A stretch of 36,203 nt of DNA from Tenericutes bacterium HGW-Tenericutes-2. GTDB taxonomy: Bacteria; Bacillota_I; Bacilli_A; Acholeplasmatales; Acholeplasmataceae. Location of the stretch: NCBI GenBank assembly GCA_002839095.1, contig PGXL01000015.1:1-36203 (forward strand). The letters run 5' to 3'. The position numbers were made by a program, and so were the translations under genes. Shown here one piece after another: positions 1 through 36,203 of this stretch. Under the pieces are notes generated by a model, which saw only the letters and a list, made by a program, of their open reading frames with translations, ran no database searches and was not told the DNA's origin. The first letter of the stretch is position 1; every line of letters begins with the position of its first letter.

Positions 1-34
1 TAAATTTACTGAACCCTGAAAGGTTGGAATCGAT

Positions 35-553
35 GTGCCAAAGGTACTGGATACATATCAGCAATGGGAGGCTGATGGAGTACTTGATGAACGAATAAAG
101 AGTATTCAAGACATGGTTGCTAGGCGGATTATCCAAAAGGATATCGCTAAAGCCATGAACCTAAGTGAGAACACACTCATTAAATTGAAGCGATCTCATC
201 CCAGATTAAATCAAGCGTTTATCAATGGGGATGATGAACTTAAGTATAAGCTCATGGATGCATTGTTCCAACGAGCTGTCGGTATGGAGTATGAAGAAGT
301 GCAAACCATCATTGAAGAAACATCATCGGGTACAAAGAAGCGACTTGTTAAAACCAAGAAGAAAGCACTGCCCGATTTTAATTCACTCAAATACTTATTA
401 ATAATCAAGTTCGGACGTGAATACAACGAACGTAAAGAAGAAATTGACATCATGCTGAAACGCATAGAAAAAGGCGAGGAAACTTGGATTAATGAACATA
501 GTGATGAAGAAACCCTCGGAGTTGTTAATATACGAAAACAACCCAAGAAATAA
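35..553 (+). CDS. Phage HTH protein, small-terminase-like
   Basis: A 172-residue, highly charged protein starting at GTG 35, with AAAGG 11 bases upstream. Residues about 25-60 contain a helix-turn-helix of the type in which a protein 'knows' a stepwise rule (QKDIAKAMNLSENTL, then KLKRSHPRL), as in phage small terminase subunits and the phBC6A51-type HTH family. The rest is charged and helical, with a GREYNERKEE segment near the C-terminus. It overlaps the following methyltransferase gene by 62 bases, so the two are probably co-translated. The role is either DNA recognition for packaging or a transcriptional function. A second small-terminase-like remnant lies at 5129, so this one may instead be an accessory DNA-binding protein. 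The fold is a confident guess, the function is not. Confidence 0.55.
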   Translation: MPKVLDTYQQWEADGVLDERIKSIQDMVARRIIQKDIAKAMNLSENTLIKLKRSHPRLNQAFINGDDELKYKLMDALFQRAVGMEYEEVQTIIEETSSGTKKRLVKTKKKALPDFNSLKYLLIIKFGREYNERKEEIDIMLKRIEKGEETWINEHSDEETLGVVNIRKQPKK

Positions 554-1703
554 TGATGCTGCAGTTGATGCTGTAGCTAACAGTATCAAAGAGTTCGGAT
601 TCAAGGTTCCGATAGTGATCACTAAGGATCTAGTTATCATTGCTGGCCACACAAGGCTCAAAGCAAGCCTCAAACTAGGATTAGCGAGTGTTCCTTGCAC
701 TGTTGCTGATGACCTCACAGAAGGGCAAATTAAGGCCTTTCGTTTGGCAGATAACAAGACAGCTGAACTTGCTACCTGGGATTTCAGTAAACTAGAAGCA
801 GAACTCTCGAATATTGATATTGATATGCTTCAGTTCGGGTTTGAAGAGTTAGAATCAGATATTCCAGATAATGCTAGTGATGATGACTTTGATCCTTCTG
901 ATGAAATTAGTGAAACACCCTATTCTGAATTAGGAGATATCTATTTATTGGGTAATCACCGAGTCATGTGTGGCGATTCAACAAAGAAACAAGATGTTCA
1001 AAGACTCCTGGATGGACAAAAGATTGATATGATCTTCACCGATCCACCATACAATGTGGACTATGAAGGCACAGCTGGGAAGATTAAGAATGACAAGATG
1101 GAAGATAACAGCTTCTATCTTTTTTTATATGATGCATTTACAAATATGTTTGAAGCAACAAAACCTGGTGGAGCAATCTATGTGTGCCATGCAGATACTG
1201 AAGGTATAAACTTTAGGAATGCATTCAAAAATGCCGGGTTCAAGTTGGCGGAGTGCTTAGTCTGGGTTAAAAATGCACTCGTACTTGGTAGACAAGATTA
1301 TCACTGGCGACATGAACCTATCCTTTATGGATGGAAGGAAGGTGCAGCGCATTACTTTATTGATGACCGCACACAAGATACCATCTGGGAATATAACAAG
1401 CCAAAACGTAATGATGACCATCCAACAATGAAACCTCTTGAACTCTGTGGTCGAGCGATTGCAAACTCCTCAAGGGTTAATGAATACGTACTCGATTTAT
1501 TCGGTGGTTCTGGATCAACTATGATCGCATCTGATCAGCTTCAAAGAAAGTCTTATTTGATGGAACTCGATGAAAGATTCGTCGATGTGATTGTTAAACG
1601 CTATATAAGACACAAAGGATCAAGTGACAATTGCTATCTGAACCGAAAGGGTAAGAAGCTATCACTCAATACAATTGATGAATTTCAAAATTTATCACTA
1701 TAG
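492..1703 (+). CDS. ParB-domain DNA (adenine) methyltransferase
   Basis: A 403-residue fusion. Residues 5-110 form a ParB/Srx-like nuclease/CTPase fold (ENNPRNND, then IIAGHTRLKASLKLG). Residues about 140-385 form a DNA methyltransferase with catalytic motif IV DPPY at D184 and the SAM-binding motif DLFGGSGST near residue 337. Motif IV precedes motif I, the beta-class order, and DPPY favours N6-adenine methylation. This architecture is common in Firmicutes prophages and probably protects phage DNA from host restriction or marks it for packaging. No partner restriction enzyme is visible, so it looks like an orphan methylase. The S-adenosylmethionine synthetase 1.3 kb downstream could supply its cofactor. 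ATG 492 is used here; ATG 504 is an alternative start. Confidence 0.9.
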   Translation: MNIVMKKPSELLIYENNPRNNDAAVDAVANSIKEFGFKVPIVITKDLVIIAGHTRLKASLKLGLASVPCTVADDLTEGQIKAFRLADNKTAELATWDFSKLEAELSNIDIDMLQFGFEELESDIPDNASDDDFDPSDEISETPYSELGDIYLLGNHRVMCGDSTKKQDVQRLLDGQKIDMIFTDPPYNVDYEGTAGKIKNDKMEDNSFYLFLYDAFTNMFEATKPGGAIYVCHADTEGINFRNAFKNAGFKLAECLVWVKNALVLGRQDYHWRHEPILYGWKEGAAHYFIDDRTQDTIWEYNKPKRNDDHPTMKPLELCGRAIANSSRVNEYVLDLFGGSGSTMIASDQLQRKSYLMELDERFVDVIVKRYIRHKGSSDNCYLNRKGKKLSLNTIDEFQNLSL

Positions 1704-1789
1704 TAAGCATTTAGTGTCGAATTGACTTGATATAAAAGGTCTTTAGAGTGATATATATACATACCAAAAGGTAGAAAGTAGGTCACATT

Positions 1790-2218
1790 ATGGATAAACA
1801 AATCAAGTTGTCAGAATGGATTCAAAGATTTAAGTCGGGTGAGTTCGATAAACCTGATACAACAACCCAAATCAATGCAGGTTGGTTCGATTGGTTTTGT
1901 AGAGATACAAGCCTAGCAAACAAAACAAAGAAGATGGGTAACATCATCAAGCAAACTAAATCTGGTGGAAAGGTAGACCTTGAGACAAGTTATGTATGGT
2001 TCAAGAACAACTGCCCACTCAATGGTCCACTCTACGATGATTTCAGAATCGCAGATATTGAAAACAACAATAATTTATTCGTTGTTCAAATCGATTGCGT
2101 ATGGAACGATTCCAAGTATACAGTCTTTGAAAGACTTGATGGGTTTGAAAAACCAGTGTTTCAAACAGAATCATCCAGAGAACTGGTGAAGTGGTTCAAT
2201 AAAGGTTGGTCAAAGTAA
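1790..2218 (+). CDS. Hypothetical phage protein
   Basis: A 142-residue soluble protein, not recognised. It has no membrane segment or signal peptide. It is rich in Trp and aromatic residues (GWFDWFCRD, YVWFKNNCP, WFNKGWSK at the end), suggesting a compact globular fold. AAAGGTAGAAAGTAGG lies upstream of ATG 1790. Its stop codon overlaps the start of the next gene in TAATG, a typical coupled arrangement. It lies between a phage methyltransferase and a papain-like protein, so it is probably a phage accessory protein expressed with them. Confidence 0.7.
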   Translation: MDKQIKLSEWIQRFKSGEFDKPDTTTQINAGWFDWFCRDTSLANKTKKMGNIIKQTKSGGKVDLETSYVWFKNNCPLNGPLYDDFRIADIENNNNLFVVQIDCVWNDSKYTVFERLDGFEKPVFQTESSRELVKWFNKGWSK

Positions 2219-2592
2219 TGTTTCAAGAATACAATGCACATCCAAAAGGAATCAAAACAACAGATTGTGTGGTAAGAGCAATCAGTACCGCCATGAATAA
2301 AGACTACATGGAATGCAGACGAGAACTCAATCAACTCAAACGAGAGTGGAAGTTCACAAGCTATAAAGACACAGAATTCTTATACAAATACTTCGAAGGA
2401 AAACCAAGGTTGATATTTAAAGCAATCAAGGGAGAACCTCGAATCAAGGGTTCCACTTTTACCGGTCTCTATACGCGCGGGACATATGTTTTGAAGATGA
2501 CCGGCCATGTTACAGTATGTAAAGATGGCGTTATTCTTGATACTTGGGATTGCACTTACCGAAGTGTCTATACCGCTTGGAAAATCGACTAG
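2218..2592 (+). CDS. Putative papain-like cysteine protein, phage-associated
   Basis: A 124-residue protein starting at ATG 2218 inside TAATG, coupled to the preceding gene; an in-frame TTG at 2206 is a less likely start. The N-terminus (YNAHPKG, then TTDCVVRAIS) and C-terminus (GHVTVCKDG, then LDTWDC) match a family I recall from Firmicutes phages and elements. Aligning by eye with papain-like folds gives a candidate triad Cys17-His97-Asp108: Cys at the start of a helix, His then Asp on the C-terminal strands. That is the spacing expected of a minimal papain/C39-like fold. Whether it cleaves peptides is unknown. Triad and family are inference; the residues are directly visible. Confidence 0.7.
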   Translation: MFQEYNAHPKGIKTTDCVVRAISTAMNKDYMECRRELNQLKREWKFTSYKDTEFLYKYFEGKPRLIFKAIKGEPRIKGSTFTGLYTRGTYVLKMTGHVTVCKDGVILDTWDCTYRSVYTAWKID

Positions 2593-2604
2593 AAGGACAA
2601 CAAT

Positions 2605-2901
2605 ATGAAAACTAATTTTATACGCAAAGCAACATCAACAGAACTCATTCCTCATGATGAGTTTGTTATCGAAAAACTAGTAGTCATCGATAAAGACTTA
2701 TTCGAATGTTTTATCAAGGATCCACTGAACGACTACGATTTCATAAAAGAGAATCTTGAGCATATGTATTGTGACCAAGATGAGGTATTTCACTGTATCT
2801 TCGTGACATCTAATTCACATGACTTTGGTATCCTGGTCGAAAGTGAAGGATATCATTATGCAAGGTACACTGCATACTTACCAAAAGCAGCAATAAAATA
2901 A
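2605..2901 (+). CDS. Hypothetical phage protein
   Basis: A 98-residue acidic soluble protein, not recognised. No transmembrane segment or known motif is seen. It starts at ATG 2605, 13 bases after the papain-like gene and behind AAGGACAA, so it belongs to the same transcription unit. A hairpin followed by a T-run lies 25 bases after its stop and separates it from metK. It is probably a phage accessory protein. Confidence 0.65.
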   Translation: MKTNFIRKATSTELIPHDEFVIEKLVVIDKDLFECFIKDPLNDYDFIKENLEHMYCDQDEVFHCIFVTSNSHDFGILVESEGYHYARYTAYLPKAAIK

Positions 2902-2925
2902 CACATTCAAATCAACGCAAACCAG

Positions 2926-2947
2926 GGAAGCTCAAGGCTTCCTTTTT
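2926..2947 (+). terminator. Intrinsic terminator or attenuator before metK
   Basis: GGAAGC and GCTTCC pair around a 5-base loop and are followed directly by TTTTT. The stem is only 6 bp, so termination may be partial. It sits 21 bases upstream of the metK start, within a run of co-directional genes. Confidence 0.5.
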
Positions 2948-2968
2948 CTTGCTAGAAAAGAGGACAAC

Positions 2969-4108
2969 ATGAAAATCATAACAAGTGAATCGGTCTTTAG
3001 TGGACATCCGGATAAAATTTGTGACCAAATCAGTGATGCAATACTGGATGCGATTCTAGAACAAGACCAATCAGCAAGAGTAGCGGTGGAAACAGCTATA
3101 AAGGATGATTTAGTCGTAATCTTTGGTGAGGTAACAACTATTGCAAACGTTCAATACTCAGATATTGCAAAACAAGTACTCAAGGACATTGGATATAAAG
3201 ATGAGTTTTGTGTCCTAGAAAAGATATCTAAGCAATCTCCAGATATTGCACAAGGCGTCAATGAAACTCTAGATCATCAGCAAGGTGCAGGTGATCAAGG
3301 CATGATGTATGGCTTTGCATGTAATGAAACTCCTGAGCTCATGCCACTACCAATTATAGTTGCACATGAGATTGCTAAAGAAGTAGATGCACTTAGGAAA
3401 GCTAAGTACAACCACATCTTTGGTCCAGATGGTAAGTGTCAAGTGTCGGTAAGATATGTTGACGGACAACCATTCGCATATGATACGATAATCGTTTCAG
3501 CTCAAACAAGACCAGGAGCAAGCCTATCACTCGCAAAAGAAATCATCATTGAAGAAGTACTCAAACCATTGATTGGTAAGGATCTAACTAATATCAATGT
3601 TCTCATCAATCCAACCGGAGCATTCGTCATTGGTGGTCCTTATGGTGATTCTGGATTAACTGGTAGAAAGATAATCGTAGACACTTATGGCGGATACGCA
3701 AAACATGGTGGTGGAGCTTTCTCAGGTAAGGACATAAGCAAGGTTGATCGCAGTGCGAGTTATTATGCCAGATTCGTAGCAAAAGCCCTTGTGGAGGCAG
3801 AATTGGCCGACACGTGCGAAGTCTGTGTGTCCTACTCAATTGGAGTAGCAAATCCAGTTGCAGTATCGATTGATACCTTTGGTACTGGGAGGTTATCTGA
3901 TGAACAACTTCTTGAACTTGTTAAACAACACTTTGATTTCAAACCAGCTAACATAAGAAAAGAACTAGAATTCGATAAAGTGAAGTTCAAGGAGTTAGCT
4001 GCTTATGGACATATGGGTCGTGAAGATTTACCAGTTCGATGGGAACATGTAGAAACTAAAGCAGCTGAACTGAAACAAGCCTATGAAAAAACCAAAGGTT
4101 CTACATAA
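2969..4108 (+). CDS. metK: S-adenosylmethionine synthetase
   Basis: A full-length (379-residue) methionine adenosyltransferase, which makes S-adenosylmethionine from methionine and ATP in the cytoplasm. Diagnostic blocks are all present: GHPDKICDQISDAILD at about residue 12, the GAGDQGMMYG nucleotide motif near residue 112, and the GGAFSGKD loop with DRSASYYAR near residue 260. It starts at ATG 2969 behind AGAGGACA. It overlaps the HNH gene by 26 bases, which ties it to the phage module. Phage copies are known next to methyltransferases, and here a ParB-methylase lies upstream. A cofactor-supply role is an inference. It could be a host gene captured by the phage, but its overlap with HNH argues for phage residence. 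Confidence 0.95.
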   Translation: MKIITSESVFSGHPDKICDQISDAILDAILEQDQSARVAVETAIKDDLVVIFGEVTTIANVQYSDIAKQVLKDIGYKDEFCVLEKISKQSPDIAQGVNETLDHQQGAGDQGMMYGFACNETPELMPLPIIVAHEIAKEVDALRKAKYNHIFGPDGKCQVSVRYVDGQPFAYDTIIVSAQTRPGASLSLAKEIIIEEVLKPLIGKDLTNINVLINPTGAFVIGGPYGDSGLTGRKIIVDTYGGYAKHGGGAFSGKDISKVDRSASYYARFVAKALVEAELADTCEVCVSYSIGVANPVAVSIDTFGTGRLSDEQLLELVKQHFDFKPANIRKELEFDKVKFKELAAYGHMGREDLPVRWEHVETKAAELKQAYEKTKGST

Positions 4109-4367
4109 TTTCTACAAATCACCTGCATGGCTTTCAGCTCGTGAACTCAAGATAGTCTCAGTCAATAGTCTTTGTGAACGATGTGGACAGATTGGAATCG
4201 AAGTTCATCACAAAGAAAGATTAACCATTGAGAATGTTAATGACTCATCTATTAGCCTGAATCAAGATAACTTGGAGTTGCTTTGCAGGGATTGTCATAA
4301 CCAAGAGCATGAACGTTTCAGTAAAAAAGTTAGATTTGATAAAGAGGGTAATTTGCTGAGGAGTTAA
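4083..4367 (+). CDS. Phage HNH endonuclease
   Basis: A 94-residue HNH nuclease of the small type found beside terminase genes in cos-type phages. It has CERCG at about residue 31, the first catalytic His in EVHHKERL, a conserved Asn in the DNLELLC block, and CRDCHNQEH at the end with the second zinc Cys pair and the final His. Such enzymes assist terminase at cos sites. The start ATG 4083 overlaps the metK stop by 26 bases. In intact relatives the small terminase follows immediately. Here a promoter-bearing metallopeptidase gene is interposed, which suggests cargo insertion. Confidence 0.92.
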   Translation: MKKPKVLHNFYKSPAWLSARELKIVSVNSLCERCGQIGIEVHHKERLTIENVNDSSISLNQDNLELLCRDCHNQEHERFSKKVRFDKEGNLLRS

Positions 4368-4378
4368 ATATCCATTCA

Positions 4379-4387
4379 TGTTATAAT
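4379..4387 (+). promoter_or_regulatory. Extended -10 promoter of the ImmA-like gene
   Basis: TG-T-TATAAT is a textbook extended -10 element. It lies 25 bases before the TTG 4412 start and just after the HNH stop. No good -35 hexamer is visible at 17 bases, as is usual for extended -10 promoters. Confidence 0.6.
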
Positions 4388-4411
4388 AACCGTTGAAAGG
4401 TGTTGATTCTA

Positions 4412-4990
4412 TTGAAACCACTAAACAAAAAAATGGATTTTAATATTGGACAATACAAAGTAAAGTTTAACAACGAATTTAAACGAAAGATTGAAATAAA
4501 AGAATCGCCTACTTCCCAGTTTGATATTCTTGAGATTGGTTCTATAGAATATAGTGGAGTGTCTATTGTTTTAGCACTTAGAAAAGACACTGAGGATAAG
4601 GCAATAGTACCTTTTATAGCTGAAACAAAAATGCCAAACGGAGAGTTTATTATAATGTTTGATTATGAGTGTTATACAAACTTTAATCAACAAATATACA
4701 GATGTTATCTTGCTCATGAGTTAGGGCATATTATAAGTGAACTGAATAAAAATGTATTTCCGTATCAAACATTTGAAGAAAAAGAAAAAGAAGTACTAGA
4801 GAAAAAGTTAAATGCTAATGAAAATTTTGCAGATATAGAAGCATTGAAATTGATTGGAAATAAAAACACTTATATAAAATCGTTGGAGTATTTGATTGAA
4901 AGAATCTCTGATTTTAATGATGAAGAAGATTTGAGATTAAAATTAACTATGACTGAATCAATCAAACTCAGAATCAGGGCTTTAAAATAA
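4412..4990 (+). CDS. ImmA/IrrE-type zinc metallopeptidase
   Basis: A 192-residue protein (TTG 4412 behind GAAAGGTG; a GTG at 4400 and ATG at 4433 are alternatives). The zinc signature is HELGH at residues 102-106, with a candidate third ligand or catalytic acidic residue in the NENFAD block (E137). This is the pattern of ImmA/IrrE proteases, which cleave phage or ICE repressors. No cognate HTH repressor is visible nearby, and the protein lacks an obvious N-terminal HTH. It has its own extended -10 promoter and sits between the HNH gene and the terminase remnants, so it behaves as a separately expressed cargo gene. Its true substrate is unknown. Confidence 0.75.
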   Translation: MKPLNKKMDFNIGQYKVKFNNEFKRKIEIKESPTSQFDILEIGSIEYSGVSIVLALRKDTEDKAIVPFIAETKMPNGEFIIMFDYECYTNFNQQIYRCYLAHELGHIISELNKNVFPYQTFEEKEKEVLEKKLNANENFADIEALKLIGNKNTYIKSLEYLIERISDFNDEEDLRLKLTMTESIKLRIRALK

Positions 4991-5128
4991 TGCCCCCCCC
5001 TAATATGAATTGTTTATTTGCGATGGGTACCGTACAGGGTGGCAATTAAAAAATGCAAGGCTATTTTTTTGAAAATCGTGGTTTTTGAACTGGTAATATA
5101 AAAGTAGACACCCCTAACATAATTATAG
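4990..5128. other. Possible cos/packaging region
   Basis: A non-coding stretch starting with an eight-C run (CCCCCCCC at about 4993-5000), then GGTACCGTACAGGGTGGC at about 5026 and A/T tracts. In cos-type Firmicutes phages the cohesive-end site lies between the HNH and small-terminase genes and often carries poly-C/G tracts. Here the ImmA-like gene is upstream and the terminase remnant downstream, so the position fits. This is inference from position and composition, without seeing a nick site. Confidence 0.35.
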
Positions 5129-5434
5129 AGCCTTAATATTGAAATCGAGCGACTTCGGTCGCTTTTTTCATCGGTTGATGAAACTAAAACACAACTCCTC
5201 GATAACCTTATCGAACAAGCAGCATTCATGAAAGTAGAACTTGGAATACTTCAAGAACAAATCAGAAAGCATGGTGCAGTTCAAGTCTCAAGTAAAGGTG
5301 CTCAAAGACAGAAAGAAGCTGCTAAATATTTTTCTAAACTCATTAATTCATATGGGATAGTCAACAAAACACTGAATACAATCATGGGTAAGAATGTTAT
5401 TGATGGTGATGATGCATTTGACGAGTTTCTCTAG
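5129..5434 (+). pseudogene. Small terminase (P27-like) remnant without start codon
   Basis: An open frame runs from just after TAG 5126 to the stop at 5434, about 100 codons. The translation (EIERLRSLFSSVDE, then LLDNLIEQAAFMKVEL, then ILQEQIRKHG) resembles the C-terminal part of P27-type small terminase subunits, or the short small-terminase-like proteins of related phages. No ATG, GTG or TTG lies in frame before ATG 5228, which falls inside the conserved part. ATT 5138 is the only near-start and has no ribosome binding site. The large-terminase stub follows 14 bases after the stop, which is the normal gene order. I infer a broken gene; a functional ATT start or a shorter product from 5228 is possible. 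Confidence 0.6.
5149..5168 (+). terminator. UUCG-tetraloop hairpin with T6
   Basis: GCGAC-TTCG-GTCGC followed by TTTTTT is a classic intrinsic terminator with a stable UUCG loop. It could end transcription of the ImmA-like gene. It lies inside the open frame of the small-terminase remnant, so either it is a real terminator in dead coding sequence or the gene once read through it. Confidence 0.65.
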
Positions 5435-5448
5435 AAAGCAAACACCTG

Positions 5449-5592
5449 ATGAAATACCTAATTGAATATCACCGCCACTTAGAGTCTATCGCGTTGTTAT
5501 GCTCAAATAAAATTATTAAACCACAATATATCGATAATGATATGTCGTGGTTTGTTTTTTTGAATATAACTAGTCTTGGTTATACAAAATAA
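5449..5592 (+). pseudogene. Large terminase N-terminal stub
   Basis: ATG 5449 begins MKYLIEYHRHLESIA, which looks like the conserved opening of phage large terminase subunits (a Tyr-rich motif near E-Y and ES). After about 15 codons the frame loses any similarity, runs through a hairpin and stops at TAA 5592. It sits 14 bases after the small-terminase remnant. The rest of the roughly 550-residue terminase is absent and the next gene lies on the opposite strand. I interpret this as the left boundary of a deletion or replacement. The match is from memory of the family; 15 residues give moderate confidence. Confidence 0.5.
5518..5561 (+). terminator. Hairpin terminator at the phage/ABC-3C junction
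   Basis: AAACCAC and GTGGTTT form a 7-bp stem, with an inner ATATC/GATAT stem and a 7-T run at 5555-5561. It would stop + strand transcription arriving from the phage genes. On the minus strand it is followed only by a weak AT-rich tract, so it could act as a poorer terminator for the ABC-3C operon. Confidence 0.55.
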
Positions 5593-5738
5593 GCAAAGAT
5601 TATTTTGGATGATCGAGTTGTAAATGACGATGGATTGCTCAGTTTTAAATTAAGATATGCATGTGTCTGTTTTTATACGATAATCACATTTTTTAAATAC
5701 ATTTTTTCATAAAATAAACATTGTTATAAAACCCCGGA

Positions 5739-7388
5739 TTAATCCTCTTTTTTTACATCATTCCATGCTCTACCGAATAATTCATTACCCCCAGGTGATA
5801 ATTTCAGCACCTTAGAATCATTTAATATAGATTGCATTTTCTTAGAGTACGTTGTATCTCTATCAAAAGCAATAAATATCTGTTTTGAGCTAGTACTATA
5901 AAGTTCAATAAGTTTCTCTAAAGTCTCATCTTCAATGTGTTTAAGGATAATAGTATCATGTACAACAGCTGGAAGCTTCGTATTATTCAACATAACTAAA
6001 TCGAATATAACCAAACCTCTACACAAAGATCCAGTACCAGTATCATTTGGAGTAAAGAAGTGGTAGTGACTAGAATCAGCAATCTCAATAGTAGGAGCAG
6101 TTTTCTCGCCATTATATAGTCTATCAGTGTAGTTTTTCATTAGTGAATTAAGTGTATTTTCAATTGAAATCATAGTTGATTTGAGTAACTCGTCATACTT
6201 ATCTTTTTCTGATTTCAAATTATCCTTTAATTTGGCGTGCTCAGAGAAGTTTTTGTTTGCTTCTTTAAGCACTTCAATTTTTTTTGTAATATCAGCATAT
6301 TTCAATAAAATTGCTTTTGAAATAGTTGGAGCAGTTTTTAAATGATTGGCTTTTGACTCTAATGAAGATATTTTTTCTTTAACAATGGATAGAAGTAGAT
6401 TGATTTCATCTTCACTTTGCTTAAATTCTTTCTTTAGAATATTGGCAAGCTTTAAGTGAAATGCCTCTACTTTATCTAATTCTTCATAATTCGCATTTGG
6501 AAAATACTCTTTCAATGAATCATAGGAATGCTTAAAATTTTTATTCGTATATTTACTATCATCTTCATAGGAACCTAGTTGTGAATTAAGCTGAGTTCTT
6601 TGTCGTCTCAAACTGCTTAATTGCTTTTTGATTTCCGCCAATTCTTGAGCTTGAAATGAATCAAGGTCAGATAATCCACGTTGTGTTTCAATAGTGAGTT
6701 GATATAGTTCGGTTTCTAACTTTTCAATATCCTTATTATTTTCCTTAAATGCTGTATTGTTTGGAGCTGCTTTAATTTGGTTAAAAGATTTAGCCTTTTT
6801 AAAAGCAGATTCTTTCTCTTGGGTTTTATTTTTAATATGCTCTTGCTCACTAATTTGATGGTACTTATTAAACATTTTGATCAAAGCCACTATACCTGCG
6901 TTGACGTTTTCTTGTGTTGCTGATCTTAACGGAAATTTTTCATTGGTAGTTTCACGATGATATATTCTAAAGAATCGACCAACAAAGTCTCGTAGCGATA
7001 TACCATTATCTCTAAAACCATATCGATTGGCTAATGCCTTATTGTATTCATTAAGAGGAATAATCTTAACTACATTGAAATTAGAGTCACACATATTTAT
7101 GAACGAAGGATTGTCTGTTGAACGAGAGAAGTATAGCGATTCTCTATCAAATTCAAATTCGAACTTTATAGTGTGATGACCAATATTGTCAACAGTATCT
7201 TTTGTATCCTTACTTAGATAATCAGTACCACCAAAAACGAAATCAATAATCATTAAAAAAGTGGATTTACCTATTGAATTTTTTGCATCAGGACTTCCCA
7301 AAACAGTATTTAAACCAGAGTGAAAAACTATGGGTTCTCTAATCGATCCATTAGAAAGAAACTTATCACAACTAATTCTTTTTAACAA
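5739..7388 (-). CDS. ABC-3C system ATPase (DUF2326-type)
   Basis: A 549-residue ABC/SMC-like ATPase. Walker A is GSPDAKNSIGKST (residues 31-43). A long charged coiled coil spans roughly residues 180-410. The C-terminal lobe carries a Walker B-like AVVHDTII around H477-D478. This matches the DUF2326 ATPases of ABC-three-component (ABC-3C) conflict systems. Start is TTG 7388 behind GAGGAGGT, overlapping the middle-component gene by 17 bases, so translation is coupled. By analogy with RecN/Rad50-like sensors it should detect foreign DNA or replication intermediates and switch on the HNH-like effector. Complete, with no frameshift seen. Antiphage activity is inferred from family and operon layout. 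Confidence 0.85.
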   Translation of the reverse strand: MLKRISCDKFLSNGSIREPIVFHSGLNTVLGSPDAKNSIGKSTFLMIIDFVFGGTDYLSKDTKDTVDNIGHHTIKFEFEFDRESLYFSRSTDNPSFINMCDSNFNVVKIIPLNEYNKALANRYGFRDNGISLRDFVGRFFRIYHRETTNEKFPLRSATQENVNAGIVALIKMFNKYHQISEQEHIKNKTQEKESAFKKAKSFNQIKAAPNNTAFKENNKDIEKLETELYQLTIETQRGLSDLDSFQAQELAEIKKQLSSLRRQRTQLNSQLGSYEDDSKYTNKNFKHSYDSLKEYFPNANYEELDKVEAFHLKLANILKKEFKQSEDEINLLLSIVKEKISSLESKANHLKTAPTISKAILLKYADITKKIEVLKEANKNFSEHAKLKDNLKSEKDKYDELLKSTMISIENTLNSLMKNYTDRLYNGEKTAPTIEIADSSHYHFFTPNDTGTGSLCRGLVIFDLVMLNNTKLPAVVHDTIILKHIEDETLEKLIELYSTSSKQIFIAFDRDTTYSKKMQSILNDSKVLKLSPGGNELFGRAWNDVKKED

Positions 7389-7602
7389 AATGTACTACCT
7401 CCTCATCGATGAGTATAATTCCTCCTAATGCATACAAACAACTCAAAATATCTATGAGTTCATTGATATCAGTTAACTTACTTTTTAATCGTATAAATAA
7501 TTGTTCAGGTGTCAAATCCTCTAATATGAGTTCCTTTATTATCAAAGGAAATTTGGATAGAATACTATCATTATATGAGGTTACTTTACTCGGAAATCTC
7601 AT
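7372..7602 (-). CDS. ABC-3C middle component
   Basis: A small (76-residue) protein starting at ATG 7602 (MRFPSKVTSYNDSILSKFP), preceded by GCGAGGT with 7-base spacing; a longer frame from 7635 lacks such a site. It is predicted to be winged-helix-like: an N-terminal helix pair, then LTPEQLFIRLKSKLTDINELIDILSCLYALGGI and a beta tail IILIDEEVVHFV. This resembles ABC-3C middle components 6/7, which link effector and ATPase. It overlaps the upstream gene by 17 bases and the ATPase by 17 bases, a tightly coupled three-gene unit. Identification rests on size, position and motif style. Confidence 0.75.
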   Translation of the reverse strand: MRFPSKVTSYNDSILSKFPLIIKELILEDLTPEQLFIRLKSKLTDINELIDILSCLYALGGIILIDEEVVHFVKKN

Positions 7603-8785
7603 GGAATACCTCGCAATTTTGCACAAAGAATGCAATCATAATATTAACGACTGATATCATATCGAGTGAATACCCAAGATCGTCAGCCATCCACAGTGAT
7701 AACCTGTTGAAGATTTCTTGTTGATTCATCAATTCTAGAGCGTCCAAACTTTCAAAGGCTGTGCTAACCTGATTAGCTATAACCTTGAATCTTGTTTTTC
7801 CTGAAGAATCGAGATTGGAAAATTGCTGTTCTATAAATTTGTAGTACTTAAGAACCCAGTGGGTAACGTCATCTCTAAGTATAACATCATCAGTTATTTT
7901 GTCTTTAATCTCCTTAGGGTCAAGTGGAAGCAGCCCAGCCGCTTTATCGCTACTCAAATTACCTAAATCATTAATTATTTTCTCGATAGATTTTTCAACA
8001 TCTATTCTGCTTAATGCAGCATCAATCTCTGAATTTCTTTCAAAAGACTGTTTTTTTGATATCAACCTTTGGTATGTATCGTGTGTTGGGTTTGCTCTAT
8101 AATCGCTATAACAACTAAGACAAAGTGCGATTCTATTATCCTTTGTATCAATAGAACTAGGTGCTGGATGGACAGATTCTAGTTCTTTTTTTGTTTCATC
8201 GTCAAATTCTTCATCATAAACCTTTGTAATACCGTAGAAAGCATTTCTGCGACCTCTGATATTACGAACTAAATCGTTACCACATAATGGGCAATGATTG
8301 TTAGCTTCACTAAGGTAAGGGATTTCTTCGTATGTTGTATCTATTGAATCATTTGTGTTTGTCATCCCTACGACATGTATAAGTGCATTTGCAAGAAAAG
8401 TTGCTCTGTCATCATTTAAATATGAGTGGTTTAATAAATTCTTGTTGTCTGTATGTAAATTGGGCTCATTATTTATCAATGTTATTAATCTATGACAGGC
8501 ATTGTCAATGGTTATTGGGTTAAAATCCCGTGCAACATAAGTTTGAAAACCAGAAATTACATTCAATACAATACTTGAATCACTTATAGCTCTTACTATT
8601 TCGACTGGTACTTCATTAATGTGTTTGCATAGTCTACTGATTTTTGTATCATCAAAATCTATTCTTGGGGATAATAAACTACCTATTTCTCCCAGTAGTA
8701 ACATACCTGCAGGACCTTGTCCACTAGAAGATACTAATCCTTTTTTAACGATAGTGATGTACTCAGCTATGTTATATCTATCCAT
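7586..8785 (-). CDS. ABC-3C effector-like protein with HNH-type zinc domain
   Basis: A 399-residue first gene of the ABC-3C operon. The middle contains a zinc/HNH-type module: CPLCG at C165-C168, VHPAP with H206, a conserved Asn in KDNRIALC (N217) and CLSC at C222-C225. The order C-x2-C, H, N, C-x2-C matches HNH nucleases, although the last position after the second Cys pair is Tyr rather than His. The helical N- and C-terminal regions probably contact the middle component. Start ATG 8785 has a G-rich ribosome site (GGGGGG). Function as a DNA-cutting effector is inferred. The missing final His could mean weakened catalysis or a purely structural zinc domain. Confidence 0.8.
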   Translation of the reverse strand: MDRYNIAEYITIVKKGLVSSSGQGPAGMLLLGEIGSLLSPRIDFDDTKISRLCKHINEVPVEIVRAISDSSIVLNVISGFQTYVARDFNPITIDNACHRLITLINNEPNLHTDNKNLLNHSYLNDDRATFLANALIHVVGMTNTNDSIDTTYEEIPYLSEANNHCPLCGNDLVRNIRGRRNAFYGITKVYDEEFDDETKKELESVHPAPSSIDTKDNRIALCLSCYSDYRANPTHDTYQRLISKKQSFERNSEIDAALSRIDVEKSIEKIINDLGNLSSDKAAGLLPLDPKEIKDKITDDVILRDDVTHWVLKYYKFIEQQFSNLDSSGKTRFKVIANQVSTAFESLDALELMNQQEIFNRLSLWMADDLGYSLDMISVVNIMIAFFVQNCEVFHEISE

Positions 8786-8828
8786 TTTTGCCCCCCGTTT
8801 GAGATGAAAAATTTCTACAAAAAAACTG

Positions 8829-8894
8829 CAAAAAAGCTACCATTACTTATTTAAACCAATATTTTAGAATATAAGTGTCAAAACCAGATGGTAG
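8829..8894 (-). promoter_or_regulatory. Leader hairpin/attenuator of ABC-3C operon
   Basis: On the minus-strand transcript CTACCAT (8894-8888) pairs with ATGGTAG (8843-8837), and an inner ACTTAT/ATAAGT stem can form within the long loop. A short GC and then six T follow, and another seven-T run lies 10 bases further. This is terminator-like structure inside the presumed 5' untranslated region, about 45 bases before the first start codon. It could be an attenuator or a small leader RNA. Confidence 0.4.
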
Positions 8895-8923
8895 TTTTCA
8901 ATTTATTCTTTATTTTGAGACTT

Positions 8924-8952
8924 ATTTTAACACAAAACTTGATAAATCACAA
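8924..8952 (-). promoter_or_regulatory. Candidate ABC-3C promoter
   Basis: On the minus strand TTGTGA (8952-8947), a 17-base spacer and TAAAAT (8929-8924). The -35 matches 4 of 6 consensus bases and the -10 five of 6. It would start transcription near 8917, giving a leader of about 130 bases. The -35 lies within the inverted repeat TCACAA-N10-TTGTGA (8947-8968), a possible operator. Confidence 0.5.
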
Positions 8953-9116
8953 TATTGATAAGTTGTGAATCCGATAATATCTAAATGAACACTTCATTAT
9001 GAATGCAATTCTCATTATTTTGAGAAGTAAATATCTAGTTTTACAGTTCGTATAAGATTTATAAAGGGTCACTTTTGAAAACTCAGTCAAAGGAATGAAA
9101 AAAGGAGGTGGTATAG

Positions 9117-9515
9117 ATGAAAGAAGAAACAGAAACACATAAAACAAATCAACTCAATGAATTCGAAAAGGACAAGATTAAAAGTTTAAATCAATTTTTC
9201 ATGAAAAGTATTACACATGGGTTATTATTTGCTTTTCTACTCTTTATTATTACAGTTGTTTTGTTGTTATTCACAATTATTGCAACCGACATGGATTCGT
9301 CTGTAAAGATTACGATTATTTCTATGGTTGCAACATTTGTTTTAACTAGTAGTAAAACACTTATGGATCGAACAGTTGAGATTATTACTTATACCGTTCG
9401 ACTTCTAGGAGAAGAACAACGAGGATTCAATAAGAAGATTGGAATTGATATTGATCCTGTTGAGTTTGAAGAGTTGTCGGATGACAACAACAAGGAGGAA
9501 AAGAAAAATGCATAA
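9117..9515 (+). CDS. Two-TM membrane protein
   Basis: A 132-residue protein, not recognised. It has a charged N-terminus (residues 1-30) and two hydrophobic segments (about residues 33-58 and 66-85), then a charged, acidic C-terminal tail. It starts at ATG 9117 behind an excellent AAAGGAGGTGG site and is followed after 35 bases by the nucleotidyltransferase gene. It heads the plus-strand cluster leading to the RHS protein and could be a membrane partner of it. No family known to me. Confidence 0.7.
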   Translation: MKEETETHKTNQLNEFEKDKIKSLNQFFMKSITHGLLFAFLLFIITVVLLLFTIIATDMDSSVKITIISMVATFVLTSSKTLMDRTVEIITYTVRLLGEEQRGFNKKIGIDIDPVEFEELSDDNNKEEKKNA

Positions 9516-9550
9516 AAACTTATTTCCACCATAACGAAAGGAAAATCTCT

Positions 9551-10435
9551 ATGACAAATAGAATAGCTATCACGGATAAAACAATCTACAGATCAATTAA
9601 GTTTCTCTTCAAATATTTAAAGTATGATATGTTTCACGAAATATATAAAAAACTTTGGTTTGATCAAGATACTGCTAAAGATAGTAGAGAAAAAGATATT
9701 TTAGCGTATATCAAAAGTCTTAAGTATTTGATGAATAACCTGAGTTCAGGAATCAATCCTGATTTAATTAAAGATAGTTACTTCCTATTAACTGGAGCAA
9801 AACTCAGTGAAAAGAAAGTTGAAAAGATACTTGTGTCCTATTACTCAAACAATGAGGAATCAGGTCATATCTGTGCAACGATGATACATAAAGCTATCTA
9901 TGAATCAATTAAAATCAAAAAAATTCAATACGCGATGTTGCTTACCAATTATGTGTTACTTCGAAATGGTTATGCCATCATCACAATATTTCAAAGCGAA
10001 ATCGAAAAATATCGACATGCAATTAGAAACCTTGAAACCGACTGGACTTATCTTTATGGCTTTATCGTTGCTAATGAACTTTATATTAGAAATGCCGATT
10101 TAAAGATTCAAGATACTCCACTTAGATATACAAAAGATTCATTTATATCTGAGATAATCAAACACAAAAACAGATTGATCCATGATTTTAGAATCCAAAA
10201 TATCTACTTATATGGATCTTTATCAAGAAACCAAAACAATCTATCTAGTGATGTTGACATGTTGATTATCATGGATGAAAAGCATTTAGAATACTTTGAA
10301 AAAGTGCAATTAATAGCATCATGTAAAAAGTATTTAGAGAAGAATTTAGAAATAAGAATTGATCTAATCGATATTAGGTCAGCAATTAAGTTGTTTGGTA
10401 CTAGAGGTATCGGACAAGCAATCAAAATTTATTAA
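9551..10435 (+). CDS. Nucleotidyltransferase-domain protein
   Basis: A 294-residue protein. The C-terminal third is a polymerase-beta-like (MNT-type) nucleotidyltransferase: YLYGSLSR with G222-S223, then SSDVDMLI with D234 and D236, and a third acidic residue in IRIDLIDI (D271). The N-terminal two thirds are all-helical and unassigned; the block from GHICATMIHKAIYES to NYVLLRNGYA is loosely reminiscent of Fic-like helices but lacks the HPFx motif. MNT enzymes are antitoxins or tRNA/protein nucleotidylating enzymes. Here it sits directly upstream of a huge RHS toxin, ending 16 bases before its start. Its substrate is unknown; the fold of the C-terminal domain is well supported. Confidence 0.75.
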   Translation: MTNRIAITDKTIYRSIKFLFKYLKYDMFHEIYKKLWFDQDTAKDSREKDILAYIKSLKYLMNNLSSGINPDLIKDSYFLLTGAKLSEKKVEKILVSYYSNNEESGHICATMIHKAIYESIKIKKIQYAMLLTNYVLLRNGYAIITIFQSEIEKYRHAIRNLETDWTYLYGFIVANELYIRNADLKIQDTPLRYTKDSFISEIIKHKNRLIHDFRIQNIYLYGSLSRNQNNLSSDVDMLIIMDEKHLEYFEKVQLIASCKKYLEKNLEIRIDLIDIRSAIKLFGTRGIGQAIKIY

Positions 10436-10451
10436 TAAGGAGAAAATAAAA

Positions 10452-13400
10452 ATGATAAAAAGAATTACAAATAAACAAGGTGTTAGTGTTCAAAGTACAT
10501 ATGTGATACAAGGTAACACAACACCTAAGGGTATTGATGAAACCTATCTGGCAACAGGTAGCAATCAACACATACTCATGAAATTTAGCGGACTCAATTT
10601 GAGTCAATTAGAGAGAATTGGTAGGGCTGTACTTAGACTGGTTGTAACTCAAGATACAACAATTATGCCTAATCCAACTGAGAAAACGGCGTTTTATGTT
10701 CATCGAAACATATCGGATTTCAATCCGACTAGTGTTGTTTGGACATCCAAACCATCACTTGCATCGTCTTTTGAGGCAGGCTTCTTAGTTCCTGTTACAC
10801 AAGTAGCTGCTGGTTGGATGCCAGAGGATCCGTCGCAATTCCCATACACAGTAGTCGAACTCGATTTAACAGGCATCTTAAATTACTGGAAGAAAAACAA
10901 TATATCATTCCATGGCATTACAATCTCAAAATCATCACCAGGTGTGATTATTAATCCTTCAAAGACAGAAGTAACAGGAATCAATGAATACTTCATTATG
11001 GAAGAATCAAAATTACAAGGCTTAGAACCTTTATTAAGCCATACACCAGTTGAATGTGGATTTCCAGGAGTTGGTTATGTAAATGACTTAACGGGTGAAC
11101 TCGTTTTTCAAACTGTGAGTTTACGAACATCATCCAAGAATGCACCTATTTCGTTTACTGCATTTAGACATAACAGGTCAATTCCTGAAACATCTAAGAC
11201 TTGGTTTTTGGGGTCTAAATTTAGTGCAAGTTTTGAGTATGCAATCATTATGGAAACAGATTTTGCACAATTAATTCAACCAAATGGTAGTGAGTCAATT
11301 TTTACCAAAATGACAAAACTTGAAGCCGAAAGATATGGTGTTTTTGTTACTGAAAGTGATGTATATGTGGATTTATCAAGTTATGCATATGCTACAAACA
11401 GTGGCACAGCAATTGTGATTAGATATCCGGATAATACAAAAATTGAACTCAATCTGCACAAGATTCAAAAGATTACTATGCCATCCGGGGATACGATTAC
11501 ATATTACTGGAACGCTGCACAAGATAGGCTGTTATATATGATCAACTCTGATGGTGAAAGAGTGAATATTTATTACAACAGCTATGGGAAAATATCTGAA
11601 ATTGATTTTGTGAGTGAACAAAGATTGTTTAAGTTCACATACGATTCAACTCGAACTGAAGTAACCTCTATCATATTACAAAAATGGATTTTGGATCCAG
11701 GATCTTCGTCAGGAGATAGAATCTATATTGAACTTGAAAAAGCCACGTTTACTAAGAGTGAGCCTTACTATACAGTAGTCGATGTTAAAAATGATGATAG
11801 AACAGAGTTTCAACTAGCTGACGAAAAAGTATATTCAGTTGTGAATAAGAAGCATGCGTCAGGTGAAATTTTAAATCAAGTTCAATTTTCTAGAGAGTTA
11901 GGTAAAACAGTCATTGAAGACTTCTTAGGAAACAAGCAATACTTATACTTTGACGACTATGGTCAAGTGAAACACAAGATTGATGATCAAGGTAAATCAA
12001 TGAAAGCTGAATATGAACTCGTTGGACTAGATGGAACTACTAGAAGAGTTACTAGCAAATCAGAAATTCAAGCAAACAGAAACAACCTTATTGTAGATTT
12101 TAGTTTTGATAATCAAATTGGGGAATATAAGACTACGACAAAAGGGTGGAAGAAAAACTCTGATACGAACAATATTGTAAAAACCATGTTTGGTGGTGTG
12201 TTTGGAAATAAGTGTCTTCTTGTAAGAAAAACTGGTTCAGGTCAAACACGAATTACACAACTCATTAGCGTAAATCCAGGTAGTTACTCATTCATTGGTT
12301 TTGAAAAGAGAATTAACATTTCTGGTAACCCAGTTATTAAGGCAAATATCACTTACACAATTTTAAGACTTGCTCAAGGTTCTGAAACAGGTATCTTGGA
12401 TGGGTCAGGAAACTCATGGGTTAGTGATACAGTGACTACATCTGTATCCACATCTGCATTAACAGGAACCACTAATAAATGGCAAAAATTTGTATTACCC
12501 ACAATCATCATCCCAACAGGTGCAACAAACTCAACGATTGAGCTAGAAATTTTCGCTTCACACACATCAGGTGATCTATTACTTGATGATTTCCAACTTG
12601 CAGCAAGTGAACATGCAGTCAATTTCAATCTAATTCCAAACGGATACTTTGAAGAAAATGTCGGTGCAATACCAACAGAATGGACTGGAGAAAACCTTGA
12701 TTCTTATGATAAAATTGTGGATTCTAGTTTAGATTTTCCGTATCACATATTTGTGGGAACAAGAACAATGAGATTTACTGGTGACTTCACAAAGACCAAG
12801 AAGTTATTTAAAACATTTGAAGTTAAGGGTACGGTAGGAGACGAGCTTGTTTTTTCAGGATGGTTTAGAGGAAAAGTCTTAACAAATGAAGAGGCTAAAG
12901 TTGTCGTAGCATTTATTAATGAATCTATTGTTACAGATACGCATACAGTTTTATTGCAACCTAATGATTCTGGTTGGCAAAATATCAGTCGAGGATTTGT
13001 TGCAAAAAACGATTTTACACAAATTAAAGTGTCGGTTGAATATCGAGGTTTTAATGTGCTGTTGTTTGATGCATTGCAACTCTATGTAAACAGCTATGAA
13101 TCATATTATGCTTACGATGATTTAGGTAACATTATGGATCAATCATCTGCTAAAGCATCAAGTGAAACTATTAGTAATGCACTTGGACAAACCGTTCAAT
13201 CATCCAATAAACAAGGTGAAGTCTATCGTTACAAATACGATAACAAAGGACATATGACTGAGGTTAAAGATAATAAGGGCAATAAGGTCGTACATGTTTA
13301 TGATTCTAAAGGAAACCCGATAACCATGGAGTTGAATTCATCACTTGGAAAGGTGTCACATTCAAAAACATTTAACACGAAAAATCAACTGGTTAAATCG

Positions 13401-16400
13401 ACAGATGAGTTTGGTCGTGAATCAATTAATCTATATGATAATGAGTTTAGACATATTCAAACAACTGACCCACTAGGACATAGGGACAAGAAAGAATACA
13501 ATGAATTTAATCAATTAATGAAAATAATTCGTGAAGATTCTCAAAGTGGCAGTGAGTCATTATCTTATCAATATGATGCAAATCGAAATTTAAAGAAGAT
13601 TATTATTGATCCAAATAAGTATTATGAATTTTTCTATGATGCAAAAAACCGTATTGATAAAATCAATATCAATTCATCTACAATCGTTCAATATACTTAC
13701 AATACTAAAAACCAAATTGTTACTCAAAAATATGGTTCACATATAGAAAGTGATTACTATACTTTTGGATATGATACAAGAGGTAGACTGATTTCAGTAT
13801 CTTTCAATGGAGAAACAACACCAAGCTACACATATAAGTACGATGAACGAGACCGAATTTCAGAGATCAAATATCAAGATGTAATTACCTATTATTCATA
13901 TGATAGAAGTGGAAAACTTATTCGTAAAACAAATACAGATGGCATATCTGAAAGATACATCTTTGACAATATTGATGCTATCCAAAAATCAATTATCGAT
14001 ATCAACGGTGTGATTAGAAGTTATGAATACATCATGCCATATGAAACAAGTCAATACAACTTTGACGGATTCATAAACAGACTTGATCGAGCTTATGATG
14101 ACGACTATGCATTGATTGATTCCAACTATAACGGCCAAACAGGACTAAAATGTTATGGTGGCAGTCTAAACAATATTGAAGATGATAGTGTACTTAGAAC
14201 ACCTGTTCTAGTGTTGAGTAGTAGTGCCGGAGAAGCAAGATACCGAATATCAGAAGCTAACCAAAGAAGATCAATTTCTAGAAGTACTGGTCAAAAATTT
14301 AGTTATGCAGAATGGAAATCAAGATTTGATTCTAAGAAGACTTTATTTGGTTGGTTTAAGTTTTCAACAAATAGAACATATGATCAACCGATATTCTCTG
14401 TTTTAGGGCACAATAATTTAAATCAAATTGAACTAGCGTTACAACCTAATGGACAAATCAAACTCAGAGTAAATGGACAGTATCATTTAATTAATGGAAG
14501 TACATTTACATATACAGGAACAAATTGGGTAATGTTAGCGTTAAAACTTGAAAACTCAGGAAACAATATTAAATCAACAGTTTATATCAATGGTTCAAAA
14601 TGCCTTGAAGTAACACAGAATATTAAGGTATTACCAGGAAATACAGTAGATATGAAAGTTAGTGATTTTGGTAATCTCGTTTTAGGGATATACAATCCTG
14701 ATGCATTTCCATTAGTAACAAGTGAATTTAGAGTTGCGCATATGCAAGTTGGTGCATTCAATTATACAGATGCAGATATAACAAAGATATATAGTCTCGC
14801 ATTGCCGCATTTTAATGGAACCATTGTTCGCAAACAACGCTCAGGTGTCCTATATCACGATCATCAAGCCTATGATGGGTTAGATGTTGTTACACTTAAA
14901 GGCACTCTTGTTTCGCATAAAGGGGTTCATCCATCAAGTTTTGGATATCAGGCAGGGACATATAAACTTGATAAGACAAGACTATTTGAATATGATGATT
15001 CAAGAAAAATCCACGTATATGGAAGTTATGGAAACGATAAAGACTTAATCTCATCAAAAGCAAAACTAGTTTATGATTTCAATATGAAAAATACAGGTAT
15101 GCTAGCTATCCGCTTTAAACCGGTTGATGTAGGCACACAATTAAGAACGATTCTATCATTACAAAAAGGTACAGAAACACCACTAGGTTTATATGTAAAT
15201 AGTGCCAATAAACTTGTCTTAACACAAGACCAATTAGAAACATTAAGCAATACAATCCTCACAAATGGATGGAATCAGCTGGTCATCAGATGGAACGAAA
15301 CCTCATTATGGATATACCTAAATGGTGATACGGTTGTATCTAGAACCAAATCATTAAGTTATGAAAATGCAGTGGTTTCAGTTGGCGCACTGATTAATAG
15401 TAGCGTACCATCTTATCACTTTAATGGTCAATTTGAGATGTTAGCCCATAGTAATCAAATCTTTGATGACACAAAAGCAACATTGATTAGAAATTCTTAT
15501 CAAACAATCTCCTATGAATCAGAATATGATATGTTAGGTAGAAAAGAAAAAGATGAATTAAGTATTGGTACCACAAAACGAACTGCAGAATACTCGTATA
15601 AGAGACCTTTTGATGATTCAACCAAAACATCCTTTGAAGTTGAACACATGAAGACATTAGCAAACCAAAACATTTATTACAACTATGATGCGTTAGGTAA
15701 TATTACTGAAATGGATACACCCGAAGGAACATATGAATACAAGTATGATTTCATGGGAAGACTCATTGAAGAATATAATCCAGTTCTCAATCAAACTATC
15801 AAGATGGAATATGATAAGCAAAACATGACGTACAAGAGATATTATGCTGGTAAAACCATAAACATGGTTAAGCAGTTAGAGTTTCTAACGAATGCAGAAG
15901 ATCAATTAGTATATGTTGGAACTGTAGAGGGTGGAAATGAAACACCTTTAGATATTTCCTATGGTTCTAAGTATGTTGGAAACCCATCAGAAATCGGATC
16001 AAAAGAACTCAAATGGGAAGGAAGAAGACTAAAACAAATCCTTGATGGTGATGATACAATTGTTTACACTTACAATGAGCAAGGCTTAAGAACAAAGAAA
16101 AACATCAATGGTGTTGAAACAAAGTATTACCTACAAGGCACTAATATCATAGCAGAAGAAAAAAATGGTCAAACCATGCATTTCATCTATAATGAGCAAA
16201 ATCAGTTGGTTGGATTTGAACATCAGCAAAGCAAGTATTTTTATGTAAGAGATTTGCTTGGAGTTATTAGAAATATTATTGATATTAATGGTAACATTGT
16301 GGTAACATATAAATATGATGCATGGGGAAATCATAAAGTTTATGATTCGTCAAATGCAGAAAACACCAGCACTTCATTCATTGGTAATATTAACCCATTT

Positions 16401-17156
16401 AGATACAAGGGATATTACTATGATGTAGAAACTGAGTGGTACTACCTTCAAAGCAGATATTACAGTCCAATATTATCAAGATTTATTAATATGGATAATA
16501 CGCAGTATTTAGAACCGGGACACGTTGATGGTATAAGTCTATTTGCATATTGCGCTAACAATCCAGTTCACGGATTTGATCCAAGTGGCAAGTTTAACTT
16601 TAAAAAGCTTTGGAGCAAAGTTAAAGATTATGCTAAAAAAGTAGTGAACAAAGTAGTTGACTATTTTCTAGAAAAGGTAGACATTAAATTCGACTATGGG
16701 TTTGGTTTTATAGAAAATCAATTAAGAACTGGTGAAATTGATAAACTATGGGATGCTAAATGGAGCGATGGAGTTGGTTCAATCAAGATACCATCATTGC
16801 TTAATCTTGTAGGTATCAATAGTACATTTAATATTTCTGGTGGATTTAGCAAAGATACAGGGTTATTCTTATCATTCGGCCATTCAACACAGATAGGTAA
16901 TACAACAAATACAACAACTTTTGGTATTAGACCAATTCCATTAGCATTAGCGACCGTAGCCATTGAAGGATTTGAATATGTCAAAGAAAAATTGTCGAGT
17001 GTTGATTGGGGTAAAATAGGCAATGAAGTTGTGCAAGGTTTAGAATCGATTGGATATATTGCTCTATATCTTGGAATTGCTGCTTTAGCAATAGGTTTAG
17101 CAGGGGCGACTAGTGGAATGAGTTTAACATTATTCTTATTATATTTGAACATTTAG
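10452..17156 (+). CDS. RHS/YD-repeat polymorphic toxin, giant
   Basis: 2234 residues from ATG 10452, which has AAGGAGAAAATAAAA upstream; the frame extends to 10395 but that is inside the preceding gene. Residues 1-190 resemble a DNRLRE module (VLRLVV, then VHRNISDFNP and VVWTSKP). YD repeats occupy about 884-1190, two LamG-like jelly rolls about 1210-1690, and more YD repeats about 1693-1980. The hallmark RHS core end spans about 1983-2047 (RYKGYYYD, then LQSRYYSP, then LFAYCANNP and GFDPSG at 2043). After it a 188-residue variable tail follows, with a basic amphipathic start and a hydrophobic C-terminus, as expected of a membrane-acting toxin domain. No signal peptide is visible, so export is unexplained. 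Next gene is the candidate immunity protein. Confidence 0.9.
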   Translation: MIKRITNKQGVSVQSTYVIQGNTTPKGIDETYLATGSNQHILMKFSGLNLSQLERIGRAVLRLVVTQDTTIMPNPTEKTAFYVHRNISDFNPTSVVWTSKPSLASSFEAGFLVPVTQVAAGWMPEDPSQFPYTVVELDLTGILNYWKKNNISFHGITISKSSPGVIINPSKTEVTGINEYFIMEESKLQGLEPLLSHTPVECGFPGVGYVNDLTGELVFQTVSLRTSSKNAPISFTAFRHNRSIPETSKTWFLGSKFSASFEYAIIMETDFAQLIQPNGSESIFTKMTKLEAERYGVFVTESDVYVDLSSYAYATNSGTAIVIRYPDNTKIELNLHKIQKITMPSGDTITYYWNAAQDRLLYMINSDGERVNIYYNSYGKISEIDFVSEQRLFKFTYDSTRTEVTSIILQKWILDPGSSSGDRIYIELEKATFTKSEPYYTVVDVKNDDRTEFQLADEKVYSVVNKKHASGEILNQVQFSRELGKTVIEDFLGNKQYLYFDDYGQVKHKIDDQGKSMKAEYELVGLDGTTRRVTSKSEIQANRNNLIVDFSFDNQIGEYKTTTKGWKKNSDTNNIVKTMFGGVFGNKCLLVRKTGSGQTRITQLISVNPGSYSFIGFEKRINISGNPVIKANITYTILRLAQGSETGILDGSGNSWVSDTVTTSVSTSALTGTTNKWQKFVLPTIIIPTGATNSTIELEIFASHTSGDLLLDDFQLAASEHAVNFNLIPNGYFEENVGAIPTEWTGENLDSYDKIVDSSLDFPYHIFVGTRTMRFTGDFTKTKKLFKTFEVKGTVGDELVFSGWFRGKVLTNEEAKVVVAFINESIVTDTHTVLLQPNDSGWQNISRGFVAKNDFTQIKVSVEYRGFNVLLFDALQLYVNSYESYYAYDDLGNIMDQSSAKASSETISNALGQTVQSSNKQGEVYRYKYDNKGHMTEVKDNKGNKVVHVYDSKGNPITMELNSSLGKVSHSKTFNTKNQLVKSTDEFGRESINLYDNEFRHIQTTDPLGHRDKKEYNEFNQLMKIIREDSQSGSESLSYQYDANRNLKKIIIDPNKYYEFFYDAKNRIDKININSSTIVQYTYNTKNQIVTQKYGSHIESDYYTFGYDTRGRLISVSFNGETTPSYTYKYDERDRISEIKYQDVITYYSYDRSGKLIRKTNTDGISERYIFDNIDAIQKSIIDINGVIRSYEYIMPYETSQYNFDGFINRLDRAYDDDYALIDSNYNGQTGLKCYGGSLNNIEDDSVLRTPVLVLSSSAGEARYRISEANQRRSISRSTGQKFSYAEWKSRFDSKKTLFGWFKFSTNRTYDQPIFSVLGHNNLNQIELALQPNGQIKLRVNGQYHLINGSTFTYTGTNWVMLALKLENSGNNIKSTVYINGSKCLEVTQNIKVLPGNTVDMKVSDFGNLVLGIYNPDAFPLVTSEFRVAHMQVGAFNYTDADITKIYSLALPHFNGTIVRKQRSGVLYHDHQAYDGLDVVTLKGTLVSHKGVHPSSFGYQAGTYKLDKTRLFEYDDSRKIHVYGSYGNDKDLISSKAKLVYDFNMKNTGMLAIRFKPVDVGTQLRTILSLQKGTETPLGLYVNSANKLVLTQDQLETLSNTILTNGWNQLVIRWNETSLWIYLNGDTVVSRTKSLSYENAVVSVGALINSSVPSYHFNGQFEMLAHSNQIFDDTKATLIRNSYQTISYESEYDMLGRKEKDELSIGTTKRTAEYSYKRPFDDSTKTSFEVEHMKTLANQNIYYNYDALGNITEMDTPEGTYEYKYDFMGRLIEEYNPVLNQTIKMEYDKQNMTYKRYYAGKTINMVKQLEFLTNAEDQLVYVGTVEGGNETPLDISYGSKYVGNPSEIGSKELKWEGRRLKQILDGDDTIVYTYNEQGLRTKKNINGVETKYYLQGTNIIAEEKNGQTMHFIYNEQNQLVGFEHQQSKYFYVRDLLGVIRNIIDINGNIVVTYKYDAWGNHKVYDSSNAENTSTSFIGNINPFRYKGYYYDVETEWYYLQSRYYSPILSRFINMDNTQYLEPGHVDGISLFAYCANNPVHGFDPSGKFNFKKLWSKVKDYAKKVVNKVVDYFLEKVDIKFDYGFGFIENQLRTGEIDKLWDAKWSDGVGSIKIPSLLNLVGINSTFNISGGFSKDTGLFLSFGHSTQIGNTTNTTTFGIRPIPLALATVAIEGFEYVKEKLSSVDWGKIGNEVVQGLESIGYIALYLGIAALAIGLAGATSGMSLTLFLLYLNI

Positions 17157-17165
17157 GAGGAAAAA

Positions 17166-17747
17166 GTGGATATTAAGTCAAAGGTCACTCAAGAAAAATC
17201 ACTAGAGATTGAGATTAAGAAAGTCATCTATTGGTATAAAAAAAGAAAACTCTTTATAGATGTCTCATTATATCTGATTATTTTTGGTAGTGGGGTAATC
17301 ATATTCGCAAACGTAATTCAGAGTGAATACAGTAAAATAATTGAATTAGCACTAATTTTTCTTTTAGGGATTGTTCTTAAAATAACACTTCCAAAACCAC
17401 TTATTATACTACGTAAATATAAGGTAAATAATTTCTTTAAAAGATTCAATACCCCAATAGACAAAATATATAGAATTGATATAAATAGTATTTCTATTGA
17501 ATCAATACACTTTGACAAAACTCATAATAAAACTATACAAATATCAAGGATTAAACATATTATGTACGATGATGATTTGAGTGGTCTGTTCATATCAGAG
17601 ACTGCCATTGCAAATAATATCCTTTTTATTGATTTAAAGAATTTGGATAATTTAGCTAAGAAGAATGTGATAAAGATGTTAATCGATTCACTGGCAAGCA
17701 AAAAAGCCATCTTAGAACTTAAAAACTCTATAGAGAAAAGCAGTTAG
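17166..17747 (+). CDS. Putative membrane immunity protein for RHS toxin
   Basis: A 193-residue protein starting at GTG 17166 behind AGGAGGAAAAA, 9 bases after the RHS stop. It has a charged helix, two hydrophobic segments (about residues 32-50 and 57-75), and a cytoplasmic beta-rich tail (KIYRIDINSISIES, then ISRIKHIMYDD, then ILFIDLKNL), reminiscent of YcxB-like domains. Position directly after a toxin tail that ends in a hydrophobic stretch is the classical toxin-immunity arrangement, and a membrane immunity protein fits a membrane-acting toxin. Function is inferred from context only. A terminator follows 60 bases downstream. Confidence 0.65.
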   Translation: MDIKSKVTQEKSLEIEIKKVIYWYKKRKLFIDVSLYLIIFGSGVIIFANVIQSEYSKIIELALIFLLGIVLKITLPKPLIILRKYKVNNFFKRFNTPIDKIYRIDINSISIESIHFDKTHNKTIQISRIKHIMYDDDLSGLFISETAIANNILFIDLKNLDNLAKKNVIKMLIDSLASKKAILELKNSIEKSS

Positions 17748-17806
17748 TATTAGAATCTTAACTCATATAAAAAAATAATTGAATATTATAAGAAATTATA
17801 TGAAAG

Positions 17807-17841
17807 ATGGAGAGTCTTAGTTGATTCTCCATTTTATTTTT
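17807..17841 (+). terminator. Terminator after the toxin/immunity operon
   Basis: ATGGAGAGTC and GATTCTCCAT form a 10-bp stem with one G-T pair around a 6-base loop, followed by TTTATTTTT. It closes the transcription unit of the RHS cluster. Confidence 0.75.
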
Positions 17842-17858
17842 AGTTCAATTTGCTGGTT

Positions 17859-18011
17859 ATGGTCATGTTATTGTTAATTATATTCTTTACTGAAATTACT
17901 CAAAAGGTTGACATGGTTTCTATGCTGCTATTGATATTTATTGCATTATCGACAAAAGATATAAGTGCTAGTTATATCTATGTTTATTTAGTTGGCATAA
18001 TGAGTCTCTGA
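17859..18011 (+). CDS. Short hydrophobic ORF, possible remnant
   Basis: A 50-codon frame from ATG 17859 (TTG 17850 also possible) with two hydrophobic stretches (VMLLLIIFF and MLLLIFIAL) separated by a polar turn. No ribosome binding site is visible and it lies directly after a terminator. It may be the remnant of a membrane protein, for instance an older immunity gene, or chance. Confidence 0.25.
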   Translation: MVMLLLIIFFTEITQKVDMVSMLLLIFIALSTKDISASYIYVYLVGIMSL

Positions 18012-18190
18012 TTTTCATAAATAAATATACAACCAATTACTCGATTATGCCACTATTTTCCACTTTAGGTCATTTTCTTACCAGTTGTAGTAGGTCAACA
18101 ATTTTCCATTATTTACACATAGATTCCACTACTTATTCGATTTTTCTCGAATTGGCATTTTCTTACCAGTTAAGGTTAAAGAGCCCTTAA
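18005..18190. mobile_element. Possible insertion-sequence end remnant
   Basis: CATTTTCTTACCAGTT occurs twice in direct orientation (18071-18086 and 18156-18171), 85 bases apart, in non-coding DNA rich in TTTTCCACT-like tracts. Multiple internal direct repeats at a terminus are typical of IS21-family transposase-binding ends. No transposase remains. The following tail gene is cut immediately afterwards, so this probably marks the right boundary of the replacement. The IS family assignment is a guess. Confidence 0.35.
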
Positions 18191-18895
18191 AAACACGACC
18201 CTTTAAGGTTAACAGAGACTCCACAAGGATTGACAGAAATTCAAGCGACTATTACGTTTTTAAAGGGGTATCCAGGTTATACAGAACTGATGAATTATCT
18301 AAAACTTGGAGAAAAAGAACTCAAACTTTATTACGAAGCGGATGATTCCGCTTTTTGTTTTGTCGATATAAAATCAGTATCCAAACAAGAACTTGTTGCT
18401 GGTACACTCAGTTGTCAGATTGTGTTTCAAAAATTATCTTTATGGCTCAAAACACAGACATATACTATTGAGGTTAACGAGTCTAACTTAGGCAAAGTTT
18501 ATCCATACACTTATCCATATACCTATTCAGCATTTTATGAAGGTAAAATTCAAATCATTAATCGTGGTATTTTTAAAGCACCACTTTTGATAGAAATCAT
18601 GGGTGCGGTAGATGAGCCTGAAGTCATTATCAGAAAAGGCAGTAAAATCATCACGATGTTTAGATTGTTTCATAGTCAAAACAGTGGTGAGATTCATGCG
18701 TCGGCTGTTCCAAATAAGCAGTTCATTCGAAAGATAGACAACGGTGAGATTGTTTCCATCTATGGACTACAAGATTTCACTTGTGACAATTTTTTATTTG
18801 TTGAACCTGGTGAGTATGAAGTTGAATTTAGGCCAGGTGTAGCAAATCTCACCACATGCAGAATAACGATTTATGAAGGCTATCTGGGGGTATAG
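18191..18895 (+). pseudogene. Distal tail (Dit-like) protein, 5' truncated
   Basis: Phage coding sequence resumes here without a start. The open frame runs from just after TAA 18188; residues RLTETPQGLTEIQATI already read as conserved tail sequence. The first usable start is TTG 18230, with no proper ribosome site. Roughly 235 residues are present; family members usually have a further N-terminal domain. The sequence (TFLKGYPGYTELMNYLKLG, then a beta-rich jelly-roll ending in VEPGEYEVEFRPG) matches siphovirus distal tail proteins, which connect tail tube to hub. Its 4-base proximity to the next tail gene supports phage operon membership. I treat it as truncated by the upstream rearrangement. 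Confidence 0.65.
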
Positions 18896-18897
18896 GT

Positions 18898-20022
18898 ATG
18901 CAACTTGTATTCCTTGATAGACTTAATTTGGCTTACAAAGACTATGGCTATGTTGATAAGGATTTTGAAATTGCATTAGACCTTGTCATTATTCAAAAGT
19001 CATTATTCACAATCAATAAATCAAAGCTGAACGTGTCAGTTGGTGACATTGTAATATTAAAAGATGCACCAATTCATTACATTGGTATTGTAGAAAGATT
19101 AGAAGTTGCTGACAAGCATCGGACAACAGTCCATGTCTTGGATTTTAAAGAAATGTTTTCGATCGATATACCTGTTGAAAGTTACACTGGGGATTTAAGC
19201 CTATACTTGGAGAACATGCTCGTTGGAAACTTCAAGCAAAGTAATGACCCTCTTCAAAATTTAAGCTATCTTACCATCGAGCGTGGTTCCAGTGTTCAAG
19301 GTGAACTTTCATTTGAGCCAGATAAAATCATGTCCTTAGCATCGGTTATGGAATTAATAACCAAATCATATGGATTAAGATTAACAACCGAAGCGGTTTA
19401 TCTACGAGGTAGAGTTACAGGCATCATCTTTCGAATAGGCGAGGTTCAAAGAGGAATCAAACTCAAGAATAATTACCAAGCTATTCAAGACTTAGTCGTG
19501 AATGATAGCTCAAGTCAAATGGTTAATAAACTAACTTATTACCCGAAATTAGAAAACGTATTGTTCAAAACCACGCTTGTCTATTACTTGCTAACAAATG
19601 GAGAATTGACACAAGATATCCATCATCCGCACAGGTACATGAGTGTCAAACCAAAGGCATTTTATTATACGGATAATGATTATCCGACTTTACTTACTAA
19701 AGCAAGATCCGAGATGATCGCATCCAAGCTCGATCATAACATTACTTTCACGATTAAATCCGACAACGATGTATTCCAACCCATGAAAAATATCGAACTT
19801 GGGGATTTCGTAGAGTTTGTGAACAACGAACAAACCTATGATTCAGTGGTTACAAGCATCAAGTTTAGTCAGGGGTTTCACAAAGCAATGGTAACACTGG
19901 GCGAGTACCGTATTAAGCTTACCGAAAAAATCCAGCTTTTAAACAAAAGTGTGAACTCTGCAATGAGTCACATCTCAATACAATCAACTGGGATCACGGA
20001 TCTCGATGGAGGAGAATTTTAA
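18898..20022 (+). CDS. Tail hub / tail-associated protein (gp44-like)
   Basis: A 374-residue beta-rich protein starting at ATG 18898, two bases after the Dit stop. Its layout (IVILKDAPIHYIGIVERLEV, then VLDFKEMF, then LGDFVEF near the end) resembles siphovirus tail-hub proteins of the ReqiPepy6 Gp37 / gp44-like type, which form the baseplate hub under Dit. No lysin or peptidase domain is present. It ends with its TAA overlapping the next ATG (TAATG). The frame is intact and codon use ordinary. Confident as a tail protein; precise family less so. Confidence 0.7.
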   Translation: MQLVFLDRLNLAYKDYGYVDKDFEIALDLVIIQKSLFTINKSKLNVSVGDIVILKDAPIHYIGIVERLEVADKHRTTVHVLDFKEMFSIDIPVESYTGDLSLYLENMLVGNFKQSNDPLQNLSYLTIERGSSVQGELSFEPDKIMSLASVMELITKSYGLRLTTEAVYLRGRVTGIIFRIGEVQRGIKLKNNYQAIQDLVVNDSSSQMVNKLTYYPKLENVLFKTTLVYYLLTNGELTQDIHHPHRYMSVKPKAFYYTDNDYPTLLTKARSEMIASKLDHNITFTIKSDNDVFQPMKNIELGDFVEFVNNEQTYDSVVTSIKFSQGFHKAMVTLGEYRIKLTEKIQLLNKSVNSAMSHISIQSTGITDLDGGEF

Positions 20023-20798
20023 TGGGTGTTCAAAAAATTACCTTTGATGGTGCAAATGTCACATCGAAAATCGATGCAGATTTGTATCATTTTTTATTTT
20101 CAAGTGACGTTGGAATCTTACGAAACGTTAAGTCAGGATGTAGTTACACGCTAGCCAATAATACCATCACTTTTTTGGATGGTTATGTTGGCATTTATGG
20201 ACGTATTATCTATCTAGAAAATATGACCACCGTTTCAGTCACGCCAGATTCTAACAAGTTTGGCTATGTAGTTCTTGGGATTGACACTCAATCGAACACA
20301 GTAAGTATTTATATCAAAGAAGCAGTTGGAACCTATCCTATCCTAACCCAAAACAATCTACAGAATGCGGATGGGCTTTATGAGTTTGCATTAGCTGCCT
20401 ATTCGAAAACAACGACTTCAGTAACCCTTATCAATGGTTTTGAAAGAAGTGCGATTACATCAGATAAACAACGAATCAGTGATCTTGAAGCAAAAGTCAA
20501 CGATCGATTTTATCCACATAAGTTGTTGATAACTAAGATTAGTAATGGTGTTTATCGCTTTGGTGACATAAATTCTGCAATTTTGATGGAAAGCATACTC
20601 TATGTAGTTATTGAAAACACAACTGTGGTGAGCCTACCGACTAATCAGTTATTTATCGTTGTTGGTTCGAGCTCATCCATGAATTACAGATACGCTGGTT
20701 CGGATTATTCATTAGGTATATCCTATGCAAGCGGACTCGTCACTTTGTCATTGGGTAATACAACACATCGAGTTACACAAGCATATTTAAAAAAATAA
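20022..20798 (+). CDS. Baseplate/tail protein
   Basis: A 258-residue protein coupled to the hub gene by TAATG at 20019-20023. N-terminal half is beta-rich (ITFDGANVTSKIDADLYHFLF, then LDGYVGIYGRIIYLENMT, then FGYVVLGIDT), followed by a short coiled segment (ISDLEAKVNDRF) and a beta-rich C-terminal domain. This order (structural domain, trimerising helix, distal beta domain) is typical of siphovirus baseplate upper or receptor-associated proteins. Not assigned to a named family. Confidence 0.65.
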   Translation: MGVQKITFDGANVTSKIDADLYHFLFSSDVGILRNVKSGCSYTLANNTITFLDGYVGIYGRIIYLENMTTVSVTPDSNKFGYVVLGIDTQSNTVSIYIKEAVGTYPILTQNNLQNADGLYEFALAAYSKTTTSVTLINGFERSAITSDKQRISDLEAKVNDRFYPHKLLITKISNGVYRFGDINSAILMESILYVVIENTTVVSLPTNQLFIVVGSSSSMNYRYAGSDYSLGISYASGLVTLSLGNTTHRVTQAYLKK

Positions 20799-20810
20799 GG
20801 AGAGAAAAAT

Positions 20811-21662
20811 ATGGCAACTATTCAAATTAAAAGACGTACAACTGCTGGGACTGGTCCGCTTACTGGAAGTACTGGAACGATTAAAGCTGGAGAACCGCTA
20901 GTCGATTTTAATGGCGAGCATCTCTTCATCGCTAAAGCTGATAAGACAGGATCCGTTGGAACACCACTTGTTGAATCAGATTATTTAAAGATTCCTGGTG
21001 TAGCGAAAGTCGATACACAAATCGACACCAAAATTACAGCTTTAGGATTAGGAACTGCAGCAACTAAGAATACAGGTACTGGGAATGGCAACATTCCGAT
21101 TTTGGATGCTGATGGTAAACTAGCAGACTCAGTCATTCCAAAGGTGGCTATAACAAACACATGGGTTGTAGCAAGCCAAGCAGCAATGTTAGCTTTGTCA
21201 AATGCCCAAGAGGGTGACGTTGCAGTCAGAACCGACATTAATAAGTCATTCATCTTGAAAACAACTGGATATGCAACTCTGGCCCACTGGCAAGAATTAC
21301 TGACACCAACAGATTCAGTAACAAGCGTTAACGGATCGACTGGTGCAGTCACCATTACACTTGCAGGACTAGGTGGTGTTTCAACAACTACGTATAATGC
21401 TCACGTTGCTGCTGATGTGCATTTAACAACGACTCAAAAATCCATATTAGCTAACGTTTTGAATACTCGAATTCTCTCAGGTGCTGGCTCTGAGTTCATG
21501 GTTTCGCAAGCGGCATTTGATGCTGCTGTACTTTCTAACGGGATTAAGCTCTATCAGTATATCGACTCAAACTATACACCTAGCGTTGTAAAATATGCAA
21601 TTGGAATCGATACTACAAAAGTTCTACAACCTTCATCAATCATTGATGGTGGTACTTACTAA
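20811..21662 (+). CDS. Phage tail fibre protein
   Basis: A 283-residue protein beginning MATIQIKRRTTAGTG, with the two-strand N-terminal signature of tail/head fibre attachment domains (IKRRTT, then GEPLVDF, then LFIAKAD). It continues with a repetitive, glycine- and threonine-rich shaft (LGLGTAATKNTGTGNGNIPIL, then VNGSTGAVTITLAGLGG) and a collagen-like spacing without Gly-X-Y. The C-terminus is short and may trimerise. The next gene has a paralogous N-terminus. Probably a receptor-binding or adhesin fibre of the former phage. It starts behind AAGGAGAGAAAAAT. Confidence 0.75.
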   Translation: MATIQIKRRTTAGTGPLTGSTGTIKAGEPLVDFNGEHLFIAKADKTGSVGTPLVESDYLKIPGVAKVDTQIDTKITALGLGTAATKNTGTGNGNIPILDADGKLADSVIPKVAITNTWVVASQAAMLALSNAQEGDVAVRTDINKSFILKTTGYATLAHWQELLTPTDSVTSVNGSTGAVTITLAGLGGVSTTTYNAHVAADVHLTTTQKSILANVLNTRILSGAGSEFMVSQAAFDAAVLSNGIKLYQYIDSNYTPSVVKYAIGIDTTKVLQPSSIIDGGTY

Positions 21663-22342
21663 TGGCAATCCTTCGGGTGAAACGAGGCACCACAAAGCCT
21701 TCAACAGCTAACTTAGCGTATGTAGGCGAGTTAGCCTTCGATTATACAAACAACGCCCTTTACGCCCGAAATTCAACGTCAGTTGTGAAGGTAGGTGGAG
21801 AACTAGAACTTGTGTATTCAATTGAAACTGCAGCAAGCTCAATCAGCGTTTCTTATGCTTTTAACTCAGCATACATTTACACGATTGTGGTGATAGCAAC
21901 CACTTATGGAAGCACAGTAGATACATCATCTACAACAATTAACTATCGAACTTCAGGTTTATCAAATATTAGTGGTTCTGCACTTGCTACCTATGCAAAC
22001 GATGTGGCAAGTGGTGTCACAAAAATGTTCAATGGTAGCTCAACTTCACTTGCTATTCCAGATAGTTATTCCAGTGGTATTACCCTTGCAAGTGGAATAT
22101 CTAAAACGATTACCTTTCAACTTACTCCAATTTTTTCAACAGGATTTACTGATGTTAGACAATGGTTATCTACAGGTAGAAGTGTGACGACAGTGACGGG
22201 GCAAGCGAATGCTTCCATCACCATGACTGAGTTTGCACATTCAATTGGTGGAGTTCCACAAAATCTTTTAATTAATCCTGGACTTGACTTGGGATCACCC
22301 GATCTCATTTCAGTGTCCATTTATCGCACAGCGAGAAAGTAG
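21662..22342 (+). CDS. Second phage tail fibre protein
   Basis: A 226-residue protein with the same opening as its neighbour (MAILRVKRGTTKPS, then GELAFDYTNNALYARN), so the two share an attachment domain and arose by duplication. The C-terminal part (residues 55-226) is a different, serine/threonine-rich beta domain, so the tips have diverged. Its ATG overlaps the TAA of the preceding fibre. The stop is followed by the next small gene at 22349. Confidence 0.75.
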   Translation: MAILRVKRGTTKPSTANLAYVGELAFDYTNNALYARNSTSVVKVGGELELVYSIETAASSISVSYAFNSAYIYTIVVIATTYGSTVDTSSTTINYRTSGLSNISGSALATYANDVASGVTKMFNGSSTSLAIPDSYSSGITLASGISKTITFQLTPIFSTGFTDVRQWLSTGRSVTTVTGQANASITMTEFAHSIGGVPQNLLINPGLDLGSPDLISVSIYRTARK

Positions 22343-22348
22343 GTTATT

Positions 22349-22684
22349 ATGGCAATCATTAAAGACATGCAATCTAAGTTTGGTGTCGCTTTATCCTATC
22401 ATCGTATTACCGCATTTAACATCAACTATGTATCAAAAAAGGCAGTTGTTTGTATCGCTTCCTATCTATCCAAAGAAGCACGTGCCAATCGTCATGCACC
22501 TCTAGAAGAAATTGACATCGAAGTTCCGGAGTCTGATTTCAGTTTATTCGCTGAATCAAATCCAATTGCTCAAGGTTACTTGTGGCTAAAAGAAAATGTA
22601 GTAGGATTCGATGACTCACTCGATGATTTTGATGTGGTAGAAGGGACTGCTCATGCTCCAAGTGAAACCGAGAATCCGCAGTAA
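22349..22684 (+). CDS. Small phage protein after the fibres
   Basis: A 111-residue protein, not recognised. N-terminal half is beta/alpha (GVALSYHRITAFNINYV, then AVVCIASYLSKEA), and the C-terminal third is very acidic (DDSLDDFDVVEG). It lies between the second fibre gene and the nucleotidyltransferase and overlaps the latter by 32 bases. Position matches small tail-completion or tail-tip chaperone proteins of siphophages. Function unknown. Confidence 0.7.
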   Translation: MAIIKDMQSKFGVALSYHRITAFNINYVSKKAVVCIASYLSKEARANRHAPLEEIDIEVPESDFSLFAESNPIAQGYLWLKENVVGFDDSLDDFDVVEGTAHAPSETENPQ

Positions 22685-23321
22685 AGAGAGTATTCTAGAA
22701 ATTGTTCAAGGCTTGTTTCCAAACACCATAGTGATGTTTATTTATTACTGTGGATCATTAGCCTTTGGAATAAGTGATGAAAATAGCGATGATGATGTGA
22801 CGGTAGTACTTGATGGATTTAAAGGTAACGTTCATTTGAGTTTGGGAACGTTAGATGTTTTTGCTTATGGCAGAGACGTCTATCTAAAGAAGCAAAATCT
22901 AGATCCATCTGTTCCACTTTATGATCGTGCGTATATTGATGAGGTTTTATCAACTAAAGATAATCTTATCTATTTAGATGAAAACTACAAAGAAGAATAC
23001 GAAGCCTATAAGAACATTGACTTAACAAGTAAGTTAGGTCTTTTTTTGTCAAGCTTTGTTGAACACTACAAAATACGGATTGATTATCCGGACCCTCAAA
23101 AGTCACACTATCATATTCTTAGGGTAAGAGGCATATTGGATCATGTGGATCAAGTCGGTAAATATGAACATATTATCTCTGAGCCTTGGTACACGATGAT
23201 GATTGAATATAAGAAAAACTGGAATAACAACAAAGGCAAAGAATATATGCCACTATTAAGGGAAGCACTGAATTACATCGAAAACTACAGAGATAGGGTG
23301 ATTAGCAATGAACTGGGATAA
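22653..23321 (+). CDS. Phage-embedded nucleotidyltransferase
   Basis: A 222-residue polymerase-beta-superfamily nucleotidyltransferase, with CGSLAFG at G34-S35, a triple Asp motif NSDDDVTVV at D46-D48 and a third acidic block LDVFAYG. The remainder is helical. It overlaps its neighbour on each side (32 and 14 bases), so it is a true member of the tail-lysis operon and not a late insertion. Nucleotidyltransferases in phages can modify tRNA, proteins or small molecules; the substrate is unknown. A second, unrelated NTase occurs at 9551. The exact start is uncertain. Confidence 0.75.
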   Translation: MLQVKPRIRSKESILEIVQGLFPNTIVMFIYYCGSLAFGISDENSDDDVTVVLDGFKGNVHLSLGTLDVFAYGRDVYLKKQNLDPSVPLYDRAYIDEVLSTKDNLIYLDENYKEEYEAYKNIDLTSKLGLFLSSFVEHYKIRIDYPDPQKSHYHILRVRGILDHVDQVGKYEHIISEPWYTMMIEYKKNWNNNKGKEYMPLLREALNYIENYRDRVISNELG

Positions 23322-23634
23322 CTTACTCAGTCTATTTAGAATGGAAAATCTGGTTTATTGGATTGTAACCATGGTGGTTGTTATCATGACGACGATCAAG
23401 CAATTCAATCGCCAGGAACAAAAGAATAAAACGAATAACGACGAGATTCTGACTAATCTGCAGACGATTGAGAAGCAAAATATCAAGATGTTAAATCTAT
23501 TAGAGATGCATGCACAAGATATCAAATCGTTAAAAAAGGATGTCAATGTCTTAGAACATCGGGTATCCAGATTAGAAGATTCGCAAGTCAATATCTATAA
23601 ACGCCTAGGAGGAAAAGAAAATGACAACACTTGA
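23308..23634 (+). CDS. XhlA-like holin-associated membrane protein
   Basis: A 108-residue protein with one hydrophobic segment (about residues 15-32, LVYWIVTMVVVIMT) and a long C-terminal coiled coil (residues 40-100, leucine heptads). This resembles phage XhlA-type proteins of holin cassettes. The gene overlaps the next one by 14 bases. Topology suggests a membrane anchor with a cytoplasmic coiled coil that oligomerises. Confidence 0.7.
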   Translation: MNWDNLLSLFRMENLVYWIVTMVVVIMTTIKQFNRQEQKNKTNNDEILTNLQTIEKQNIKMLNLLEMHAQDIKSLKKDVNVLEHRVSRLEDSQVNIYKRLGGKENDNT

Positions 23635-24106
23635 AATCGTATTACTGATAGCCTCACTCTTGTTACTAGCTCTCTATGTGACATCCAAGATGGGAAAGGA
23701 TCAATCACTCAGTGAAGTAATCAAAGAGGTAAAACAAGACCTCAAAAACACAGCAGAGAATGTTTCTGAACTCGTTTCCAAAGCAAAAGAAGTAGTCTTT
23801 GATGAAAGTATACAAAAGACCATCAAAGAATTCATTATGATTGTGGAAGAAAAGAATAGGCTCGCTAAAGATAAAGGTGAAGCATATCTGATTGGAGATG
23901 ATAAAAAACTCGCTGTCGTATCACGATTAAGCGAATGGGTGAGTAATCTTACCGGTTCAACTGAGAAGGCAGTAGAGTTTGTTGAGACCAATCAATCCAA
24001 GATAGAAGCGATCATTGATGACTATATTTCCTTCAGCAATAAGATGCAGGGAAGGGCGACTTTATCTGCAGCTGAGAAAATTATTCAAGAACAACTTAAA
24101 AAATAG
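23621..24106 (+). CDS. Holin-like membrane protein
   Basis: A 161-residue protein with a single N-terminal transmembrane helix (residues 5-22, IVLLIASLLLLALYV), then a charged helical region and a conserved segment resembling LLH-type holins (IVEEKNRLAKDKGEAY). It starts at ATG 23621 with AGGAGG at 23609-23614. It is the last gene before a strong terminator. No endolysin gene follows in this window. Confidence 0.65.
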   Translation: MTTLEIVLLIASLLLLALYVTSKMGKDQSLSEVIKEVKQDLKNTAENVSELVSKAKEVVFDESIQKTIKEFIMIVEEKNRLAKDKGEAYLIGDDKKLAVVSRLSEWVSNLTGSTEKAVEFVETNQSKIEAIIDDYISFSNKMQGRATLSAAEKIIQEQLKK

Positions 24107-24109
24107 AGA

Positions 24110-24147
24110 AAACCACATCCCTTATAGTATTGGGGTGTGGTTTTTTT
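24110..24147 (+). terminator. Terminator of the tail/lysis operon
   Basis: AAACCACATCCC pairs with GGGGTGTGGTTT (11 to 12 bp with one T-G pair) across a 10-base loop, followed by further T residues to 24147. A strong intrinsic terminator ending the phage late operon. Confidence 0.85.
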
Positions 24148-24329
24148 GCTATTCAATGATATGACTCCATATTCATATAAACTTAATATTAGCATCTTTT
24201 GAAGTTTTCAATTTGAATCCTTATCTTTTAACTTGAAAAAGACGTTGACATGAAATATATAAAAATGAGTACTCAATATTCATAATATATTCATATATTT
24301 TTTTTAAGATGATAATAGAGGTATAAAAC

Positions 24330-25250
24330 ATGGAAAAAATGAGAAAATTTAGAAAAAAACTGGTGATACTTTTATTAATACTATCCTTTTCAATTTTTAT
24401 GTATGGATTAAACCAAAACAACAATGTCAATAAATTACTGGATGAATTTATTAATCGTAGTCTTGAAGAACAAACTGTGACAGTACAGTTTGAAAGTGGT
24501 ATTGAAGAAATTCGCATGTACCATCCAGTTGAAAGAACTAAAGATTATGAATTATTTGATCCAAGGAGTGTCTTTTATACAACGCAAGACGAACCTTATC
24601 TTGGACAAAAAGGAGATATTTTTGTAACTCAAGAATCTCCATTTCCTAATATCTTTGGTGTTCATCAAGCGATGTCTTTTTTTGTGGGAGGACACGCAGC
24701 ACTAAATAATGGAAGCAATCAATTTATAGAAGCCGTTGGATTTCCACAAAGTGACGAGCGTATTATAGATATTATTAGAGATCCATCTGATGGTACGCAT
24801 GACTTTTCTGTTGGCGTGAGGCAGTCATCAACTAATTATTGGATGTTACCAAACTTTAGAACTAAAACTGATGTTTCATATTCATCCTATGGATCCTACT
24901 ATAGAGAGAACTTTATAATTCTAAGGGTGAAAAATGTTAATGAGGTCACTTTAGATCAGACCATGGATTATGCGAATAAACATTTATTAAATCGTTCTCT
25001 TTATAATTTTTTATTTATTGCTGACACGCATAATAAATTTTATTGTACAGATTTTATCAGTCGCTCATATCGGTATGGAATCAATCCATCAACTAAAGAC
25101 AAAAACTATCCGAAAACGCTCAATGATAACGGGTTTGTTACAACAGTCAACGATTTGATTTTATCAAAAAACACATATATAGCAGCTTATATTGAAAATA
25201 GAGACGGTATTAGGCATATATATTATTTAGAAAACATAGTATTGACATAG
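24330..25250 (+). CDS. YiiX-like (NlpC/P60-type) cysteine hydrolase, membrane-anchored
   Basis: A 306-residue protein with an N-terminal signal anchor (residues about 10-27, LVILLLILSFSIFMYG) and no lipobox. The soluble part begins about residue 85 with KGDIFVTQ and matches the permuted NlpC/P60 YiiX/YebB family: GGHAAL with candidate H122, then FIEAVG, then FYCTDFISRS with candidate nucleophile C239. Such enzymes are extracellular hydrolases of lipids or peptides; the substrate is unknown. It comes after the phage terminator and before the copper operon, whose -35 element lies in its last codons. It starts at ATG 24330 behind AGAGGTATAAAAC. Confidence 0.7.
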   Translation: MEKMRKFRKKLVILLLILSFSIFMYGLNQNNNVNKLLDEFINRSLEEQTVTVQFESGIEEIRMYHPVERTKDYELFDPRSVFYTTQDEPYLGQKGDIFVTQESPFPNIFGVHQAMSFFVGGHAALNNGSNQFIEAVGFPQSDERIIDIIRDPSDGTHDFSVGVRQSSTNYWMLPNFRTKTDVSYSSYGSYYRENFIILRVKNVNEVTLDQTMDYANKHLLNRSLYNFLFIADTHNKFYCTDFISRSYRYGINPSTKDKNYPKTLNDNGFVTTVNDLILSKNTYIAAYIENRDGIRHIYYLENIVLT

Positions 25251-25270
25251 AGACGAAAATTTGATATAGT
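25242..25270 (+). promoter_or_regulatory. Copper operon promoter
   Basis: TTGACA (25242-25247), 17-base spacer, TATAGT (25265-25270). The -35 is a perfect consensus and overlaps the last two codons of the YiiX gene and its TAG. The CsoR operator begins 7 bases downstream of the -10, so bound repressor would block transcription start. Confidence 0.85.
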
Positions 25271-25276
25271 TTAGAT

Positions 25277-25297
25277 ACACCCCACCACGGGAGGGGT
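25277..25297 (+). promoter_or_regulatory. Candidate CsoR operator, copZA side
   Basis: A pseudo-palindrome ACACCCCACC-A-CGGGAGGGGT with CCCC and GGGG half-sites, between the -10 and the start codon of the CopZ-like gene. It occurs base-for-base identically in front of csoR at 31948. G/C-rich dyads of this type are bound by CsoR proteins, so copper would release repression. The operator function is inferred. Confidence 0.8.
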
Positions 25298-25313
25298 AAA
25301 TAGGAGGATATAT

Positions 25314-25541
25314 ATGGCAACGATAATTTTTCGAATTGGAGATATTCACTGCATAGGATGTGTCAATAGAATCACAAGTGCTTTAACATCGAAAGGTGCA
25401 ACCAATGTCGATATTGATTTTTCTACACACATAGCCAAAGTTGTGACTGATGAAAATGATCCTGAAATAGATGCATATTTACAAGCAATAATTCAAACAG
25501 GATATCAAGCTGAGTATTTGACAACGCTAAAGGAGGAATAG
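25314..25541 (+). CDS. copZ: CopZ-like copper chaperone
   Basis: A 75-residue single heavy-metal-associated domain with a Cys pair in GDIHCIGC (residues about 9-16), which binds Cu(I) and passes it to CopA. The usual MxCxxC loop here reads IHCIGC. It begins at ATG 25314 behind AGGAGGATATAT, directly after the operator, and is followed by CopA after 4 bases. Gene order chaperone-ATPase is standard. Regulated by CsoR through the operator. Confidence 0.88.
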   Translation: MATIIFRIGDIHCIGCVNRITSALTSKGATNVDIDFSTHIAKVVTDENDPEIDAYLQAIIQTGYQAEYLTTLKEE

Positions 25542-25545
25542 ACTC

Positions 25546-28020
25546 ATGGATAAAAACATGAAGTTTCAAGTAAATGGCATGACATGTGCATCATGTGTAA
25601 ACCATGTGGAAAAAGCATTAAAAAAAGTCGAAGGTGTTATAGAAGCATCTGTTAACTTAGCTACTGAAACTGCATTGATTCAATATGACGAGGAACATTT
25701 TAATCCAGAAATTGCAATCAGTAGTGTCAAACATATTGGATATACACTTGTAATAGACGAAAAAAAGTATAAGCATATATCGGTAGTTATTGATGGCATG
25801 AGTTGTGCATCATGTGCAATAAAAATTGAGCAATCATTGGAGAAGTTAAAAGGCATCCATCATGTTTATGTGAATTTGGCTACTGAAAAAGCTGTGATTC
25901 AATATGATGAACATCTGCTAAGATTTAGTGATATAAAGCATACGATCAAGCAATTGGGCTATAATGTTCAGCTTGAAGTATCCAATGTTGATGTAATTGA
26001 TCCAGATATCATTAAAATGAATCACGCCAAAAAAAGAGTTAAAATGAGTGCTCTAGTCACTTCATTGATGATGTCTATGATGGTGATTCATATGTTTATC
26101 GTTGAAATACCATATTACACATGGCTTGTAGCTATCATGGGTTTTCCTGTCATTTTTGTGATCGGGCGTCATGTTCACAGAGGTAGCTACTATTCACTTA
26201 AATCGCTCAAACCAAATATGGATGTCCTTGTCTCACTCGGTTCAATACCACCATACCTTATAGGACTCATGGGGTTATTTTTCCCGATAACAACGTTTAT
26301 CGAAATGGCGACGACAATTATGACTTTCCATCTCATCGGCAAATATCTAGAAAGCAAAGCAAAAGGAAAAGCATCACAAGCCATCAAAAAATTGATGGAA
26401 TTAGGTGCAAAAACAGCACGTATTATAATTGACGATAGTGAAATTGAAGTTTTGACTAGTGAACTTAGTGTAGGAGATGTCATGGTGATTAAGCCAGGAG
26501 AAAAAATTCCTACAGATGGAACTATACTTGAAGGAAAAAGCATGATTGATGAGTCGATTGCCACAGGTGAGTCCATGCCTGTCAAAAAGAATGTAGGTGA
26601 TACGGTCATAGGTGCTACAATCAACAAGGATGGACTACTAAAAGTAGAAGTGACGAAAATTGGTCAGGATACTTTTCTATCGCAAGTCATCAAAATGGTT
26701 GAAGCATGTCAAGGATCAAAAGTACCAATTCAAGAGTTTGCAGATCGTATTACATCTTATTTTGTGCCCGCGATTATGGTCTTAACGCTGCTGACATTTG
26801 GTTCATTCTTAATTTTCAAGGATTTTCATTTAGGTATCTTGCGATATATGTCATCTATCTTGCCTTGGATTAATACTGATCAAACACCATTGACATTGGC
26901 ATTTATAACAGCAACTGCAGTACTCGTCATTGCTTGTCCATGTGCGCTTGGTTTAGGTACTCCAACTGCATTAATGGTGGGCAGTGGTGTTGGCGCTGAG
27001 AAAGGTATTTTAATCAGAAATGGTGAAGCAGTTCAAACTTTAAAAGACATCAAAGCTATTGCTTTTGATAAAACAGGAACACTAACCTATGGTAAACCTG
27101 TCGTAACAGATAAACACGCTTTACATATAGAGGAGCAACGAATGATGGTAATCGCAGCTTCTCTCGAAACTGGTTCAGAACATCCATTGGCATTGGCTAT
27201 CATAGATGATGTAAGAAAGGATAATCAATTATTAAGTAATCCTAAGGAGTTTCAAGCTATTTCTGGCATGGGGATTAAAGGTTTAATTGATGATCAAGTG
27301 TATTATTTTGGTAATCGAAAGTTGATGAAGTCGATAGGACATACATACGAAGGTTTAGAATCCATGATGCAACAACTTGAGCATGAAGCTAAAACTGTCA
27401 TGATGCTAGCAAATGACATTCAAATATTGGGTATCATTGCAGTTGCAGATGCATTAAAGCCTGAAGCAGTTCATGTCATTAAAGCGATAGAAAAACTGGG
27501 AATTACAACTGCAATGATTACAGGGGACAATGATAGGACTGCTCAAGCCATTGCAAAAAAAGCAGGCATTTCCAGAATTATATCTGATGTCCTACCAGAG
27601 GGCAAAGTCAGTGAAGTGATTCTACTTCAAAAAGAATTTGGCTTAGTTGCAATGGTCGGTGATGGTATCAATGATGCACCAGCATTAAAGCAAGCTAATG
27701 TGGGTATAGCTATTGGTACTGGTACAGACATAGCAAAAGAAGCGGCAGATGTTACACTTGTGTCTGGAGAACTACATACACTTTTAACTGCAATTCAGTT
27801 ATCAAAAGCTATTTTTAAGAAAATTAAAGAAAATTATTTTTGGGCTTGGTTTTATAATGCGATTGCAATCCCATTTGCTATGTTAGGATTACTACATCCA
27901 ATGATTGGTGCTGCTGCAATGTCATTAAGTTCGCTTAATGTAATCTATAATTCTTTAAGATTAAAAAAACTTTCCTTTTTAAAAAGTGAGAAAGAGTTAA
28001 CTTATGCACTCAAATCATAG
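25546..28020 (+). CDS. copA: Copper-exporting P-type ATPase CopA
   Basis: An 824-residue P1B-type ATPase. Two N-terminal heavy-metal domains carry GMTCASC and GMSCASC. The transmembrane metal site is CPC (C464) in CPCALGLGTPT. The phosphorylated Asp is D508 in DKTGTLT, and [13 protein letters not shown] completes the ATP-binding domain. This defines the Cu(I)-export class in the cytoplasmic membrane. AAGGAGGAAT precedes the ATG. It overlaps the Lgt gene by 17 bases, implying coupled expression. No odd features. Confidence 0.97.
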   Translation: MDKNMKFQVNGMTCASCVNHVEKALKKVEGVIEASVNLATETALIQYDEEHFNPEIAISSVKHIGYTLVIDEKKYKHISVVIDGMSCASCAIKIEQSLEKLKGIHHVYVNLATEKAVIQYDEHLLRFSDIKHTIKQLGYNVQLEVSNVDVIDPDIIKMNHAKKRVKMSALVTSLMMSMMVIHMFIVEIPYYTWLVAIMGFPVIFVIGRHVHRGSYYSLKSLKPNMDVLVSLGSIPPYLIGLMGLFFPITTFIEMATTIMTFHLIGKYLESKAKGKASQAIKKLMELGAKTARIIIDDSEIEVLTSELSVGDVMVIKPGEKIPTDGTILEGKSMIDESIATGESMPVKKNVGDTVIGATINKDGLLKVEVTKIGQDTFLSQVIKMVEACQGSKVPIQEFADRITSYFVPAIMVLTLLTFGSFLIFKDFHLGILRYMSSILPWINTDQTPLTLAFITATAVLVIACPCALGLGTPTALMVGSGVGAEKGILIRNGEAVQTLKDIKAIAFDKTGTLTYGKPVVTDKHALHIEEQRMMVIAASLETGSEHPLALAIIDDVRKDNQLLSNPKEFQAISGMGIKGLIDDQVYYFGNRKLMKSIGHTYEGLESMMQQLEHEAKTVMMLANDIQILGIIAVADALKPEAVHVIKAIEKLGITTAMITGDNDRTAQAIAKKAGISRIISDVLPEGKVSEVILLQKEFGLVAMVGDGINDAPALKQANVGIAIGTGTDIAKEAADVTLVSGELHTLLTAIQLSKAIFKKIKENYFWAWFYNAIAIPFAMLGLLHPMIGAAAMSLSSLNVIYNSLRLKKLSFLKSEKELTYALKS

Positions 28021-28933
28021 TAGCAAACATCTTAATCATCAGTATATGATTATGATTCACATCTTTTTGATGGTATTACTTATAGCAGTTGGAAGTCAAA
28101 ATGGTGCGCCATATTCGCGAGTCGCCATCGATTTAGGTCGTGTGCAAGTTTACTGGTATGCCATCTTCATCATGACCGGCATCTTTTTAGCAGCCTATCA
28201 CAGCCAAAAAGAGCTCAATCGCATGGGGTATCCTAAAGACATTATATATGATGGATTATTGATTGGATTACCTTTGGCATTACTGGGTGCTAGACTTTAT
28301 TATGTACTTTTTGATCCGCTACCACATTACAATTCATTCATAGATATAATCAATATTTCTAAAGGTGGATTAGCAATCCATGGAGCTATCATTACAACTT
28401 TGATTTTTGTACCAATTTTTTGCAAATTTAAAAAAATAAAATTACTTCCGCTATTAGACGTTCTTATGATTGGTTTTCTTATTGGGCAAATCATTGGCAG
28501 GTTCGGTAATTTCATGAACCATGAAGCTTATGGACCTGCTATTCAATCAGAACTCATAATCAATTTATTGCCCAAATTTATAGTTGAGCAAATGACACTT
28601 GGTGATGTTGTACATCATCCTACATTCCTATATGAAGGACTATGGAACCTAACCTTACTTGTAGCACTCATTGTGCTAAAAAAGAAACGGTTGCTTAAGA
28701 CGGGCGAAAATCTTGGTTTATATTTAATATGGTATGGACTTGGAAGGGGTTTAATCATTGAACCTATGCGAGTTAATGGAGCCTATGGAGATGCTTTAAT
28801 GTTAATGAATATACCCGTCAACATATTGATGTCCCTTGTTTTTGTGGGCTTAGGGATTTCATACTTGCTATTTAGTAGATATAAAATGAAAAGTTTACCT
28901 TATCAAACAGACTTGTTAATTGAAAAGAACTAG
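28004..28933 (+). CDS. lgt: Prolipoprotein diacylglyceryl transferase in copper operon
   Basis: A 309-residue multipass membrane enzyme that transfers diacylglycerol from phosphatidylglycerol to the lipobox Cys of prolipoproteins. The signature GRFGNFMNHEAYG is present (about residue 165), along with the GGLAIHGAI His motif (about residue 122) and the GRGLIIEPMR C-terminal Arg motif (about residue 248); all active-site positions look conserved. About 25 extra His/Asn-rich N-terminal residues precede the first helix (MHSNHSSKHLNH), unusual and possibly metal-binding. It overlaps copA by 17 bases, so it is expressed with copper export. Accessory Lgt copies in copper islands of Firmicutes are known to me. 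No lipoprotein substrate is visible here. Confidence 0.93.
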   Translation: MHSNHSSKHLNHQYMIMIHIFLMVLLIAVGSQNGAPYSRVAIDLGRVQVYWYAIFIMTGIFLAAYHSQKELNRMGYPKDIIYDGLLIGLPLALLGARLYYVLFDPLPHYNSFIDIINISKGGLAIHGAIITTLIFVPIFCKFKKIKLLPLLDVLMIGFLIGQIIGRFGNFMNHEAYGPAIQSELIINLLPKFIVEQMTLGDVVHHPTFLYEGLWNLTLLVALIVLKKKRLLKTGENLGLYLIWYGLGRGLIIEPMRVNGAYGDALMLMNIPVNILMSLVFVGLGISYLLFSRYKMKSLPYQTDLLIEKN

Positions 28934-28937
28934 AAAA

Positions 28938-28977
28938 AAATGCCATTGATATGTTATGTATCATTTGGCATTTTTAT
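28938..28977 (+). terminator. Terminator after lgt
   Basis: AAATGCCA (28938-28945) pairs with TGGCATTT (28966-28973), with an inner TGATA/TATCA pairing, followed by T residues. It closes the copZ-copA-lgt unit. Confidence 0.75.
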
Positions 28978-28983
28978 ATGTAA

Positions 28984-29007
28984 AAGCGAGTTGAAATCAA
29001 CTCGCTT
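28984..29007 (-). terminator. Convergent hairpin after copB
   Basis: AAGCGAGTTG and CAACTCGCTT form a perfect 10-bp stem with a 4-base loop, located 15 bases beyond the copB stop on the minus strand. The following T-tract is short, so termination may be aided by the neighbouring hairpin. Confidence 0.6.
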
Positions 29008-29022
29008 AGGTCAAAAACTGAT

Positions 29023-31065
29023 TTAAATTTTTAATAATCTCGCATTAATTGCAACAATGACAGTACTCAATGACATGAGTACAGCTCCAACTGCTGGACT
29101 CAATAGGATACCTATAGAACTTAAAACACCTGCAGCTAATGGAATCGCAACAATATTGTATCCGGTTGCCCAAATGAGATTTTGAATCATTTTTTTATAA
29201 GTTGATTTCGACAATTTAATAATATTAACAACATCCATAGGATTGCTCTTGACCAAAATGACATCTGCAGTCTCAATAGCAACATCTGTACCCGCACCTA
29301 TAGCGATACCAAGATGTGCTTTTGCTAAGGCAGGGGCATCATTGATACCATCACCAGTCATAGCTACCATTCGTCTTTCTTTTGTAAGTAATTCAATCTG
29401 ATGTGACTTTTGTTCTGGTAATACTTCAGCAATCACATATGTTATACCAATCTTTTTTGCAACCTCTTCAGCGACTTTTTGGTTATCGCCAGTAAGCATA
29501 ATAGATTCAATACCCATTTTCTTGAGTGTCTCAATCGCTTCTTTAGATTGTTTTCTAATCACATCACTTAAAGCGATATGTCCCACTAAAACTCTATCAT
29601 TTAGTACGAAAACAACAGTATTACCTTGACTAGCTAATGTATCATAATCCTTTTCATCAAATGCAATTCTTTGTTCTTTCAAATAGCCTGGGCTAACTAC
29701 TTCAATCGTCGAATTATTAACAATCCCTGTCAACCCTTTTCCAGGAATTGCTTGAATGTTTTGACCTTTTTGAAGTATGATACTCTTTTCTTTCGCTGCT
29801 CTAACGATGGCTTTTGCAATAGGATGTTCTGATTCATTTTCAACAGCATAAGCTAAAGACAATAATTCATTTTCATTTAGGTTTTCACTCGAAATTTTTG
29901 TTATACCAAATTCACCTTGCGTTAATGTCCCTGTTTTATCAAAAACAACAGTGTCGATTTTACGTGCATTTTCGAAGTTTGCACGATTTCTAATGAGTAA
30001 ACCGTGCTTTGCACCAATACTAGAAGATACTGCAGTAACTAAAGGTGTTGCTAAACCGAGCGCGTGAGGACATGAAATAATCACTACTGTAACTGCTCTT
30101 TCCATAGCAAATCCAATATCTTTCCCCAATAACGTCCAAATAATAAAAGTGCTTATTCCACCTATTAATGCGACATAGAATAAATATTTAGCAGCTATGT
30201 CAGCGATTCTTTGGGTCTTAGATCGCGTTTTTTGGGCATCTCTTACCAGTTTAATGACTTGTGAAAGGAAAGTATGCTCTCCAATTCGAGTCACTTCATA
30301 TTTAAGCGATCCCTCAGCATTAATAGATCCACCAATAAGCTCATCACCTTCTGATTTAATCACAGGCAGGGATTCTCCAGTTAACATTGACTCATTTACT
30401 GAAGATTTTCCTTCTATGATTATTCCATCAATTGGTATTTTTTCTCCGGGGCGCACCAATAAAACCATACCTACTTTAACACTAGATAATGCTATATCTG
30501 TAACATGACCGTCCTGATTGATGACATGTGCTTCTTCAGGCATTAACTTTAATAGTTCGTCGAGAGCTCTTGATGCGCCGAGTACAGATTTCATTTCAAT
30601 CCAATGGCCAAGAAGCATGATCGAAATCAATGTTGATAATTCCCAAAAGAAATCTTGTCCGATTTGGAAGACAACTGTATAGGCACTATAAAAGTAAGCT
30701 ACACCAATGGCGAGCCCAATGAGCGACATCATAGCAGGTGCCTTTTGTTTGATTTCATCTAAGGTACCTTTGAAGAAAGGCAATCCTCCATATATAAATA
30801 ATACCGTTGAAAGAAGTAGTAAAATGTATAAGTCACCAACAAATCTCAAATCAATTCTAAGGAACTCTTGAATCATTGGTGATAAAGTCAAAATAGGAAT
30901 CAATAGAATAAGTGATATAAAAAATCTTCTTTTAAAATCACTAACCATCATCGCATGATGATCGTGGTGATTATTTTGATTGTGAGAGTTGTGATGCTGA
31001 TTATGTTCATTATGGTTATGCTCTTGATGCATTTCATGATGATGTTGATGCTTATGACTATCCAT
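29023..31065 (-). CDS. copB: CopB-type copper P-type ATPase
   Basis: A 680-residue P1B-type ATPase. The N-terminal 37 residues are a His-rich tail (many HH and HNH blocks) instead of Cys-type heavy-metal domains. The membrane metal motif is CPH (C332) in [11 protein letters not shown], and the phosphorylated Asp is D376 in DKTGTLT. CPH plus a His tail defines the CopB class, linked to Cu(II)/Ag(I) export, complementary to the CPC-type CopA. It is the last gene of the csoR-cueP-copB unit. It starts at ATG 31065 behind AAAGGAGGATTAAA. Confidence 0.95.
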
Positions 31066-31077
31066 TTTAATCCTCCT

Positions 31078-31635
31078 TTAGTTTAATTTTAGGGTAGTTA
31101 GACAAGTATTTGATGTACTAAACGTAGAAACCTCATCTGTAGCAGATAATCCATTATAGGTAACTGTTAATTGATAGTTCTTATTTTTGGGTAACCATAT
31201 GCCAGCAAATCCATTTGCACTACTTGTGATATTGTCTTCGAAAATAGTACTATTTGTTTGGGAATCTACTACTTTAACAGCAAATGATATGTTCTTCAAT
31301 TCTCCTCTGCAAGTGACTAAGTTATGATTTGCACAGGGATGTGTCTGATTGATATATGGAGCAAACGAAAGGTAAAACTGACCGTTAGGTAAGTCAAGTT
31401 CTACTTGATGATTTGCATCACCTAATAACAATTTCGATCCTGTGATTCCAGCACTAAAATTTGCTGGTTCATCTAGTCTGTTTTCTAGATAACTGACGAT
31501 TTCTTTAACACTCATACCATCTAAATCATAACGAGTTAGGAAGTCATTTCGATTTGGTGTTTTTAATGCGACTAAAACGATTGCTCCGAAAAATAAGAAA
31601 AATACAGAAATTGCAATGATTGTTTTTTTGTTCAT
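31078..31635 (-). CDS. cueP: CueP-like copper-binding protein
   Basis: A 185-residue protein with an N-terminal hydrophobic anchor (KKTIIAISVFFLFFGAIVLVAL). The CueP-type metal motif is visible as HPC at H99-C101, then H104 and C109 (NHNLVTCRGEL). Known CueP proteins are periplasmic copper-binding, protein-disulfide or copper-reducing factors; here it would lie on the outer face of the cell membrane. ATG 31635 is preferred because GAGG lies 6-9 bases upstream; a longer frame from 31647 overlaps csoR as ATGA. It is translated between csoR and copB. Confidence 0.88.
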   Translation of the reverse strand: MNKKTIIAISVFFLFFGAIVLVALKTPNRNDFLTRYDLDGMSVKEIVSYLENRLDEPANFSAGITGSKLLLGDANHQVELDLPNGQFYLSFAPYINQTHPCANHNLVTCRGELKNISFAVKVVDSQTNSTIFEDNITSSANGFAGIWLPKNKNYQLTVTYNGLSATDEVSTFSTSNTCLTTLKLN

Positions 31636-31643
31636 ACTAGACC

Positions 31644-31934
31644 TCATCTTAAATATTTCACTAAAATTTCAGTGATTTCATCAATTTTTTCTTTACCCTT
31701 TTGCTCCATAATTGCTTCACTGACGCAAGTGCTAATATGATCGTTTAAAATCAATGCATTTGTGTTTTGAAGCATTGCAATGACAGACAGTATTTGTTTT
31801 GATATGTCTACACAATATCTACCATCTTCATACATTTTCAGTATGCCTTCCATTTGACCACGTCCTGTCTTTAATAGCTGTTTAATCTTTTCTGCATTCA
31901 TGTGATGTGATTTGTCTTGATGCAAGTGATTCAT
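31644..31934 (-). CDS. csoR: Copper-sensing repressor CsoR
   Basis: A 96-residue all-helical DUF156 repressor. The Cu(I) ligands are C41 (RYCVDIS), H66 and C70 (NDHISTC), with the same spacing as C36-H61-C65 of the founding CsoR. Start ATG 31934 has TAAGGAGGAAATTT upstream; an open frame extends through the operator to 31979 but no ribosome site supports it. A His-rich N-terminal tail (HLHQDKSHHM) precedes the fold. It should bind the duplicated dyad at 31948 and 25277, controlling itself, cueP, copB and the copZ-copA-lgt unit. Copper binding would release DNA. Confidence 0.92.
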   Translation of the reverse strand: MNHLHQDKSHHMNAEKIKQLLKTGRGQMEGILKMYEDGRYCVDISKQILSVIAMLQNTNALILNDHISTCVSEAIMEQKGKEKIDEITEILVKYLR

Positions 31935-31947
31935 AAATTTCCTCCTT

Positions 31948-31968
31948 ACACCCCACCACGGGAGGGGT
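31948..31968 (-). promoter_or_regulatory. Candidate CsoR operator, csoR side
   Basis: Identical 21-bp dyad to the one at 25277, with CCCC and GGGG arms, located just upstream of the csoR ribosome site. It overlaps the start of the csoR transcript region, giving autoregulation. Confidence 0.8.
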
Positions 31969-31979
31969 TTGTTATACAT

Positions 31980-32007
31980 ATTATATCATGGAAATTTGAA
32001 AATGCAA
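31980..32007 (-). promoter_or_regulatory. csoR-cueP-copB promoter
   Basis: On the minus strand TTGCAT (32007-32002), 16-base spacer and a perfect TATAAT (31985-31980). The start site would fall about 7 bases further, within the CsoR operator, matching repression by steric block. Confidence 0.65.
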
Positions 32008-32070
32008 ATACATTTTTTCATTCATTATCTGTTCATAATCCTATGATATTATAATGTCGAGGTGAAAGAG

Positions 32071-32400
32071 ATGAAAAGAAAGCAAGGAATCGTTTTTGGG
32101 GTACTAATTGGGATTTTTGTGATTGCAGCACTCATATTTTGGTATTATTCTCCAAGGTGGTTTGAAAATAGTGAGTATCCTTATTATGGTCATATGATTG
32201 GTGGTTGGGGTATGCCGTTTGGAATGCTTGCAATGGGTTTATTTTGGATTGCAGTTATTTATGTTGCGTTCAATGGACACAGTTATCATAATGAATGCAG
32301 ACGTGATAGAGCAAACGAAGAATTAAAAATACGTCTTGCAAAAGGTGAAATTACAATTGATGAGTATGAAAAATTACTTGAAAAGATGAGGGATAAATAA
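32071..32400 (+). CDS. SHOCT-domain membrane protein
   Basis: A 109-residue membrane protein (ATG 32071 with CGAGGTGAAAGAG upstream; the longer frame from GTG 32062 is unlikely). Two hydrophobic segments (about residues 4-22 and 40-65; YYGHMIGGWGMPFGMLAMG between them is Gly/Met-rich) lead to a C-terminal SHOCT motif (RLAKGEITIDEYEKLLEKM), a short oligomerisation helix pair. It sits divergent from csoR and precedes a Met-rich secreted protein with which it seems co-transcribed. Such proteins often accompany copper systems, but the role is unproven. Confidence 0.75.
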   Translation: MKRKQGIVFGVLIGIFVIAALIFWYYSPRWFENSEYPYYGHMIGGWGMPFGMLAMGLFWIAVIYVAFNGHSYHNECRRDRANEELKIRLAKGEITIDEYEKLLEKMRDK

Positions 32401-32401
32401 C

Positions 32402-33013
32402 ATGAGAAAAAGCACTATTATTTTAGGATTGGCAGTAATCATTATATTTACTGGCATGTTTTCAATGTTCGTAGTCAACACATATGGGCGGGAAACAGAT
32501 AACGCTATCATTACTATAAACATGAGTCAACATGGTATGATGGGGTTCGCCAGTGAGATAAATAATTATGAAAGAGCTTATTTACATCTTAATACTGAGA
32601 ATCAAACAAAAATTGATTTAGCATTTGCGAGTGAATTATTATCAGTTAATATGCAAGGATACTCTAACCTTGAGGTAGTTGAAGTTATTCATCAAGTAAA
32701 ATCCAATATTTTAGACACTATTCAGTTTGAATACACAAGCCAACGATATGGAATGATGGGCGGTAACATGATGAGATACGACAGTAATGATCAATATACT
32801 TCGTGTGGATATCAAAATAGAGTTAACTCATATGAGTGGCTATACACTCATTCAGATGAAGAGCAAAAACTAAATTTTGATTTAAAATTTGCTAACGCAA
32901 TCATGCAATTAGATATGGATAGTCTAACAGCGACTGAACTTGTAGAAAAAATAAGTGAAATTAAACTAGCACTAATTGATCAAGTCTTAAATCCAGTACA
33001 ATCGAACGAATAA
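32402..33013 (+). CDS. Met-rich secreted/anchored protein with internal repeat
   Basis: A 203-residue protein with an N-terminal signal anchor (TIILGLAVIIIFTGMFSMFVV). Two homologous helical halves are visible: from NNYERAYLHL (about residue 56) to VIHQVKSNILD, and from NSYEWLYTHS (about residue 141) to EISEIKLALID, each about 57 residues. Met-rich clusters occur before and between them (SQHGMMGF near residue 43; YGMMGGNMMRY near residue 118), reminiscent of extracellular copper-binding sites. It begins one base after the SHOCT gene stop and ends before a terminator. Copper binding is inferred. Confidence 0.65.
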   Translation: MRKSTIILGLAVIIIFTGMFSMFVVNTYGRETDNAIITINMSQHGMMGFASEINNYERAYLHLNTENQTKIDLAFASELLSVNMQGYSNLEVVEVIHQVKSNILDTIQFEYTSQRYGMMGGNMMRYDSNDQYTSCGYQNRVNSYEWLYTHSDEEQKLNFDLKFANAIMQLDMDSLTATELVEKISEIKLALIDQVLNPVQSNE

Positions 33014-33023
33014 AAGTATTTTT

Positions 33024-33050
33024 GGGTGGGTACTCATACTCACCCTTTTT
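33024..33050 (+). terminator. Terminator after the Met-rich protein
   Basis: GGGTGGGTA and TACTCACCC form a 9-bp stem (one G-T pair) around CTCA, followed by TTTTT. A clear intrinsic terminator separating the copper-associated genes from the two-component system. Confidence 0.85.
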
Positions 33051-33085
33051 ATTGATGTATAATAGATATAAGGAAGTGATGTTAA

Positions 33086-33766
33086 TTGAAAATACTAATT
33101 GTTGAAGATTATCCTAAAATTAATCAAATGCTTGCAATCTATGCGCGTAAAGATGGACACGAAGTAAAACAAGTTTATGATGGAGAAATTGCACTTGAAA
33201 CCACAAAAAATGAAAAATTTGATGTGATTCTTTTAGATCTAATGCTTCCTGGTATTCAAGGTGAAGAATTAATCAAACTAATACGCAAAGTTTCAGATGT
33301 GTACATTATCGTTCTTTCAGCAAAAATTGATGTGAAGGATCGAATTGATGTGATTACCATTGGTGCCGATGACTACATGACAAAACCTTTTTCGATTGAA
33401 GAGGTTATGGCTAAAATAAGAAACTTGGAGAAAAGATTGATTTTAAATCATCCGAATATTTATACCTTTAATCATAGTCATTTGAAAGTGCTTCCCCTTT
33501 CTAGAGAAGTATACGTTAACAATGAATTGATTTATTTAACACAATATGAATATGATGTATTAATGTATCTGCTGAAACATCCCAATATTGTGTTTTCTAG
33601 AGAAGCGATTATTGAACACTGTTTTTCACATAGTGACGCTTTTGATCGGGTCATCGATGTTTTCATCAAAAATATCCGAAAAAAAATAGATTTACTGCCT
33701 GGACAGTCATATATTAAAACACATTATGGAGTTGGTTATCAATTTGTAGGAGAACGAGATGAATAG
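33086..33766 (+). CDS. OmpR-family response regulator
   Basis: A 226-residue regulator. Receiver domain, residues 1-115: KILIVEDYPK, phosphoacceptor D51 in VILLDLMLPG, then TKPFS with the conserved Lys. Winged-helix DNA-binding domain, residues about 130-222 (ending YIKTHYGVGYQFVGE). The start is TTG 33086 behind AAGGAAGTGATG. It overlaps the kinase gene by 8 bases. It lies downstream of copper genes but with a terminator between, so a copper link is only possible. The target genes are unknown. Confidence 0.92.
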   Translation: MKILIVEDYPKINQMLAIYARKDGHEVKQVYDGEIALETTKNEKFDVILLDLMLPGIQGEELIKLIRKVSDVYIIVLSAKIDVKDRIDVITIGADDYMTKPFSIEEVMAKIRNLEKRLILNHPNIYTFNHSHLKVLPLSREVYVNNELIYLTQYEYDVLMYLLKHPNIVFSREAIIEHCFSHSDAFDRVIDVFIKNIRKKIDLLPGQSYIKTHYGVGYQFVGERDE

Positions 33767-34991
33767 TATAAAACACTTGCTTATCTCTCAAATATTTAAA
33801 TCTATATTGATTATTTTCATGTCAACCATTTTTTTGTTAAATATCGCGTTTTATTTCTTTTCAAATGACCAATTCCAAAAAGAAATAGGAAGACAATTTG
33901 ATGCTTTATATAAAATGACGGCACATCTTTCAAAGGAGGAAAATTTACAAACACTCGAAGTTTACTTAGAGCATTACTCACACACCAACGATGTTATCAT
34001 TCATTTTAAGGATGATGATGGGGTAAGTGTTTTTTCAAATGATGATGAGCATTTACTACAAAGATTTGAAAAAGTATATTATGATGATATTCTTGTTGGT
34101 TATATTGCTGTAAATTTCGAGTCTTCAAGTTTGAGTAAAGATATGCTGTACGGATTCATTGGGTTAAATTTACTATCATTTACTCTTTTCGCATTTGGTG
34201 TTGTAATGTTGTTCAAGTTTCTAAAAAAAGAAAATTCAAAGATAAAAAATGATTTGCTTCATATCGGAGTTGAAGATTCGATTTTTACATACCGTGAAAT
34301 TATGACGATTCATGAAGAATTAATATCCAATCGTGCACAAAGAGATAAGCAGAAAAACACTTATGAAGCACATATAAAAAGTTTAGCACATGACATTAAA
34401 ACACCTTTATCAGTCTTAAAGATCTATGCGGATTCATTGATTAATGATATGCTTGAACCGTCAAAAGAAATACTAAATGAAATGAAAGAAGAAGTTGGCA
34501 AAATTTCGGACTTAATTCCCAAATTTATTGAACAAGATTATAACGAACTTCCATACGTTCAAGATATTTCCATATATATCAGTAAATTTGTAAAAAAATA
34601 TAGAGAAATTTTTGATAGTAAAAAGATAAGTATTGAAACGTATCTGGAATCATTAAAGCTCAATATCTCAGACAAGAATCTAGAACGTTTGATTGAACAT
34701 TTGACGATGAATGCTTTCTATTATTCAAAACATAATTCAACGATAAAGATAATTGTTGATGAACAAACTAGAACTCTTGTGATTGAAGATAATGGCATAG
34801 GTATGTCTAAAGAAACCATTCAAATGATTATGAAAAGTCCTTTTCGTGCGAAAGAAGCAATGATTTTGAATGAAAAGGGAAGTGGTATAGGATACCAAAT
34901 CATTCATGACATAATCAAACATACAGGAGCAAGGATACATATTGAAAGTGAAATAGATCATGGTACGAAAGTATCAGTACATTTTTTATGA
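33759..34991 (+). CDS. Sensor histidine kinase
   Basis: A 410-residue membrane kinase partnered with the preceding regulator. Two transmembrane segments (about residues 12-32 and 130-155) flank an extracellular sensor loop of roughly 95 residues. The HisKA box has phosphorylated H211 in SLAHDIKTPLSVL. The ATP-binding domain has an N-box around ERLIEHLTMNAFYYSK, G1 DNGIGMS and G2 GSGIGYQI. The sensor loop is acidic (FKDDDGVSVFSNDD) with no metal-type Cys/His motif, so the signal is unclear. Confidence 0.92.
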   Translation: MNSIKHLLISQIFKSILIIFMSTIFLLNIAFYFFSNDQFQKEIGRQFDALYKMTAHLSKEENLQTLEVYLEHYSHTNDVIIHFKDDDGVSVFSNDDEHLLQRFEKVYYDDILVGYIAVNFESSSLSKDMLYGFIGLNLLSFTLFAFGVVMLFKFLKKENSKIKNDLLHIGVEDSIFTYREIMTIHEELISNRAQRDKQKNTYEAHIKSLAHDIKTPLSVLKIYADSLINDMLEPSKEILNEMKEEVGKISDLIPKFIEQDYNELPYVQDISIYISKFVKKYREIFDSKKISIETYLESLKLNISDKNLERLIEHLTMNAFYYSKHNSTIKIIVDEQTRTLVIEDNGIGMSKETIQMIMKSPFRAKEAMILNEKGSGIGYQIIHDIIKHTGARIHIESEIDHGTKVSVHFL

Positions 34992-35027
34992 GCAACTCGA
35001 ATAAATATATCATGATGAAGGTGACAT

Positions 35028-35909
35028 ATGAAATTTAATAGATCGATTTTTTATGCTATACTCGCTGCCGTTTTGTATGCACTTAGCACTCCAATTTCAA
35101 AATTATTACTTATCAGTTTATCTCCTGTATATATTGCATCTTTATTGTATCTAGGAGCTGGAATGGGTATGGGCTTGATTGCACTCATAAGAAATAAAAC
35201 TGCTAATAAAGCTTACGAGTCTTTTACTCCAAAAGAATTGCCTTTCATCATTGGAATGATAGTGCTAGATATCGTTGCTCCGATATTCTTAATGATTGGT
35301 TTAAGCACATCGCTTCCCGAAAATGTTGCCTTATTGAATAATTTTGAAATTGTAGCAACCGCACTGTTTGCTGCATTCATTTTTAAAGAAGTTATATCTA
35401 AAAGACTAAGACTAGCAATTATTCTCATTACTCTCGCTAGTTTTATTTTATCTTTCGAAGATATCAATGCATTAAAGTTTTCAACAGGATCATTTTTTGT
35501 CTTACTAGCAGCAATATCATGGGGTTTAGAAAACAATCTAACTAGAAGGTTATCACTCAATGACCCATTAATGGTCGTAGTCATTAAAGGGCTTTTTTCG
35601 GGATTGGGATCATTGATTATTGCGTTAATACTAAATGAGGTTGTTTTAAATATCAACCTAATTGTTGGATCTCTTTTACTTGGTTTTGTTGCATATGGAT
35701 TGAGTATTTTCTTCTATGTTACTGCACAAAGAGAATTAGGTGCAGCTAAAACAAGCGCTTTTTATGCGTTTGCTCCGTTTGTAGGTGCTATAGTATCGCT
35801 TATTATTTTTCTTGAACCTCCAATGATAAATTTCTATTTCGCTATTTTTCTAATGGCTATAGGTTCTTATTATGCATCGACTTCTGGAAAAAAAACTATA
35901 CATGATTAA
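35028..35909 (+). CDS. EamA/DMT-family transporter
   Basis: A 293-residue membrane protein with about ten hydrophobic helices in two homologous halves (first from SIFYAILAAVLYALSTPISKLL, second from FFVLLAAISWGLENNLTRRL). This is the EamA drug/metabolite transporter fold; the substrate cannot be read from the sequence. It starts at ATG 35028 behind GAAGGTGACAT, 36 bases after the kinase, so it may be the output gene of the two-component system. Confidence 0.85.
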   Translation: MKFNRSIFYAILAAVLYALSTPISKLLLISLSPVYIASLLYLGAGMGMGLIALIRNKTANKAYESFTPKELPFIIGMIVLDIVAPIFLMIGLSTSLPENVALLNNFEIVATALFAAFIFKEVISKRLRLAIILITLASFILSFEDINALKFSTGSFFVLLAAISWGLENNLTRRLSLNDPLMVVVIKGLFSGLGSLIIALILNEVVLNINLIVGSLLLGFVAYGLSIFFYVTAQRELGAAKTSAFYAFAPFVGAIVSLIIFLEPPMINFYFAIFLMAIGSYYASTSGKKTIHD

Positions 35910-36203
35910 TCGATGTTCAAAATATGCTGTTTTTATCGATGATTAAAAATAGGTGATAATGTATAATAATGTTATGTTGTATACTCTAATATGAAAATAT
36001 GTTTCCAACGTTGAAAAAGTCTTGTAAATGGGAACATAAAATGGCTAAAAATATGTTTCCGACGCACAATATTCTGCATTTTTGCGAGCAATGGCAGTAA
36101 CTCAACGCAGCTTGTGTGTGAGAACATATTTGCTTAAAAGTGAATGAAAATGGACATTACTTATTGGACAAAAATAATTGAACTGATAAAATGCTTAGTT
36201 AAG
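35910..36203. other. Terminal non-coding stretch with repeated motifs
   Basis: 294 bases with no gene recognised. AAAATATGTTTCC(A/G)ACG occurs twice (35994-36010 and 36048-36064), and shorter inverted relatives (GGGAACATA at 36030, GAGAACATATTTG at 36120) alternate with them. TATAAT at 35962-35967 may be a promoter -10 without a clear -35. Confidence 0.5.
35994..36064. repeat. Direct repeat pair, possible insertion-sequence end or operator array
   Basis: Two 17-base copies differing at one position (A or G before ACG), 54 bases apart. Inverted partial copies lie at 36030 and 36120. Multiple repeats in alternating orientation suggest transposase or regulator binding sites. Confidence 0.4.

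Follow-up and report, generated by a model that had tools for sequence, protein, structure and literature searches.

A recurring set of SHOCT-like and Met-rich two-unit protein genes at copper loci of Acholeplasma-like bacteria

Layout of the copper cluster

The window (the whole stretch of DNA that was analysed, 36,203 nucleotides from Tenericutes bacterium HGW-Tenericutes-2, which is probably wall-less) carries a copper cluster in its right part, with genes for CopA, a second copper P-type ATPase, CueP, CsoR and a response regulator and histidine kinase. The features of this part, including the genes of two small proteins designated P0001 and P0002, are as follows:

24330..25250, + strand: Peptidase_C92-like secreted protein (PF05708 E 2e-4, 21.6 bits, below cut-off)
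25546..28020, + strand: CopA-type ATPase with two CASC (HMA) motifs, named by reading and matching its counterparts elsewhere
28004-28933, + strand: Lgt, named by reading
29023..31065, - strand: copper-translocating P-type ATPase with a His/Met-rich N-terminus (TIGR01511, 624.6 bits)
31078..31647, - strand: CueP family copper-binding protein (PF21172 E 3.3e-46; NF038094)
31644..31979, - strand: CsoR-type repressor, probable start 31934 (PF02583 E 2.4e-21)
31950..31968, strand not given: ACCCCACCACGGGAGGGGT, CsoR-operator-like G/C inverted repeat beside csoR
32021..32036, + strand: direct repeat TTCAT-N6-TTCAT, 11-bp phase, proposed response-regulator box
32047-32052, + strand: TATTAT, candidate -10 hexamer of the SHOCT-P0002 operon
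32071..32400, + strand: P0001, 109 aa; transmembrane (TM) helix, outer loop G-H-M...MPFGM, TM helix and cytoplasmic SHOCT-like tail, as read
32402..33013, + strand: P0002, 203 aa; putative signal peptide or anchor, two homologous units of three predicted helices, Met-rich loops
33086..33766, + strand: OmpR-type response regulator (PF00072, PF00486)
33759..34991, + strand: histidine kinase with a presumed extracellular sensor (Pfam scan)

The first-pass annotation had described P0001 and P0002 as two genes divergent from csoR and one base apart, and the coordinates agree, with a single base between the P0001 stop at 32400 and the P0002 start at 32402. It had omitted the regulator and kinase directly downstream and the genes of CueP and the copper ATPase on the csoR side. 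The ATG at 32071 is the likelier start of P0001 because the alternative, a GTG in frame at 32062, shares bases with the GAGGTG ribosome-binding site. CsoR possesses a Cys plus a His-x3-Cys, to which we assign the role presumed for such residues in CsoR proteins, and the inverted repeat on the csoR side, which we take to be of the type of known CsoR operators, is likely the CsoR site. An EamA transporter gene follows the regulator and kinase on the + strand. Positions 1-24106 have, on the basis of the ORF list, the look of phage or mobile DNA (a DNA methylase, an RHS-like 2253-aa protein and tail-like genes), and in locus L008 look-alikes of the RHS-like gene and of a 549-aa gene flank the copper cluster on its opposite side.

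P0001 and its SHOCT-like relatives

The TM helices and topology of P0001 were read from the sequence rather than with a predictor. Residues 83-105 align to positions 4-26 of the 28-position SHOCT profile PF09851 (E 7e-4, 19.6 bits), under the gathering cut-off of 27; the relative in L069 scores 26.2 bits, also below it, and a fused relative in L122 scores 32.2, above it. P0001 resembles SHOCT-domain proteins in its short C-terminal tail but differs from them in scoring under the cut-off and in that its conserved part includes the outer His-Met/Pro loop. Across 19 aligned P0001-like proteins, the inter-TM loop carries His-Met in 18, Pro in all 19 and P-x-G-M in 15, and is followed by a conserved SHOCT-like tail; the His-Met is lost in L076.

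SHOCT-like genes are present without P0002 in L085, L086 and L119, and in L120 none of the query copper genes is near them. A Met-rich stretch is fused to the SHOCT tail beside cueP in L121 and L122, from one genome of another bacterial family. In loci L123-L125, also from another bacterial family, a kinase gene (with regulator) is followed in order by a pair of SHOCT-like genes, the gene of a small secreted protein with one Cys, and cueP. The secreted protein (130-142 aa) was tried as a P0002 homologue and gave at best 4.6 bits by profile and an hhalign probability of 8.8; this is non-significant by profile and homology with P0002 is therefore not claimed, although by position it is a possible distant equivalent.

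Repeat structure and conserved residues of P0002

P0002 consists of two homologous halves, as the first-pass annotation had proposed: they are 30% identical over 60 aa (BLASTP E 5e-12), and the N-terminal unit is matched at E 1.8e-11 by profile A5, which was built from C-terminal and one-unit forms only. The putative export signal or anchor was read from the sequence by eye. Each unit is predicted to form a short helix with Y-E-x-x-Y-x-H followed by two longer helices. Ten-residue mean pLDDT is mostly 80-95 in the helices and below 50 in the Met-cluster loops; mean pLDDT is 65.5 for the full model (pTM 0.62) and 80.5 for a single unit.

Cys135, Tyr148 and His150 of the C-terminal unit are invariant in all 20 P0002 relatives of alignment A4 and lie at a near-fixed distance from one another. 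Each of these relatives has a single Cys, without a CxxC motif, and the N-terminal units therefore carry no Cys; in the five aligned N-terminal units the Cys is lost, whereas the His and one MM pair are kept.

The Met clusters described earlier are present in P0002, with MM pairs at 46, 118 and 123; the 10 Met residues after residue 28 yield these three pairs with a shuffle p of about 0.01. The corresponding p values are 0.002 for L076, 0.07 for L063 and 0.22 for L083, the last two being non-significant alone. L076 contains a GYGYGMMG-type motif three times and L084 has HMG twice in place of MM, and L069 has neither MM nor HMG, yet a full copper operon is present at its locus. Of the 20 aligned proteins, 18 have MM pairs and every one has the Cys and the His, so that Met enrichment is a tendency and the Cys and His are the constant feature. 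Met clusters had been pointed out as ligands of the type used for extracellular Cu(I); they are indeed common, but the constant residues are Cys, Tyr and His. Homologues without Met clusters, named at that time as evidence against a copper role, are found in part, because L069 lacks a Met motif.

Family and fold searches with P0002

P0002 scores below every Pfam and NCBIfam cut-off and matches no PDB sequence at E up to 10, which upholds, as far as searched, the earlier remark that it is not a known copper protein. Foldseek against the PDB returned nothing at E 0.001 or better with either the full model or the single unit. The 20 relatives, scanned singly, share no consistent Pfam family (18 families at E up to 1). 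DUF305 (PF03713, as we take its accession to be) is matched neither by these relatives (Pfam, E up to 1) nor by P0002, and P0002 does not match the CueP profile PF21172. Spy/CpxP-type or metal-resistance helical periplasmic families, presumably named LTXXQ and Metal_resist in Pfam, are absent from the Pfam matches at E up to 1, and no match named SilE or PcoE was found in Pfam or NCBIfam, which may hold no such model. Weak family matches of P0002 (ZoocinA_TRD, E 0.015; DUF7326, 0.63; YtrI, 0.73) were taken as chance, as were those to cytidylate kinase in 5/20 relatives (best 0.0034) and to a glycine-rich family in one of 20 (0.001); the best NCBIfam match of P0002, at E 0.73, is to an unrelated family. 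No relative was found on plasmids at E 0.01, and none was confirmed on viral contigs, in a search that reaches close relatives only. P0002 thus represents a family that is undescribed in the libraries searched. A set of SHOCT, P0002, CueP and two-component genes is not described in the available parts of the literature matches listed, and a literature search found no paper on SHOCT with CsoR; a term search of the accessible main text of the SHOCT domain paper did not find copper.

Distribution and gene neighbourhoods

By profile search, P0002 is present in 13 of 88 genomes of the family, in 17 of 160 genomes of the order and, at E below 1e-6, in 8 of 392 genomes sampled across the phylum, where the half-unit profile listed 25 genomes, 17 of them with E values no better than 7.5e-4 and regarded as chance. 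The same 88 family genomes contain CueP in 13 and a SHOCT-like gene in 14. P0002 and CueP, at 13 genomes each, have 12 in common (Fisher p 8e-13), and all 13 P0002 genomes possess the SHOCT-like gene (p 1e-14), both p values being too small because the genomes are related. G031 has P0002 and no CueP, and G040 has CueP and SHOCT and no P0002.

Twenty-five P0002 loci were read (the window, L063, L064, L065, L067-L084, L087, L126 and L127), with L065 continuing as L066 and with L003-L009, the same places as L126, L078, L068, L077, L072, L081 and L080, counted once. A copper gene (csoR, cueP, HMA protein, copA or copB/ATPase) lies in the stretch read at 23 of the 25 loci, which are non-independent because L068, L074 and L077 encode the same P0002 sequence. 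The two exceptions are L079, which starts at a contig end just before SHOCT, and L067, which has the SHOCT, P0002 and two-component genes but lacks a copper gene within the 9 kb read; CueP was not found in the L067 genome, which is 84% complete. The co-occurrence with copper genes that the first-pass annotation had suggested checking is therefore present, and the copper link of the P0002 loci is strongly supported.

In the genome-contig scan, the SHOCT-P0002-regulator-kinase order is divergent from csoR in all seven named-record loci (four Acholeplasmataceae MAGs, Tenericutes bacterium MO-XQ, Paracholeplasma vituli and Mycoplasmatota zrk7), and cueP and a CopB-type ATPase are found in six of them, being unseen in L003. 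L003 also contains, at 3-899 and upstream of the SHOCT-P0002 operon, a fragment of a second kinase that is 58% identical to that of the window, as if two copper clusters had once stood in tandem. The genome of origin has a second operon at about 117.4 kb of C2, in the order csoR, ATPase, HMA protein, SHOCT, one-unit P0002 (114 aa), cueP, regulator and kinase. One-unit forms are only 23-32% identical to P0002, and the partner genes are the same whether the arrangement is divergent or a single operon. The cueP gene follows P0002 directly in seven loci (L063, L069, L070, L071, L076, L083 and L084). L064 has P0002 beside an ATPase, with no adjoining SHOCT or two-component genes. The idea of a copper-handling pair thus survives in its copper link and not in its being self-standing, given L085, L086 and L119 without P0002 and L064 without SHOCT; the unit is SHOCT, P0002, CueP and the two-component system rather than a pair.

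Promoter repeat and two-component control

The repeat TTCA[TC]-N6-TTCA[CT] stands upstream of the SHOCT gene in 25 of 26 regions (23 from P0002 loci and three from loci without P0002), a count made on the same regions, several of them near-identical, from which the pattern was defined; the only region without it, that of L079, is cut by the contig end. Shuffled regions contain it in a mean of 0.19 and a maximum of 2 regions over 100 shuffles. In 23 of these 25 regions, L067 and L087 being the exceptions, a TATAAT-like hexamer (at least four positions) begins 10 bp downstream of the second half-site, a layout that we take to be that of a PhoB-type box. A less circular check is the genome-wide match: in the 2.3-Mb genome just two sites match repeat plus -10 box perfectly, and they precede the two paralogous SHOCT-P0002 operons. 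There are 11 genome matches, nine of them with one mismatch, compared with three for a reversed control, and most of the one-mismatch matches are probably chance. Among these, that at 24279-24294, 51 bp before the C92-like ATG and with its mismatch in the -10 box, is the one singled out here, because C92-like genes have the strict repeat upstream in 9 of 13 regions (absent in L063, L071, L139 and L140). The gene for the C92-like secreted protein recurs beside copper clusters, and the relatives in L063 and L071 score above the PF05708 cut-off.

His56, His72 and His75 of the kinase sensor are invariant in 18 of 18 aligned sequences. On these sequence features, the regulator may bind the repeat and the kinase may sense copper, and the P0001 and P0002 genes seem to be switched on by the neighbouring sensor pair.

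Proposed role and alternative readings

By analogy of function, the P0002 set appears most like CopM of copMRS and SilE. CopM of Synechocystis, in the available part of PMC4335983, is an exported protein of 196 aa with two copies of one domain (DUF305) and Met/His residues, which binds Cu(I) and confers copper resistance and whose gene shares an operon with those of a copper two-component system. P0002 likewise has two domain copies and Met/His residues, is predicted to be exported and lies next to a two-component system that would sense copper here. It differs from CopM in lacking DUF305, in its invariant Cys and in having a SHOCT protein and CueP as partners, and its relatives occur in Acholeplasma-like bacteria rather than in Synechocystis. 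SilE and PcoE also have a metal two-component system nearby. SilE takes up metal outside the cytoplasm through Met/His residues and is disordered without metal, according to the available part of PMC5008109. The P0002 units, in contrast to metal-free SilE, are predicted to be helical, with the Met loops at low confidence. CueP, an extracytoplasmic copper protein with Cys/His ligands, occurs in the same clusters as P0002, but the two are separate proteins.

P0001 and P0002 probably catch copper at the cell surface, and we hold with moderate confidence that P0002 buffers Cu(I) at the cell surface under the control of a two-component system of its own. P0001 and P0002 would be the part of a copper-resistance system that acts at the surface. 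The linked histidine kinase would sense an excess of outside copper via its conserved His residues, and the response regulator would bind the TTCAT-N6-TTCAY repeat, placed as a -35 box would be, and switch on the SHOCT, P0002, regulator and kinase genes and, elsewhere, cueP as well, with the C92-like gene as a probable further target. P0002 would be exported and then anchored or released at the cell surface, where its Cys/His pair and Met-rich loops would bind Cu(I) and so buffer it outside, perhaps exchanging it with CueP and the outer His-Met loop of the SHOCT protein, and CsoR would control the divergent CueP/ATPase operon from inside. In favour of this reading are the co-occurrence of P0002 with CueP and the SHOCT-like gene, the copper genes at 23 and the regulator and kinase at 22 of the 25 loci, the invariant Cys, Tyr and His, the Met repeats of L076, the upstream repeat, the three conserved His residues of the kinase and the fusion of a Met-rich stretch to SHOCT in L121 and L122. 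Against a buffer stand the Met clusters, which are not universal (none in L069, HMG in L084) and whose pairs are not in significant excess in L063 or L083 alone, L067 with neither copper gene nor CueP, the loci without P0002, and the counting of the repeat in the regions that defined it.

Next to a kinase gene, a small helical protein might just as well assist in signalling. On one alternative reading, P0001 and P0002 would be accessory sensors or feedback inhibitors of the linked kinase, in a CpxP-like role, and no copper store; the regulator and kinase are present in 22 of the 25 P0002 loci, the contig ending first in L065 and L084, and the promoter repeat is common to the operon. However, regulator and kinase accompany CueP without P0002 in L085, L086 and L119, so the kinase does not need P0002, P0002 conversely lacks them in L064, and the Met-rich loops and invariant Cys suggest ligand chemistry; this role is judged unlikely. 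Less likely still is that the invariant Cys serves as a thiol or redox partner for CueP, or in Cu(II) reduction, instead of buffering: the one Cys with Tyr and His at near-fixed distance and the seven loci with cueP directly after P0002 would suit such a role, but there is no CxxC or second Cys, and the N-terminal units that lost the Cys keep the His and an MM pair.

A broader form of the buffer reading can be put forward tentatively, namely that P0002 founds a new cell-surface Cu(I) family built on a repeatable three-helix Cys/His/Met unit, and that it forms a surface copper relay with the SHOCT outer His-Met loop and CueP in wall-less, periplasm-less bacteria, run by a kinase with three His residues and a promoter repeat. 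To our knowledge, copper buffers outside the cytoplasm have been described mostly in double-membraned bacteria. Acholeplasma-like cells have no wall, and the recurring set would show copper capture without a periplasm. P0002 also gives annotation a protein family that had been undescribed, and the promoter repeat a concrete handle for reading a regulon in uncultured genomes.

Mobility of the cluster and the right-end repeat

Five locus pairs that cross genus or family lines (L068-L074, L068-L081, L074-L081, L072-L080 and window-L078) have 10-11 kb in common at 92.6-96.0% DNA identity. In the first four pairs the match ends 155-193 bp after the kinase, its other end being set by the stretches fetched. 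The copper cluster appears from these matches to behave as a transferable block. Such transfer, together with a SHOCT membrane protein that is silver-induced in Haloferax in the available part of PMC10694973, would suit an action of P0001 and P0002 on another soft metal (Ag, Au) or in envelope stress, with copper neighbours merely co-mobilised on an island, but both gene orders keep their partners despite 23-32% P0002 identity, co-mobilisation alone would not hold the set together, and this is very improbable.

A repeat of about 115 bp lies at 35985-36110 of the window, after EamA. Of the 17 other loci compared, seven of which are the same places as others, 15 have it after a kinase; it is absent from L063 and L069. 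It gives no RNA structure signal (z -0.06 and -0.17) and no Rfam match at the gathering threshold. The repeat may be an island-end mark, and the genome of origin carries four further copies, two of them in tandem (G000 C42:159447-159699, C42:150847 and C52:31097).
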